DNA of 64,000 nucleotides. Origin: Oscillospiraceae bacterium (GTDB taxonomy: Bacteria; Bacillota; Clostridia; Oscillospirales; Ruminococcaceae). Both the position numbers and the translations under genes were made by a program. Every line of letters starts with the position of its first letter. Position 1 is the stretch's first letter. Of this stretch, positions 1 to 64,000 are shown in pieces. The stretch lies in contig JAJQFI010000008.1 in assembly GCA_021201235.1 (NCBI GenBank), positions 124,001 to 188,000 of the forward strand. The letters run 5' to 3'. Below the pieces are notes generated by a model that did not search any database, was not told the DNA's origin, and saw only the letters and a list, made by a program, of their open reading frames with translations.

Positions 1-1
1 C

Positions 2-1267
2 GCCGAGATTATCAATCAGGCGGTGGACTATATAAAGAGCGGAAGCAAGCAGTCGGTCGAAGAGCTGACAGACGAGATGAACCGGCTTTCGGAGAACCTT
101 GAGTTCGAGAAGGCTGCGGTCATCCGAGACCGCATCGCCGCTATCAATCGTTCTGCCGACACGCAGAAGATTTTCGAGGAGAACATGCCCGACACGGACA
201 TCTTCGCCCTCGCAAAGAACGGCGGCATCACCTGCATTTCTGTGCTCAACTATCGCATGGGGCGGCTCTATGACAAGCAGGATTTCATCCTGGGCGAGAC
301 CACAGATGATATCTCCACCCGTGAAGAGTTTCTGATTCAGTATTACGACCGAGCCGTGAAGATTCCCCGCGAGATTTATATCGACGAGGAGTTAAGAGAG
401 ACCGACAACATAAGGCGATTTCTCGCCGAGAAGTCGGGGCACGCAGTCAGCATTGCGAACCCGAAGCGCGGCGAGATGAAGGGACTCCTCGACCTTGCCG
501 AAAAGAATGCCGTCGAACAGCTTTCCGTGAGAATCGGAAGAACCGGCAAAGAAGTTGCTGTGCTCGAAGAATTGGGCGAGCTCTTGGGGCTCACGAAAAC
601 GCCGAACTATATCGAATGCTACGACATCTCGAACTTAGGCTCGACCGACATGGTTGCCGGAATGGTCGTCATGGACAAGTGCCGGTTCGCGAAGAAATAT
701 TACAAGAAATTCAACATAAAGACCGTCGTGGAGCAGAACGACTACGCCAGCATGCGCGAGGTTATCTCCCGAAGGCTTGAGAACTATCTCGACCCGGAGT
801 GCAGAGATGAGGGCTTCAAGAGGCTTCCCGACGTCATATTCCTTGACGGCGGAAAGGGGCACGTTTCGGCGGTTCTGCCTCTACTTGAAGAGTATCATGT
901 CGACATCCCACTCTTCGGACTCGTCAAGGACAACAAGCACCACACCCGTGCCGTCGTCACCGCCGACGGGAGCGAAATCCAGATTTCAAAATCACGCTCT
1001 GTATTCGCACTCCTGACGAAGCTTCAGGACGAGGTGCACAGATATACAATCACATTCCAGAAGCAGAAGCGCTCGACCCACACCCACGAAACCGAGCTCA
1101 CGAAAATTTACGGCATCGGCGAGAAGAAAGCGCAGGCATTACTTAACGAATTCAAAACCAAGCAACAGCTCAAGTCGGCGACAATCGAAGACATCGCCGC
1201 AGTAATGAAAATCAGCCCCGAAAAGGCGCAGGAAGTCAAGGAGAAGTTTATCGACCAGTTACAATAA
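2..1267 (+). CDS. uvrC: Excinuclease ABC subunit C, 5'-truncated by window edge
   Basis: Open frame from the window edge; UVR motif (EELTDEMNRLSENLEFEKAAVIRDRI), UvrC endonuclease region (YIECYDISNLGSTDMVAGMVV, PDVIFLDGGKGHVSAV) and C-terminal HhH (LTKIYGIGEKKAQALL). Confidence 0.94.
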   Translation, partial: AEIINQAVDYIKSGSKQSVEELTDEMNRLSENLEFEKAAVIRDRIAAINRSADTQKIFEENMPDTDIFALAKNGGITCISVLNYRMGRLYDKQDFILGETTDDISTREEFLIQYYDRAVKIPREIYIDEELRETDNIRRFLAEKSGHAVSIANPKRGEMKGLLDLAEKNAVEQLSVRIGRTGKEVAVLEELGELLGLTKTPNYIECYDISNLGSTDMVAGMVVMDKCRFAKKYYKKFNIKTVVEQNDYASMREVISRRLENYLDPECRDEGFKRLPDVIFLDGGKGHVSAVLPLLEEYHVDIPLFGLVKDNKHHTRAVVTADGSEIQISKSRSVFALLTKLQDEVHRYTITFQKQKRSTHTHETELTKIYGIGEKKAQALLNEFKTKQQLKSATIEDIAAVMKISPEKAQEVKEKFIDQLQ

Positions 1268-1292
1268 AGTTATACTACAGAAAGGATTCAAA

Positions 1293-1973
1293 ATGCAAAA
1301 AAAGATACCCGAATACTCAGGCGTTTTAAGAAGTCATACACTCAGCGTGCCGGATGCAATTTACCAGAGTTTGGGAATAGTGATATTCGGCAAGCGAATC
1401 AAGTCGCTTGTCTTCTCGACGGACGTTGCAATCATCAACAATATCAATGCGGACGCCGTCCTCGCGGTTTATCCGTTCACCCCACAGCCGGTTATCTCTC
1501 AGGCGATAATAGAAGTCTCTAACGTTCCGGTGTTTGTCGGCGTCGGAGGCGGAGTTACCGGCGGCGAGCGCTCCGTTCGGCTTGCCGAGACCGCCGAGAA
1601 TCAGGGAGCCTTTGCGGTCGTAGTGAATGCACCGATTGACCCGCAGATTATCACTCAGATTAAGACGAAGATAGATATTCCCGTCGTCGCGACCATCGTC
1701 TCCGAAAAGCAGGACATCGACCGGCGTATTCAGGCGGGTGCCGATATCCTCAATGTTGCGGCATCGACGAAGACCCCGGAACTTGTTAGAATGATTCGGG
1801 AGAAATACCCCGACTTCCCGATTATCGCAACCGGTGGTCCGACGGATGAATCAATCTCCAAAACCATCGCGGCGGGAGCGAACGCAATCACCTATACTCC
1901 TCCGTCGAGCGGCGAGGTCTTTGCGGAATCCATGAGGAAATACCGCGAAAGATATAACACAGGAAACCAATAA
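1293..1973 (+). CDS. Conserved TIM-barrel-like protein of unknown function
   Basis: ORF with RBS; glycine-rich VFVGVGGGVTGG and IIATGGPTDESISKTIAAGANAITYTPPS typical of phosphate-binding TIM barrels. Confidence 0.55.
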   Translation: MQKKIPEYSGVLRSHTLSVPDAIYQSLGIVIFGKRIKSLVFSTDVAIINNINADAVLAVYPFTPQPVISQAIIEVSNVPVFVGVGGGVTGGERSVRLAETAENQGAFAVVVNAPIDPQIITQIKTKIDIPVVATIVSEKQDIDRRIQAGADILNVAASTKTPELVRMIREKYPDFPIIATGGPTDESISKTIAAGANAITYTPPSSGEVFAESMRKYRERYNTGNQ

Positions 1974-1998
1974 GTAATACAGAAAGGCGGCTCCCAGT

Positions 1999-2571
1999 AT
2001 GAGAGTTATTACCGGCAGTCTGCGAGGAAGAAAGCTCAAAGCCCTCGAGGGCGAAGAGACAAGACCGACAACCGACAAAACAAAAGAAACCATCTTTTCG
2101 ATAATACAGTTTGACATCCCCTATACGAGGGTTCTTGACCTCTATGCGGGAAGCGGACAGCTCGGCATCGAGGCGCTCAGTAGGGGCGCAAACAGCGCTG
2201 TATTCGTCGAGAAGGCGAGAGACGCAGTCGGAATCATCAAAGAGAACGTGAAAGCGTGCAATCTCGGTGACCAATCGAAGATTATCAACACCGACGCAAT
2301 TAACTACCTCAAGATGGCGGCGAGCGGGCACGAGAAATTCGACATAATCCTGATGGACCCGCCGTATGAGGAGGGCTTGACGGAAAAGTCGCTCGAGCTC
2401 TGCGAGGCTGTCATGAGCGAAAAGTGCATAGTCGTCTGCGAGCACGAGGCGAGGCTCGTCCTCCCCGAAAAATTTGCGGGCTTGAAGCTCAGGAAGCGGT
2501 ACAGCTGTGGCAAGAAAACTGCTCTCAGCGTATTCATAAAGGACAATGAGGAAGGTGAGGACATTGAGTGA
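1999..2571 (+). CDS. rsmD: 16S rRNA (guanine(966)-N(2))-methyltransferase RsmD
   Basis: [13 protein letters not shown] start, [23 protein letters not shown] motif, [12 protein letters not shown] catalytic motif. Confidence 0.92.
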
Positions 2572-3112
2572 ACTTGGTAAACCAAGAATTGCGGTCAGCA
2601 ATCAGCGCATTGCTGTTTGTCCGGGAAGCTTCGACCCGGTTACGCTTGGACACGTCGATATTATCCAGCGTGCTTCGGCGATATTCGACAAGGTTATCGT
2701 CCTCGTCTCGATCAACCCGACCAAGGAGCCGATGTTTTCGTCGGAGGAACGGGTCGAGATGATAAAAACCGTCACGAAAAACCTCCCCAACGTCGAGGTC
2801 GAGGCGTCGGAGGGACTGCTTGCGGACTTTGTGAAGAGCAAAGGCGCTACGGCTATCGTCAAGGGGCTACGGGCTGTTTCCGACTTTGAATATGAGTTCC
2901 AGATGGCGCTCGCCAACAAGAAGCTCTGTCCCGAGGCGGAGACGATTTTCCTCGTAACCCGCTCGGAAAACATGTACTTAAGCTCAAGCGTAGTAAAACA
3001 GATTGCCTACTTCGGTGGGGACATCAGTGACTTCGTGCCGGCTGAAATAAAGGAAAGAATTGCCGCCAGACTCACGGGTCTTGGGTTGGAAACAATAAAT
3101 GCGAAGGAGTAG
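2564..3112 (+). CDS. coaD: Pantetheine-phosphate adenylyltransferase; likely TTG start overlapping rsmD
   Basis: [57 protein letters not shown]. Track start is ATG 2546; TTG 2564 has a better-spaced RBS. Confidence 0.93.
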
Positions 3113-3118
3113 AAACTA

Positions 3119-3601
3119 ATGACTATTGATGAAATCTTAGAGATGATGGACGAGGTGCTCGACAAGGCGGTAACAGTCCCCTTCTCGAACAAGAAGAGCA
3201 TGGTTGACACCGACCAGCTTCGTGACTGCATCGACAACATCCGCTACAACCTCCCGACCGAAATCAGGAAGGCAAAAGAGATGGTCGCCGACCGTTCAAG
3301 CATCATTCAGGATGCCAACGAAAAGGCGGAGGAAATTATCAAGGACGCCGAGGAGAAGGCAAAGAAGATCGTCTCGGAGGAAGAGATTGTCAAGCAGGCA
3401 AAAGCCGCCGCTCAGGACCTGACCGCTCAGTCGCACGCAATGGACCTCTCAATAAAGAAGGCTATGGTCGAGAAGCTTGACAATATCCTTGGCGAGACCG
3501 AAAAGTCCTTGAACAAGTCCCTTAACGAAATCAAGACCATGCGCGAGACCATCAAAAACGCCGGCAAACAGGTCGAAGCGGAAGAGGCTCAACAGCAGTA
3601 A
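3119..3601 (+). CDS. Coiled-coil protein, V-ATPase subunit H/DivIVA-like (often annotated 'ATPase')
   Basis: Start immediately after coaD with RBS; charged helical repeats ANEKAEEIIKDAEEKAKKIVSEEE. Confidence 0.5.
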   Translation: MTIDEILEMMDEVLDKAVTVPFSNKKSMVDTDQLRDCIDNIRYNLPTEIRKAKEMVADRSSIIQDANEKAEEIIKDAEEKAKKIVSEEEIVKQAKAAAQDLTAQSHAMDLSIKKAMVEKLDNILGETEKSLNKSLNEIKTMRETIKNAGKQVEAEEAQQQ

Positions 3602-3709
3602 ATTTTTGATTACCCGGGCACTCAAAAACGATTGCGGGAATTTGTCCGCCACATGTGGACAGTTGCACTCCCAAGAAAGAATTTTTTTGAGTTTTCGGGT
3701 AAAAATCTG

Positions 3710-3738
3710 TTGACTATGGTCGCGCAAAATAATATAAT
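3710..3738 (+). promoter_or_regulatory. Promoter of aspartate kinase gene
   Basis: TTGACT-N17-TATAAT read directly. Confidence 0.8.
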
Positions 3739-3810
3739 GTTATGAGCCGTTTTATGCAAGGGCTTTGTTTCTTTGCGCCGGCATTCAATGACAGTAAGGG
3801 AGATTTCAGT

Positions 3811-5136
3811 GTGTCAACAAAAGTAGTCAAGTTCGGCGGAAGCTCATTAGCCGACGCCAACCAGTTTATAAAGGTAGCAAACATCATTAAGGCGGACCCG
3901 GCAAGAAAATATGTCGTCCCCTCCGCTCCCGGCAAGAGGAATCCGAAGGACACGAAGGTCACCGACATGCTCTATGCCTGCTATGACATGGCGACAAGAG
4001 GCGGCGACTTCGAGGGTATGTTCTCGGCTATCAAGAGCCGCTATAATGATATAATCGAGGGCTTGGGGCTCGATATGAGCCTAGATGATGAGTTCGAGAC
4101 CATCGAGCGTGGCTTCAAGGCAAGAGCCGGACGGGATTATGCCGCTTCAAGAGGAGAATATCTGAACGGCAAAATTCTGGCGAAGTACCTGGGTTTTGCG
4201 TTCGTCGATGCGGCGGATGTCATCTTCTTCGCAAACGATTCGAAATTAAAGCTTGAAGAGGCCTGCCATGCGGTCAAGGAAAGACTCGACGAAGTCGGAA
4301 ATGCCGTTATCCCCGGATTTTACGGCTCGATGCCGAACGACACCATCAAGACTTTTTCAAGAGGCGGCTCGGACATAACCGGCTCTATCGTTGCGGCGGC
4401 TATGGGTGTCGATTTGTATGAAAACTGGACGGACGTATCGGGCTTCCTCGTTTGTGACCCGAGAATCGTCCCCGACCCGGTTCCGATTAAAACCATCACC
4501 TATCAAGAGCTCCGCGAGCTTTCCTACATGGGTGCCGGAGTTCTGCATGAGGATGCTATTTTCCCCGTACGCAAGTCCTGCATTCCGATTAATATAAAGA
4601 ACACCAACAAGCCCGACGATCCGGGCACCATGATTGTCGAGAACGACGGCGGAGATTCGAGCGAATACGTCATCACCGGTATCGCCGGTCACTGCGGCTT
4701 CGTAACCGTCACCATTGAAAAGGACATGATGAACTCGGAACTCGGTTTCGGGCGCAAGGTTCTTGAAGTTTTCGAGAACTATGGCATTTCGTTCGAGCAT
4801 ATGCCTTCCGGAATCGACACGATGAGCATCGTCGTCCACAAGAGCGAGTACGAAGAAAAGGAAGAGCAGATAATCCGTGCTCTTGAAAGAAGCGTCCATC
4901 CGGACAGAATCGACGTCGACAGAGATGTGGCACTTGTAGCTGTCGTTGGACGTGGTATGAGAAAACAGCGCGGTACTGCGGCGAGAATCTTTGCGGCTCT
5001 GGCTCACGCCAAGGTCAACGTCAAGATGATAGATCAGGGCTCGAGCGAGCTTAACATCATCGTCGGAATCTCGAACGAGGACTTCGAGACCTCCATCAAG
5101 TCTATCTACGATATTTTCGTAACCGAAAGGCTTTAA
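3811..5136 (+). CDS. lysC: Aspartate kinase, GTG start proposed
   Basis: VVKFGGSSLADANQFIKVANII; SRGGSDITGSIVAAAM; two C-terminal ACT segments. Track start 3742 lies too close to the -10 (3733-3738). Confidence 0.92.
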   Translation: MSTKVVKFGGSSLADANQFIKVANIIKADPARKYVVPSAPGKRNPKDTKVTDMLYACYDMATRGGDFEGMFSAIKSRYNDIIEGLGLDMSLDDEFETIERGFKARAGRDYAASRGEYLNGKILAKYLGFAFVDAADVIFFANDSKLKLEEACHAVKERLDEVGNAVIPGFYGSMPNDTIKTFSRGGSDITGSIVAAAMGVDLYENWTDVSGFLVCDPRIVPDPVPIKTITYQELRELSYMGAGVLHEDAIFPVRKSCIPINIKNTNKPDDPGTMIVENDGGDSSEYVITGIAGHCGFVTVTIEKDMMNSELGFGRKVLEVFENYGISFEHMPSGIDTMSIVVHKSEYEEKEEQIIRALERSVHPDRIDVDRDVALVAVVGRGMRKQRGTAARIFAALAHAKVNVKMIDQGSSELNIIVGISNEDFETSIKSIYDIFVTERL

Positions 5137-5215
5137 GCATAACCGAAAGAAGGCGAATGCAACGAAAACCAAGTTAAATCGAATAACGGCAGTTTTCGCC
5201 GCCTGCCTGATTATA

Positions 5216-6220
5216 ATGTCGCTTTTTTGTAGCTGTTCGAAGGTCAAGGAGAATACCGAGCTGACGACGGAGGATGTGTCCGAAGAGGTGACGACGGTCG
5301 CCGACCCAGAGGACACCGTCCCGATTTCGGGAGCGCCGCACGACGGAAGCTTCTACGGAAGCTTTCTTACGATGGTTCTTCAATACGAAGGTGCCGACAG
5401 CTACCCGAAGGCATATGTCATGCACTCCTATTCCGAAATTGAGGAATATTACTACGCGACCGAAAAGAGCTATTCCTTCGGTGCCCGGTTCACGATTACG
5501 ATGGCTTCGTTCACCGACGACTTTTTCGAGGACAATGATGTTATGATTGTTGTGATAAGCGAGCCGTCGGTATATGTCAGTCATTCGGTTGACGGGATGG
5601 AGCTTTTCGAGGACGGCTCGTTTGTGATAAGCATCACACGGCACATTCCCGAGAACGCACCCACAAGCGACGGGACGATATATCACCTTGTATTCACCGC
5701 TCCAAAGGGTGGATTCGACGATATCGACACCGACAACGTGGCGCTTGAAATAACCGAGCTCATCGACGACGACAGCATTGGAGCCTACGACTCGGAAAGA
5801 TTCACCTATGTTTATCCCGAGTACTGGGCTTTCACCTTCAAGACTCCGGCTCTCGTCGAAGACGTCACGACACACGTCGACACTCTCGAGACCTATGAGG
5901 AAATGCTCGGCTTTTACGAGACCTACAAGGGCGATTTCGACCTTGACACGCTGTTTGTGAAGTACTTCGGCGCTGTTTTCGACAGGGAAATGTTCGAGGA
6001 GTATGTGCTTCTCGTCATGGTTCTCCCCTATGACAAGACGCTTGCAAAGCCGGAGGTCACCGATCTGTTCATCTATAACTACCAGATTTTCGTCACCATC
6101 GACAACCTGAGCTACGGCTTCGACGAGGAAAACGAGCAATGGTATCTTCTGGCGGTCGCAGTCGACAGGAGCAGTCTTGAGAACGTGAATCTGGATGCGA
6201 TTAATATCGGGGCGGATTAG
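5216..6220 (+). CDS. Putative lipoprotein of unknown function (start uncertain)
   Basis: Long ORF with hydrophobic signal and lipobox-like LFCSC; the in-frame hydrophobic region extends upstream of 5216 without an ATG/GTG/TTG. Confidence 0.5.
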   Translation: MSLFCSCSKVKENTELTTEDVSEEVTTVADPEDTVPISGAPHDGSFYGSFLTMVLQYEGADSYPKAYVMHSYSEIEEYYYATEKSYSFGARFTITMASFTDDFFEDNDVMIVVISEPSVYVSHSVDGMELFEDGSFVISITRHIPENAPTSDGTIYHLVFTAPKGGFDDIDTDNVALEITELIDDDSIGAYDSERFTYVYPEYWAFTFKTPALVEDVTTHVDTLETYEEMLGFYETYKGDFDLDTLFVKYFGAVFDREMFEEYVLLVMVLPYDKTLAKPEVTDLFIYNYQIFVTIDNLSYGFDEENEQWYLLAVAVDRSSLENVNLDAINIGAD

Positions 6221-6279
6221 CGCGCTTCGCGCACCCCTCAGTCGCCTTCGGCGCCAGTTCCCCTTGGCAAGGGAGCCAT
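6221..6279. repeat. REP-like dispersed palindromic element, copy 1
   Basis: ACCCCTCAGTCGCCTTCGGCGCCAGTTCCCCTTGGCAAGGGAGCC; related copies near 23866, 27357 and 42855. Confidence 0.75.
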
Positions 6280-6317
6280 AACTGCCTCTAAACATCCCAA
6301 TAATCTCAAAAAAGTAC

Positions 6318-6346
6318 TTGCATTTTATGTGGCGTTGTGCTATAAT
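6318..6346 (+). promoter_or_regulatory. Promoter of rpmE
   Basis: TTGCAT-N17-TATAAT. Confidence 0.75.
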
Positions 6347-6352
6347 ATCTAC

Positions 6353-6457
6353 CGTGAAAAACTGCGTTGCGGTTTATAATGTCAATTCCATAGTACTACT
6401 GTCTGAACTTAGGAAGATGGGCTACTATGTTTATAAGTTCAGAAAGGAGGAAATCTC
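6353..6457 (+). ncRNA. rpmE 5' leader with candidate pseudoknot next to the RBS (ribosomal protein L31 leader candidate)
   Basis: Hairpin AAACTGC-gtt-GCGGTTT, then interleaved repeats CATAGTA(6389)/TACTATG(6423) and CTGAACTTA(6403)/TAAGTTCAG(6434), followed at once by AAAGGAGG. Confidence 0.5.
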
Positions 6458-6673
6458 ATGGCTAAGGAAGGAATTCATCCCGATTATCAGCAGACAACCA
6501 TCACATGTGCCTGCGGAAACGTAATCCATACCGGTTCCACCAAGAAGGACATCAAGGTTGAAATTTGCTCAAAGTGCCATCCGTTCTTCACCGGCAAGCA
6601 GAAGCTTGTAGATACCGGCGGACGTGTTGATCGCTTCAACAAGCGTTATGGTCTTAACAAGGACAACAAGTAA
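6458..6673 (+). CDS. rpmE: 50S ribosomal protein L31 (zinc-binding C+ type)
   Basis: [60 protein letters not shown]. Confidence 0.97.
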
Positions 6674-6696
6674 TTTCGTTTGAAGATGCACGATTA

Positions 6697-6726
6697 GCGG
6701 CAGCCGTTTGCGGTTTGCCGCTTTGT
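6697..6726 (+). terminator. rpmE terminator
   Basis: GCGGCA...TGCCGC stem followed by T-rich sequence. Confidence 0.6.
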
Positions 6727-6742
6727 TCATTTCAAAGTCAGG

Positions 6743-7372
6743 GTGATTTATGTGAGCTATAAAACGATTCGTAAACCTGCCACGGACAGCATAACCATCG
6801 AAAAATCCGAATTTATAGGCGCCATATCCCCTGTCAGGAAGGATGAAGAGGCGGTCGCATTTATTGAGAAAATTCGCTCGGAGAATCGCAAAGCCCGGCA
6901 CAACTGCTATGCTTATGTTCTCAGAGACGGCTTTATCACGAGGTATTCCGACGACGGCGAGCCTCAGGGAACTGCTGGATTGCCGATTTTGGATGTCATC
7001 CAGAAAACTGGGCTCACAGACGTTGTGATAGTAGTCACCAGATACTTTGGTGGGATTCTCCTCGGCAAGGGCGGACTGACACGGGCTTACTCCAATGCGG
7101 CTTCGCTGGCGGTCGGGGCTTCCGAAATCGTCGAGATGCTTTCCGGGTACTATCTCACGATTGAAAGCGACTATTCGTGGTACGAAAGAATCATCCGGTG
7201 CTTGGGAGAACAGGGCGGAAGAGTCGACGAGACAGAATTTGCGGAGAACGTGAAGATTACCGCCGCTATCAAGGCGGAGGCTTGCGACAGGCTGTCGGAA
7301 GCGCTCGTTGACATCACAAACGGCAATGTGAACATTGTTAAATCTGACGAAACCACGATTGATTTTTCCTGA
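6743..7372 (+). CDS. YigZ/IMPACT family protein
   Basis: KSEFIGAISPV, RKARHNCYAYVLRDG, RYSDDGEPQGTAGLPIL, VVTRYFGGILLGKGGLTRAYSNAA. Confidence 0.88.
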   Translation: MIYVSYKTIRKPATDSITIEKSEFIGAISPVRKDEEAVAFIEKIRSENRKARHNCYAYVLRDGFITRYSDDGEPQGTAGLPILDVIQKTGLTDVVIVVTRYFGGILLGKGGLTRAYSNAASLAVGASEIVEMLSGYYLTIESDYSWYERIIRCLGEQGGRVDETEFAENVKITAAIKAEACDRLSEALVDITNGNVNIVKSDETTIDFS

Positions 7373-7386
7373 TAATTTGTAATATC

Positions 7387-7440
7387 TCACGAATTTTCAC
7401 TTTTGTTCGGAACAAATGAAGGAGATTCGTGATTTTATTT
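7387..7440 (+). terminator. Intrinsic terminator downstream of YigZ-family gene
   Basis: TCACGAAT...ATTCGTGA stem with inner TTTGTTC/GAACAAA stem, followed by TTTTATTT. Confidence 0.55.
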
Positions 7441-7479
7441 GTATAAGTATATAGAGAATCTATCGAAGGAGGGATATGT

Positions 7480-8478
7480 GTGAGCGATGCTCGTATTTAT
7501 ACCGAAATGATTGAGGAGAAAGCTCTCTGCGAATTTGCTTCGAAATCCAAGGATTCGAAGGGCAGACAGGTATATCTTCAGCCCGACCCGCTTCGGACAT
7601 GCTACCAGAGGGACAGAGACAGGATTATTCACTGCAACGCCTTCTCGAGGCTCAAGCAGAAGACGCAAGTATTTCTGAATCCGACCGGCGACCACTACAG
7701 AACCAGGCTCACGCACACCCTCGAAGTGAGTCAGATTGCGAGGACGATTGCCCGGGCTATGAGGCTCAATGAAGACCTGACCGAGGCGATTGCTCTCGGG
7801 CACGACCTCGGGCACACGCCCTTCGGGCATGCCGGCGAGGCTGTTCTCAATGAGCTCTCCCCCAAGGGCTTCAAGCATTATCAGCAGAGCCTCAGAGTGG
7901 TTGATGTTCTTGAAAAAGACGGCAAAGGGCTGAACCTTACATATGAAGTGCGGGACGGAATTCTGAAGCACACAAATGAGATTGCCGAAACCCGCGAGGG
8001 CTATGTCGTGCGCTTGGCGGACGTCATCGCCTATATCAATCACGATATCGAGGACGCCATCAGAGCCGGAGTTCTTCGGAACGAAGACCTGCCGCAGGAA
8101 GCGGTCGAAGTCCTTGGCGACACGAAGTCAAAGAGAATCACGACGCTTGTGTCGAATCTTGTCAAGAACGGCGCCGAGAACATCCACTTTGACGAGAATG
8201 TTGGGAACGCCGAAAACATTCTCCACAAGTTCATGTATGAGCAGGTCTACACGAATTCCCTCTGCAAGTCGGAGGAGAAGAAAGCCCGGGTTATGCTCGA
8301 GAAGCTTTATAAATACTTCCTTGAGGACCCGAAGCGGCTTCCGCCGGACTATATCGCTCTTGCGGACAGGTTCGATGCCGACACTGCGGTCTGCGACTAT
8401 ATCGCCGGAATGACCGACAAGTTCTGCATCAACCTCTTCATGGACCTATACGTCCCAAAGAGCTGGAGCGTTTGCTAA
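7480..8478 (+). CDS. dgt: Deoxyguanosinetriphosphate triphosphohydrolase-like HD protein
   Basis: FQRDRDRIIHCNAFSRLKQKTQVF-like region; RTRLTHTLEVSQIARTIAR; GHDLGHTPFGHAGE. Confidence 0.9.
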   Translation: MSDARIYTEMIEEKALCEFASKSKDSKGRQVYLQPDPLRTCYQRDRDRIIHCNAFSRLKQKTQVFLNPTGDHYRTRLTHTLEVSQIARTIARAMRLNEDLTEAIALGHDLGHTPFGHAGEAVLNELSPKGFKHYQQSLRVVDVLEKDGKGLNLTYEVRDGILKHTNEIAETREGYVVRLADVIAYINHDIEDAIRAGVLRNEDLPQEAVEVLGDTKSKRITTLVSNLVKNGAENIHFDENVGNAENILHKFMYEQVYTNSLCKSEEKKARVMLEKLYKYFLEDPKRLPPDYIALADRFDADTAVCDYIAGMTDKFCINLFMDLYVPKSWSVC

Positions 8479-8518
8479 TATAATTTTAGTCCTATAGCTA
8501 TGCGAAGGAGGGAGAATA

Positions 8519-10285
8519 ATGCCGCGATTTTCGGACGATTTTTTGGAGCGGGTTAAGGACGCGAACAGGATTGAGGACGTCGCGCGGCAGTACGTCACCC
8601 TCAAGCGTGCAGGGCGGCTCTATAAATGCAACTGCCCGTTCCATTCGGAAAAGACCCCGTCGTGCGTCATCTACCCGGACAACGGGAGCTTCTATTGCTT
8701 CGGTTGCGGCGCGGGCGGCTCGGTCATCACATTTATAAGTAAAATCGAAAACTTAGATTTTGCGGAGTCAGTTAAGTTTTTAGCCGAAAGAGCCGGAATC
8801 CCGATTCCCGAAAGCGGCTACGAAGACCCGAGGACTGAATCGAAAAAGCGGCTCCTGCAGATGAACAAGGACGCCGCGAAGTTCTTCTACTCGAATCTTA
8901 AGACTCCCGACGGCAAGGCAGGGCTTGAATATCTCATCCAAAAGCGGCGGTTGCGACCCGAGACGATAAAGAGCTTCGGGCTGGGCGTTGCGCCGAACAG
9001 GTGGACAAGCCTTACTAACCACATGCTGTCGCTCGGGTACACCGAAGACGAGCTTCTTGCGGGCTCGCTCATCAGCAAGAAAAACGGCAGGTGCTTTGAC
9101 TTCTTCGTGAACCGGGTCATGTTCCCCATTTTCGATCTCAGAGGAAATGTCGTGGCGTTCTCGGGAAGAACGTTAGATCCGAACCCTCAGGGCATGAAAT
9201 ACCTGAACTCGAGGGGCACGCCGGTTTATGAGAAGAGCCGGACGCTCTTTGCGATGAATTTTGCGAAGAACACGGCGGCGAAGTCGAAGCGGTTTATCCT
9301 CTGCGAGGGTAACCTTGACGTTATCACCCTTCATCAGGCAGGATTCACCGAAGCCGTCGCCACGTGCGGCACGGCTATCACCTCGGAGCACGCCCGGCTT
9401 ATGGCGCAGTATTGCGACGAGGTCTATATCTGCTACGATGCGGATTCCGCGGGGCAAAAAGCGACCTCGGCGGCGATAAGCCTTCTCTCGGCGGCGGGGC
9501 TCAAGTCGAAGGTCGTCCGTATCTCGGGCGACGGGGTCAAGGACGTCGACGACTACATAAATAAGCTCGGTGCAGACAGGTTCCGACTGCTTCTCAGCGG
9601 CTCGGAAGGCTCGGTCGAGTTCGAGCTTGCGAAGTGCAAGCAGGGTCTCGATGTCGAGACGGACATGGGCAAGGTCGAATATCTCAAGCGAACGGTTGCG
9701 GTTCTTGCCGGAATCGAAAGCCCGGTTCAAAGAGACGTTTATGTCTCGAAAGTCGCAATGGAAAACGACGTTACAAAAGACTATCTGTCGGAAGAAGTCA
9801 AGGCTTATCTACGAAACAGAAGCCGTGAAGCAAAGAAGCAAGACGACAGGGAGCTTATAAGAACGGTCAGCGGCTCTCGGACAGCCAACCCGAACAGGAC
9901 TCTTACGAAGCGTGAGAAAGCCGAAGAAGGAATCATCGCCTACACTCTTGATCACCACGAGAAGCAGGGCGAGATATTCGGAAGCCTTAAAGCCGAGCGA
10001 TTTTCGGACGAATTTCTTAAAAAAGCATATGAAGCCCTTAAAAATTGCTATGAAAAGGGCGGATATGCAACTATTACAACACTTGAAAACGAATTTTACG
10101 GCGAGGATATGGACAAAATAAGCCATATTTTAGTTCAATCTAAAGATATTACGATTGACGAAAAAACCCTTGCGGACTATATTGGGATTCTGAACAACGA
10201 AAGTGAAGCTTCCGAAGACGCTTCGAAAATGTCGGACGACGATTTGCTCGCCTACACCTCGAAGCTCCGTCGGGAGAAGAATTGA
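8519..10285 (+). CDS. dnaG: DNA primase
   Basis: CHC2 zinc finger (CPFHSEKTPSCVIYPDNGSFYCFGCGAGG); Toprim ILCEGNLDVITLHQAG. Confidence 0.96.
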   Translation: MPRFSDDFLERVKDANRIEDVARQYVTLKRAGRLYKCNCPFHSEKTPSCVIYPDNGSFYCFGCGAGGSVITFISKIENLDFAESVKFLAERAGIPIPESGYEDPRTESKKRLLQMNKDAAKFFYSNLKTPDGKAGLEYLIQKRRLRPETIKSFGLGVAPNRWTSLTNHMLSLGYTEDELLAGSLISKKNGRCFDFFVNRVMFPIFDLRGNVVAFSGRTLDPNPQGMKYLNSRGTPVYEKSRTLFAMNFAKNTAAKSKRFILCEGNLDVITLHQAGFTEAVATCGTAITSEHARLMAQYCDEVYICYDADSAGQKATSAAISLLSAAGLKSKVVRISGDGVKDVDDYINKLGADRFRLLLSGSEGSVEFELAKCKQGLDVETDMGKVEYLKRTVAVLAGIESPVQRDVYVSKVAMENDVTKDYLSEEVKAYLRNRSREAKKQDDRELIRTVSGSRTANPNRTLTKREKAEEGIIAYTLDHHEKQGEIFGSLKAERFSDEFLKKAYEALKNCYEKGGYATITTLENEFYGEDMDKISHILVQSKDITIDEKTLADYIGILNNESEASEDASKMSDDDLLAYTSKLRREKN

Positions 10286-10306
10286 CATAATTTGGAGGAA
10301 TAAATC

Positions 10307-11431
10307 ATGAGCGATAAGAAAAATGTAATCGACAGCCTTATAGAAACCGGTAAGGCTTCAGGCAAGCTCTCGACACAGCAGATAACCGATGCCCTTGAGG
10401 ATGCGGATTTCGATGCCGAGCAGATTGACAAATTCTATGATGCGTGCTCCGCAAACGGTATTGAGATAATCGACGATGTCGAGATTGAGCCGGACCCGTT
10501 CTCGGAAATCGACCTTGACATGGAGCTTGAGGACCTGCCGGACGACAGCGACGTCCCGGATGTGAACGAGGATGACTATGACATCTTCCTCGCCGAAGGA
10601 ATCGCAATCGACGACCCGGTCAAGATTTATCTCAAGGAAATAGGCAGAGTTCCCCTGCTCACCTCCGAGGAAGAGATTGAGCTCGCAAAGAAAATTCAGC
10701 AGGGCGACAAAGAAGCAAAGAAGCGTCTTGTCGAGGCGAACCTCCGACTTGTCGTTTCGATAGCCAAGAGGTACGGCGGAAGAGGCATGAGCTTCCTCGA
10801 TCTCATTCAGGAAGGAAACCTCGGTCTCATCAAAGCCGTCGAGAAGTTCGATTATACCAAGGGCTTCAAGTTCTCTACTTATGCAACATGGTGGATTCGC
10901 CAGTCCATCACACGGGCGATTGCCGACCAGGCAAGAACCATCAGGATTCCCGTGCACATGGTCGAGACGATAACGAAGGTCAATAAGGCTTCGAGCACCC
11001 TCCTGCACCAGAACGGCAAAGACCCGACGGCGGAGGAAATCGCCGAAGAGTTAGACATGCCGGTCGACAAGGTCAGGGAGATTATGCGGATAGCTCAGGA
11101 CCCCGTTTCTCTCGAGACGCCTATCGGTGAGGAGGAGGACAGCCACCTCGGCGACTTCATCCCCGACGAAAACGCCCCCGAGCCGACCGAAGCCGCTTCG
11201 CAGGTTCTCCTGAAGGAGCAGATTGACCAAGTTTTGGGCACTCTTACTGAAAGAGAGGAAAAAGTCCTGAGACTCAGATTCGGTCTTGAGGACGGCAGAA
11301 GCAGAACCCTCGAGGAGGTCGGGCAGATGTTCAACGTCACTCGTGAGCGTATCCGCCAGATTGAGGCGAAGGCTCTGAGAAAACTCAGGCACCCGAACCG
11401 CTCCAATAAGGTCAAGGACTTCATAGATTAA
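10307..11431 (+). CDS. rpoD: RNA polymerase primary sigma factor
   Basis: [76 protein letters not shown]. Confidence 0.97.
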
Positions 11432-11440
11432 TCCGGATAT

Positions 11441-11472
11441 AAAAAAGGCAAGCCGCAAAAGCTTGCCTTTTT
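11441..11472. terminator. Bidirectional terminator between convergent rpoD and MATE genes
   Basis: AAAAAAGGCAAGC...GCTTGCCTTTTT. Confidence 0.85.
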
Positions 11473-11476
11473 GTTT

Positions 11477-12877
11477 TTAGTGTTTGGATGTCAGAGGTCT
11501 CAGAACCATCTGGGCTTTTTCTTCGGAGAGCTTTTCAAGCTTCAAGGACTTCCAGAGCTTTGCCATGACAAACGCAGTGATTGCTATTGCGATTACGTCG
11601 GCAAGAGGCGCCGCCCAGAATACGCCGGTGACTCCGACGAGCTGAGTTGCAACGAGCGAGAAGATTATGAGAAGCACGTCTCTGAGAGCAGAAAGCGGAG
11701 CCGCTTCCTTGGCGTGACCGATGGACTGGAGGAAGATTGCCGAGATCTTCTGCAGGCAGGTGAAGAGGATGAGCGAGAGATAAATTCTCAGGCACTGTAC
11801 TGCGAATTCAAGATAGAGCTCGCTGTCGGCGCCGAACATGAGGATGAACGCCTGCGGGATTGCCTCGAAAAGAACCGTGCAGATGATGCAGACAATCGCC
11901 GTCCACTTCATGACCAGTTTCAGCAAATCCATGACTCTGTCGTACTTCTTTGCGCCGTAATTGTAGCCGACAATGGGCTGTGCACCGGCGGCGATGCCGA
12001 TGGCGATATTGAGGACTATCTGGAAGAGCTTCATGATGACGACGAACGCCGAAAGCGGGATGTCGGAGCCGTATTCGGACATTGCCCCGAACTTGACGAG
12101 AAGAATGTTGTTGACGACCGTTATAATCATGATGAAGAGCTGTGTAAGAAGGCTCGAGGTGCCGAGGGACATGACCTTCTTCGTGAGGCGGAAGCTCGGT
12201 TTGAAGCTTGAGAGCGAGAGCCTGAAATTCTTGCTTCTGAAAAGATAGGCGAAGCAGATTGAGAAGCTGACGAACTGACCGAGAATGGTTGCGATTGCGG
12301 CGCCACGGATTCCCCAGAAGGAGATGCAAATCGGGTCGCCGACAATGTTAATGACGGCACCGACAATCATTGCAAGCATCGAGTACTTCGGGCTTCCGTC
12401 AGCACGGATGATAGCCGCCAGGCAGTTCTGGAGCATCGCAAGCGGCATCATGGCATAGATGATGAAGCCATAGGCGTGCGCCATTCCGATATTCTCCTCT
12501 GTTGCGCCGATGAGCCAGAGAAGGCTGTCGCCTGCGGTGTAGCTGATGAGAATTATAACGAGTCCCGAGAGGACTGTCCACATAATGCCGTTGCCGACAT
12601 ACTTATGAATGTCCTCGGTCTTATTACTGCCGAGGCACATCGAAAGCATTGCCGCGACGCCGTCACCGAAGAAAAGCGACATGCCCCATCCTACGACCGT
12701 TATCGGGAAGATGATTCCGGTTGCGCCGTTTGCGACGTAGCCTATCATGTTGCCGACGAAAATCTGGTCGACGATGTTATAGAGGCAGGAAATGATAAGG
12801 GAGCAGATGCAAGGGATTGCGAATTTGCGAAGAAGTGTGCCGACCTTCTCTGTTCCCAGATAGTTGTTTTGTTCCAT
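11477..12877 (-). CDS. MATE family efflux transporter
   Basis: 12-TM ORF; MEQNNYLGTEKVGTLLRKFAIPCICSLIISCLYNIVDQIFVGNMIG; ATG 12877 has AAGGAG RBS. Confidence 0.93.
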   Translation of the reverse strand: MEQNNYLGTEKVGTLLRKFAIPCICSLIISCLYNIVDQIFVGNMIGYVANGATGIIFPITVVGWGMSLFFGDGVAAMLSMCLGSNKTEDIHKYVGNGIMWTVLSGLVIILISYTAGDSLLWLIGATEENIGMAHAYGFIIYAMMPLAMLQNCLAAIIRADGSPKYSMLAMIVGAVINIVGDPICISFWGIRGAAIATILGQFVSFSICFAYLFRSKNFRLSLSSFKPSFRLTKKVMSLGTSSLLTQLFIMIITVVNNILLVKFGAMSEYGSDIPLSAFVVIMKLFQIVLNIAIGIAAGAQPIVGYNYGAKKYDRVMDLLKLVMKWTAIVCIICTVLFEAIPQAFILMFGADSELYLEFAVQCLRIYLSLILFTCLQKISAIFLQSIGHAKEAAPLSALRDVLLIIFSLVATQLVGVTGVFWAAPLADVIAIAITAFVMAKLWKSLKLEKLSEEKAQMVLRPLTSKH

Positions 12878-12944
12878 TAGATTGACTCCTTCAAGATACA
12901 TAATTTGTCGAATATGGCGAAATTAGCCGTTAAACGCACAAAAA

Positions 12945-12976
12945 GAAGCGCAGAACCTGTCGTGATTCTACGCTTC
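12945..12976 (-). promoter_or_regulatory. Intrinsic terminator hairpin inside the MATE 5' leader (attenuator candidate)
   Basis: Minus strand: GAAGCGTAGAA-TCACGACAGG-TTCTGCGCTTC then TTTTTG; 11-bp stem, one G-U; downstream of promoter 12997-13026 and upstream of ATG 12877. Confidence 0.65.
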
Positions 12977-12996
12977 CTTCGCTGTTCGACTTATGG

Positions 12997-13026
12997 ATTT
13001 TAGCACATCGGAAACCGGAAAGTCAA
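12997..13026 (-). promoter_or_regulatory. Promoter of MATE gene
   Basis: TTGACT-N18-TAAAAT on minus strand. Confidence 0.6.
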
Positions 13027-13057
13027 TTTCAAATTTTGAAACTGTAGCTAACAAAAA

Positions 13058-13084
13058 CATCGCCATCCATTACGGGTGGCGATG
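13058..13084 (-). terminator. Terminator of surface protein gene
   Basis: Minus strand CATCGCCACC...GGATGGCGATG then GTTTTTG. Confidence 0.75.
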
Positions 13085-13120
13085 CTCTTTTAGGGTTTAT
13101 TTATTATCGGCTAATCGGAA

Positions 13121-14836
13121 TTACTTCTTCTTTTTCTTGCCGGTGACGACTACTACGACGACAACGACAACGATTACTACGATAACAATGATGATTCCAA
13201 CTACAACACCGGTGGAGCTTGAGCTCGAAGATGAGCTGGAGCTGGAGTTAGCTGTGCTGTCTGTATCCTCAACAACCTCTTCCTCAGCGGGCTCAGCAGC
13301 TGCCTGAGCAGCCTCAACTGTAGCGGTGAGCTCTGTTACTCTGTCCTGAAGTTCCTGAGCGGCAGCTTCTGCCTTCGGATAATCCTCAGCAGCCTTGGTT
13401 GCACGGTTTGCAGCCTTCTTGGCATCGTCAAGAGCGTCTTCCTTCTCTTCGAGGGTAGACTCTTCACTGTTGATGATTTCCTCAGCGGCGTCAACTCTGT
13501 CTATGTATTCCTGCAAGGAAGCGACTACTTCTTCGTCCTCTGCATCGAGTTCAACGAGGAATGCTTCGATGTCAGCAACAGTAACGAGTTCGTAAGCATC
13601 GAAGGTGATGTCGAACGAAATGTTGGTGACGTTGGGGAGATAGTCGGTAGCAAACTGCTCAAGAGTCAAGCCTGTCTGCTCGAGAATGCCGGAGAGAAGG
13701 TCGATATCCTTGGAAGTACCGGAGGTATAGCCGCTCTCCTGCTTGATTGTGAATCTGGTTGCATCAATGGTGCCGTCGGAGATAACTACGTTGTCATAGC
13801 CGGTAGCAGTGATGGTGATGTCGGAATAGGTGAAGCTGTATCTTGCAGAATCACCGGTGTCGCCAACCTCGGCGCCATCAGGAAGCTGGAGATATCCACC
13901 GTCACCGACGGAAATAGCGAATGTCGGGTTGGATGTCCACTCAGCGGTGTTATCGGAAGAAAGATAACCTTCGAATGAATAAGCATCGTAATCCCAGGAA
14001 ATTTCGAGGGTGTCACCCAGAACGCCGGTGGTGTAGGTTCCGGCAGAGTTCCAAGACCAGTTTACATGATCCTGCATGTAGCCCTGAACATGGAACGGAA
14101 CAGCCTGAACTTCCGCATAGTTGCTAGCGGTGAGCTCGAGCGGCTGGTCAGCAGTCTCAACTCTGGTGTCTTCGAATTCGCCTGCGAGGGTCAAAGTCCA
14201 CCAAACATCGTAATCGGTGTCACGGCTGGTTCTCTGATATGCGTTATCAGCGTCGTCATTGCCGAGGATGTAGCAGGTGTAATCACGAGAACCGTCGGTG
14301 CAGGCGTTGATCTGCAAGGTCATTTCAATCTGGTTGTCCTTGACATCGGTGATCGGGAACTTAGCTTCTACAGCATAGCCGTTGTCAGTGATAACTGCAA
14401 CGAACTCAGCGCCCTTGTCAGCCCAGTCAGAGCCGGTATCATCGGTGGTGGAGCCGTCGTAACGGACACGAAGCTGATACTTGGAGTTGTTGTCCATCCA
14501 GAAGAACTCAACAGAGTCCTGCTCGTAAGTGTGAGCTGAGCCCTGGTCAAGAGAGTCGTCATAGACCTCAAACCAGACGTATACCCACTCAGCGTCGTTA
14601 ATGATGTATGCGCGTCCTATCGGTTCGCTGAGAACTTCGCTTCCGCCGTTGCTGGAGCCCTTCTGTACAAATTCAAGAGCAGTAGCGGCGTCATAAGCCT
14701 CGTCCTTGGTACCGTCAACAGTGGCGGTTCCCTCAACAGACTCGTTTACGATGTCTGCTGTAGCGGCGAATGAGATAGCTGTCATAGCCATGGTCAAAGC
14801 CAGGACTACGCAGATAATACCAATTAGCCTCTTCAT
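13121..14836 (-). CDS. Secreted membrane-anchored protein with CBM9-like (DOMON-type) N-terminal domain and poly-Val TM anchor
   Basis: MKRLIGIICVVLALTMAMTAISFAA signal peptide; EWVYVWFEVYDDSL...DSVEFFWMDNN; coiled coil; S(10)TGVVVGIIIVIVVIVVVVVVVVVTGKKKKK. Confidence 0.75.
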   Translation of the reverse strand: MKRLIGIICVVLALTMAMTAISFAATADIVNESVEGTATVDGTKDEAYDAATALEFVQKGSSNGGSEVLSEPIGRAYIINDAEWVYVWFEVYDDSLDQGSAHTYEQDSVEFFWMDNNSKYQLRVRYDGSTTDDTGSDWADKGAEFVAVITDNGYAVEAKFPITDVKDNQIEMTLQINACTDGSRDYTCYILGNDDADNAYQRTSRDTDYDVWWTLTLAGEFEDTRVETADQPLELTASNYAEVQAVPFHVQGYMQDHVNWSWNSAGTYTTGVLGDTLEISWDYDAYSFEGYLSSDNTAEWTSNPTFAISVGDGGYLQLPDGAEVGDTGDSARYSFTYSDITITATGYDNVVISDGTIDATRFTIKQESGYTSGTSKDIDLLSGILEQTGLTLEQFATDYLPNVTNISFDITFDAYELVTVADIEAFLVELDAEDEEVVASLQEYIDRVDAAEEIINSEESTLEEKEDALDDAKKAANRATKAAEDYPKAEAAAQELQDRVTELTATVEAAQAAAEPAEEEVVEDTDSTANSSSSSSSSSSSTGVVVGIIIVIVVIVVVVVVVVVTGKKKKK

Positions 14837-14909
14837 TATTATAATACCTCCTAAAAGTATTTGGCGAGATTTATTATAACACAAATCGTCCTCGGTTTCT
14901 ATTGACAAC

Positions 14910-14949
14910 TTGCACAAATAAAAAACCGTTTTTTGTGCATGTTGCACAA
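14910..14949. promoter_or_regulatory. Candidate operator: half-site TTGCACAAA plus palindrome TTGTGCA-TGT-TGCACAA
   Basis: Palindrome at 14933-14949, half-site at 14910-14918; same arrangement at 45225-45265. Confidence 0.6.
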
Positions 14950-15076
14950 CACTCGATTTTGCATACATTATCCTCAGGATTGTCGTATTTTATCATGAAA
15001 GAATTCCGCCGTCCCCTTTTTATAGAGAACGGCGGATTCTATATATGGCGGTTTACTTGCTACCTATGATATCGGA

Positions 15077-16741
<1,665 letters not shown>

Positions 16742-17026
16742 TTACTCTACTATTGCGAGAATATCGCCCATACTTACTATAGTATACTCTTCTCCGTCAA
16801 CCTTGACTTCGGTTCCAGAATACTTGGAAAGAAGAACCTTGTCACCAACAGAAACCTTCATAGCGGTTTCCTTGCCGTCTCTCGGGGAGCCGTCTCCTAC
16901 TGCTACAACCTCAGCTACCTGAGGTTTTTCTTTTGCTGATGCTGTGAGGATGATTCCGCCCTTTGTGGTTTCCTCGGCTTCGGTCATCTTGACAACAACA
17001 CGATCAAATAACGGTTTTAATGTCAT
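16742..17026 (-). CDS. groS: Co-chaperonin GroES
   Basis: MTLKPLFDRVVVKMTEAEETTKGGIIL...VLLSKYSGTEVKVDGEEYTIV. Confidence 0.97.
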   Translation of the reverse strand: MTLKPLFDRVVVKMTEAEETTKGGIILTASAKEKPQVAEVVAVGDGSPRDGKETAMKVSVGDKVLLSKYSGTEVKVDGEEYTIVSMGDILAIVE

Positions 17027-17068
17027 GAATGTTTCCTCCTTTATGGATTATAATATAAAATCTTGATT

Positions 17069-17095
17069 TTGGCACTCTTCGCTCCTGAGTGCTAA
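17069..17095. promoter_or_regulatory. CIRCE element (HrcA operator) upstream of groES
   Basis: TTGGCACTC-N9-GAGTGCTAA, one mismatch to the TTAGCACTC-N9-GAGTGCTAA consensus. Confidence 0.93.
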
Positions 17096-17394
17096 ATCTA
17101 TTGTACCACGCCCTGCGGAAAAATCAAGCGATATTTGTCACGAAACTTGATTTTCGGCGGTTTGCATAACAAGTCGGGCTTGATTCCGATTAAAAATTCC
17201 CAACTTGCACCATCAAGATCGGAAATAACGTTTAAATTCCGACCAAGGCGTTAAAACTCTGTCTGTGAGCCCGATTTTAGCTTTTATTAATCTTTTGGCA
17301 ACAAAAATCACAGAAACTCTTGAAAAAGAGCGAATTATAGTCTATAATATAGGATAGATATTTATGTGATTGCTTCCGAAGGGAGTTGGTATTT

Positions 17395-18120
17395 GTGAGC
17401 GGAAGAGTTCTTATAATAGACAGTGACAGAAATATTTGCGAGCTTGTTCGCATCAGCCTCGAAAAAGAGGGCTACAGCGTGATGATTGCCCTTGACGGCG
17501 AAGAGGGGCTTGTGCAGTTCTCCGCTCTCAAGCCGGATCTTGTGCTCCTCGAAGTGACACTCCCCTCGGTCGACGGCTGGCAGGTCTGCCGCGAGATAAG
17601 AAAAAAGTCCGACATACCTATTATATTCATAACCTCGAAATCAGAGATATTTGATAAAGTATTGGGACTCGAGCTCGGAGCGGACGACTACATCGTAAAG
17701 CCGTTCGACACCCGTGAAGTCGCCGCGAGAGTCAAGGCAGTACTCAGAAGATACGGGCTATCGAAGCCGAGCTCTCAATCGAAGGAGATTCACTATGAGG
17801 GATTGGACATCGACATGAACCGCTATGAGCTCAAGGTCAGGGGCGAGATTATCCCCACTCCCCCGAAGGAGCTCGAACTGCTGTACTATATGGCGTCGCA
17901 CCCGAACACGGTGTTCAACCGCGACCAGCTACTCGACGAGGTCTGGGGATACGACTATTACGGAAGCTCACGGACGATTGACGTCCACATAAAGAGGCTC
18001 CGCAAGAAGATTGACGGAGTATCAGCACATTGGAAGCTTACGACGGTATGGAGCGTCGGATACAAGTTCGAGCTTGACAGCCCGGACGCCGGTAAAGAAC
18101 AGGAAAGGAAAAAGCCATGA
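17395..18120 (+). CDS. OmpR/PhoB-family response regulator (no kinase gene adjacent)
   Basis: Receiver domain ([23 protein letters not shown]...[14 protein letters not shown]...[20 protein letters not shown]) and winged-helix output domain; GTG start with RBS. Confidence 0.93.
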
Positions 18121-19058
18121 TAGATTTCTTTGACGAAGATTTTCCGTTGACAAAAAAGCAGGAAGAGCTTGCTAAAAAATTAGAGGAAAAAAAGAAGGCT
18201 AAAGAAGCAGAAGCCGAAGAGCAGACTGTTGAAGAGCCTATAGCGGAAGAACCCGTTGCAGAAGAGCCTGCCGTAGAAGAGCCTGCCCCCGAGCCGGAAG
18301 TTGTTCCCGAGCCTGAGCCCATACCCGAACCCGAACCTGTTGCGGAAGCTGTCGAAGCTATCGAAGCTATCGAAGCTATCGAAGCTATCGCTGAGCCTGA
18401 GCCGGAACCCGAACCCGAGCCGGTTGTCGAAGAAGCTCCCGAAGAGATTCCCGAGCCGGAAGCTCCTGCTGAGCCCGAGGTTGAACCGGAAACCGAGCCG
18501 GAGCCTGCTCCCGTGGAATATGTTCCCGACGTGAACATCTCATTCTCCGATGAAAGCATCGACGATATCAGTCTCGACGACGAGACCGTCGCTGAGCCTG
18601 CCGAGCCGGAAGAACCCGAGACCGTAGAAATTGAAGAGGCTCCCGAAGAAGCTCCCGCAGAGGATGCCGGTGCAGACAATTCCCTTCACGAAGAGCTACA
18701 GAGACTTCTTGAAAAGCTTGATAGCATGGAAAAGACCGTCGATTCCCTCGAACAGGCAAGAGCCGAGCAGGCTAAAGCCGCCGAAGCAAGCGAGCCCGAG
18801 AATGAAGAGTCGGATTTCAACTATGAATATGACGACCGATATTTCGCTGAAGAGGAAACTCCGGCATATAAGTATCCCGAGTTATACAAGAAGCCCCAGA
18901 AAACCACAGTCAAAAAGACTGCCGTCAAGACCGCCAAGAAGCAAAAAAAGAACGATCACACCGTCAGTGTCAATACCCGTACCCTTCTGCAGGTCGGCGC
19001 TATCGTTGCGGCTACAGCCGCGGCTGTAAAGCTGCTTGACAGGAAGGACGACGATTAA
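18117..19058 (+). CDS. Glu/Pro-rich low-complexity protein with C-terminal hydrophobic segment
   Basis: Start overlaps RR stop (ATGA); EPEPEPEP and EAIEAIEAI repeats; C-terminal [24 protein letters not shown]. Confidence 0.7.
18345..18389 (+). repeat. In-frame 9-bp tandem repeat (GAAGCTATC, 5 units)
   Basis: GAAGCTGTC followed by four GAAGCTATC units, encoding [15 protein letters not shown]. Confidence 0.9.
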
Positions 19059-19084
19059 GCGATTTTCGGAAAGGCAATACACCT

Positions 19085-20479
<1,395 letters not shown>

Positions 20480-20485
20480 AAAAAT

Positions 20486-20519
20486 AGCTGTTGACAAATC
20501 AACAGCGGTGGGGTATAAT
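20486..20519 (+). promoter_or_regulatory. Promoter of candidate antitoxin RNA, TA locus 1
   Basis: TTGACA(20491)-N17-TATAAT(20514); -35 sits in palindrome GCTGTTGA-CAAA-TCAACAGC. Confidence 0.8.
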
Positions 20520-20525
20520 TAAGAC

Positions 20526-20650
20526 AAGAAAGCGGAACTGCGGTAACAGTTCTGGCTTGACCTCATATGTGCGGGTTTGCAGACCCAACACTAAATTTGG
20601 AAATCAGCCGTCCTTATTACTTCAGATTCGGGCGGTTATTTCTTTTTATT
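20526..20650 (+). ncRNA. Candidate antisense antitoxin RNA, TA locus 1
   Basis: Consensus promoter, GAACTG-cggtaa-CAGTTC hairpin, terminator CCGTCC...GGGCGG-TTATTTCTTTTT overlapping the toxin 3' end. Confidence 0.6.
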
Positions 20651-20728
20651 CCCGATGGTTAAATCGAGAATACCAAAGACAATGGCCGCTATCAGATTAA
20701 GTAGTGCGAGCACTTCTAAAATCGTCAT
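20636..20728 (-). CDS. Candidate type I toxin (Fst/TxpA/holin-like type), 30 aa
   Basis: MTILEVLALLNLIAAIVFGILDLTIGNKKK; RBS GAGGAGGTGACTTGC-ATG; own promoter at 20791-20819. Confidence 0.7.
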   Translation of the reverse strand: MTILEVLALLNLIAAIVFGILDLTIGNKKK

Positions 20729-20790
20729 GCAAGTCACCTCCTCAGTTTATCGAAGGTCAAACCGCTTTATACACTTTCTTGTCGAGAACA

Positions 20791-20819
20791 ATTATAACAC
20801 ATAAACCGACTGCTGTCAA
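20791..20819 (-). promoter_or_regulatory. Promoter of candidate toxin, TA locus 1
   Basis: Minus strand TTGACA-N17-TATAAT; inside a 43-bp block identical to 21836-21878. Confidence 0.8.
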
Positions 20820-20843
20820 CAAAGTAAATCAAAAGTGTATAGG

Positions 20844-20878
20844 TAAAAGAATCCCCAAACCGATGTGGCTCGGGGATT
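20844..20878 (-). terminator. Terminator of zinc-ribbon membrane protein gene
   Basis: AATCCCC...GGGGATT followed on minus strand by CTTTTACC. Confidence 0.65.
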
Positions 20879-20893
20879 TATACTTTACAAAAG

Positions 20894-21355
20894 TTAGTGT
20901 TCAAATGAATGTCCGCACGAAATACACGCTTTATTTCTATAATGATTCATTGTGCCGCAAACTTCACATTTAATCATATTACTACTCGTGCTATTACTTC
21001 TAGTAGCGGTAATTGATTTTACGACATCAGCTACTGTTTTTTCTGTCTCTCCCGTACTGTGATTTGTTTGTGCTAATGAGCCTTTTATGGTTTCAAGATA
21101 TGTAGCACTCTCAGCTGTATACTGTACAATTTCGCCGAAGCCATTAAGGAATACATAAATCACTCCAGCAATAAGCGAACCACCTACTAGAATAAGCACA
21201 AATAATAATGCAGCTACACCTCCCCTACCAAGCTTACTAAACGTCACGGCAGGGACGCATCCTGCCACAAATGACACAAATATCCCTATTCCAAGAACCG
21301 CACTAGCCACATTTTTTATAGAGTCTCCAGAATTTGATTTAATAATGCTTTTCAT
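20894..21355 (-). CDS. Small membrane protein with C-terminal zinc ribbon
   Basis: Two hydrophobic segments; MIKCEVCGTMNHYRNKACISCGHSFEH C-terminus. Confidence 0.65.
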   Translation of the reverse strand: MKSIIKSNSGDSIKNVASAVLGIGIFVSFVAGCVPAVTFSKLGRGGVAALLFVLILVGGSLIAGVIYVFLNGFGEIVQYTAESATYLETIKGSLAQTNHSTGETEKTVADVVKSITATRSNSTSSNMIKCEVCGTMNHYRNKACISCGHSFEH

Positions 21356-21440
21356 AAGTTGTCCTCCGTATTTATAAACATCAAGCGTTATAACTTCATT
21401 TCAGCCTTTCCGAAATGTAAGTATCAAAACGCCTATCTAC

Positions 21441-21467
21441 ATTTTACCCCCCCGCAAAAATTGTCAA
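21441..21467 (-). promoter_or_regulatory. Candidate promoter with 15-bp spacer containing a G7 tract
   Basis: Minus strand TTGACA-ATTTTTGCGGGGGGG-TAAAAT. Confidence 0.5.
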
Positions 21468-21551
21468 TACTTTCGACAAATTTTCGGCGAAGTGTTTAAT
21501 TATCAAGCAATCATTTACGGCACATTTTGTATAACTTGCACAAAATAAAAA

Positions 21552-21585
21552 AGCTGTTGACAAATCAACAGCGGCGGGGTATAAT
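21552..21585 (+). promoter_or_regulatory. Promoter of candidate antitoxin RNA, TA locus 2
   Basis: TTGACA(21557)-N17-TATAAT(21580); nearly identical to locus 1, including the palindrome. Confidence 0.8.
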
Positions 21586-21591
21586 ATAAGT

Positions 21592-21705
21592 GATGAGAGG
21601 CTACCCGAACTGCCATTCAGGTAGCGGTCACCCTCATAATAAAGATTACAAGTTTTGCGTGACCGCACTTGATACACAATCAGGTGCGGTTTATTCTATT
21701 TTCGG
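21592..21705 (+). ncRNA. Candidate antisense antitoxin RNA, TA locus 2
   Basis: CTACCCGAAC...TTCAGGTAG hairpin; GTCACCC complementary to toxin SD GGGTGAC; terminator ACCGCAC...GTGCGGT-TTATTCTATTTT. Confidence 0.6.
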
Positions 21706-21785
21706 TTCGAGCCTACGGTGTAACCGATAGAAAAGGCTGTCATGAGCAAGCCCAAAACTGCCAGGATTATAGAAATAATCTCCAT
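21696..21785 (-). CDS. Candidate type I toxin (Fst/TxpA/holin-like type), 29 aa
   Basis: MEIISIILAVLGLLMTAFSIGYTVGSNRK; RBS AAAAGGGGGTGACGCTG-ATG; leader GAGAGGTGGTCGCTCTT shared with locus 3. Confidence 0.75.
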   Translation of the reverse strand: MEIISIILAVLGLLMTAFSIGYTVGSNRK

Positions 21786-21835
21786 CAGCGTCACCCCCTT
21801 TTCAGGTAAGAGCGACCACCTCTCATCACACGCAC

Positions 21836-21864
21836 ATTATAACACATAAACCGACTGCTGTCAA
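21836..21864 (-). promoter_or_regulatory. Promoter of candidate toxin, TA locus 2
   Basis: Minus strand TTGACA-N17-TATAAT in the duplicated 43-bp block. Confidence 0.8.
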
Positions 21865-21892
21865 CAAAGTAAATCAAAGAGGAGATAACCTT

Positions 21893-22021
21893 ATGAACAA
21901 TACAACTCCCGAAACTCCAAACGCTACTACCCTCGACGCTATGGAATCTGCCGAGAAAGGCGAAGACATTTTCGGACCATTTGAGGATATCGAAAGCCTT
22001 ATGCAAGAACTCAACAAATAA
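21893..22021 (+). CDS. 42-aa ORF resembling the C-terminal tail of RelB/DinJ antitoxins
   Basis: RBS AGAGGAGATAACCTT; MNNTTPETPNATTLDAMESAEKGEDIFGPFEDIESLMQELNK; terminator directly downstream; no adjacent toxin gene. Confidence 0.5.
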   Translation: MNNTTPETPNATTLDAMESAEKGEDIFGPFEDIESLMQELNK

Positions 22022-22022
22022 A

Positions 22023-22052
22023 AACTCCCCAAACCTCACGGCTTGGGGAGTT
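22023..22052. terminator. Bidirectional terminator between sORF and hom
   Basis: AACTCCCCAA...TTGGGGAGTT. Confidence 0.75.
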
Positions 22053-22055
22053 GTA

Positions 22056-23306
22056 TTACAGCAGCCTAATCTTCTTCATCAGCTTACAGCTCTCTGTGAG
22101 CTTATTGAGCCTCTCGTCGATTTCGCTCTCGACCATGGTCGGGGTGATGAAGGCGAGCTCGTGCTGGGAGCGTTGTTTTCTCGGGATGAAGTCGACGTAG
22201 CCGAAGAGGTTCGTGATTTCGCTCTTCAGGGCGTCGGCGTCCTGATTTTCGGTGCGGATACGGGCGTAGATGCTGACTTCGGCGGACTTATAGGGTTGGA
22301 TGAAGTCATTCGACTCGCTCTCCTCCCAGTTCAGGGAGACGATGTCCTTGCCCTCGTGCTTGGCGGCGTCGATGATGTCACCGACAACTGCCGAGGCGGT
22401 CGGGAACTTGCCGGCACCTCTGCCATAGAAGAGGCAGTCGCCGACGGCGTCGCCGGTCACCATGATGGCGTTGTAGACGTCGTTGACACTCGAAAGAGGG
22501 TTGTTGACGCTGACGAGTCTCGGGCAAACAGTCGCAACGATTCCGCTCTTGGTGTTCTCGATAAGACCGATGAGCTTGATAGCATAGCCCGCACTCTCGG
22601 CATACTCAACATCGTCGAGAGTGATCTCTCTGATACCAGAGCAGTGGACATATTCGGGATAGATGTGCTTGCCGAAGGCGAGCGAGCCAAGGATGCAGAG
22701 CTTTCTTGTGGCATCGTGACCATCGACATCGGCGGACGGATCCTTTTCGGCATAACCGAGTTGCTGAGCCTGAGAAAGGGCTTGGTCAAACGAGCGCTGG
22801 TCGTAAATCATTTTCGTAAGAATGTAGTTTGTGGTGCCGTTCAGGATTCCCGCAATTCTCGAGAAACGGTTGGCGGCGAGGCACTGGTGCAAGGGACGGA
22901 TAATCGGGATTCCCCCTCCGACGCTCGCCTCGAAAAGATAATTGCAGTTATTCGCCTTTGCGATTTTCAGGAGCTCTGCGCCGTGTGTGGCGACGAGCTC
23001 TTTATTCGATGTAACGACGCTGACACCCTTACTGAGAAGCCTTTTCGTGTAATCATAGGCGAAGGTCTTGCCGCCCATGACCTCGGCGACAACCTTTATC
23101 TCCGGGTCGTTCAGGATGTCGTCGAAGTTCTTCGTGAACTTGTCGATGAACGGGCTTCCCGGAAAGTCTCTTAAGTCGAGAATATACTTGATGTCGAGCT
23201 CCCGCCCGCATCTCTTCTCGATAACGTCCTTATTCTGATAAAAAAGCTCAACGGTTCCCGAGCCGATGACTCCGAAACCCATTACTGCGATTTGTGTTAC
23301 TGCCAT
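22056..23306 (-). CDS. hom: Homoserine dehydrogenase
   Basis: VAVMGFGVIGSGTVELF-like NAD motif; VVTSNKELVATHGAELLKIA; GILNGTTNYILTKM; C-terminal ACT. Confidence 0.96.
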   Translation of the reverse strand: MAVTQIAVMGFGVIGSGTVELFYQNKDVIEKRCGRELDIKYILDLRDFPGSPFIDKFTKNFDDILNDPEIKVVAEVMGGKTFAYDYTKRLLSKGVSVVTSNKELVATHGAELLKIAKANNCNYLFEASVGGGIPIIRPLHQCLAANRFSRIAGILNGTTNYILTKMIYDQRSFDQALSQAQQLGYAEKDPSADVDGHDATRKLCILGSLAFGKHIYPEYVHCSGIREITLDDVEYAESAGYAIKLIGLIENTKSGIVATVCPRLVSVNNPLSSVNDVYNAIMVTGDAVGDCLFYGRGAGKFPTASAVVGDIIDAAKHEGKDIVSLNWEESESNDFIQPYKSAEVSIYARIRTENQDADALKSEITNLFGYVDFIPRKQRSQHELAFITPTMVESEIDERLNKLTESCKLMKKIRLL

Positions 23307-23327
23307 TGTTTTTTCCTTCGAAATATG

Positions 23328-23774
23328 TTATCTTCCATAAGATGTGCCTGCTCTGATAACTCCGTCAATCTGGGAAATCTCTTCGCAGATGGTGGCGGCG
23401 TTATAGTCGCCGTTGTCGAAACGGACGGTGACGGTCGCGGTAGCGGCGGAATCTATGGGGATGTTCTGATTCATGGTCAGGATATTTGCGCCGTGGCTGT
23501 AGAGGCAACGAAGGACCTCGCTGAAAACCCCCGCACGGTCGCAAAGAGTGAGATAATAGGTGACGATTCCGGTGCCGAAGCCGTCGCTGTACATGAGCGC
23601 CGAATCCTTGTATTTATAGAAAGCACTTCTCGAAATGCCGGCGCTGGCGCACGCCTCGGATGAGGTCTTGCACTCGCCGATTGCGAGAAGCTTCTTTGCC
23701 TCTATTACCTTCAGAATGACATCCGGCAGGACATCAGCCCTGACAACGACATATTTTTCGTCCAAATCAATCAC
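23328..23774 (-). CDS. ACT-domain protein, PheB/UPF0735 type
   Basis: YYVVRADVLPDVILKVIEAKKLL-like N-terminus; C-terminal ACT; adjacent to hom. Confidence 0.82.
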   Translation of the reverse strand: MIDLDEKYVVVRADVLPDVILKVIEAKKLLAIGECKTSSEACASAGISRSAFYKYKDSALMYSDGFGTGIVTYYLTLCDRAGVFSEVLRCLYSHGANILTMNQNIPIDSAATATVTVRFDNGDYNAATICEEISQIDGVIRAGTSYGR

Positions 23775-23865
23775 TTTCTCAGCCCAAGAGTTTACACTGC
23801 AAATACAGTTGTGTTTTGCATGAATACAATAGCATATTTCGAGCCGTTTGTCAAGGGCAATTTTT

Positions 23866-23919
23866 AACCTCTCAGTCTGCCCTTTGGGCAGCCAGCTCCC
23901 CTAAGCGTAGGGGAGCCTT
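23866..23919. repeat. REP-like dispersed palindromic element, copy 2
   Basis: ACCTCTCAGTCTGCCCTTTGGGCAGCCAGCTCCCCTAAGCGTAGGGGAGCC. Confidence 0.75.
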
Positions 23920-24683
23920 TAAATTTTGAATAGTTTCTTTGCGTTCTCCTCTGTCTTAATAACCAAGTCTTCGTAGCTCATATCGAGAATCTCGGCGGCT
24001 TTGCGGGCGGTGTATTTTATCATCGCGCTGTCGCAAATTTTGCCTCTGTGCGGCTCGGGGGACATATAGGGGCAGTCGGTCTCGAGGAGATACCTGTCAA
24101 TCGGGATTGATTTCAGCACCTCGACCGACTTCTTCGCATTCTTAAAAGTGAGGACGCCCGTGAAGCTGATGTACATGCCGAGATCTATAATTTCCCTCGC
24201 CGTTTCAACAGAGCCGGAGAAGCAGTGCATAACACCCTTCGGCTTTAGCTCCCGAAGAATGTCCATGCAGTCCCCCGTTGCGTCACGGCTGTGGACGATT
24301 ACCGGCAAATCGAGTGAGTTTGCAAGCTCGACCTGCTCACGAAAAGCCTTTATCTGAGCCTCACGGTCGTAGCCCTCATAGTGATAATCAAGCCCGATTT
24401 CGCCGATAGCCCTGACTTTGCTGTCAGTTGCGAGCTCACGGAGCCGGTCGATATAGCCGTCTGTTGCGTCGTAGAGATTCTCGGGATGAACGCCGACGGC
24501 GGTATAGTATCTTGGGTATTTATTTGCCGTTGCAACGCCGAACTCGGAGGACTTCAAATCCGTTGCGGCGTGCATTATCCCCGAAATGTTGAGCTCGAAG
24601 AGAGCCGGAATGAGATAATCCCTCAGCCCGTCGAACTTCGGGTCGTCATAGTGGGAATGGGTATCGAAAATGTGTGATAACAT
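23919..24683 (-). CDS. tatD: TatD family metal-dependent hydrolase
   Basis: HIFDTHSHYDDPKFD; AIGEIGLDYHYEGYDREAQIKAFREQ; LLETDCPYMSPEPHRGKICDS. Confidence 0.94.
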   Translation of the reverse strand: MLSHIFDTHSHYDDPKFDGLRDYLIPALFELNISGIMHAATDLKSSEFGVATANKYPRYYTAVGVHPENLYDATDGYIDRLRELATDSKVRAIGEIGLDYHYEGYDREAQIKAFREQVELANSLDLPVIVHSRDATGDCMDILRELKPKGVMHCFSGSVETAREIIDLGMYISFTGVLTFKNAKKSVEVLKSIPIDRYLLETDCPYMSPEPHRGKICDSAMIKYTARKAAEILDMSYEDLVIKTEENAKKLFKI

Positions 24684-24851
24684 AGTAGCCTCTCGAAAAA
24701 GTTTTGATGCTGATATTATAGATGAAACCCGAGGGCATGTCAAGCGGGGAGATTTCTCAATAAAAAATTATCGTATCTCGATAAAAAGTTGTTGACAAAC
24801 AATCTCTGATATGCTATACTGGTCTCACAAAAGAAAAAAGGAGAGATAAAA

Positions 24852-25331
24852 ATGGATCTCAAAGTATTGGTTCGGTGGCTTCGGGCGGTTATAATCGGCG
24901 TCGGAGTCTGCGGCTTGGTGGCTTACGGCGTGGTCTGCCCCGTCTGCGGGCTGAAAATCGTGGAGGATCACCCCGACGTCTCGGGCTGGTTCGTCCCGTG
25001 GCTCGTATTCATCCTGATAACCGCAATCCCCTGCTATATCGTGCTCGTCTACTGTTGGAAAATTGTCTCTAACATTGCCGCCGGCAAGGCTTTCTCTTAT
25101 GACAACGCGAAGTATTTCAGCGTGATGTCCTATCTTGCGCTCGGCGACATTGCATTTTTCTTCGTCGGAAATGTGGTGCTCCTGCTCGCTAACATGAACC
25201 ACCCTTCGGTGATTGTGGCTTCTCTTTTAATAGTGTTTGTCGGGATTGCCGTTGCCGTGGTGTTTGCGACGCTTTCCCATCTCGTAAGAAAAGCCGCCGA
25301 TTTGCAACAGGAAAACGGCCTGACGGTCTGA
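24852..25331 (+). CDS. DUF2975-type membrane protein
   Basis: Four TM segments; paired with downstream XRE regulator; TTGACA-N17-TATACT promoter upstream. Confidence 0.75.
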   Translation: MDLKVLVRWLRAVIIGVGVCGLVAYGVVCPVCGLKIVEDHPDVSGWFVPWLVFILITAIPCYIVLVYCWKIVSNIAAGKAFSYDNAKYFSVMSYLALGDIAFFFVGNVVLLLANMNHPSVIVASLLIVFVGIAVAVVFATLSHLVRKAADLQQENGLTV

Positions 25332-25340
25332 GGTGAAGTT

Positions 25341-25559
25341 ATGGGCGAAATCATTATAAACATCGACGTCATGCTTGCCAAGCGCAAGATGAGCGTGACC
25401 GAGCTTTCCGAAAAAGTCGGCATCACGATTGCGAATATCTCTATTTTAAAGAACGGCAGGGCGAAGGCTATCAAGTTCTCGACTCTGGCGGCTCTTTGCG
25501 AAGCTCTTGACTGCCAGCCGGGGGATATTCTGGAATATCGGAGAGGTGAAGAAGAATGA
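25341..25559 (+). CDS. XRE-family HTH regulator (YozG-like)
   Basis: MLAKRKMSVTELSEKVGITIANISILKNGRAKAIKFSTLAALCEALDCQPGDILEY. Confidence 0.92.
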   Translation: MGEIIINIDVMLAKRKMSVTELSEKVGITIANISILKNGRAKAIKFSTLAALCEALDCQPGDILEYRRGEEE

Positions 25560-25996
25560 GAGTAATACTAAGATTTATTGCGCTGATAGTAGTCGTAACG
25601 GTGACCCTCTTCGGCGGATTTATTTCAGGCATATGGAACGAGACCTACTGCGACGTTATCGAAAACAACTGGGGAATCGTAATTCCCACTGATGGCGGCT
25701 ATTCACTGGAAGTCTCGGCAGACTCAGGCGTCAGCTTCCACGGCGACGGGACGAGATATCATGTCATGTATTTCGACGATGCCGAGAGAATCAGCGTGCT
25801 CTTAGGTTGGAGCGACGAAATTCCGGAAAGCTATATCGAATACTCAGAACGGCTACTTGATGAGCTTGATATTAACTACAGACCGGACTATGAAAGCTGT
25901 GTTTTCTACACTCAGACAAAAAACGACGGAAGCGTTATCCTGATTTTCTGGGATGAAGATTTGCAGGAGATGTATGTTTTGGAGGAGTTCTTTTGA
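25556..25996 (+). CDS. Hypothetical secreted/membrane protein
   Basis: ATGA overlap with XRE gene; N-terminal hydrophobic segment. Confidence 0.55.
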   Translation: MRVILRFIALIVVVTVTLFGGFISGIWNETYCDVIENNWGIVIPTDGGYSLEVSADSGVSFHGDGTRYHVMYFDDAERISVLLGWSDEIPESYIEYSERLLDELDINYRPDYESCVFYTQTKNDGSVILIFWDEDLQEMYVLEEFF

Positions 25997-26433
25997 CTAA
26001 GAGGAGAATTGTTGCGATTGTAGTTGCCGTGGTGCTGGGTACGGTGTGCCTGGTGGGGATAAGGCTTGGGATGAATCCTAAGGTTCAGGCTTGGGTATTT
26101 GTAGCAAGATATGGCGACTACATCGAGGAGAAGTACGAGAACCACATTATTATCACCGACGGTGTTCCCTGCATTTCGGCGACATACTTTGGTCCGGGTT
26201 ACCGGCATGAGATGATTGAATACACTCTCTCCGGCTTCGGAATTGCCCCGTCAAGCACCTATTACGGCTGTTACTACTCACCGGACGATTTGCCGATGGC
26301 GTATGCGCAGATGAATTATCACCTCGTCAAGCAAGGTGAGGGCTACTGGACTTGGGAAGAAAAAGACGGAGATAATCACGGAAGTGTTGCAAAAATTCGG
26401 GATGGGTGGTATTATTATAGTGCAAGCTTTTAA
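25993..26433 (+). CDS. Hypothetical secreted/membrane protein (TTG start)
   Basis: 4-nt overlap with upstream gene; N-terminal TM segment. Confidence 0.55.
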   Translation: MTKRRIVAIVVAVVLGTVCLVGIRLGMNPKVQAWVFVARYGDYIEEKYENHIIITDGVPCISATYFGPGYRHEMIEYTLSGFGIAPSSTYYGCYYSPDDLPMAYAQMNYHLVKQGEGYWTWEEKDGDNHGSVAKIRDGWYYYSASF

Positions 26434-26447
26434 TAGGAGGCATCACT

Positions 26448-27272
26448 ATGCAAAAAATGTTATTCCCGAACGGGTTGAAAAAGGCGTTTACGACGAGCTA
26501 TGACGACGGGTGCTATGACGACATCAGGCTCATGGAGATGATGGATGAATATGGCATCAAGGGCACCTTCAACATCAGCTCCCAGATTTATCGTGAGGAG
26601 GGCACCGAGCCTTATGGCGTGTGGCCCAGAGTGACTTTGACCGAGGCTTTGGAGGAATACCCGAAGCACGGGGTTGAGGTCGCCGTTCACGGGCTCCACC
26701 ACAGGGACTTCACGAAAATCACCGAGCCGGAGCTCTATTGCGAGATTGCCACAGACAAGGCGAATCTTGAGATGCAGTATGGCGGAGTTGTCAGAGGTGC
26801 GGCTTATCCTTACGGCTCTTTCAACAACAAGGCGGTTGAGGCTCTCCGCAAATGCGGAATCAAGTATTGCAGAACTGTCTGCACCCGCGACGATTTCGGC
26901 ATGCCGGAGGACTGGCTGAGGCTCTTTGCAACCTGCCACCACGGCGACAAGAGATTGCCCGAGCTTCTTGACAGGTTCCTTACGACCGACCTTGACGACT
27001 GCCGGATGTTCTATCTCTGGGGACACACCGCCGAGTTCAGGCGCGACGACAACTGGGACGTCATCGAGGATGTGTTCAAGAAGGTCAGCGGCAACCCAGA
27101 CATCTGGTTCGCCACGAACATCGAGATCTGCGAGTATCACAAGGCATATCAGGCTCTCGAATACTCCACCGGCCCGAGGTCTCACGCAATCTATAACCCG
27201 ACCGCAAAGGACATCTGGGTTGAGGTTGACGGGAAGGCGGTTGTTGTACATAGTGGCGAAGTTTTAGGATAA
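26448..27272 (+). CDS. Polysaccharide deacetylase (NodB-fold) family protein
   Basis: KKAFTTSYDDGCYDDIRLMEMMDEYGIKGTFNIS; EVAVHGLHHRDFTK; AAYPYGSFNNKAVEALRKCGIKYCRTV. Confidence 0.88.
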   Translation: MQKMLFPNGLKKAFTTSYDDGCYDDIRLMEMMDEYGIKGTFNISSQIYREEGTEPYGVWPRVTLTEALEEYPKHGVEVAVHGLHHRDFTKITEPELYCEIATDKANLEMQYGGVVRGAAYPYGSFNNKAVEALRKCGIKYCRTVCTRDDFGMPEDWLRLFATCHHGDKRLPELLDRFLTTDLDDCRMFYLWGHTAEFRRDDNWDVIEDVFKKVSGNPDIWFATNIEICEYHKAYQALEYSTGPRSHAIYNPTAKDIWVEVDGKAVVVHSGEVLG

Positions 27273-27274
27273 AT

Positions 27275-27347
27275 TGTAGGGGCGGATATCATCCGCCCGG
27301 ACAAAGACATCAGCACAACAGCGGGCGGATAATATCCGCCCCCTACA
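27275..27347. repeat. Long imperfect inverted repeat
   Basis: TGTAGGGGCGGATATCATCCGCCCG ... CGGGCGGATAATATCCGCCCCCTACA. Confidence 0.85.
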
Positions 27348-27356
27348 TATGACGTA

Positions 27357-27411
27357 AAAAAAGCCTCCCCTGAAAGGGGAGGTGCCGGCATAGCCGGCGG
27401 AGGGGTTTTCA
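27357..27411. repeat. REP-like dispersed palindromic element, copy 3 (inverted)
   Basis: GCCTCCCCTGAAAGGGGAGGTGCCGGCATAGCCGGCGGAGGGG. Confidence 0.75.
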
Positions 27412-27412
27412 A

Positions 27413-28075
27413 TTATTGACCGGTATATTCCACCATCACCGCACTTATAACGCCATCCACTTCGTAGAGCTTATCCACGAGGCGGGTGTTTTTCTTTTTG
27501 AGGCGGATATTGGCGGTGAGCTCGGTTTCGCCTTGATATCTCGAGCGTCCGAGGGTCTTTGCCTTCAGAGCGTTCATTATCTCGGAGATGTTCTCCTCGG
27601 CTTCGGAGGTGTATCTTATGACGAGGACATAGGTCCTCTTGCCCTTCGCAATAACCGTGAAGAGGATATAGACAAGGGCGATTCCGAGGGTTGCAATCAG
27701 CGCGAACGGATAGAGACCGGCGCCGGAGGTGATTCCCGAAGCTATTCCCCAGAAGAGGAAGCCGACGTCAAGAGGGTCTTTGACTGCCGAGCGGAACCTC
27801 ACAATCGACAGTGCGCCGACCATGCCCAAGGACAAAACGAGGTTCGAGCCGATTACGAGGACGATAAACGCGGTTATTACCGTTATCATGACGATGAGGA
27901 CGGCGAAGTTTTCGCTGTAGACCGCTCCACGATAGAACACTTTGTAAACGAAATAGATTACGATTCCGCACAGAAGTGCGCAAACGAGGGTTACGAGTAT
28001 GTACGAGACGGTCAGGTGCTCGACGAGCCCCAACTGCTCGATACTTTCTTTCAGAACTGCCTTAATGCTGCTCAT
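27413..28075 (-). CDS. DUF4956 family membrane protein
   Basis: Multi-TM; SLGMVGALSIVRFRSAVKDPLDVGFLFWGIASGITSGAGLY. Confidence 0.87.
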   Translation of the reverse strand: MSSIKAVLKESIEQLGLVEHLTVSYILVTLVCALLCGIVIYFVYKVFYRGAVYSENFAVLIVMITVITAFIVLVIGSNLVLSLGMVGALSIVRFRSAVKDPLDVGFLFWGIASGITSGAGLYPFALIATLGIALVYILFTVIAKGKRTYVLVIRYTSEAEENISEIMNALKAKTLGRSRYQGETELTANIRLKKKNTRLVDKLYEVDGVISAVMVEYTGQ

Positions 28076-28099
28076 ATTTTTTCTTCCTTTCTTGTGGGT

Positions 28100-28837
28100 T
28101 TAAAGACTGATTGTCTGAGGCTTGTAGTTGTCGAGAACGTCACGGCATGAAGTGAACTTCGAGACGGCAATCTTCTCTCCGCCGACGCTCGAGACAAGCA
28201 TTGAGAGAGCTTTCGGGATGAAGTCGTCGTATTTGACCTCCATTATCACCATGCCGTTCGGGTAGACGGGAACTGTCAGAAGCTCTTCGTCGAACATGTC
28301 GACGCCTGCTATGCCCGCTCTCAGAGCCTTGTCGAAAGTGATTCGGACGTTTCCGACAGGCTCGACATAAGCTTCGCGGGTGTAATCGACCACAACCGAC
28401 GGGCGCAAGCCCTTCCCTCCCCAGAGGGTCAGAAACTCAGCCGCAGTGAAGCTGTCATCCGGCTTCAGAAGCGAGCAGTCGCCGGCTATCAGAGCCTTGG
28501 CGCAATCAAGAGAGATGTCGGTGCCGGTCTTTCTAATTCGGTTGCCATTTTTCTCCTTGCACTCAAGCCTGATTACGTCCCGGGAGAAGTTATACGTCCG
28601 GATTCGGAACTTCTTGCGGTGCGTTACTCCGGCAATCTTGTCCCAGTATGACGAGTGATAGATGTCGTCGAAGTAAAGGCTTCGAATGAAGTAGTCGCCG
28701 TTGCGCATGGAATGTGCGTCCCGCTTCATCAGTGCCGAGATACGGCTTCGGGCAGTGACATACTCAGCCTTCGAGAGAAGAAGCTTTATCTCGTGGCGGT
28801 ATTTGCCGCCGGTTGGCTCAGAGTATTTTATCTTCAT
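28100..28837 (-). CDS. Polyphosphate polymerase (VTC) domain protein
   Basis: YRHEIKLLLSKAEY...YFIRSLYFDDIYHSSYWDKIAGVTHRKKFRIRTYN...IRLECKEKNGNRIRKTG. Confidence 0.88.
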   Translation of the reverse strand: MKIKYSEPTGGKYRHEIKLLLSKAEYVTARSRISALMKRDAHSMRNGDYFIRSLYFDDIYHSSYWDKIAGVTHRKKFRIRTYNFSRDVIRLECKEKNGNRIRKTGTDISLDCAKALIAGDCSLLKPDDSFTAAEFLTLWGGKGLRPSVVVDYTREAYVEPVGNVRITFDKALRAGIAGVDMFDEELLTVPVYPNGMVIMEVKYDDFIPKALSMLVSSVGGEKIAVSKFTSCRDVLDNYKPQTISL

Positions 28838-29078
28838 CAACATCATCCCCACCAAGATCAACAGATTCGCCTTTGATTATGTGGGACAGGTTTTCAAACT
28901 CCGCTTCGGTGAGGGTTACGCCCTTGCTCATTCTGGTATGGTCAGGCGACCAGTCGCGGATGTCATACTTCGGGACGCCTTCGTTCCAGCTGACTTTATT
29001 CAATTCCTTCGTCCAGCCGCGAGCGGTCTCCGAAAGTATGCCCAAGTGCTCCTTGATTTCATAAGTAAGTTCTGCCAT
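28818..29078 (-). CDS. PC4/YdbC family ssDNA-binding protein
   Basis: YEIKEHLGILSETARGWTKELNKVSWNEGVPKYDIRDWSPDHTRMSKGVTLTEAEFENL. Confidence 0.88.
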   Translation of the reverse strand: MAELTYEIKEHLGILSETARGWTKELNKVSWNEGVPKYDIRDWSPDHTRMSKGVTLTEAEFENLSHIIKGESVDLGGDDVDEDKIL

Positions 29079-29093
29079 AGTAATGTTCCTTTC

Positions 29094-30539
29094 TTAATGG
29101 TTCTTTATAAGCTTCGATTTAAGCTTCTCCGGCATCAGCATCATGAGAGCCTGCCAGAGGTCTTTTATATTAAGTGCAAACGAGATGATGAACAGCACGC
29201 CTAGTATCAGATAGAGCATCCACCAGTATGGGAACGTTATCTGGTTGACGATGACCATTGCCGCCATGACCGCCGTGTTGATTAAGATTTTCGGCATCGA
29301 AAAATCATAATGGATGAGTCTGCGGGTGTCGTAGAGTCTGTAGAAGAAGACGACGAAATATGCCACGAACGTTGCGAACGCCGCGCCGTAGATTCCGAAC
29401 GAGGGAATCAGTGCGAAATTCAGGATTATATTTATTATTCCCGCGACAAGCGAGGTATAGAACGAGTGCTTCGTCTTCTTCTCGGCTATGTAAACCGAGC
29501 CGAGGAAGGTGTTGAAGCAGGTGAAGACGGTCGCCAATGTCAGTAGCGGCGAGTAGAGATAGGACTCGAAATACTGCTCGTTAATCCAGACCTGCGTTAT
29601 CGGCTTGATGAGAAGGAGTATTCCCGATGCGAGGACATACATGAACGCCGAGCACATTCTGAAAACGTCGGTATAGAACTTCTCCCTCTCGGCGGAGTTG
29701 TTCTCAGTAATCGCGGACATGTTCCACGCCTGCGAGAACATCGTGAATATCGTCGTCAGGATTGTCGGGATTTTATAGGCGATGGCGTTGATGCCGGTCA
29801 GGTACTCCCCGTGGAAAATGCGGATGATGAATCTGTCCGAGATGCTCGTTACGAGCCAGAGAAGGTTTGTCGACATCAGCGGCGCCGCATATTTTACCAT
29901 GCTCTTGGCGAGCTCTTTGTCGAAGCTCCGAGGCGAAACGAACCGCCAGAGCCTTCCCGCCGTGAACAGGAAAATGCTCGAAATCAGGTCGGAAAGAATA
30001 ATTGCAAGAAGATACCCCTCGATTCCCATATCGAATCCGACAAGGAACAGGATGTCAAGAAGGAGCATCACGAGGGTGCAGATAATTCCGTCCACCGCGA
30101 ACAGCGTGACCTTTCCCCGCCCTCGGGTGAAGAACATGTTGATCTGCCTCAGCGACGAGGTGCAGACATAAATATAAAGAATCACCGTGTAGCCGTCGAC
30201 ATAGTCAAAAAGCGAGATTATCGGGAAGATAAGCGCCATCGCCGCCATGCCGAGAACATAGACGCTCAGGCAGACGGTGTAGACCTGCTTGTAGTCCTTG
30301 ATTTCTTTCGAATCGAGACCGAACCGAAGCGCCGCCTCCGAAATCGAGATTGTGAAAATCGGGATCAGTATGTTGGCGGTCTGGGCGATGAGGTCGACCG
30401 TGCCGTATTCCTCAGGCGTCAGGCATGCGGTATAAAGCGGCACCAGAATCAGCACCAGAAGCTTCGAGCCGAAGGAACCTATGGCGAAAATCAGGGTGTT
30501 TGCCATCAGTTTTTTGAAATTTTTATTTTCGTTCGCCAA
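29094..30539 (-). CDS. Polysaccharide biosynthesis/flippase-type membrane protein (TTG start proposed)
   Basis: 12-14 TM; MANTLIFAIGSFGSKLLVLILVPLYTACLTPEEYGTVDLI. Confidence 0.88.
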   Translation of the reverse strand: MANENKNFKKLMANTLIFAIGSFGSKLLVLILVPLYTACLTPEEYGTVDLIAQTANILIPIFTISISEAALRFGLDSKEIKDYKQVYTVCLSVYVLGMAAMALIFPIISLFDYVDGYTVILYIYVCTSSLRQINMFFTRGRGKVTLFAVDGIICTLVMLLLDILFLVGFDMGIEGYLLAIILSDLISSIFLFTAGRLWRFVSPRSFDKELAKSMVKYAAPLMSTNLLWLVTSISDRFIIRIFHGEYLTGINAIAYKIPTILTTIFTMFSQAWNMSAITENNSAEREKFYTDVFRMCSAFMYVLASGILLLIKPITQVWINEQYFESYLYSPLLTLATVFTCFNTFLGSVYIAEKKTKHSFYTSLVAGIINIILNFALIPSFGIYGAAFATFVAYFVVFFYRLYDTRRLIHYDFSMPKILINTAVMAAMVIVNQITFPYWWMLYLILGVLFIISFALNIKDLWQALMMLMPEKLKSKLIKNH

Positions 30540-30720
30540 GGGTCGCCCTTCCTTTCCTGAAAACAATACCTCTATTATAATAGTCTCACATAAAAAAATC
30601 AAGAAAAATCGCAAAAAGGGCTATGAAAATATCTCAAACTGTGATATACTTAAGGTAGTCGGATAAATCCGGGCGTCGTTGGCATCCGGATTGTTGATTT
30701 TGAGAAGGAGTGTAACAGCT

Positions 30721-30849
30721 ATGAATAAAGATAACGTTTTGAGAATCCTCGTGATTCTCTCGGCACTGACCTGCATTTTGGGAATAGTCAAGCTTACTGC
30801 CGAGGCGCTGAGCTTGGGGACACATAAGTATTTTGATGTGAGCGACTGA
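30721..30849 (+). CDS. 42-aa single-TM small protein, unannotated in track
   Basis: RBS GAAGGAG; MNKDNVLRILVILSALTCILGIVKLTAEALSLGTHKYFDVSD; TATACT -10 upstream; terminator at 30881. Confidence 0.55.
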   Translation: MNKDNVLRILVILSALTCILGIVKLTAEALSLGTHKYFDVSD

Positions 30850-30880
30850 GTTTGGCTTCGCCAAACATCCCCGATTTCCA

Positions 30881-30907
30881 AGCCTCCCTTCCTGGGGAGG
30901 CTTTTTT
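30881..30907 (+). terminator. Terminator after small ORF
   Basis: AGCCTCCCTTCCTGGGGAGGCTTTTTT. Confidence 0.85.
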
Positions 30908-31042
30908 GCGTTGTGCAACTTCCACAAAAAATCTTTCTTTCACCGTATCTCCAAGAATTTACGGTTGATTTTTTTGGGTTCTCTGCTATAATAAAATAGT
31001 AAGTTTGTAACCCTTTTGTAACTATTTCGGAGAGGAGGAGCC

Positions 31043-32779
31043 ATGTTTTTAGCACATATCCGAGCGGGGCTGTGGGCGATATTCAACTTTTTGCAGTTCG
31101 TCGGTCGCACGGTCGCAGATATTATAAAAAGAATATTTACCGCCGTTTTCGGATTCCTCGGAAGATTTCTGTCGAGACTGTTCAAAAGAATCGGCGGTTG
31201 GCTCTCGAAAAAATTCAAGCAACCGCTTTATGATATATGGTGCTTCGTCCTGACGCCGTTTGCACACGCATTCGGGCGGCTTGCTCACACAAAAATCCAA
31301 TTCCGCAAGGCGAAGAGAATCAGCAACGACCATGCCAAAAAGGTCGCGTTCAATGCAATCGGCACCTTCCTTAAGTGGCTCGGAAGAGCTCTCGTGTCGC
31401 TCTTCAACTATGCCGCACCGGTTATCTGCATAGTCTTCTTCGTTTCCCTCGTGAGCTATGCAAACTCCATCACCTACTCTGTTTCTGTCGAGTATAACGG
31501 CAGTGAGCTCGGAGTAATTTCGAGCGAAGCTGACTATAACGAGGCTCAGGCTCTCGTTCAGGACAAGATTACATACACCTCGTCCGACAGCGCTGTCATC
31601 GCAACCCCAACGTTTACTATAAAGGTCGCGAGCGATGACGACGACACAATCGACGTTGACAGCCTTTCGGAGCTGATGCTCGAGTCGGCGGACGTAAACG
31701 TTGTTGACGCCTACGGATTCTATATAAATGACACCCTCGTCGGAGTTTATGACGAGGAAGAAATGCTCAAGGTCAAGACGGCTCTCGAGTCAAAACTCGC
31801 CGAGTATTACACCTCAAACGCCGTTTCGGTTGAATTTATCGACGACGTCGAGATTATCGAGGGGCGATACATCGAGGACAACCTCACACTTTCGGACATC
31901 GCCGTCGCATATATCAACGGAAGCGTCACCGTCGAGGCTTATTACATCGTCGAAAGCGGAGACTCGATTTCCTCGATAGCAAGCGCACTCGGCTACACGA
32001 CCGACGAGCTTCTTGAGGAGAACCCGTCGCTTTCTGACGGAGTCTATGCCGGCGACATCGTCACATACCACTATACCGAGCCGAACCTCTCGGTCGTCAC
32101 GACGCACTATGAGACCTATAATCAGGTTGTCGAGCGTGAGACGAGGTATACCTACAACAGCAAGATGGAGGAATACAACGAAATTCTCATCCAGTCCGGC
32201 TCGGACGGCTATGAGAACGTAACGGCACTCGTCACAGAAACGGACGGCGTCGAGACGGACAGAACAATCACCATGAGCTACACCATCATCGAGATGGTTC
32301 CGAGAATCTTCGAGGTCGGAACCGCCGAAAACACGACCATTGACGACACAAGCATCATCGACCTTCTGGGCACATTCTGCTGGCCCGTCGGAGGAACAGG
32401 AGGATATGTCAGCTCGACCTATGGCTGGCGTTCGTGGGACTCCTCGAGTCACTATGCGATAGACATTGCCGCGGATTACGGCACCGACATCTATGCCGCC
32501 TGCTCTGGAACGGTCACATTTGCGAGCACATACGGCGCATACGGAAAGCTCGTCATAATCGACTGTGGCTACGGCTACGAAGCCTACTATGGGCACATGT
32601 CGTCGATTGATGTGAGCGAGGGCGACGTTGTCGAGAAGGGCGACGTCATCGGACACGTCGGCATGACCGGCTCCGCCTCCGGCAACCACCTGCACTTTGA
32701 AATGCGCTATAATGACGACCGCTTCAACCCAATTTATGTCCTTGGCGGGTATAGTAATCATGAGATAAGGAATTGGTGA
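31043..32779 (+). CDS. M23 family metallopeptidase with LysM and G5-like regions
   Basis: TM near residue 125; LysM-like YYIVESGDSISSIASALGYTTDELLEENPSL; M23 HYAIDIAADYGTDIYAACSG...GYEAYYGHMSS...GNHLHFEMRYND. Confidence 0.92.
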   Translation: MFLAHIRAGLWAIFNFLQFVGRTVADIIKRIFTAVFGFLGRFLSRLFKRIGGWLSKKFKQPLYDIWCFVLTPFAHAFGRLAHTKIQFRKAKRISNDHAKKVAFNAIGTFLKWLGRALVSLFNYAAPVICIVFFVSLVSYANSITYSVSVEYNGSELGVISSEADYNEAQALVQDKITYTSSDSAVIATPTFTIKVASDDDDTIDVDSLSELMLESADVNVVDAYGFYINDTLVGVYDEEEMLKVKTALESKLAEYYTSNAVSVEFIDDVEIIEGRYIEDNLTLSDIAVAYINGSVTVEAYYIVESGDSISSIASALGYTTDELLEENPSLSDGVYAGDIVTYHYTEPNLSVVTTHYETYNQVVERETRYTYNSKMEEYNEILIQSGSDGYENVTALVTETDGVETDRTITMSYTIIEMVPRIFEVGTAENTTIDDTSIIDLLGTFCWPVGGTGGYVSSTYGWRSWDSSSHYAIDIAADYGTDIYAACSGTVTFASTYGAYGKLVIIDCGYGYEAYYGHMSSIDVSEGDVVEKGDVIGHVGMTGSASGNHLHFEMRYNDDRFNPIYVLGGYSNHEIRNW

Positions 32780-32785
32780 ATAGAT

Positions 32786-32819
32786 AAAATAAAAGCTACC
32801 CGCAGGTAGCTTTTATTTT
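32786..32819. terminator. Bidirectional terminator
   Basis: AAAATAAAAGCTACC-CGCA-GGTAGCTTTTATTTT. Confidence 0.9.
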
Positions 32820-33636
32820 ATGCCTTTTTCAATTCCACAACCACCACTTCCGGCGGGTTATTGATTCTGACCGGGATAAGGCTGTTGCCCAAGCCCCGGC
32901 TGATGACGGTGGCGCTTTCGCCGAAATAATGGATTCCTTCGGTGTACTTTGGGAAGAAGCCCTGGTCGGGGGATATGAGGCTGAAACCTCCTATTCTCAT
33001 CTGTCCGCCGTGAGCATGCCCGGAGAACGTGAGGTCGGCGCCGCATTCGGCATAAAGCTTGCCGTATTGCGGACGATGTGAGATAAGAAGCGTCAGAGCG
33101 TCGCCGGTGTTTCCCATCAGCCGCATGAGATTCCCTTTGCTGAGAAGGCTGTCCGCCAACCCGCAGAGATATATCTTTTCGTCGCCGATTGTGAGCGTTA
33201 CGGTGTCGTGAGTGAGCACAACCGCACCGGTGCCTTTGGCATCTTTAAAAAATTCACGCATCTCATCCTCAGGGAATCTCCCCTCGTGGTTGCCGGTTGT
33301 ATAGAATGTCGGGGCAATTTTGGCGGCTTCCCGCAAAAAATCAAGCGCTACTTCCTTATCGGTATGCCTCGAGTCGACGAGGTCTCCCGAAATCACGATG
33401 ATATCGGGGTTCTGCGCTTCTATCAATTCCAAGAGTCTCGCATTATTCTCGCCGAAGGACTTGTTGTGCAAATCGGAAATATGGACTATTTTGAAACCGT
33501 CGAAGCTCTCGGGGACTTTTTTGCTCTCAAAAACATGGTCCGAGACGGTCAGTCGGTTGTTCTCATATGAAAAATACACAGCTGCTGCAGGAATTGCAAC
33601 GGCGGACAAGGCAAGCATGATTTTTGAACGGCGCAT
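32818..33636 (-). CDS. Metallophosphoesterase
   Basis: FKIVHISDLHNKSFGENNARL; IVISGDLVDSRH; TTGNHEGRF; LTFSGHAHGGQMRI. Confidence 0.9.
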   Translation of the reverse strand: MRRSKIMLALSAVAIPAAAVYFSYENNRLTVSDHVFESKKVPESFDGFKIVHISDLHNKSFGENNARLLELIEAQNPDIIVISGDLVDSRHTDKEVALDFLREAAKIAPTFYTTGNHEGRFPEDEMREFFKDAKGTGAVVLTHDTVTLTIGDEKIYLCGLADSLLSKGNLMRLMGNTGDALTLLISHRPQYGKLYAECGADLTFSGHAHGGQMRIGGFSLISPDQGFFPKYTEGIHYFGESATVISRGLGNSLIPVRINNPPEVVVVELKKA

Positions 33637-33778
33637 AATTACCTCCTGTCAATTTGTATTAAGTCGATTGTAGCATAAACTTCCCCATTTTTCAACGATA
33701 TTTTTGCCCGGCGGTATTGTCTTTTCGCAAAAAAAGTGCTACAATAGTCTCGAATAAAACTCATGGAGGAGAGATACC

Positions 33779-34408
33779 ATGGCAAATATAACTATTTTCG
33801 ATCATCCCCTTATCAAGCATAAAATCACCCTTCTTCGGGACAAGTCCACCGGCACCAAGGATTTCAGAACCCTTATCGAGGAAATCGCGATGCTCATGGG
33901 CTACGAGGCATTAAGAGACCTGCCGCTCGAAGAGATTGAGGTTGAAACCCCTATCTGCAAAACTATGGCTCCCGTTGTTTCGGGCAAGAAGCTTGCCGTC
34001 ATCCCGATACTTCGCGCCGGTCTCGGCATGGTCAGCGGTATTCTGGCGCTCGTTCCTTCCGCCAAGGTCGGTCACATCGGAATGTACCGCGACGAGGTTA
34101 CCCACATTCCCCATGAATACTACTGCAAGCTCCCCGACAATATCGGCGACAGAACCATAATCGTCCTTGACCCGATGCTCGCAACCGGCGGCTCGGCTGT
34201 CGACGCCATCAATCTCATCAAGGAGCGTGGCGGCAAGCACATCAAGTTCATGTCGATTATCGCCGCTCCCGAGGGCTTGAAGACTCTTTCCGAGGCTCAT
34301 CCGGACGTTGAAATCTACTGCGGAAACCTTGACGAAAAACTGAATGAGAACGCCTACATCGTTCCCGGTCTCGGCGATGCGGGAGACAGAATCTTCGGCA
34401 CCAAGTAA
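33779..34408 (+). CDS. upp: Uracil phosphoribosyltransferase
   Basis: [72 protein letters not shown]. Confidence 0.97.
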
Positions 34409-34473
34409 AATATTTGAGAAAAAGCTTGCAATCGTCACCCAATCGTGATATACTGCATACTATAAAGTAAAAG

Positions 34474-34731
34474 GCGTTGAGCGGAAAGAGTAGCCCTATT
34501 TGACCCGCAGAGAGAGGAGACGGCGGTGGAATGTCTCCGGGGAGGTTCGGCGAAGTGCGTCCGTGAGCTTAGAGGCTGAACTGACAGTAGGCTTCTGCGT
34601 TTTGCCGCGTTAAGGCTACTTGCCCTGTGGCAACCGCCACGTCGGCAACTGAGTTACAAATCGGAGTGGAACCGCGATTTTACACCGCCTCCCGTTTAGC
34701 GTTATGCTATTCGGCAGGCGGTTTTTGTTTT
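34474..34731 (+). promoter_or_regulatory. T-box leader, probable Cys specificity
   Basis: T-box sequence GAGTGGAACCGCG, AGAGAG/GGTGGAA distal elements, closing pair AGTAGCC/GGCTACT, TGC in ggcttcTGCgttttg, terminator ACCGCCT...AGGCGGTTTTTGTTTT; upstream of cysE-cysS. Confidence 0.9.
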
Positions 34732-34760
34732 CCCTATAATAATATTTTTGGAGTGATGAT

Positions 34761-35405
34761 ATGCACTATATCTTAAAAGCTTTATCGGAGGACGTTCAGG
34801 CTATCAAGGATAGAGACCCCGCGGCGAGGAGCACACTCGAGATTCTTCTCACCTCTTCGGGTCTTCACGCCATCGCAGCCTATAGGGTCGCCCATGCCCT
34901 TTACAAAAAGAAATACTATCTCTCGGCGAGGGTGATTTCGACTCTTGCCCGGTTCATGACCGGAATCGAGATTCACCCGGGTGCGACCATCGGCAAACGG
35001 CTCGTCATCGACCACGGCTCGGGAGTCGTAATCGGCGAGACAACAGAAATCGGCGACGACTGTCTGCTTTATCAGGGCGTAACCCTTGGAGGTAACGGCA
35101 GAAGCAAGGGCAAGCGCCACCCGACACTCGGCAACAACGTCATGGTCGGTTGCGGTGCCAAAGTCCTGGGACCGTTCAGGATTGGCGACAACGTAAAGAT
35201 TGCGGCAAATTCCGTGGTACTGAGCGAGATTTCCGACAACTGTACGGCGGTCGGTGCACCGGCAAGAATCGCCAGAAGAAACGGCGTCAGAGTCACTCAG
35301 GATCTGGATCAGATTCATATTCCCGACCCCGTTGCGGCTGAGTTCGCTAAGCAAAACGAGCGAATCACAGAACTTGAAAACAAGCTCGAAGAAATCAAGA
35401 AATAG
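34761..35405 (+). CDS. cysE: Serine O-acetyltransferase
   Basis: [69 protein letters not shown]. Confidence 0.95.
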
Positions 35406-35416
35406 GAGACTTTAAA

Positions 35417-36832
35417 ATGAAGCTGTATAACTCTCTCACGCGTTCAAAAGACGAATTTGTGACCCACGAACCCGGCAAGGTCGAGATGTACACCTGCGGA
35501 CCGACCGTCTATCACTATGCACACATAGGAAACCTACGCTCATATATTATGGAGGACGTACTCGAGAAGTATCTTTCCTACTCGGGCTATAAGGTCAACC
35601 GTGTTATGAACATCACCGACGTCGGACACCTGACGAGCGACGGCGACACCGGCGACGACAAGATGCTCAAAGGCGCCAAGCGCGAGCACAAGACTGTCAT
35701 GGAGATTGCGAAATTCTATACCGACGCCTTCTTCAAGGACTGCTCGAAGCTCAATATCAGGATTCCCGACACCGTCGTGCCGGCAACCTCCTGCATCGAC
35801 GAGTTCATCCGGGTTATCGGCGTCCTTATCGACAAGGGCTATGCCTATCTTTCCGGCGGAAACGTCTATTTTGACACCTCGAAGCTTGAGAAATACTATG
35901 TCTTCAACGACTTCGACGAGGAAGATTTGGCAGTCGGCGTCCGTGAAGGAGTCGAAGCTGACCTCTCGAAAAGAAACAAGACCGACTTTGCCCTCTGGTT
36001 CACAAAATCCAAGTTTGAAGACCAAGAATTAAAGTGGGATTCGCCTTGGGGCGTTGGATACCCTGGCTGGCACATCGAATGCTCCTGCATCAGTATGAAA
36101 AATAACGGCGAATATCTCGACCTCCACTGCGGTGGAATTGACAACGCTTTCCCCCACCACACAAACGAAATCGCACAGTCGGAGTCTTATCTCGGGCATC
36201 CGTGGTGCCCGCAGTGGTTCCACGTCCGTCACCTCAACACCGAAGGCGGCAAGATGTCCAAATCGAAGGGCGAATTCCTGACGGTTTCGCTTCTTGAAGA
36301 AAAGGGCTACGACCCGATTGTATATCGGTTCTACTGCCTCCAGTCGCACTATCGCAAGACTCTCGTCTTCTCATACCCGAACCTTGACAACGCCGCTTCG
36401 GCTTACACGAAACTTGTCCAGAGGGTTGCCACTCTTCTCAAAGCTACGGGAGATATCGACGAGAACGCTTTCGCAAATCTTAAGAAGTCGTTCACCGACG
36501 CTATGGACAATGACCTGAACACTTCCCTTGCGGTTACGGCACTCTATGACGTTCTGAAGGCAGACACGGGCGACGCAACAAAGCTTGCTCTTATCAAAGA
36601 CTTCGACAGGGTCCTTTCTCTCGGGCTTGTAGAGCATGCAGAAAAGCTTTCGGCGGGCAATGGTGCGGATTCCGAAGAGCTTCCCGCAGAGGTGGCAGAG
36701 CTCTTAGAACAGCGCAAGGCGGCAAGAAAAGAGAAGAACTTCGCACTCGCCGACGAGCTGAGAGCAAAGATTGTTGCTCTCGGGTATTCCGTCGAGGAAA
36801 CAAGACAGGGCACGGTCGTAAAGAAAATATAG
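35417..36832 (+). CDS. cysS: Cysteine--tRNA ligase
   Basis: MYTCGPTVYHYAHIGNLRSYI; WHIECSCISM; GGKMSKSKGEFLT. Confidence 0.97.
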   Translation: MKLYNSLTRSKDEFVTHEPGKVEMYTCGPTVYHYAHIGNLRSYIMEDVLEKYLSYSGYKVNRVMNITDVGHLTSDGDTGDDKMLKGAKREHKTVMEIAKFYTDAFFKDCSKLNIRIPDTVVPATSCIDEFIRVIGVLIDKGYAYLSGGNVYFDTSKLEKYYVFNDFDEEDLAVGVREGVEADLSKRNKTDFALWFTKSKFEDQELKWDSPWGVGYPGWHIECSCISMKNNGEYLDLHCGGIDNAFPHHTNEIAQSESYLGHPWCPQWFHVRHLNTEGGKMSKSKGEFLTVSLLEEKGYDPIVYRFYCLQSHYRKTLVFSYPNLDNAASAYTKLVQRVATLLKATGDIDENAFANLKKSFTDAMDNDLNTSLAVTALYDVLKADTGDATKLALIKDFDRVLSLGLVEHAEKLSAGNGADSEELPAEVAELLEQRKAARKEKNFALADELRAKIVALGYSVEETRQGTVVKKI

Positions 36833-36949
36833 CCCCCTGCGCAAAGTTTGATGAAAATTTAACCTTGGCACTTGACTTTAGGGCACTTTCGGGGTAATAT
36901 TTCTATTAGAGTATTTGTGGAATTTTGCCCTTACAGAAAGGAAAGATAA

Positions 36950-37798
36950 ATGCCTCAGGATTACGATAATTACGAAAACCCAAAGAAAAAAAATCCGCTC
37001 AACTCGCCGGCATTCAGAAGATATTTCAAGGTGTCGCTTGTAGCGATTATAGTTATACTTGTGTTCGTGCTTCTCATCTGGGTTGCAGGTGCAAGGCAGT
37101 CGGGAATCCCGGATGAAATCGACTTCATCCAGCTTGAGGAGTCGGAGGACGACAACCCTGTCGTTATATTCGAGACAAACCTTGGCTCGATTTCGGCGGT
37201 CTTATACCCCGAGGAAGCCCCTGAATACTATGAATATTTCACCGGGCTTGTTGAGTCGGGATATTACGACGGATGCTATGTCTGTGCCGTTGTCGATACG
37301 GTTTATGCCTTGGGCGGAACTCCCGAGGCCGACCCGAACGGCGACAACGAGGGCGCCGACGAGACGGCATTCGAGGCGGAAATCTCGGACAAGCTCTGGC
37401 CCATAAAAGGCTCGATGGCATCCTTTGTCGGAACCACCGGCATGTGGCCCTTCCAGAAAAACTGTGCAGGCTCGACCTTCTTCTTCATAAACGACATCGA
37501 CGATGTCTATATGGACGAGGATGCGCTTAGACGCAGCTATGGCGACGAGCTGGGGTCGGTCTTCTCGGAATACGGCGGCATCCCGAACTTCACCCGGAAG
37601 TACACGATTTTCGCTCAGGTATATGACGGTTGGGACGTATTCGACGAGATAATGAATTCGGAAGTCCTCGACACCTATCAGCCGACGAGCGATATCGTCA
37701 TCGAAAGGGCATATATCACCACCTATGGCGAAGCCCCTGCCGAGGTTTACGGAATTCCCGTCAGCGAAACGGTTGACGAAGAAACCGACGCAGAATAA
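36950..37798 (+). CDS. Membrane-anchored cyclophilin-type peptidylprolyl isomerase
   Basis: N-terminal TM; VVIFETNLGSISAVLYPEEAPEYYEYFTGLVESGYYDGCYV. Confidence 0.85.
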   Translation: MPQDYDNYENPKKKNPLNSPAFRRYFKVSLVAIIVILVFVLLIWVAGARQSGIPDEIDFIQLEESEDDNPVVIFETNLGSISAVLYPEEAPEYYEYFTGLVESGYYDGCYVCAVVDTVYALGGTPEADPNGDNEGADETAFEAEISDKLWPIKGSMASFVGTTGMWPFQKNCAGSTFFFINDIDDVYMDEDALRRSYGDELGSVFSEYGGIPNFTRKYTIFAQVYDGWDVFDEIMNSEVLDTYQPTSDIVIERAYITTYGEAPAEVYGIPVSETVDEETDAE

Positions 37799-37891
37799 AT
37801 AAATTTAGTATGGACAAATCCGCGAAAATGTTGTATACTATATCAGTATGCGGCGTTTCGCCGAATCCCCATCTGAAAGGACATCTTTAAA

Positions 37892-39034
37892 ATGAACAAG
37901 TTGTTAAGAAAAGCACTCGTCTTTCTGACGATTTTTGCGGTCGTATTCTCTTTGGCGGGATGCGGCGACACCTCTTGGATAGTCAAGGTTGACGACGTTA
38001 CCGTCAACGCAGGCATGTATATCTACTATCAGGGTGCCGGTTATACTGCGGGGGTTTACGAACTTTCCGAAGAAGATTCGACCTATTACTATTACTATCT
38101 GTTTGGCTATTCTCTACTGGACGAAACCATTGACGGTCAGTCTATGTCCGATTACATGAGCGACTATGCAGTCGACATGTGCAAGCAGTATGTCGTCGTC
38201 CAGAAGCTCTTTGAGGAGCTCGGACTTGAGCTTTCGGAAACCGAGCTTGCAAACATCGAGACCTCCGTTGCAAACACATGGGAATCCTACAGCGAGACCT
38301 ATGAGGCGGCGGGCATTTCCGAGGACACCGTCAGAAAAGTAGCGGAAGCTACGATGATGGAAGAGGACGTCTTCAACGCCTACTATGAAGTCGGCGGTCT
38401 GAACGGCACCACCGAGGATGACATCAAGGACTATCTCGAGGACAACTATGCAAGAATAAAGTATATTACATTTGAGTTCTCCGAGAGTGCGGACGATGCT
38501 ATCGACGAGGACTATAAGGCTGAGATGCTCGAAATCGCTAACTCCTACCTCGAAAGAGCCGAAGCCGGCGAGTCCATGGACGATCTGATTGCCGAATACG
38601 CCGAAATCCTTGCGGCGGCAGAGGCTGAAGAATCTGAAGAGGAAGAAGATTCCGAAGATGCCGACGAAGACACTGCTGAAGAGACTGAAGAAGTAGAAGT
38701 CGAAGACGAAGAGGTCGATGAGTACGTCAACGAGTACATCATCTCAATCGAGGGCACTTCTCCGAGCGAGAAGTTTGTAAACTACGTCTTCACCGTCTGC
38801 AACGTCGGCGAGTACACCGTCATTCAGGACGACACCTGCTTCTATCTCGTCGAAAGACTCGACATCCTTGAGCGCGACGACCTCTATGAGGCTAACAGAG
38901 ACTCCTATCTCGAAGCACTCTTCGATGACGATTACACCACTCTCATCAACGAGAAGCTCGCAACCTATGAGGTTGAAGTCAACGAGAATTCCATCAAGCG
39001 TTACACTGCTGAGCGTGCACTCGGCATGGATTAA
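37892..39034 (+). CDS. SurA/PrsA-like lipoprotein foldase candidate
   Basis: Lipobox FSLAGCGD; KVDDVTVNAGMYIYY; acidic low-complexity insertion EAEESEEEEDSEDADEDTAEE. Confidence 0.6.
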   Translation: MNKLLRKALVFLTIFAVVFSLAGCGDTSWIVKVDDVTVNAGMYIYYQGAGYTAGVYELSEEDSTYYYYYLFGYSLLDETIDGQSMSDYMSDYAVDMCKQYVVVQKLFEELGLELSETELANIETSVANTWESYSETYEAAGISEDTVRKVAEATMMEEDVFNAYYEVGGLNGTTEDDIKDYLEDNYARIKYITFEFSESADDAIDEDYKAEMLEIANSYLERAEAGESMDDLIAEYAEILAAAEAEESEEEEDSEDADEDTAEETEEVEVEDEEVDEYVNEYIISIEGTSPSEKFVNYVFTVCNVGEYTVIQDDTCFYLVERLDILERDDLYEANRDSYLEALFDDDYTTLINEKLATYEVEVNENSIKRYTAERALGMD

Positions 39035-39047
39035 ACCCAAATTAAAA

Positions 39048-39085
39048 ACAAAGGCGTTCACGGGAAACCGTGGGCGCTTTTTTTA
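39048..39085 (+). terminator. Terminator
   Basis: AAAGGCGTTCACGGGAAACCGTGGGCGCTTTTTTT. Confidence 0.85.
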
Positions 39086-39247
39086 ACATAAAGTTTTCAA
39101 AAAAATCTTGGATGTTTGCCCAATTTTCTCTTTACTATTCGGACGGATTGTGATAAAATATACTGTGTACAGTTATGGTTCACTCTATCATTTGCTTACA
39201 CCGTAACACTTATTCAAAACTATCCTATCAATCAAGGAGGATTTTTA

Positions 39248-42200
39248 ATGGCAAGAAAAATGAAAACAATGGATGGCAACAATGCTGCCGCTTGGGCGTC
39301 ATATCCGTTCACAGAAGTAGCCGCCATCTATCCCATCACCCCTTCGTCGGTAATGGCAGAGGTAACCGACTCATGGTCGGCTAAGGGACAGACCAACCTT
39401 TTCGGAACTCCCGTAAGAGTTGCCGAAATGCAATCCGAGGCAGGTGCCGCAGGTACGGTTCACGGCTCTTTGACAGCCGGTGCTCTTACCACCACCTACA
39501 CTGCATCTCAGGGTCTTCTTCTGATGATTCCGAACATGTACAAGATTGCCGGTGAATTGCTTCCCTGCGTCATCCATGTTTCGGCAAGATGCGTTGCATC
39601 TCATGCACTTAACATCTTCGGCGACCACTCAGACATTTATGCCTGCCGTCAGACCGGATTTGCTATGCTCTGCTCCACCAACCCTCAGGAGGTTATGGAC
39701 CTTGGAACAGTCGCACACTTAGCCACCATCAAGTCAAGAGTACCTTTCCTTCACTTCTTCGACGGCTTCAGAACCTCTCACGAGATTCAGAAGATTGAGG
39801 TCTGGGACAAGGAAGACGTTGCCGAAATGGTCGACTGGGACGCTCTTGAGGAATTCAGAAACCGTTCCATCAACCCTGAGCACCCGGTTCTCAGAGGCTC
39901 CGCTCAGAACCCCGACATCTTCTTCCAGGCAAGAGAAGCCTGCAACCCCTACTATGATGCTGTTCCCGGCGTTGTAGAGGAGTATATGGACAAGGTCAAT
40001 GCTAAGATTGGCACCAATTACAAGCTCTTCAACTACTATGGCGCTCCCGATGCCGAAAAGGTCATCATCGCTATGGGTTCCGTTTGCGACACTATCGAAG
40101 AGACTATCGACTACCTCAATGCCAAGGGCGAAAAGCTCGGTCTCGTCAAGGTAAGACTTTACAGACCGTTCGTTGCTGACAAGCTCGTTGAGGCTATTCC
40201 CGACACCGTCAAGATGATCAGTGTCCTCGACAGAACCAAGGAGCCCGGCTCTTTGGGCGAGCCTCTTTATCTCGATGTTGTTGCGGCTCTTAAGAACTCG
40301 AAGTTTGCTGACGTTCCCATTGCGGGCGGCAGATACGGCTTGGGCTCGAAGGATACAACTCCCGACCAGATCAAGGCTGTTTATGACAACTGCGTTGGCT
40401 CAGACGACTACAAGCCGAGATTCACTATCGGCATCGACGACGATGTTACTCATCTTTCGCTCAAGTCTCAGGGCAAGCTCGACTCCGCACCTGCCGGAAC
40501 AATCTCCTGCAAGTTCTGGGGTCTTGGCTCTGATGGTACCGTCGGCGCAAACAAGAACTCCATCAAGATTATCGGCGACCACACCGACAAGTATGCTCAG
40601 GCTTACTTCTCCTATGACTCCAAGAAGTCGGGCGGTGTTACCGTTTCTCACCTTCGCTTCGGCGATACTCCGATAAAGTCCACTTACCTTATCAACCAGG
40701 CTGACTTTGTCGCTTGCCATAACGAATCCTACATCAATAAGTACGATATAGTTCAGGACGTAAAGCCCGGCGGAACCTTCCTTCTCAACTGCCAGTGGAG
40801 CGTTGACGAATTGGATGAAAAGCTTCCCGGACAGGCCAAGAGATATATCGCTGACAACAATATCAAGTTCTACATCATCAACGGTATCGAAATCGGCAAG
40901 AAGATTGGTTTGGGCTCGAGAATCAACACTGTTTTGCAGTCTGCATTCTTCAAGCTTGCAAACATCATCCCGATTGACGAGGCTATCCAGTATATGAAGG
41001 ATGCCGCTACCGCTTCCTACTCCAAGAAGGGCGAAGCTATCGTCAAGATGAACCACGACGCTATCGACGCCGGCTGTGAGCAGGTTGTCGAGGTCAAGGT
41101 TCCCGACTCGTGGAAGTCCTGCGCTGACACCGAAATCGGTATGCCCAAGGCTACCGGCGAGAACGAGACTCTTGTCAACTTCGTTAATAACATCCTCATT
41201 CCTTGCAACGCTCAGCAGGGCGATAAGCTCCCCGTTTCCACATTCGTAAAGAATGCCGACGGTACCTTCCCGCAGGGCTCTGCCGCTTACGAGAAGAGAG
41301 GAATCGCTATCGACGTTCCCGCTTGGAACTCCGACAACTGCATTCAGTGCAACTTCTGCTCTTATGTTTGCCCGCACGCTGTTATCCGTCCTTCCATCAT
41401 GACCGAGGAAGAGCTCGCTAATGCTCCTGAGGCGGCTAAGGCAAAGGCTAAGCCCGCAACCGGTATGCCCGGCTACTACTTCGTAATGACAATGTCTGCT
41501 CTTGACTGCACAGGCTGTGGCTCTTGCGTGAACGTATGCCCCGGCAAGAAGGGCGAGAAGGCACTCTCGATGAAGTCGCTTGACAGTCAGCTCGGCGAGC
41601 AGGAAGTCTTCGACTATGCAAGATCTCTCGACGACAAGCCCGAGGTTCACGAGAAGTTCAAGGATACCACCGTCAAGGGCTCGCAGTTCAAGCAGCCGAT
41701 GCTCGAATTCTCCGGTGCTTGCGCAGGATGCGGCGAAACTCCTTATGCTAAGCTCGTTACTCAGCTCTTCGGCGACAGAATGTATATCGCCAACGCTACA
41801 GGATGCTCCTCTATCTGGGGCGGCTCCGCACCTTCAACTCCTTATACCACCAACAGAGACGGCAAGGGTCCCGCTTGGGCTAACTCCCTCTTCGAGGACA
41901 ATGCTGAGTTCGGCTATGGTATGTATCTCGCACAGAACACCATCCGTGAGAGAAACATCGCAAAGCTCAAGAAGATTTCCGAGACAGTTGAGTGCCCCGA
42001 GTGCAAGGCAGTAGTTGACGAGTACCTCGCAACAGTCGACGACGGTCAGGCTAACAGCGTTGCTACCGACAAGCTCGTTGAGGTTCTCCCGAAGATTGGT
42101 ACCCCCGAGGCTCTCGAAGTTCTCAAGGAGAAAGACTTCCTCAGAAAGAAGTCAATGTGGATCTTCGGCGGCGACGGCTGGGCTTATGATATCGGCTTCG

Positions 42201-42796
42201 GCGGACTTGACCACGTCATCGCTCAGAACATCGACGTCAACATCTTCGTATTCGACACCGAGGTTTACTCCAACACCGGCGGACAGGCTTCCAAGGCAAC
42301 TCCTACCGGCGCAATCGCTCAGTTTGCCGCCACAGGTAAGGCTATCAAGAAGAAGGATCTCGCAGGCATCGCAATGACCTATGGCTACGTTTACGTTGCG
42401 CACGTTGCAATGGGTGCTGATTACAACCAGTGCATCAAGGCTATTGCAGAGGCTGAGAGCTACCACGGACCTTCAATCATCATCGGTTATGCTCCTTGTA
42501 TCAACCACGGTATCAAGGGCGGCATGAGCATCGCTCAGACCGAGGAGAAGAAGGCTGTTGACGCTGGTTACTGGCACCTCTACAGATACGATCCGAGACT
42601 CGCTGCCGAGGGCAAGAATCCGTTCCACCTCGACTCCAAGGCTCCGACCGCTGAGTACAAGGACTTCCTCATGGGTGAGGTCAGATACAACTCCCTCGCT
42701 CGTTCGAATCCTGAGAGAGCCGAAAAGCTCTTCGACTCCGCTGTCGACAATGCTAAGAACAGGTATGATTACCTTGTCGAGCTGTCGAATCAGTGA
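39248..42796 (+). CDS. nifJ: Pyruvate:ferredoxin (flavodoxin) oxidoreductase
   Basis: MARKMKTMDGNNAAAWASYPFTEVAAIYPITPSSVMAE; two 4Fe-4S clusters (CIQCNFCSYVCPHA, CTGCGSCVNVCPG); TPP-binding C-terminal domain. Confidence 0.97.
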   Translation: MARKMKTMDGNNAAAWASYPFTEVAAIYPITPSSVMAEVTDSWSAKGQTNLFGTPVRVAEMQSEAGAAGTVHGSLTAGALTTTYTASQGLLLMIPNMYKIAGELLPCVIHVSARCVASHALNIFGDHSDIYACRQTGFAMLCSTNPQEVMDLGTVAHLATIKSRVPFLHFFDGFRTSHEIQKIEVWDKEDVAEMVDWDALEEFRNRSINPEHPVLRGSAQNPDIFFQAREACNPYYDAVPGVVEEYMDKVNAKIGTNYKLFNYYGAPDAEKVIIAMGSVCDTIEETIDYLNAKGEKLGLVKVRLYRPFVADKLVEAIPDTVKMISVLDRTKEPGSLGEPLYLDVVAALKNSKFADVPIAGGRYGLGSKDTTPDQIKAVYDNCVGSDDYKPRFTIGIDDDVTHLSLKSQGKLDSAPAGTISCKFWGLGSDGTVGANKNSIKIIGDHTDKYAQAYFSYDSKKSGGVTVSHLRFGDTPIKSTYLINQADFVACHNESYINKYDIVQDVKPGGTFLLNCQWSVDELDEKLPGQAKRYIADNNIKFYIINGIEIGKKIGLGSRINTVLQSAFFKLANIIPIDEAIQYMKDAATASYSKKGEAIVKMNHDAIDAGCEQVVEVKVPDSWKSCADTEIGMPKATGENETLVNFVNNILIPCNAQQGDKLPVSTFVKNADGTFPQGSAAYEKRGIAIDVPAWNSDNCIQCNFCSYVCPHAVIRPSIMTEEELANAPEAAKAKAKPATGMPGYYFVMTMSALDCTGCGSCVNVCPGKKGEKALSMKSLDSQLGEQEVFDYARSLDDKPEVHEKFKDTTVKGSQFKQPMLEFSGACAGCGETPYAKLVTQLFGDRMYIANATGCSSIWGGSAPSTPYTTNRDGKGPAWANSLFEDNAEFGYGMYLAQNTIRERNIAKLKKISETVECPECKAVVDEYLATVDDGQANSVATDKLVEVLPKIGTPEALEVLKEKDFLRKKSMWIFGGDGWAYDIGFGGLDHVIAQNIDVNIFVFDTEVYSNTGGQASKATPTGAIAQFAATGKAIKKKDLAGIAMTYGYVYVAHVAMGADYNQCIKAIAEAESYHGPSIIIGYAPCINHGIKGGMSIAQTEEKKAVDAGYWHLYRYDPRLAAEGKNPFHLDSKAPTAEYKDFLMGEVRYNSLARSNPERAEKLFDSAVDNAKNRYDYLVELSNQ

Positions 42797-42818
42797 TAGG
42801 CTGAAATCCAGATATAAT

Positions 42819-42851
42819 AAAATCCCCCGAGGTAATTCTCGGGGGATTTTT
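42819..42851 (+). terminator. nifJ terminator
   Basis: AAATCCCCCGAG...CTCGGGGGATTTTT. Confidence 0.9.
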
Positions 42852-42854
42852 GTG

Positions 42855-42910
42855 CTTCGCAAACCTCTCAGTCGCCTTCGGCGCCAGCTCCCCTAAGCTT
42901 ATGGGAGCCA
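42855..42910. repeat. REP-like dispersed palindromic element, copy 4
   Basis: GCTTCGCAAACCTCTCAGTCGCCTTCGGCGCCAGCTCCCCTAAGCTTATGGGAGCC. Confidence 0.75.
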
Positions 42911-42941
42911 TAATTGTGGAGAACAAAGCTTTCAATTCTAA

Positions 42942-42970
42942 TTGACATTTATCACTTTATATGGTACAAT
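42942..42970 (+). promoter_or_regulatory. Promoter of candidate toxin, TA locus 3
   Basis: TTGACA-N17-TACAAT. Confidence 0.8.
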
Positions 42971-43022
42971 AATATTCAGCGAGAGGTGGTCGCTCTTTTC
43001 CGAACGGAAAGGAGTGATGCTC

Positions 43023-43112
43023 ATGGACGTTTCTACCGTCATTCTGCTTCTTGGTTTGCTGATATCAGCTATCAATTTGGGCATTACCATCGGTAATAGT
43101 TCAAAGAAATAG
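43023..43112 (+). CDS. Candidate type I toxin (Fst/TxpA/holin-like type), 29 aa
   Basis: MDVSTVILLLGLLISAINLGITIGNSSKK; RBS AAAGGAGTGATGCTC-ATG; 5' leader GCGAGAGGTGGTCGCTCTT. Confidence 0.75.
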   Translation: MDVSTVILLLGLLISAINLGITIGNSSKK

Positions 43113-43219
43113 CTGTCCTTTGACTTCCACGTCAAAAAACAGCCTTCCCCGTTTCAATTAACTTTGTTCGGAGAGTGACCTTGTTGCCTGAATGACCAGT
43201 TCAGGCAACGCCTCTCGCT
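43100..43219 (-). ncRNA. Candidate antisense antitoxin RNA, TA locus 3
   Basis: Hairpin GTTGCCTGAA-ctggtca-TTCAGGCAAC; TCACTC complementary to toxin SD GAGTGA; 3' stem GCTGT..TTTGACGTGGAAGTCAAA..ACAGC-TATTTCTTT. Confidence 0.6.
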
Positions 43220-43225
43220 ATTTTT

Positions 43226-43254
43226 ATTATAGAATACTTTCTATCCTTTGTCAA
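43226..43254 (-). promoter_or_regulatory. Promoter of candidate antitoxin RNA, TA locus 3
   Basis: Minus strand TTGACA-N17-TATAAT. Confidence 0.85.
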
Positions 43255-43344
43255 GAGGAAATTTTTATTTATAAGGTTATATAGCTTCGCCCCGAGATGG
43301 ATTGGTCTCGGGGCGATTATTCTTTCAAGAATTTTCTTTAAAAA

Positions 43345-44985
43345 TTACTTTCTCTTGGAAGCTACGACTGCGAAGCCTGCGATTGCCATCGGAACGAGTG
43401 CGAGAACTGCGCCGGTAGTCGGGTTGGTCTCGGTTACTTCCTCAGCATCGGTGTCGTCAACGTCGAGCTCGTCATCCTCGGTCTCGGTGTTGGTGTCCTC
43501 AGCGGGCTCATCAACATCAACGGTTTCGGTTACGACAGTTCCGACAGGAACGAGAACCTTGACACTGGTAATGGTGTAGGAAGCAGAAGAGTTGGTGAGA
43601 AGGCTATAGGAAGAAGCTCCTGCGATACCAGCATCCTCGAGAGCGGCATAAACGGTTGCACCGTCATAGGAAATGGTGGTACCATCATCAGAAGTATAAG
43701 CAACCAAGCCGTCCTCATCCTCAGTAGTAGTACCTACTGTTGCGAGGAATACGTTAGTAGAGTTAGCAGAGATAGCAATCTTATCCCAAATCTCGCCGGA
43801 AACATAGGAAACTATGGTCTCGGTATCTCTTGTAATCCGGAGGATTGCTCCCTCAGTGTTAAGAGCCGCCGCAAAGGTGGAATCACCCAAAGCAGCCGAA
43901 GCCCAGTTGTTGGAAGCGAGGTTGATATCATAAGAGAATGCCTCGTAGTAATCAACGCCGTCGATATTTACAACAGTAGCCTCAGTCTCTTCGCCGCCGA
44001 CATACTCCTTGCAAACAGTGCAGTAACCGTCAGAATTTGCTGTATGCGGAACGCAAATGAAATGACCATCAACAATAAGCGCATGATACTCTTCATTTAC
44101 ATAAACAAAACGCATAGAAGAAGTGGTAGAGCTTTCAGCAGGAGTTACGTCAATAGTAAGGGAAGTCAGCTCAACACTATTGCCGCTAACAAACCAAACC
44201 TGAACTTCTGCGTACACATCAGAACCAACTACAAAGGTGTAAGTTGGACTAATTGTGCTTCCATCACTAGATTCAAAGCTACTACTCATACTGCCCCATC
44301 CGTCAGAACCATTTGCCCCAATGGTGCCATTGAAGTAACCGTCAGACTTAAGTGTAGCGGTAATAGTAAGAGTATCGCCCTCTGCATACGAACTAGTCAA
44401 ATAGCTTGAATAATCAGTAATTACAAAGTTCTCAGCGGCAGTGTAAGTGTAGATTGCAGTGCTACTTGACGAAGACGATGTATCCTCAGTAGTAACCGTG
44501 AATGAGCTGACAGTCCAAGTACGAGTAACTGCGTCGGATCCATAGCAATTGTTCTTAATAAGGAATGAAACTGTATCGGTCGATGACAAAGTGGAAGTGT
44601 CAACACCATTGTCAGCAAAATTGAATGTGGTGCTACCATACTTAACATCACCAACAGCGGTTCCGTTTACATAAACGGAAATTGCAAGATAGGTGTAATC
44701 AGAAAAACTGTCGAAATCAAACGACATCTCAGTAATAGTCGTTGCATCTATGCTCGACGGCAAATCATAAGCTATTGCGCCGCCGCTGTAGTTACCTGTC
44801 AAAGTGACAGTCAAAGCACCATCTGCGGAAACAGACACATCACTGTATCCCCAGTTTTGAATGCTGGTATTCTGAGTTACATCAGCAAAGGTATAGGTCG
44901 TAGTCGTAGTATCCGCTACAACAAACACACAAAGTGAGCTTATCGTGAGGACGAGAGCCGTCGCAACAGCTAAAATTTTCTTCAT
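43345..44985 (-). CDS. Secreted cell-surface protein with NPTTG sorting-type C-terminus
   Basis: MKKILAVATALVLTISSLCVFVVA signal; beta-rich modules; TNPTTGAVLALVPMAIAGFAVVASKRK. Confidence 0.75.
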   Translation of the reverse strand: MKKILAVATALVLTISSLCVFVVADTTTTTYTFADVTQNTSIQNWGYSDVSVSADGALTVTLTGNYSGGAIAYDLPSSIDATTITEMSFDFDSFSDYTYLAISVYVNGTAVGDVKYGSTTFNFADNGVDTSTLSSTDTVSFLIKNNCYGSDAVTRTWTVSSFTVTTEDTSSSSSSTAIYTYTAAENFVITDYSSYLTSSYAEGDTLTITATLKSDGYFNGTIGANGSDGWGSMSSSFESSDGSTISPTYTFVVGSDVYAEVQVWFVSGNSVELTSLTIDVTPAESSTTSSMRFVYVNEEYHALIVDGHFICVPHTANSDGYCTVCKEYVGGEETEATVVNIDGVDYYEAFSYDINLASNNWASAALGDSTFAAALNTEGAILRITRDTETIVSYVSGEIWDKIAISANSTNVFLATVGTTTEDEDGLVAYTSDDGTTISYDGATVYAALEDAGIAGASSYSLLTNSSASYTITSVKVLVPVGTVVTETVDVDEPAEDTNTETEDDELDVDDTDAEEVTETNPTTGAVLALVPMAIAGFAVVASKRK

Positions 44986-45224
44986 GTTTTTTTCCTCCAA
45001 ATATCGATATTATTGGGCGCACCAAGCCTAATCGGCGGCACCCGACGGGTCATCCACTCCCGAAGGGTCCAATTCCGAGCATTCTTCGGCATCATCCCAT
45101 TTTGCCGCTCTCGTCGCAGAAAGGCTCCGATACCATCCCACGAAACCATAAAAAACGACTTAAGCTGTACATACATAGTATAACACATTCTCGAGTCAAT
45201 GTCCAATAAAAATTCATCGGAATA

Positions 45225-45265
45225 TTGCACAAAATTATTATTGTGTTTTTGTGCAGGGTGCACAA
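45225..45265. promoter_or_regulatory. Candidate operator: half-site TTGCACAAA plus palindrome TTGTGCA-GGG-TGCACAA
   Basis: Same layout as 14910-14949; upstream of the surface protein gene on minus strand. Confidence 0.6.
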
Positions 45266-45274
45266 AGGTTCGAA

Positions 45275-46813
45275 CTACTTGAACACCGCAAACGAATACA
45301 TCGGGAGCGTCAGCACGCCGTCTTCATAGGTTGCGTTGCCTTCGACCGCAAGCTCAGCTTGGAGCTCGCCGAGGTCCATCTCCACCGTCTTTTCCTCCGT
45401 CGAGAAGTTCACGACGATGGTTATGGTGCTCTCCTCCCACGTCTTTGAGAAGATGAGGACGTCCATGTCGCTGTAGTAGGTCATCTTCATCTCGCCACGG
45501 GCGATTTCGGGGAAGGCATTGCGGATGTTGTTGCAACGCTTGTAGTAGTTGAGGATTGAGGTCTCGTCCGCATACTGCTCCTCCACGCCGTCAAAGGCGT
45601 ATGATGCAGAGGTCGTTCCGGGAGGGTTGTCGGTGAGGTTCTCGCCGGAGTTGTCCCAGAGCATGGCGATTCGCTTGTTTGGGTCGTCGCCCGAGCCGAC
45701 CATTCCTATCTCGTCGCCGTAGTAGGTGAACGTCGTGCCGTTGAGGAGCGAAAGCATCCCATAGGCGAACTTGACCTTGTTCTCGTCCCTGCCGACCGAG
45801 CCGGCGATTCTTCCCGTATCGTGGTTATCAAGGAACGGCGCCGCAATCGACTCGCCGCTGTTGGCGGTCTTATAGACGGTGTTCGCATAGGTCCAGAAGT
45901 AGTTCGCGGGGTAGGCGTTCGAGAAGGTCATGTTGATATAGCCCTCTTGCTGGGAGACGGAGAAGGCGAAGAATGAGGTTTCGGGGGCGTTTTCATAGTA
46001 GGTCTTGACGATGGAATCCGACTCCCAGACCTCGCCGACAACGAACGCGTCGGGGTTATACTTCTGCGCGACGTCGGTGAGCCAAGCGCAGAATTCGGCG
46101 CTCTTAGTGTAATCGCCGGTGTAGAAGCTCGTGCAGGCATCAAGGCGGAAGCCATCGACTCCCTTCCCTATCCAGAATTCGATTATGTTCTCGATTTCCG
46201 TTCTGACGTTTTCGCTGTCCAGATTCAGGTCGGGCATACTGTAGGTGAAGCGTGCTTCATAGTAAATGCCGTCATAGTAGCTGTAGCCGTCAAGGGCGGT
46301 TTCGGAGAAGTTATAGTAATCGTAGTACTCCCCTTCCGTGTCGCCGTCCCAGGCGCTCTGGATTGCGGATTTGAACCACGGGTGTTCGCTCGAGGTGTGA
46401 TTAACTACTAAATCTATAATTATCTTGATTCCACGGGCGTGGGCTTCCTCAACAAGATTCTCGAAGTCCTCCATAGTGCCGAACTGCGAATCAACCGCAT
46501 AGTAATCCGTCACGTCGTACTTGTGGTAGGAATAGCCCTCGGTAATCGGCATGAACCAGATTCCTGTGTAGCTAAGATCCTTGATGTAGTCAAGCTTCGA
46601 GGTGACGCCATTGAAGTCGCCGATGCCGTCGCCGTCCGAATCGCAGAAGGAATAGACGAAGATTTCGTAGTAGTTCCCATAGTTGTCGTCCGGGATGTTC
46701 TCCTCAAGAAGAGTAACCTCCGCCATGGTGTATCCGCCGGCGGTGTCCGAAGTACTTCCGCAAGCGGTCAATAAAATCATAAACGCCAGCATCAGCGCAA
46801 TAAGTCTTTTCAT
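45275..46813 (-). CDS. GH13 alpha-amylase family lipoprotein
   Basis: Lipobox LLTACGS; GITSKLDYIKDLSYTGIWFMPI-like, IKIIIDLVVNHTSSEHPWF, VDGFRLDACTSF, AFVVGEVW, FLDNHDTGRIAG. Confidence 0.93.
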   Translation of the reverse strand: MKRLIALMLAFMILLTACGSTSDTAGGYTMAEVTLLEENIPDDNYGNYYEIFVYSFCDSDGDGIGDFNGVTSKLDYIKDLSYTGIWFMPITEGYSYHKYDVTDYYAVDSQFGTMEDFENLVEEAHARGIKIIIDLVVNHTSSEHPWFKSAIQSAWDGDTEGEYYDYYNFSETALDGYSYYDGIYYEARFTYSMPDLNLDSENVRTEIENIIEFWIGKGVDGFRLDACTSFYTGDYTKSAEFCAWLTDVAQKYNPDAFVVGEVWESDSIVKTYYENAPETSFFAFSVSQQEGYINMTFSNAYPANYFWTYANTVYKTANSGESIAAPFLDNHDTGRIAGSVGRDENKVKFAYGMLSLLNGTTFTYYGDEIGMVGSGDDPNKRIAMLWDNSGENLTDNPPGTTSASYAFDGVEEQYADETSILNYYKRCNNIRNAFPEIARGEMKMTYYSDMDVLIFSKTWEESTITIVVNFSTEEKTVEMDLGELQAELAVEGNATYEDGVLTLPMYSFAVFK

Positions 46814-46879
46814 AATTGCCTCCTATACAAATCGTGGAGTGCAGGGATTAACTCCACACTCCACTTTCGAATTTATAAA

Positions 46880-47140
46880 TCAGAGTTCGCCCTTTTTGTA
46901 GGTATGATACTCGAGGTCTCCGGCGTCGTCGCCGAAGGAGTCGATGCGCGCCATGATGAGCCCGTATTTGTCCTTGATCTGCTCGTTCATGCGAAGGATT
47001 TTCTCCTCGCTTCCACGGAAGCAACAGCGAAGGCAGTAGTACTCCTCTTTCTCGGCGTCATAGAACAAATCCATATCTATGTCGCGCTGGAAGCACTGGG
47101 GACAGCGATAGTTCAGTCTGCCTTTTGTAGCTTGAGACAT
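46880..47140 (-). CDS. Small zinc-ribbon protein, overlaps upstream gene
   Basis: YRCPQCFQRDIDMDLFYDAEKEEYYCLRCCFRG: two CxxC knuckles. Confidence 0.65.
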   Translation of the reverse strand: MSQATKGRLNYRCPQCFQRDIDMDLFYDAEKEEYYCLRCCFRGSEEKILRMNEQIKDKYGLIMARIDSFGDDAGDLEYHTYKKGEL

Positions 47141-48933
47141 GTTCTCATACCTCCATTCTTAAGCTTCTTCTTGAGCGAGATGCGATACGAAGGTGAGAAG
47201 GCGTGCCCTTCCTCGAACTCTCCGAAGTCGTTGTCGCCGGTCATCTCGACGATGGTCTCAACGTCGGGGATAACCACTCTTACGGATGTGGTGTTGGGAA
47301 CATCCACTATCCTGCACTTATAGTTAAATTCGACAGTCTCGCACTCAGATTCGCTCTCGCAGATGAGCTTGATTTTCGTCATATCCGACTGATATTCGGT
47401 CGTACCGAATGCGCCGGTGAAGTATTCATCAAACGTGACTTCGTGGTCGCCAATATCGTTCAAGATATTTCTCTCGATGATGATTTCGCCTGTTCCACGC
47501 TTGAAGGTGAACTTCGACTGAAGCTCCATAGTGAAGTCAGCGAATTCGATCTCGACAGGCGTGGTCGTGACGACGGTGTCGCCGCCTTCCTTTGACCAAG
47601 TCGCCTTGCATCTGACCAAAGCCAAGTCAATCTCTTCGCTTCCACAGGAGACTTTCAAAGACTTGACGGTTCCTGCACCCGCATAGTGGGTGAAGTAGCC
47701 GGCACGGTAGTTAGCCTGAATCAGATACGGATACGAAGCGTCATAGACGTGATCTGTTCCGATTCCACACTTCCAGTCGAGCTGAGCGACGTAAGGACGA
47801 AGGTCAATCATAGCTCCGCCCTGATTGAAGTCGAGGCAGGCTCTCATATACGGGTCGCAGTACCAGAAGTACTGCTTCTGTGAGCCGTAGAGAATGTCCT
47901 TCCAGAGAGCGACCTCCGGCTCGTCGTAGCTCTTGACGGAGCGGTAGTAGTCGGCGAACTCGCTCATGGTCATGTCGTCGCACTTGCCCTCTTTTTTGAG
48001 CTTGCCGTAGTAAGCCATTCCGTCCTCATAGGACTTCTTTAAGAGCTCATAAGGCGCTTCCCATCTTCCGGCTTTATTCAGCCATCCGGGTCCGACAAAG
48101 ACCATGTTATAAGCCAAGCCATTATTGTACTTCCCGAGATGTCTATACTGGTCGACAAGATTGAAGAAGTACGGAAGCTCGTTTTCTTTATAGACCAAGC
48201 CTCTCAGGACGTTCTGCGGATGTGTTCCGAAGTTCGAGCCGTTGCCGTCGAAGCAGGCAATCAGGTCTCTTGAGAGGTGTGGGATTGCAACAATTCCGCT
48301 GTCGTCGGCTTCGTTCATTGCCGGGCAATGGGTGTTGTGCTTCGAGGGAATCCACGGCGCCCATGGTCCGCCGTCCATGAAGGTGTACCAGCTGTTATTA
48401 CAGGTGTGGTATGCCTTGGGTCCTTCTTCCCAGCAGGTCGCGACGGCGCATGTGACCGACGGATACTTCTCTTTTATATAATTGATGCAGAAGGCATCAA
48501 GGTAGTAGGAGCCGGTCGACTTCGGATAGAAGCCGAACTTCTCATAGAAGAGTCCGAAGCAGTCGTCGATAATCGCCATCTTGTCTTCTTCCGAGAACAT
48601 CCAGATGCAGAAGTCCTTGGTCTTGTACTTTTCCTTGAACTGCTTGCAGGGAAGTCCCAAAAGGCTCAGTGAGATTTCGTCGCCGTAAACCTCGTGGTCG
48701 TGCTTTGCCATTTCGACGATGATATCGTTGAAGAGCGAGGCATAGGTTATCTGAATTGTGGTTTTCAAGCCGTTTGCGTGTGCGGTAGCCTGCTGGAAGA
48801 CGAATATATCAAGTGATTCGTCGTGCAAGTCGTCCGCACCGACATTTTCTTTCTTTCCTCTGCCCGTGACCTTCTCCGCATATTCGGGAGAAAGCTCGGG
48901 GCGGTGGATTACATTTACTATGAACTTATCCAT
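47113..48933 (-). CDS. Putative carbohydrate-active protein of unknown family (NodB/GH57-like fold suspected)
   Basis: 606 aa, inside the sugar ABC operon; FCIWMFSEEDKMAIIDDCFGLFYEKFGFYPKSTGSYYLDAFCINYIKEKYPSVTCAVATCWEEG. Confidence 0.55.
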   Translation of the reverse strand: MDKFIVNVIHRPELSPEYAEKVTGRGKKENVGADDLHDESLDIFVFQQATAHANGLKTTIQITYASLFNDIIVEMAKHDHEVYGDEISLSLLGLPCKQFKEKYKTKDFCIWMFSEEDKMAIIDDCFGLFYEKFGFYPKSTGSYYLDAFCINYIKEKYPSVTCAVATCWEEGPKAYHTCNNSWYTFMDGGPWAPWIPSKHNTHCPAMNEADDSGIVAIPHLSRDLIACFDGNGSNFGTHPQNVLRGLVYKENELPYFFNLVDQYRHLGKYNNGLAYNMVFVGPGWLNKAGRWEAPYELLKKSYEDGMAYYGKLKKEGKCDDMTMSEFADYYRSVKSYDEPEVALWKDILYGSQKQYFWYCDPYMRACLDFNQGGAMIDLRPYVAQLDWKCGIGTDHVYDASYPYLIQANYRAGYFTHYAGAGTVKSLKVSCGSEEIDLALVRCKATWSKEGGDTVVTTTPVEIEFADFTMELQSKFTFKRGTGEIIIERNILNDIGDHEVTFDEYFTGAFGTTEYQSDMTKIKLICESESECETVEFNYKCRIVDVPNTTSVRVVIPDVETIVEMTGDNDFGEFEEGHAFSPSYRISLKKKLKNGGMRTCLKLQKAD

Positions 48934-48951
48934 CAGTTACGCTCCTGAGAA

Positions 48952-50079
48952 TCAGTCTGTCAAAAGATTTCTTTCGGTTTCCGGGTCGAAGAGGTGCATT
49001 GCCTCGCCGCCGAAGGTGATGTTAATCTCGTGTCCCGCGGTGAGAGACGCACGCTGATCGTGATCAAGATTTAAGGTCGGGATTCTTACGATGCACTCAG
49101 ATTCGTTCGGGCAGGTGGTGTGGAGGTGGAACTCCGAACCCATCATCTCGTTTACGAGAATCTTAGCGGTGAAGGAATTGTTTGCTCCTTCGGTGCCCTG
49201 AGTGATATGTTCGGGTCTTACGCCGAGGATGACGCTCTGCGAGCCGACGCCCTTTTCACGGAGCCCTGCCGCCTTCTTGTCGCTGACCTTCATCTTGGTG
49301 CCGAACGGTGTAACGTAGTAGTCGTTACCGTCCTTGACAAGCTCGGTCTTATAGAAGTTCATCTGGGGAGCTCCGATGAAGCCCGCAACAAAGAGGTTGA
49401 CAGGCATGTCGAATACCTCTTCCGGGGTTCCGACCTGCTGAATAAAGCCGTCCTTCATGATGACGATTCTATCGCCAAGGGTCATAGCCTCGGTCTGGTC
49501 GTGGGTTACATAGATGAACGTTGAGTTGATTCTCTGTCTGAGAAGGATAATCTCGGCTCTCATCTGGTTACGGAGCTTGGCGTCGAGGTTTGAAAGCGGT
49601 TCGTCCATAAGTAGAATCTTTGCGTCTCTTACCATAGCTCTGCCGATTGCAACTCTCTGGCGCTGACCGCCTGACAAAGCTCTCGGCTTTCTCATCAGGT
49701 AGTCGGTGATACCGAGGATTTCCGCAACCTCGGTGACTTTGTTATAAACAGTGTCGTTATCTACTTTCTTTAATCTCAGCGGGAATGCGATATTCTCGAA
49801 GACCGAAAGGTGCGGATAAAGAGCATAGTTCTGGAAGACCATTGCTATGTCTCTGTCACGAGGCTCCAAGTCATTGACGACTACGCCGTCAATCGCAATT
49901 TCACCCTCGGAGATATCCTCAAGACCCGCTATCATTCGAAGCGTAGTTGACTTTCCGCAACCGGAAGGTCCTACGAAAACGACAAATTCCTTGTCGGCGA
50001 TGTCAAGATTGAAGTCCTGAACAGCGACGACGTTTTTATCATATACTTTTTTAACGTTTGTAAGTTTGACTGTTGCCAT
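48952..50079 (-). CDS. Sugar ABC transporter ATP-binding protein (MsmX/UgpC type)
   Basis: Walker A VGPSGCGKSTTLRMIAGLE; signature LSGGQRQRVAIGRAMVRDAKILLMDEPLSNLDAKLR; C-terminal TOBE. Confidence 0.95.
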   Translation of the reverse strand: MATVKLTNVKKVYDKNVVAVQDFNLDIADKEFVVFVGPSGCGKSTTLRMIAGLEDISEGEIAIDGVVVNDLEPRDRDIAMVFQNYALYPHLSVFENIAFPLRLKKVDNDTVYNKVTEVAEILGITDYLMRKPRALSGGQRQRVAIGRAMVRDAKILLMDEPLSNLDAKLRNQMRAEIILLRQRINSTFIYVTHDQTEAMTLGDRIVIMKDGFIQQVGTPEEVFDMPVNLFVAGFIGAPQMNFYKTELVKDGNDYYVTPFGTKMKVSDKKAAGLREKGVGSQSVILGVRPEHITQGTEGANNSFTAKILVNEMMGSEFHLHTTCPNESECIVRIPTLNLDHDQRASLTAGHEINITFGGEAMHLFDPETERNLLTD

Positions 50080-50094
50080 ATTTCTTTCCTCCTG

Positions 50095-50952
50095 TTATCC
50101 TTTGACTGCGCCACCGGTGACGCCTTCAACATAGTATTTCTGTAGGCACATAAACAGAATTGTGATGGGTATCGCTATGCAAACGCCTCCGGCGCAGAAC
50201 AGCGTGTAGTTCGAGTTAATCATGTCTTTTGTGAGCCACGAATAAAGTCCGACCGCTACGTTATAACCGCTTGATGTGCCGAACGCGATATACGAAGCGA
50301 AGATGTAGTCAGCCCAAGGTGCCATGAAGGCGGTTAAGACTGTGTAGATAACAATCGGCTTTGAAAGCGGAAGGACGACCTTTCGCATAACCTGGAACCT
50401 CGTAGCACCGTCGACTCTTGCCGCTTCGTCAAGGCTCTTCGGAATCGTATCAAGGAAGCCCTTGAAGACGTAGTAGCCCATACCTGAGGAAGCGAAGTAA
50501 ACGAGGATAAGTCCGGGGACTGCGCCGTCCTGTGTAAGACCCATGCCCTTCAGGACGTAGTAAAGGATAATCATCGTCAGGAAGCCCGGGAACATTCCGA
50601 GTACCAGCATCGCGTTCATGAGGAACTTTCTGCCCCTGAAGCGGAGTCTCGAGAGAGCGTAGGACATCATCATGACCATCAGCGTCTGCAAAACTGCGTT
50701 GAAGCAGGCAATGATGAGAGTATTCTTATACCACTGAAGGAAGGAGGTCTGAGTGAAGAGGTTTATGTAGTTGTCGAGACCCCACTGCTGAGGAATGATA
50801 TATCCTACCATCCATGTGTTCTCACAACGGAAGGACTGCAAAAGTATGAATACAAACGGTATCAGCCAGACTATCGACATAACGATAAGGATTATGTAGA
50901 TGGCGGTGTTGCCCATTATTCGGTTTCTGCGGATACTTGATGCCTTTTTCAT
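50095..50952 (-). CDS. Sugar ABC transporter permease (MalG type)
   Basis: EAAxxxG motif EAARVDGATRFQVMRKVVLPLSKPI. Confidence 0.94.
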   Translation of the reverse strand: MKKASSIRRNRIMGNTAIYIILIVMSIVWLIPFVFILLQSFRCENTWMVGYIIPQQWGLDNYINLFTQTSFLQWYKNTLIIACFNAVLQTLMVMMMSYALSRLRFRGRKFLMNAMLVLGMFPGFLTMIILYYVLKGMGLTQDGAVPGLILVYFASSGMGYYVFKGFLDTIPKSLDEAARVDGATRFQVMRKVVLPLSKPIVIYTVLTAFMAPWADYIFASYIAFGTSSGYNVAVGLYSWLTKDMINSNYTLFCAGGVCIAIPITILFMCLQKYYVEGVTGGAVKG

Positions 50953-52487
50953 TACTGGAAGTCCTCCTCGTTCTTCATAGACGGCATGACGTTGTATACA
51001 ACAAGCGAAATTACCGCCACGACTACGAATACCATAATACCGATGACTGCCGCTGTCTTGTAGTCGTTGTTAGTTACGGTCAGTCGATAGAGCCACGTTA
51101 TCAGAAGGTCGGTCTTGCCTGCACTGTCTGAAAGCGTGTAGGGAGCGCCACCTGTCAGGAGATAGATAACGTTGAAGTTGTTCATGTTTCCGGTGAAGCT
51201 CGTTAAGAGATACGGTCCCGTTACGAAGAACATGTAAGGGAGCGTTATCTTGAAGTACTGCTGAACGGGGTTTGCACCGTCGATTCTTGCAGACTCATAG
51301 AGGTCAGACGGGATATTCATAAGAACACCTGTAGTGATGAGCATCAGGTAAGGAACACCGACCCAGATGTTTATGATGATGACCATGACTCTTGCCATCG
51401 TCGGATCTGTCCAGAACGGGATTGCCGTCGAGACAATGCCATTGTTGATAAGGAATCTGTTGACAAGACCTTCGTCGGAGAACATCTTCGAAACATAGAG
51501 AAGCGAGATGAACTGAGGAATTGCGATTGTGAGTACCAGAATTCCTCTCCAGAGCTTCTTGAGCTTTATGCCCTTCTTGTTGATCATCATCGCAACGAGC
51601 ATGCCTAAGAAGTAGTTAGTGAAGGTTGCGAAGAACGCCCAGATGAGCGTCCACGAGAGAAGCTCGCCGAACGTTGCCGAGAAGGTTGAGGTTCCGTTGC
51701 CCCATGTGAAGAGCTGATTGAAGTTCGACCATCCTACCCATTCAAACATATTTACGGGCGGAGTGTGGTTAAAGTCGTAGTTGGTGAAGGCTATCATAAT
51801 CATAAGGATAATCGGGATTACCGTGAAGATTACGATACCTAAAACAGGAAGCGCCAGAACGGTCTTGTGGAACTGATCGTCTACCAAGGATTTGAGGTCG
51901 TCCTTGCCGGACTTCAGCTTCTTGCCCTTGGCGAGAATTGCCTGAGCATCCCTGTTCTGTTTTACATTAAGTCTCCAAGTATAGATGAAGCAGAGAATGA
52001 AGACGATGGAGAGAACTCCATAAATCAGAATCTGCAAAGTATTATCGCCGTAAACGGTGGTTTCAACCTCCATGTCAATGCCGGCAATGGTGGTCGTAAC
52101 CATCTGTGTTGTGGTCGGAGTGAGGTTTTTAAGCGAAAGCTTAACTATCCACGCTCCGCCCCAGAGAGCCATGTAAACTATAAACACGACCTCGAACAGG
52201 AGGAAGAGGATTCCTCTCATCACCTGTCCCCTCGCTACCGAGCCGAAGCCCATAATGACAAATGAAATTCTTGTTTTCCAGTCGCCGTTCTTGAAGGTCA
52301 GGAATATATCCTGAAACTCGTGGGCGACGGCAAGCCCGAAGTTTTTGAATGCTCTGCCTATCGCGCAGATAAGGTGCCAAAGCTTATTCGGAATGTCAAC
52401 AATAAAGTTCCAAATGGAAAAGAGCAGTCTCATCGGTTTGCTATAATGCAGATATTTCAGTTCTTTTGCGGTTATTTTGTCAGCCAT
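50952..52487 (-). CDS. Sugar ABC transporter permease (MalF type)
   Basis: ESARIDGANPVQQYFKITLPYMFFVTGPYLLTSF; stop/start overlap with MalG-type gene. Confidence 0.93.
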   Translation of the reverse strand: MADKITAKELKYLHYSKPMRLLFSIWNFIVDIPNKLWHLICAIGRAFKNFGLAVAHEFQDIFLTFKNGDWKTRISFVIMGFGSVARGQVMRGILFLLFEVVFIVYMALWGGAWIVKLSLKNLTPTTTQMVTTTIAGIDMEVETTVYGDNTLQILIYGVLSIVFILCFIYTWRLNVKQNRDAQAILAKGKKLKSGKDDLKSLVDDQFHKTVLALPVLGIVIFTVIPIILMIMIAFTNYDFNHTPPVNMFEWVGWSNFNQLFTWGNGTSTFSATFGELLSWTLIWAFFATFTNYFLGMLVAMMINKKGIKLKKLWRGILVLTIAIPQFISLLYVSKMFSDEGLVNRFLINNGIVSTAIPFWTDPTMARVMVIIINIWVGVPYLMLITTGVLMNIPSDLYESARIDGANPVQQYFKITLPYMFFVTGPYLLTSFTGNMNNFNVIYLLTGGAPYTLSDSAGKTDLLITWLYRLTVTNNDYKTAAVIGIMVFVVVAVISLVVYNVMPSMKNEEDFQ

Positions 52488-52652
52488 TTCTATCCTCCTA
52501 TAGATATTACCCTTACATCAGGCGGGCTGCCCTTTTCCATACGGAAATTTCCCGTTTGGAAGTCCCCTCGGAATTAAAAAACAAAAGGAGGTCGGGGACA
52601 ACCCCAACCCCCTTCGGTTGATGTTAAGTTAGGTTTTCAGTTATCCTGAAAA

Positions 52653-54314
52653 TCAGTTAGCTACAACGGTGATAGCGGGAGCATCGCCGGTAGTGTCGAG
52701 GGTTACATGGTAAGAACCGGGATCAACAACGATATTGTTGTCTCCGCCCTCAGTTCCTACAGAACCTTCGGTGAGGTGAGTGTAGCCGATACCGGAAGCA
52801 TCGTAATCGCCTGCATCCCAAGCGCCGTACATAACAACTCTGAATCCGGACTCGCCGGTAACGGTGATGTCATATTCCCAGATACCAACGTAAGGATCGT
52901 CGGACTCAACCTGGTTCTCGGTGAGGACATATTCGCCGTTCTCGCCGCCTGTGCAGCTCCAGCTTACGTCCATGTCACCAACGATAACCCAGCCGGTGGT
53001 AGAAGCACTCGAAAGAATGCTCTCAATACCTGCGGTGTAGGTGTCGAGGATTGCCTGAAGGTCGGAATCAGCAGGCTCGGTAGTGCCGAGAGCCTGAATG
53101 GAAGCACCGACAGCCTTGGAGGTATCCCACCAAGCGTTAGGATACTGACCCTGAGGAGTTGCATATTCGCTCTGAGCAGCGAGAGCAGCAAGAGCGATAT
53201 TCTCCTGAACGGCTTCACTTGCCTGAACATTTACGTTAGAGGGACCCCAAGCGAGGGTGTCGAATCTTTCCTGCTGGCACTCTTCGCCGGCAAGGTAAGC
53301 AGCTACTGACTGGCAGTAAGCAGCCTTGGTAGCATCAGTCTGAGGCTTTACACCAAGAAGCTTGTTACCTGAGTAAGAACCGAGGTGATAGGTTTCGCCG
53401 TCAACGGTGAAGCTCCAGAGGTCGGTGCAACCGAGGTTGTCGCCCAAAGCTTCGGAAGCGGTGGTGTAGTCCCAAGTACCGGTAACAACTACTGCGGCAT
53501 CACTTGAGAAGGAAGCGGCAGAAGAAGAGTTTACGAATACTGAGCTGTTGACGAGTTCAGCCATTCCCTTAGCGGCAATTATACCTGCTTCGGAATTGAA
53601 GGTGTCGGTGTAGCCGGTGAAGGTTCCGTCGTCATCGGTTGACCAGTCTGATACGCAACCGGTTGCGAAGAAGTAGGATGCTGAATACCAACCGGAGTCG
53701 GTGAGCTCGAAAGCGATGGTCTTACCTGCGGCAGAAACAGCCTCGATAAGAGCGGTCTGATCTTCGAGAACGGACTCATCGGTGATAACGCTCTTGTCAT
53801 AGTATACGAAGTAACCGTTATCAGAGGTGAGCGGGAAAGCATAGATAGTGCCACTTACGGTTGCGGCGGCTACAGAGCCTGCGTCGTTCTCGGAAGTGAT
53901 GGTGTCAGCGAGAGAGCTTGAAACAGCGGTAAGAGCGCCTGCCTGAGTAAGTCTTGCGAGCTGATCCTGAGCGAAGAAGAAGATGTCTGCGCCGGCGGTA
54001 ACGTCGGTGATCATGTTGGTAGCGGCTTCGCCTTCACCAACTGCTTCAACGGTGAACTGAATGGAAGTGCCGTTAGCTTCGTTATAAGCCGCGAGCTGAG
54101 AAGTTGTCAGATCAACTGCCGCCTCGGGGCACCAAACGGTGATGGAGATCGAGCTGGTATCGACATCGGAAGTGTCGGTGTTTGCAGTACTGTCGCTGTC
54201 GCTGTTATTGTTGCTACTTGAATCGTTGGTTGAGCTGTCGCCGCAAGCAACGAGGGTAAGAAGCATCATGACAGAAAGAAGTACAGTGAGAAGTCTGCGC
54301 CAATTTGTTTTCAT
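52653..54314 (-). CDS. Extracellular sugar-binding lipoprotein (MalE-like) with extra C-terminal beta domain
   Basis: Lipobox TLVACGD; ITVWCPEAAVDLTTSQLAAYNEANG; C-terminal about 120 aa module ending SYHVTLDTTGDAPAITVVAN. Confidence 0.88.
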   Translation of the reverse strand: MKTNWRRLLTVLLSVMMLLTLVACGDSSTNDSSSNNNSDSDSTANTDTSDVDTSSISITVWCPEAAVDLTTSQLAAYNEANGTSIQFTVEAVGEGEAATNMITDVTAGADIFFFAQDQLARLTQAGALTAVSSSLADTITSENDAGSVAAATVSGTIYAFPLTSDNGYFVYYDKSVITDESVLEDQTALIEAVSAAGKTIAFELTDSGWYSASYFFATGCVSDWSTDDDGTFTGYTDTFNSEAGIIAAKGMAELVNSSVFVNSSSAASFSSDAAVVVTGTWDYTTASEALGDNLGCTDLWSFTVDGETYHLGSYSGNKLLGVKPQTDATKAAYCQSVAAYLAGEECQQERFDTLAWGPSNVNVQASEAVQENIALAALAAQSEYATPQGQYPNAWWDTSKAVGASIQALGTTEPADSDLQAILDTYTAGIESILSSASTTGWVIVGDMDVSWSCTGGENGEYVLTENQVESDDPYVGIWEYDITVTGESGFRVVMYGAWDAGDYDASGIGYTHLTEGSVGTEGGDNNIVVDPGSYHVTLDTTGDAPAITVVAN

Positions 54315-54525
54315 GGTAGTTTCCTCCTTGGAAAGAGTATTTTGATTTTACGCCCCACAGTCGCAAGTGATGTGCAAATTTTAAACGGGGCACTTATGTA
54401 TTTTGCACAAACCTATTTTATACCTTTTGTACGAAAATGTCAACACAAAAAGTGAAATTTTATTGAGAATTTTTACAAATCCCACGCGTCTATCAACGCC
54501 GACCGGCTTGGGAAGCGGGTTTGCG

Positions 54526-55659
54526 TCATGTTGTCTGCGAAAAAATTTTAAACTCCCCCATCGCCGGGAGCACGTTGCCGTCGTAGTCGAACAGGCACTG
54601 GTTCGCCCATTCGTTGCCGCCGGCTTTGTCTTCCTCGTGGATATATTTTCTCGCGCCTTCGCTTGCCCAGGTGCCCTTTGGGCTCGGAATCCATGCGGGC
54701 TCCCAGTAGTAGATGCCCCCAAAATTCTTCACTTCGGGGAGTAACTCCAAAAGCTTATGGACAAACTGCTTCTGCCCCTCGATGCTTATCGGGTACGGGA
54801 GGCTTTGCCCCTCTTCGGGGACGAAGCTGTGGTCGACGACGAGGTGCTGACCCTTGCCGGTTTTGTCGAAGTGCTCGAGGGTGAAGGCATAGGACGTCTC
54901 GGCGATGAAGAGCTCCTTCTGGTAGCGCTCCGCCATGTCGTTCATGTTGGCGACGAGTTCGTCAAAGCCGTGGTGCCAGTAGGGATAATAGCTGAAACCG
55001 ATTGCGTCGAAATCCAAGCCTCGGGAAACCAGATTGTCGAAGAATTCGCGATACCTCGGGTTGTCGAAGCTCCGTTCGAGATGGATTATTACTTTCGCAT
55101 TTGTCGTGTTCCTGACGCCGCTGACACCCACTTTTAAGAGCTCACAGAGGTTGTCGTAGCCGTCGTGGCAACCCTTTTCTTCGTTCCATGTGAGCCTACC
55201 GTATTCCCAGAGCATTCCGCCGGTGATTTCGTTGCCGACCTGAACCATGTCCGGCTCACAGCTGTTAGCTTTCAGGTGTGAGATAACCTCAACGGTGTAG
55301 TCGTGAACGGCGGTTTTGAGCTCTTCGAAGCCGAGATTCTTCCAAGCCTTTGGGATAGTCTGCTTCGACGGGTCGCACCAGAAATCGCTGTAGTGGATAT
55401 CGAGGAGGAAGCTCATCCCTGCGGCTTTCACACGCTTCGCAAGAGCCGTCACTCTCGGCAGGTCGCAGGTTCCTGCGCCGTAGGTCTCGCCGTTTTCGTC
55501 AAAGGGATTGTGCCAGAGTCTAAGACGAATCGAATTGACGCCGTAGTCGCTTAAGATAGCGATTAAATCCCCTTCCCTGCCGTTATCGTAGAACTTTATG
55601 CCCTCCGATTCCAAATCGTAAAGCGTGGATATATCCATTCCTACCTGATATTTACTCAT
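54526..55659 (-). CDS. GH53 endo-beta-1,4-galactanase, no signal peptide
   Basis: GMDISTLYDLESEGIKFYD; VNSIRLRLWHNPFD; LDIHYSDFWCDPSKQTIPKAWK; MVQVGNEITGGMLW. Confidence 0.92.
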   Translation of the reverse strand: MSKYQVGMDISTLYDLESEGIKFYDNGREGDLIAILSDYGVNSIRLRLWHNPFDENGETYGAGTCDLPRVTALAKRVKAAGMSFLLDIHYSDFWCDPSKQTIPKAWKNLGFEELKTAVHDYTVEVISHLKANSCEPDMVQVGNEITGGMLWEYGRLTWNEEKGCHDGYDNLCELLKVGVSGVRNTTNAKVIIHLERSFDNPRYREFFDNLVSRGLDFDAIGFSYYPYWHHGFDELVANMNDMAERYQKELFIAETSYAFTLEHFDKTGKGQHLVVDHSFVPEEGQSLPYPISIEGQKQFVHKLLELLPEVKNFGGIYYWEPAWIPSPKGTWASEGARKYIHEEDKAGGNEWANQCLFDYDGNVLPAMGEFKIFSQTT

Positions 55660-55662
55660 AGC

Positions 55663-57609
55663 TTAGTCCTTCCTTGCAAGTGCGAAATCGTCGAAGTGCG
55701 CCCATGTTGTCGCCGCACCGGTCGACTTGATTCCGACGGTGATGTCGGTGGTCTCGGTGACGGTGAACTCGACGGTTGTCTGAACCCAGTCGCTCCATGT
55801 GGAGCCCCAGGTTATCTCCGCCTCATAGGTCTCGTCGCCGACGGTTACATAAAGCGTGCACTCGGGATAGAGATAGTTCTCCATCGCGCTTCTTGCATAG
55901 ACCGAGAAGACGTAGGTCCCTGCAGTGAGGTTATAGATGTCCTGACTGAGGGTGTTCTCATAAGCCGACGAGCACCAGATATTCAGGTTGTTGCTACCGG
56001 TTCTTGCGTTCTTCGACTCAATACGATAAGAGTTGTCGGTGCCGGTCATGTCCCATGCTGTAATGGTCGAGAAGTCCTTGACGTCGCCGGTGACGGTGTC
56101 GTCATCAAAGCTTCCGTTCTTGAGGTAGTCGTAATATGTCAATACGTCGGCGGTGATGTCGTAGTCCACTCCGCCGCAGGTGACGGTTCCCGTAATGATA
56201 TATTCCCCTTCGCCGTCGATTGCCGCCAGCTCGTCCTCGTTCCATGTGATTTCAAGCTCGACCCATCTGTCGAGGTCGGTAAGAGCCGTAACCGTCTCTG
56301 GGAGAGCGATTTCCTCCGAAGAGGACAGGTCGACCATGCAGCTGATTTCGGTGTTGATTTCGAGTATATTTTTCTCTGCGGTGCCCGAATCTCGCATCAG
56401 TTTGAAGGCGTTCAGGCTGTCAAGAGGATTGCCGTCAAAGTCAAAGAGAGCCTGATTTGCCCATGAGACTGTTCCCTCTCCTCCGCCGTCGCCCTGCGAG
56501 ACGAGATAGTCGTGAGCATATTCCGAAGCCCATGATGTCCCCGCAAGCGGAAGCCATGCCGGCTCCCAATAGAACGAGCCGATGCCGGTATCGACAGAAG
56601 CGATAACCTCGTTGACGTCGTGGATATATGAAGCCTGACCCTGAACCGTCGCCTTGTAGCCGCCGGCTTCTTCAAGGGATGAACTGAATATGTTTCCGGT
56701 GTATTCGTTAGAGTCGTCGCCGTAGCCGTAGGAATACTCCATTACGCAGATTTTCTGGTCGTACTTCTCGGCAAGCTTCTCGACACAGTCTTGAAAGTCT
56801 GCCATCGAGCCGTGCCAGTAGGAGTAGTAGCTTAGACCTATAACGTCGAACTCGACTCCGACGGTGATGAGCTCGTCAAGCTTGCCGGAAATCGTCGAAT
56901 AGGTTGCGCCCTCGGCGAGGTGAACGACAGTTAAGATATCGCTATCAACCGCCTTGACTGCGGACATTGCCGCAGACATATATATAGCCTGATAGGTCGC
57001 CGTCTTGCCGTTCGGGTACATGATGCCATTGTTGACTTCGTTGCCGGTCTGAACCATCGACGGCAGGCATCCCGCCTCCTCGAAAGCCTCAAGGACGCTG
57101 TATGTGTAGTCATAGACAACCTGTCTTAATTCTTCGCTTGTATAGCCCTCCCACTCGCGTGGAAGAGTCTGCTTTGAGGGATCAGCCCAGAAGTCGCTGT
57201 AGTGGAAGTCGAGGCAGACCTTCATTCCCGCCGCAACCGCACGCTTTGCGATTTCGATGTCGGTTTCGAGGTCGTTTCCGCCGCCGCCGAAGCTGTTGCC
57301 GTCCTCGTCATAGGGGTCGTTCCAGAGGCGAATACGGACGTAGTTGACGCCGTAATCTGCCAGAAGCTCAAAGATATCGGTCTCGTTGCCGTCGGCATCA
57401 TAGAACTTTCCGCCGGCGTTCTCAACCTCGATGATTGAGGACAGATCCACGCCGAAAATGAAATCATCGTCGAGCCCTTCAATCTCGCTGACCTGAATGC
57501 CATAGGCGGAGTAGTCGAACTCCTTAGAGCTGTCGCCGCAACCGCAAAGGGCAGTCACCGCCAGAACAGTGCAAAGAGCTATAGTTAATATCAGTTTAAA
57601 GTGTTTCAT
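55663..57609 (-). CDS. Secreted GH53 endo-beta-1,4-galactanase with C-terminal CBM61-like module
   Basis: Lipobox TALCGCGD; FGVDLSSIIEVENAGGKFYD; CLDFHYSDFWADPSKQTLPREW; MVQTGNEVNNG; C-terminal NGSFDDD...TWAHFDDFALA. Confidence 0.92.
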   Translation of the reverse strand: MKHFKLILTIALCTVLAVTALCGCGDSSKEFDYSAYGIQVSEIEGLDDDFIFGVDLSSIIEVENAGGKFYDADGNETDIFELLADYGVNYVRIRLWNDPYDEDGNSFGGGGNDLETDIEIAKRAVAAGMKVCLDFHYSDFWADPSKQTLPREWEGYTSEELRQVVYDYTYSVLEAFEEAGCLPSMVQTGNEVNNGIMYPNGKTATYQAIYMSAAMSAVKAVDSDILTVVHLAEGATYSTISGKLDELITVGVEFDVIGLSYYSYWHGSMADFQDCVEKLAEKYDQKICVMEYSYGYGDDSNEYTGNIFSSSLEEAGGYKATVQGQASYIHDVNEVIASVDTGIGSFYWEPAWLPLAGTSWASEYAHDYLVSQGDGGGEGTVSWANQALFDFDGNPLDSLNAFKLMRDSGTAEKNILEINTEISCMVDLSSSEEIALPETVTALTDLDRWVELEITWNEDELAAIDGEGEYIITGTVTCGGVDYDITADVLTYYDYLKNGSFDDDTVTGDVKDFSTITAWDMTGTDNSYRIESKNARTGSNNLNIWCSSAYENTLSQDIYNLTAGTYVFSVYARSAMENYLYPECTLYVTVGDETYEAEITWGSTWSDWVQTTVEFTVTETTDITVGIKSTGAATTWAHFDDFALARKD

Positions 57610-57762
57610 AGTATCACCTCAAGTTATTGTACCTATAATGATATTGTAAAATCTCCAAATTGTCAAGCCTGTTTTCACAAGAATTTATGCAAACTGTCGT
57701 TTGGTGAGTATAAAATACAAGTATAAAATAACCGCAAGGCTTTCAACCCTGCAGTTCTCTTA

Positions 57763-58968
57763 CTATTCGGTTTTTAAAAACTTATCATATGTCCATTTAT
57801 ACCGGACTGCATGGAACTTCTCGCCGGTGATGCCGAAGTGGCGACCTTGATGGGTGAAAAGAAGCGTCTTGCCGTAATATAGCATATCCATGCCGCTCAT
57901 TTCGGCAAAGTCGAACCTATAATCCCCGATTTTGAGGCGGTCGACATAGCCGTTTACTTCCGTTTCGGGAAGGGTTATTCTCTCGTGGTTCGAGGCGATT
58001 TCATAGAACTTTATGTCGTTGTCCGTGAACAGGAGTTCGTCGGGGCTCTTTCCTTCCAGATCCGAAGCAAGCTTATTCTCAACCCACTTGCCCCAGTCAT
58101 AGACGCTATCATAAGGCAAGTCTTCGCCTTCAAGGAAGCCGTACTCGTTGTACTTGCCGTGAAGCCCACAGTGCGGACATCTGAACTCATCGCCGGAGGT
58201 TTCAAGCGAATTATATTCGCCGCATTTCGGGCAGATGACGAGGTAGTTCTCGAGCCCTTCTGCAAGGCGTTCGCCGGTGTACTTGTTCATTTCCTTGCGC
58301 TGGGTTTCATAGGCGTTTTCGTGGATGTCGCGGTTGATAATTTCAGTTATCTCGGCGGGAGTCATCCCGGAAACCTCTTCGGCTGTGAGATGAGTTTTTA
58401 TCTCTCCCCAAAGCTTGCCCTTGCGGACGGTATAAGCCCATCTCGGTTCGGCAAAATAGCCGCCTCCGATGTGGTATGTAATGAGCCCGCACTTGCCGGA
58501 CTTGCAGAGCTTTCCTATGCTGTCGGGGAGCTTTTCGGTCTCGCCGTTGAAGGAACGGCTTCCCTCCGCAAAAAGAAGGATGCTGTGCCCGTTCCTTAAG
58601 TATCTTATAATCTCCTTGACGGATGCCGTGTCGGCGTCGCCCTTGTACATGGGCAAGGGATGGAAGAAGAAATCAAGCATCGGATAGTTCTTTCGGGTTG
58701 TGACGTGCTCGCCGCCTACGATATACATCTGGTGCGGAAAAGCGCAACCGACCATAATCATGTCGATTTCGGTCAGGTGGTTCGCAACGACGAGGCAGGG
58801 CTCCTTAAGGTTGAGATGCTTGGTCTTAAAGCCGTACCTTATCAGCATATACGGCTGTGCCAGAACCCACAGGAATGTCCAGACGAATCTGTGCAGAAGG
58901 TTCCTCTTGATTTTGAATCTTGAAGATTTTTTCTTGTCTGTCGTTACACCGGTTGCCACTTGAATCAC
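57763..58968 (-). CDS. PlsC-like 1-acylglycerol-3-phosphate acyltransferase with internal zinc ribbon
   Basis: LVVANHLTEIDMIMVG (NHxxxxD variant), LLFAEGSRSFNGET; CPKCGEYNSLETSGDEFRCPHCG. Confidence 0.87.
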   Translation of the reverse strand: MIQVATGVTTDKKKSSRFKIKRNLLHRFVWTFLWVLAQPYMLIRYGFKTKHLNLKEPCLVVANHLTEIDMIMVGCAFPHQMYIVGGEHVTTRKNYPMLDFFFHPLPMYKGDADTASVKEIIRYLRNGHSILLFAEGSRSFNGETEKLPDSIGKLCKSGKCGLITYHIGGGYFAEPRWAYTVRKGKLWGEIKTHLTAEEVSGMTPAEITEIINRDIHENAYETQRKEMNKYTGERLAEGLENYLVICPKCGEYNSLETSGDEFRCPHCGLHGKYNEYGFLEGEDLPYDSVYDWGKWVENKLASDLEGKSPDELLFTDNDIKFYEIASNHERITLPETEVNGYVDRLKIGDYRFDFAEMSGMDMLYYGKTLLFTHQGRHFGITGEKFHAVRYKWTYDKFLKTE

Positions 58969-59861
58969 TCTTTCCCGTTTTTCTTGTTCAGTTGTCTTAT
59001 CTCAAATATAAGTATCAGGAGTATGACGAAAACAGCTCCAACGCCTATGAGAATCAGGTCTTTTGTGTCAAAGTCCGCAAATCCCGAATTTTGAAGGTTG
59101 ATAAGAAGCATTATTACTCCCGAAACCGCAAGCAAAACCCCTATTATCAGGTTACAGCTCGATACTTTTATCTTGTTCGCCAAACTTGCCGAAATCTGAG
59201 CCGCAATCAGAGTGAACACAACGCAGATTGCAAGCCTCCTGAGGTCGGGCATGCCGTTGATTGCGAAGTGCGAAACGGCTCCGATAAAGGCGGTGAAGGT
59301 CATTATGAACACGCTTGTCCCGACGGCAGTCTTCAAGGCATAGCCCATAACCATCGTCAGGATAAAGAGCATCATCATTCCGCCGCCGGTGCCCTGAAAT
59401 CCGCAGAGGAAGCCGGTGTAGGCTCCCAAGAGAACGGCGCATATTGTCCTCGTCTTCTCCGAGAAGACATGCCCACGGTTGCCGTCGACCGGCTTAATCA
59501 TGAGCCAGAAGCCAAGCCCAAGGGAGATTATAACCGTCCAATAGGTCATGGCGGTGTCGCCGATGTCGGTCGACGATACGAAGAAGCCGACGATGCTTCC
59601 GATGATGGTAAAGCTTATCACGGAAGCAAGGAGCGGAATGCACCTCTTTATGTCGATATTTCCGTGGCGGTAATATGTCAAAGAGCTTGCCCCCGATGCC
59701 AATACATCCGAAGCAAGTGCTATTCCTATCGCCTCATAGGAGGGTATTCCCAGAAAGGTTACAAGTATCGGCGAGATATAAACCGCCGCCGACAGCCCCG
59801 CAAATCCGGTGGCTACGCCTGCCCCAATTCCTGCAAGCGCACATACTATAAATTCAAACAT
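58965..59861 (-). CDS. TauE/SafE family sulfite exporter-type permease
   Basis: FEFIVCALAGIGAGVATGFAGLSAAVYISPILVTFLG; GFLCGFQGTGGGMMMLFIL. Confidence 0.88.
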   Translation of the reverse strand: MFEFIVCALAGIGAGVATGFAGLSAAVYISPILVTFLGIPSYEAIGIALASDVLASGASSLTYYRHGNIDIKRCIPLLASVISFTIIGSIVGFFVSSTDIGDTAMTYWTVIISLGLGFWLMIKPVDGNRGHVFSEKTRTICAVLLGAYTGFLCGFQGTGGGMMMLFILTMVMGYALKTAVGTSVFIMTFTAFIGAVSHFAINGMPDLRRLAICVVFTLIAAQISASLANKIKVSSCNLIIGVLLAVSGVIMLLINLQNSGFADFDTKDLILIGVGAVFVILLILIFEIRQLNKKNGKE

Positions 59862-59966
59862 GGTTCTCCAACAACTATACAGACTATCTTGTGACTGCAA
59901 TCACGGTCACAGACATCATAAGTATAACAGAATATCTCGCCTTGTTCAAGTGCCTTTTTCAAAGAT

Positions 59967-61184
59967 TCACACTTCTTCGGTAATTTTCACTTGTCGGCTT
60001 GCCGACATGTGTTCGGCGGCACATGCGTCTACAAACTGCTCTGCGGCTCTCGGGGTGAACCCGCCTTTTCGAAGCGCGAATGCACACGCCTTGGTTTCGA
60101 CTTCGTCGGTCCATTCGAGCTTCATCTCCTCGAATAGTCCCCTGACGATTTCGAGATATCCCTGCTTCGAGGGCTTTGTGAACAGGATTACAAGCCCGAA
60201 GCGCTCAGACATGGAAATCTGCTCCTGCATGGTGTCGCCGCGGTGAACGTCGTCGCCGTCACGGTCGGAGAAGCTCTCTTTTACGAGGTGCCTGCGGTTG
60301 CTCGTGACGTAAATCACGGTGTTCGGCGACTGAACGGAAGCCGAGCCCTCCAAAATCGCCTTCAGGGCGCTGAAATTGTCGTCGTCCGAATTGAACGACA
60401 GGTCGTCGATGAAGATTATGAACTTGAGCGGATTGTCCCTGACCGACTCCATGACGTGAGGAATATCCCGGAGCTGTTCCTTTCTTATCTCAATGAGCCG
60501 GAGACCCTTCGGTGCGAAATAATTCGCAACTGCCTTGACGCTCGAGGACTTGCCGGTGCCGGCGTCGCCATAAAGAAGCGTGTTGGCGCAAGGGCGATTC
60601 TCGAGGAAAGCAAGAGTGTTCCCGATGAGCTGTTCGCGCTGGCTCTCGTAGCCGATGAGGTGCGAAAGCTTCGTCTTGTCGGGCGAACGCAGAGGCGTAA
60701 TCTCGCCATCGACGACTCTGAACATGACGTTCTTCGCATAGATTCCGTAGCCGGTCGAGCCGACATTGAGGGCTCTTCTTTCGTATTCGGTCACGAAATC
60801 GAACTTCGTCGTTTCGAAATCGGGCAAGTATCCCTTGTATCCGGTAAACTCTTTGAGAGAATCCGAAGTGATTTCGGAAAGCTCGCCGAAGATCTTAAGC
60901 TCTTCCTTGGCGCAGTTTGCAAGAACTGCGGGGATTTCGAGATTCTCGGAACGAAGCTTGATATAGTCGTTCTCGTCCTCCGAGACGGCGTCCATAAGGT
61001 ATGAGCCGAAGTCGTAGCCGTGCTTAAAGAGCTCACTTACGAAATCGGCGTAGAGAGCAATTCTATTCTCCCCTTCGGGACTTCCGAGGAGACGGCGAAG
61101 CAAGGATAAAACCTCGCCATTCGTCACGCCTCTGAAAAGAACTATTGAATCGAGTTTACATAAAAGCTCGCCTGAATCGCACAT
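59967..61184 (-). CDS. DUF815-type ATP-binding protein
   Basis: Walker A LLYGDAGTGKSSSVKAVANYF; Walker B KFIIFIDDLSFNSDD; VIYVTSNRRHLVKE. Confidence 0.88.
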   Translation of the reverse strand: MCDSGELLCKLDSIVLFRGVTNGEVLSLLRRLLGSPEGENRIALYADFVSELFKHGYDFGSYLMDAVSEDENDYIKLRSENLEIPAVLANCAKEELKIFGELSEITSDSLKEFTGYKGYLPDFETTKFDFVTEYERRALNVGSTGYGIYAKNVMFRVVDGEITPLRSPDKTKLSHLIGYESQREQLIGNTLAFLENRPCANTLLYGDAGTGKSSSVKAVANYFAPKGLRLIEIRKEQLRDIPHVMESVRDNPLKFIIFIDDLSFNSDDDNFSALKAILEGSASVQSPNTVIYVTSNRRHLVKESFSDRDGDDVHRGDTMQEQISMSERFGLVILFTKPSKQGYLEIVRGLFEEMKLEWTDEVETKACAFALRKGGFTPRAAEQFVDACAAEHMSASRQVKITEEV

Positions 61185-61204
61185 TTTCAGTCACTTCCTA
61201 AGTT

Positions 61205-62287
61205 TCAGAGCCTTGCGATAATCGCGTCGGTCATTTCGGTGGTCGAAAGGGGCTTTGCGCCGGTCTCGCCAACAATATCGGCTGTTCTCAAGCCGTCGTT
61301 AAGGACTTTATCTACCGCCGTCTCGATGCAGTCCGCTTCATCCATGAGTGAGAACGAGTATCTGAGCATCATTGCCGCAGAAAGGATGGTCGCAATCGGG
61401 TTGGCAATTCCCTTGCCCGCAATGTCGGGGGCGGAGCCGTGAATCGGCTCATACATGCCTCTTGTGTTGTCGCCGAGAGAAGCCGACGGGAGCATGCCGA
61501 TTGAACCGGTAAGCTGTGAAGCCTCGTCCGAGAGAATATCGCCGAACATATTGGACGTAACGATAACGTCGAACTGCGAGGGATTTCTGACTAATTGCAT
61601 CGCCGCATTGTCGACGAGCATGTCAGTACATGAAACGCCGTCGTACTCTTTTTCTATCTCGTGGATGGTCTTTCTCCAGAGTCTTGAGGTCTCAAGGACG
61701 TTCGCCTTGTCGATGCTGGTGACCTTGCCCTTACGCTTCTGAGCTGTCTCGAATGCAACACGGGAAATTCTCTCGATTTCAAAACGGGAGTAGCACTCGG
61801 TGTCGAAGGCTTCTTCGCCGTATTTGCCGGTGCGATAGCCTCTGTCTCCGAAGTAGATGCCACCGGTGAGTTCACGAACAATCATGATGTCAAATCCGCC
61901 GGAGGCGATGTCTTCTCTGAGAGGGCAGTCGCCCTTGAGGGCGGGATAGAGCTTTGCGGGGCGAAGATTTGTGAAGAGTCCCAATGCCGCTCTGATTCCG
62001 AGGAGCGCCTTCTCCGGGCGCTTTTCGCCCGAGAGGTTGTCCCACTTGGGACCGCCTACTGCTCCGAGAAGCACGCTGTCGGAAGCCAAGCATCCGTCAA
62101 CGGTCTCTTTCGGCAAGGGCTCGCCGCACTCGTCGATAGCCGCACCGCCAATGAGGTAAGGCGTAAACTTGAATTCATGCCCGAATTTCTTGCCGACTTC
62201 TTCAAGCACTCTTACGGCGCTGTCGACAATCTCGGGACCGATTCCGTCGCCTCTTAAAAGAGCTATATTATATGTCATAGATATCAC
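61205..62287 (-). CDS. leuB: 3-isopropylmalate dehydrogenase
   Basis: [61 protein letters not shown]. Confidence 0.97.
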
Positions 62288-62778
62288 CCTATTACGCCTT
62301 TCTTTACTGCCTCAACCAGTCCTCCGGCAGAGATAATATTCTGGATAAACTCCGGGAAGGGCTCAGCCTGATACTCCTTGCCGGTGGTCTTGTCCGTGAT
62401 TACGCCGGTCGAGAGGTTCATAGAAACCTCGTCGCTGTCCGCGATTTCCTCAGCCGCAGTCGGGCACTCAACTATCGCAAGACCGATGTTGATTGAGTTG
62501 CGATAAAAGATTCTGGCGAAGCTCTTGGCGATTACGACCGAGATGCCGCTTGCCTTGATTGCCGCAGGAGCATGCTCACGCGACGAGCCACAGCCGAAGT
62601 TTTCGCCTGCGACGATGATGTCTCCGGGCTTTACTTTTTCATGGAAATGACTGTCGAGGTCCTCCATGCAGTGAGCCGCCAAGAATTTGGGCTCGCTGGA
62701 ATTTAAGTATCTTGCGGGGATGATAACGTCGGTGTCGACGTTGTTTCCGTACTTGATGACGCTACCGGTATTAATCAT
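62284..62778 (-). CDS. leuD: 3-isopropylmalate dehydratase small subunit
   Basis: [59 protein letters not shown]. Confidence 0.97.
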
Positions 62779-64000
62779 TTTGTCGCCTCCCTCGGATCAG
62801 TGATTACACCTGTCAATGCGCTTGCCGCCGCAGTTGCGGGGCTCGCAAGGTATACTTCGGAAGTGGGGTCGCCCATTCTTCCGACGAAGTTACGGTTGGT
62901 TGTCGAGACGCATCTCTCGCCGTGTGCGAGAACTCCCATATATCCGCCGAGGCACGGTCCACAGGTCGGAGTTGAAACGATGCAACCGGCTTCGATGAAG
63001 TCCTTGATGAAGCCCTCTTCGAGGCATCTAAGATATACCTTCTGTGTTGCCGGAATGATTATGACTCTCAAACCGTCTGCGACTTTATGCCCCTTGATAA
63101 TCTCCCAAGCGACCTTGATGTCGTCGTAGAGACCGTTGGTGCAGGAGCCGATGACGACCTGGTCAATCTTCACTTCGCCGATTTCGTCGACGGTGTGGGT
63201 GTTTTCCGGAAGATGCGGGAATGCAACAGTCGGCTTGATAGTCGACAAATCTATCTTGATTACTTCGTCATACTCGGCGTCGGGGTCGGCATGGAAAATT
63301 TTTGGCTCACGCTGTGCGTGCTCTTTCTCATACTCCAAAGTCTTATCGTCAACCTCGAAAATGCCATTCTTGGCACCGGCTTCGATTGCCATGTTGCAGA
63401 TGGTGAAGCGGTCGCTCATCGAGAGGTTGTGTGCTCCCTCGCCCGTGAACTCCATCGAGCGATAGAGTGCACCGTCAACGCCAATCATTCCGATGATGTG
63501 GAGGATTACGTCCTTGCCGCTGACGCATGGGGAAAGCTCCCCGGTCAGTTCAAACTTGATAGCGGAAGGGACCTTGAACCAAGCCTTGCCGGTCGCCATT
63601 CCGAAAGCCATGTCGGTCGAGCCGACACCTGTCGAGAAGGCTCCCAAAGCTCCGTAGGTGCAGGTGTGGGAGTCGGCGCCGATTGTGACGTCGCCGCTGA
63701 CGACCAAGCCGCTCTCCGGGAGAAGCGCATGCTCAATTCCCATCTTTCCGACGTCATAGAAGCCGTCCATGGCGTGCTCATTGCAGAAATCACGGCAGAT
63801 TTTGCACTGCTCAGCCGCCTTGATGTCCTTGTTCGGGACGAAGTGGTCCATGACCATCGTCACTTTATCTTTATCAAAGACATTCTCGAGCCCCATTTTG
63901 TTGAATTCTCTTATGGCAGGAGGGCATGTAACGTCGTTGCCGTGAACCCGGTCGAGATTGCACAGGACGAGCTGACCCGCTTCCAATTTATCCGCTCCGC
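62775..64000 (-). CDS. leuC: 3-isopropylmalate dehydratase large subunit, 5' end beyond window
   Basis: [51 protein letters not shown]; frame stays open to the window edge ([13 protein letters not shown]). Confidence 0.96.

Follow-up and report, generated by a model that had tools for sequence, protein, structure and literature searches.

The two sites designated A and B in the DNA analysed here (the window, a 64,000-nucleotide stretch corresponding to G000:C28:124001-188000) appear to be operators of an upstream-acting activator, inferred to be a protein of the PucR/CdaR type, a reading to which we assign a probability of roughly 0.74. The operator, its positions, its conservation and its target genes are observed, as are the distribution of the candidate regulator and its linkage to msmK; binding by this protein, the sign of regulation and the ligand are inferred. 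The operator is composed of three parts, wherein a 17-bp palindrome is followed 14 to 15 bp downstream by a TTTG(TGCA) half-site and then by an extended -10 element without a good -35. The distance from the end of the palindrome to the -10 is termed d. At site A, the following features are present.

14933-14949, minus strand: site A palindrome TTGTGCA-N3-TGCACAA, TTGTGCATGTTGCACAA, 17 bp, kept in orthologues L023, L024, L027, L140 and others
14910-14918, minus strand: third half-site of site A, TTGCACAAA (TTTGTGCAA on the minus strand), with TTTG at offset 14 from the palindrome
14873-14884, minus strand: extended -10 of site A, TGTGTTATAAT / TTGTGTTATAAT, d = 54 bp
13121-14836, minus strand: gene for a secreted CBM9-domain protein of 571 aa (Pfam PF06452, E 3.7e-14), the target of site A

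The initial annotation of this DNA described a perfect 17-bp palindrome plus a half-site at 14910-14949, and both the letters and the positions are borne out, placing the two elements 74-113 bp 5′ of the ATG at 14836. It also described an extended -10 without a clear -35. Indeed, the extended -10 is present, and TAGAAA, the hexamer lying 17 bp further upstream, makes a poor -35. Among named relatives, those nearest to the CBM9 protein come from genomes of uncultured Ruminococcus and Oscillospiraceae.

Taken alone, a perfect 7-3-7 palindrome is nothing unusual, as nine with any arm occur in the window, and it is the recurrence of one arm sequence that is rare. Exact copies of TTGTGCA-N3-TGCACAA number two in the window and four in the 2.06-Mb genome, versus 0.00012 and 0.004, respectively, expected from a dinucleotide model. 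Allowing one mismatch yields 11 genome sites, 10 of which are intergenic, and allowing two yields 21, whereas the reversed-pattern control yields none. Exact copies are also present in most of 30 same-genus relatives, with up to eight per genome. Thus, the genome-wide motif scan that had been suggested as a check reveals non-random placement upstream of promoters, which is kept in orthologous and unrelated genes throughout the genus. It is scarcely credible that no regulatory protein is involved and that the palindromes merely represent chance repeats, hairpins or terminators. The abundance of perfect 7-3-7 palindromes is compatible with this explanation, and one copy, in G037, does resemble a terminator hairpin, but unrelated genes share the same arms at fixed distances from the promoter, only a spacer of 3 is enriched, and the half-site is kept at offset 15.

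The second exact palindrome in the window forms site B, and two imperfect palindromes lie elsewhere in the window.

45249-45265, minus strand: site B palindrome, TTGTGCAGGGTGCACAA / TTGTGCACCCTGCACAA, 17 bp, exact arms
45225-45234, minus strand: third half-site of site B, TTTTGTGCAA, with TTTG at offset 15
45177-45182, minus strand: -10 of site B, TATACT with TG before it, d = 66
43345-44985, minus strand: gene for a secreted protein without a Pfam match, the target of site B; an alpha-amylase gene and a sugar-ABC/GH53 cluster lie upstream of it
30911-30927, plus strand: palindrome with one mismatch, 5′ of a LysM-G5-M23 peptidase gene (31043-32779), d = 59
54394-54410, minus strand: palindrome with two mismatches, 5′ of the SBP gene 52653-54314

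The palindrome at 30911-30927 lacks TTTG at offset 14-15, and its membership in the operator family is doubtful; the palindrome at 54394-54410 is possibly a weak member of the set. The initial annotation had found the two-part arrangement only once more, at 45225-45265. This twin is real, but it is not the only one, since the palindrome and half-site also occur 5′ of an EF-G-like gene (G000 C28:71260) and, with a degenerate palindrome, at the msmK gene of the same genome (C32:63506), where TTTGG is located at offset 15 and the -10 at 56. As a separate observation, another 7-3-7 palindrome, with the arm ATCCGCC, occurs twice in the window, at 27281 and 27324, 43 bp apart.

We measured d over 83 distinct site contexts. 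Within the genus, the values fall mostly at 45, 53-56, 65-66, 76 or 87 bp, which are roughly helical-turn steps. The promoter of the EF-G-like gene (11 copies listed in the genus) uses 45 bp, the murA side of a divergent promoter uses 53 bp, and the CBM9 protein, its tandem paralogue and one SBP lipoprotein share 54 bp. Other SBP lipoproteins are found at 55-56 bp, the FGGY kinase and the site B gene at 65-66 bp (66 in 10/10 copies of the site B promoter listed), and two other promoters at 87 bp. Orthologues of the FGGY kinase gene are distributed among 54, 65, 66 and 76 bp, with one at 68. The half-site offset is 14 in site A and 15 in both site B and the EF-G promoter. As the half-site is kept at offset 14-15 in unrelated promoters, palindrome and half-site constitute one operator, and it is this whole operator whose distance to the -10 varies.

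A period scan of d gives R = 0.79 near 10.9 bp; under a uniform null, P is about 1e-4 or less. When only one value per distance class is used, the phase signal loses significance (P = 0.19), which indicates that much of it reflects a preference for about 54-56 bp. This preference is certain, whereas strict helical phasing is likely but has fewer independent promoters behind it. Among unrelated promoters outside the genus, d is less regular, and distances of 42, 58-61 and 69-71 bp are also used. The near-fixed, turn-spaced distances to the -10, along with the missing -35, argue for activation rather than repression at most sites, and to that extent support the activator dependence that had been proposed for site A. 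Two arrangements were encountered in the course of these comparisons. A single palindrome serves two divergent promoters at L050:5001 and in the orthologues L066, L067 and L074, with the murA-like gene at d = 53 and the FGGY kinase at d = 54-76. At G419:C16:68133 and 68591 (L207), several near-identical copies show the palindrome with repeated CTTTCGTTCCCCAAA units after it, and the whole looks like a mobile or repeated element.

To include promoters chosen without regard to the motif, we collected 79 non-redundant regions upstream of msmK, the shared sugar-ABC ATPase gene, from across the order. The palindrome is present with at most two mismatches in 19/79 regions, whereas permuted half-sites give a mean of 0.06 and a maximum of 1. 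With at most three mismatches, it is present in 37/79, versus a mean of 0.7 for permuted half-sites. Enrichment is observed only at spacer 3, and other spacers yield little. Moreover, the -10 lies at 54-56 in 31/39 of the msmK sites, and TTTG lies at offset 15 in 27/33. In other families of the order, the site is located 5′ of msmK in G055, G046 and G338 (d = 55) and G369 (d = 45), 5′ of a PPDK gene (d = 55), and 5′ of the EF-G-like gene of G244 (d = 56). The candidate new regulon that was put forward from site A is therefore supported by placement throughout the genus and, in the case of msmK, throughout the order.

The targets encode CBM9-domain surface proteins, extracellular solute-binding lipoproteins (PF13416), an FGGY kinase closest to xylulokinase, an EF-G paralogue (L046:2792-4816) that scores under the canonical EF-G cut-off, and the secreted site B protein, whose gene lies by the alpha-amylase, sugar-ABC and GH53 cluster in the window.

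The initial annotation named no regulator; the reader proposed here is encoded outside the window.

G000:C1:184822: PucR/CdaR-type protein, with GGDEF_2 and HTH_30 domains and a weak Diacid_rec match

Its C-terminal HTH_30 domain (PF13556, E 1e-19) and its GGDEF-like middle domain (PF17853, E 4e-12, above the cut-off) are well matched, and the N-terminal sugar-diacid recognition domain of the CdaR subgroup has a weak match that falls short of the cut-off (PF05651, E 5e-4, 20.1 bits versus 23.6). The HTH segment is 94% conserved, the highest value of any part, versus 45-68% in much of the sensor part. An HTH_30 protein, mostly single-copy, is encoded in 64/67 genomes tested, RpiR-less ones included; the match is missing in two site-positive genomes, G178 (90% complete) and G292 (94%). 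Because HTH_30 is nearly universal, its presence alone is weak evidence. In about two dozen of 82 loci, pucR is the gene immediately 3′ of msmK, and the adjacent loci L300, L283, L286 and L296 carry a palindrome with at most two mismatches upstream. No good site was found in the pucR neighbourhood of genomes wherein this gene lies beside ftsEX. The PucR-family members studied, among them PutR/PrcR and AdeR of B. subtilis, which are likewise HTH_30 proteins, are mostly activators, and the inverted repeats bound by PutR and AdeR measure 17 bp and 24 bp, respectively (PMC7652997). Judging from linkage, distribution and geometry, and in the absence of binding data, a PucR/CdaR-type protein likely reads the operator.

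Other regulators were weighed as readers. LacI/CcpA proteins were rejected because PF00356 has no matches in G000 or the multi-site species searched, and NarL/LuxR proteins, which include those with ComA-like three-element sites, because the genus holds only marginal PF00196 matches. Rex, HexR, GntR and MarR were considered on motif geometry only. Another broadly conserved regulator, either from an unscreened family (e.g. MarR, TetR, AraC, GntR or Xre) or a CRP-like protein, is an unlikely reader, yet one for which some room is left, as only five families were screened and the near-universality of HTH_30 makes its presence alone weak evidence. Against any such protein, the adjacency of msmK and pucR is specific. 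One CRP-like orthologue is indeed present in each of seven multi-site species tested, but its gene adjoins a TauABC-like operon without the site, and G036 carries an exact site without an HTH_Crp_2 match. The geometry is also wrong, as CRP operators are even palindromes (TGTGA-N6-TCACA), whereas the operator here is TTGTGCA-N3-TGCACAA, with only spacer 3 enriched at msmK. On these grounds the CRP-like protein was rejected.

Less probable still is that the operator is read by the sole RpiR-family (HTH_6 plus SIS) protein of the genus, a sugar-phosphate sensor. Exactly one RpiR protein occurs in each of 31 genus genomes, in an orphan gene neighbourhood, and RccR binds TGTAGT-N3-ACTACA, a site with the same geometry as the operator (PMC5489143). 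Despite this good geometry, RpiR fails as the reader because it is found in only 14/27 site-positive genomes and is missing from 13/27, including G055 and G369, whose msmK genes have exact or near-exact, correctly spaced sites. The RpiR-SIS regulator gene itself (L157:856-1734) is a universal single-copy orphan in the genus, located between DUF3006-like and HI0933-like oxidoreductase genes.

A PucR/CdaR-type activator thus remains the preferred reader, and its mode of action can be outlined by inference from the layout of the promoters. A dimer would bind the 17-bp palindrome, centred at about -75 in site A and about -87 in site B, while a further subunit or dimer would touch the TTTG(TGCA) half-site 14-15 bp nearer the promoter. 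This complex may then recruit RNA polymerase to the extended -10 that lacks a good -35. From promoter to promoter, the operator as a whole is displaced in steps of roughly a helical turn, with palindrome to -10 distances of 45, 54, 55, 65 and 66 bp. The signal sensed is predicted to reflect carbon or energy status, upon which sugar-capture and sugar-import genes would be turned on.

Parts of this arrangement resemble known systems. In E. coli CRP class I promoters, activator sites are likewise found upstream at turn-spaced distances from the -10, but these are TGTGA-N6-TCACA elements rather than odd 7-3-7 palindromes. The PutR site, TTGTGG-N5-CCACAA, shares the TTGTG-N7-CACAA geometry of the operator here, and the AdeR site is centred near -74.5. 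PutR/PrcR and AdeR exert local control over proline or alanine catabolism, whereas the present system has many unlinked sugar-acquisition targets, an additional third half-site and a proposed regulator that hardly varies within an order. In Bacteroides thetaiotaomicron, the activator BT4338 governs carbohydrate-use genes along with an alternative EF-G, fusA2 (PMC6989115). The pairing of sugar genes with an EF-G paralogue is similar, but the parallel is only functional, since BT4338 belongs to another phylum and the regulator proposed here is of the PucR/CdaR type with a different operator. CcpA, of the LacI family, is the standard global regulator of sugar genes in Bacillota; however, the operator here is not a cre site, multi-site relatives also have no LacI-family protein, and CcpA cannot act in G000 because this genome lacks LacI-family proteins. 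The msmK gene of Caldicellulosiruptor bescii is under its own control as well, but only a low-scoring XylR site, and no PucR operator, is reported there (PMC8579813).

A search of part of the open literature, which extended to PucR/CdaR proteins in Ruminococcaceae and to catabolite control in R. bromii, found no description of the operator or its regulator. Systems made up of an activator and an operator are known as a kind, but a global PucR/CdaR sugar regulon with a tripartite, spacing-constrained operator would be new, as PucR-type proteins have so far been described as local catabolic regulators. In short, a tripartite operator precedes sugar-capture and sugar-import promoters order-wide and is probably read by a nearly universal, uncharacterised PucR/CdaR-family activator, for which binding and ligand are inferences. 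The broader proposition is that, in Oscillospirales-type gut bacteria, of which some are without any LacI-family protein, one such activator governs sugar acquisition as a master regulator and couples it to an alternative EF-G in functional parallel to BT4338; this is tentative, and we judge it slightly below even odds. Little is known of carbon control in these gut bacteria, which are abundant and degrade fibre. Now that the operator is defined, its targets are listed and a single candidate regulator is named, the question becomes directly testable.

One set of sites is at odds with plain activation. The sole exact palindrome of many genus members lies about 40 nt 5′ of a sugar-ABC operon's first gene and more than 100 bp downstream of the likely promoter, a position that is not expected for an activator acting from upstream. 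These leaders (L032-L041, e.g. L036:1390-1560) contain an invariant AGCAAATA/TATTTGCT stem, followed by the palindrome shortly ahead of the start codon. Because this stem is invariant and its inner pairs covary, wherein five pairs exhibit two-sided changes, the leader may be a structured RNA, possibly a new one. Here the palindrome could work either as a block or as a hairpin in the RNA. Rfam identified no known RNA at the single sugar-ABC leader scanned (L113) or at the C3:898 site. A leader of another kind is present in the window at 34468-34695, where a T-box, probably cysteine-responsive, is located 5′ of an acyltransferase-like gene and cysS.
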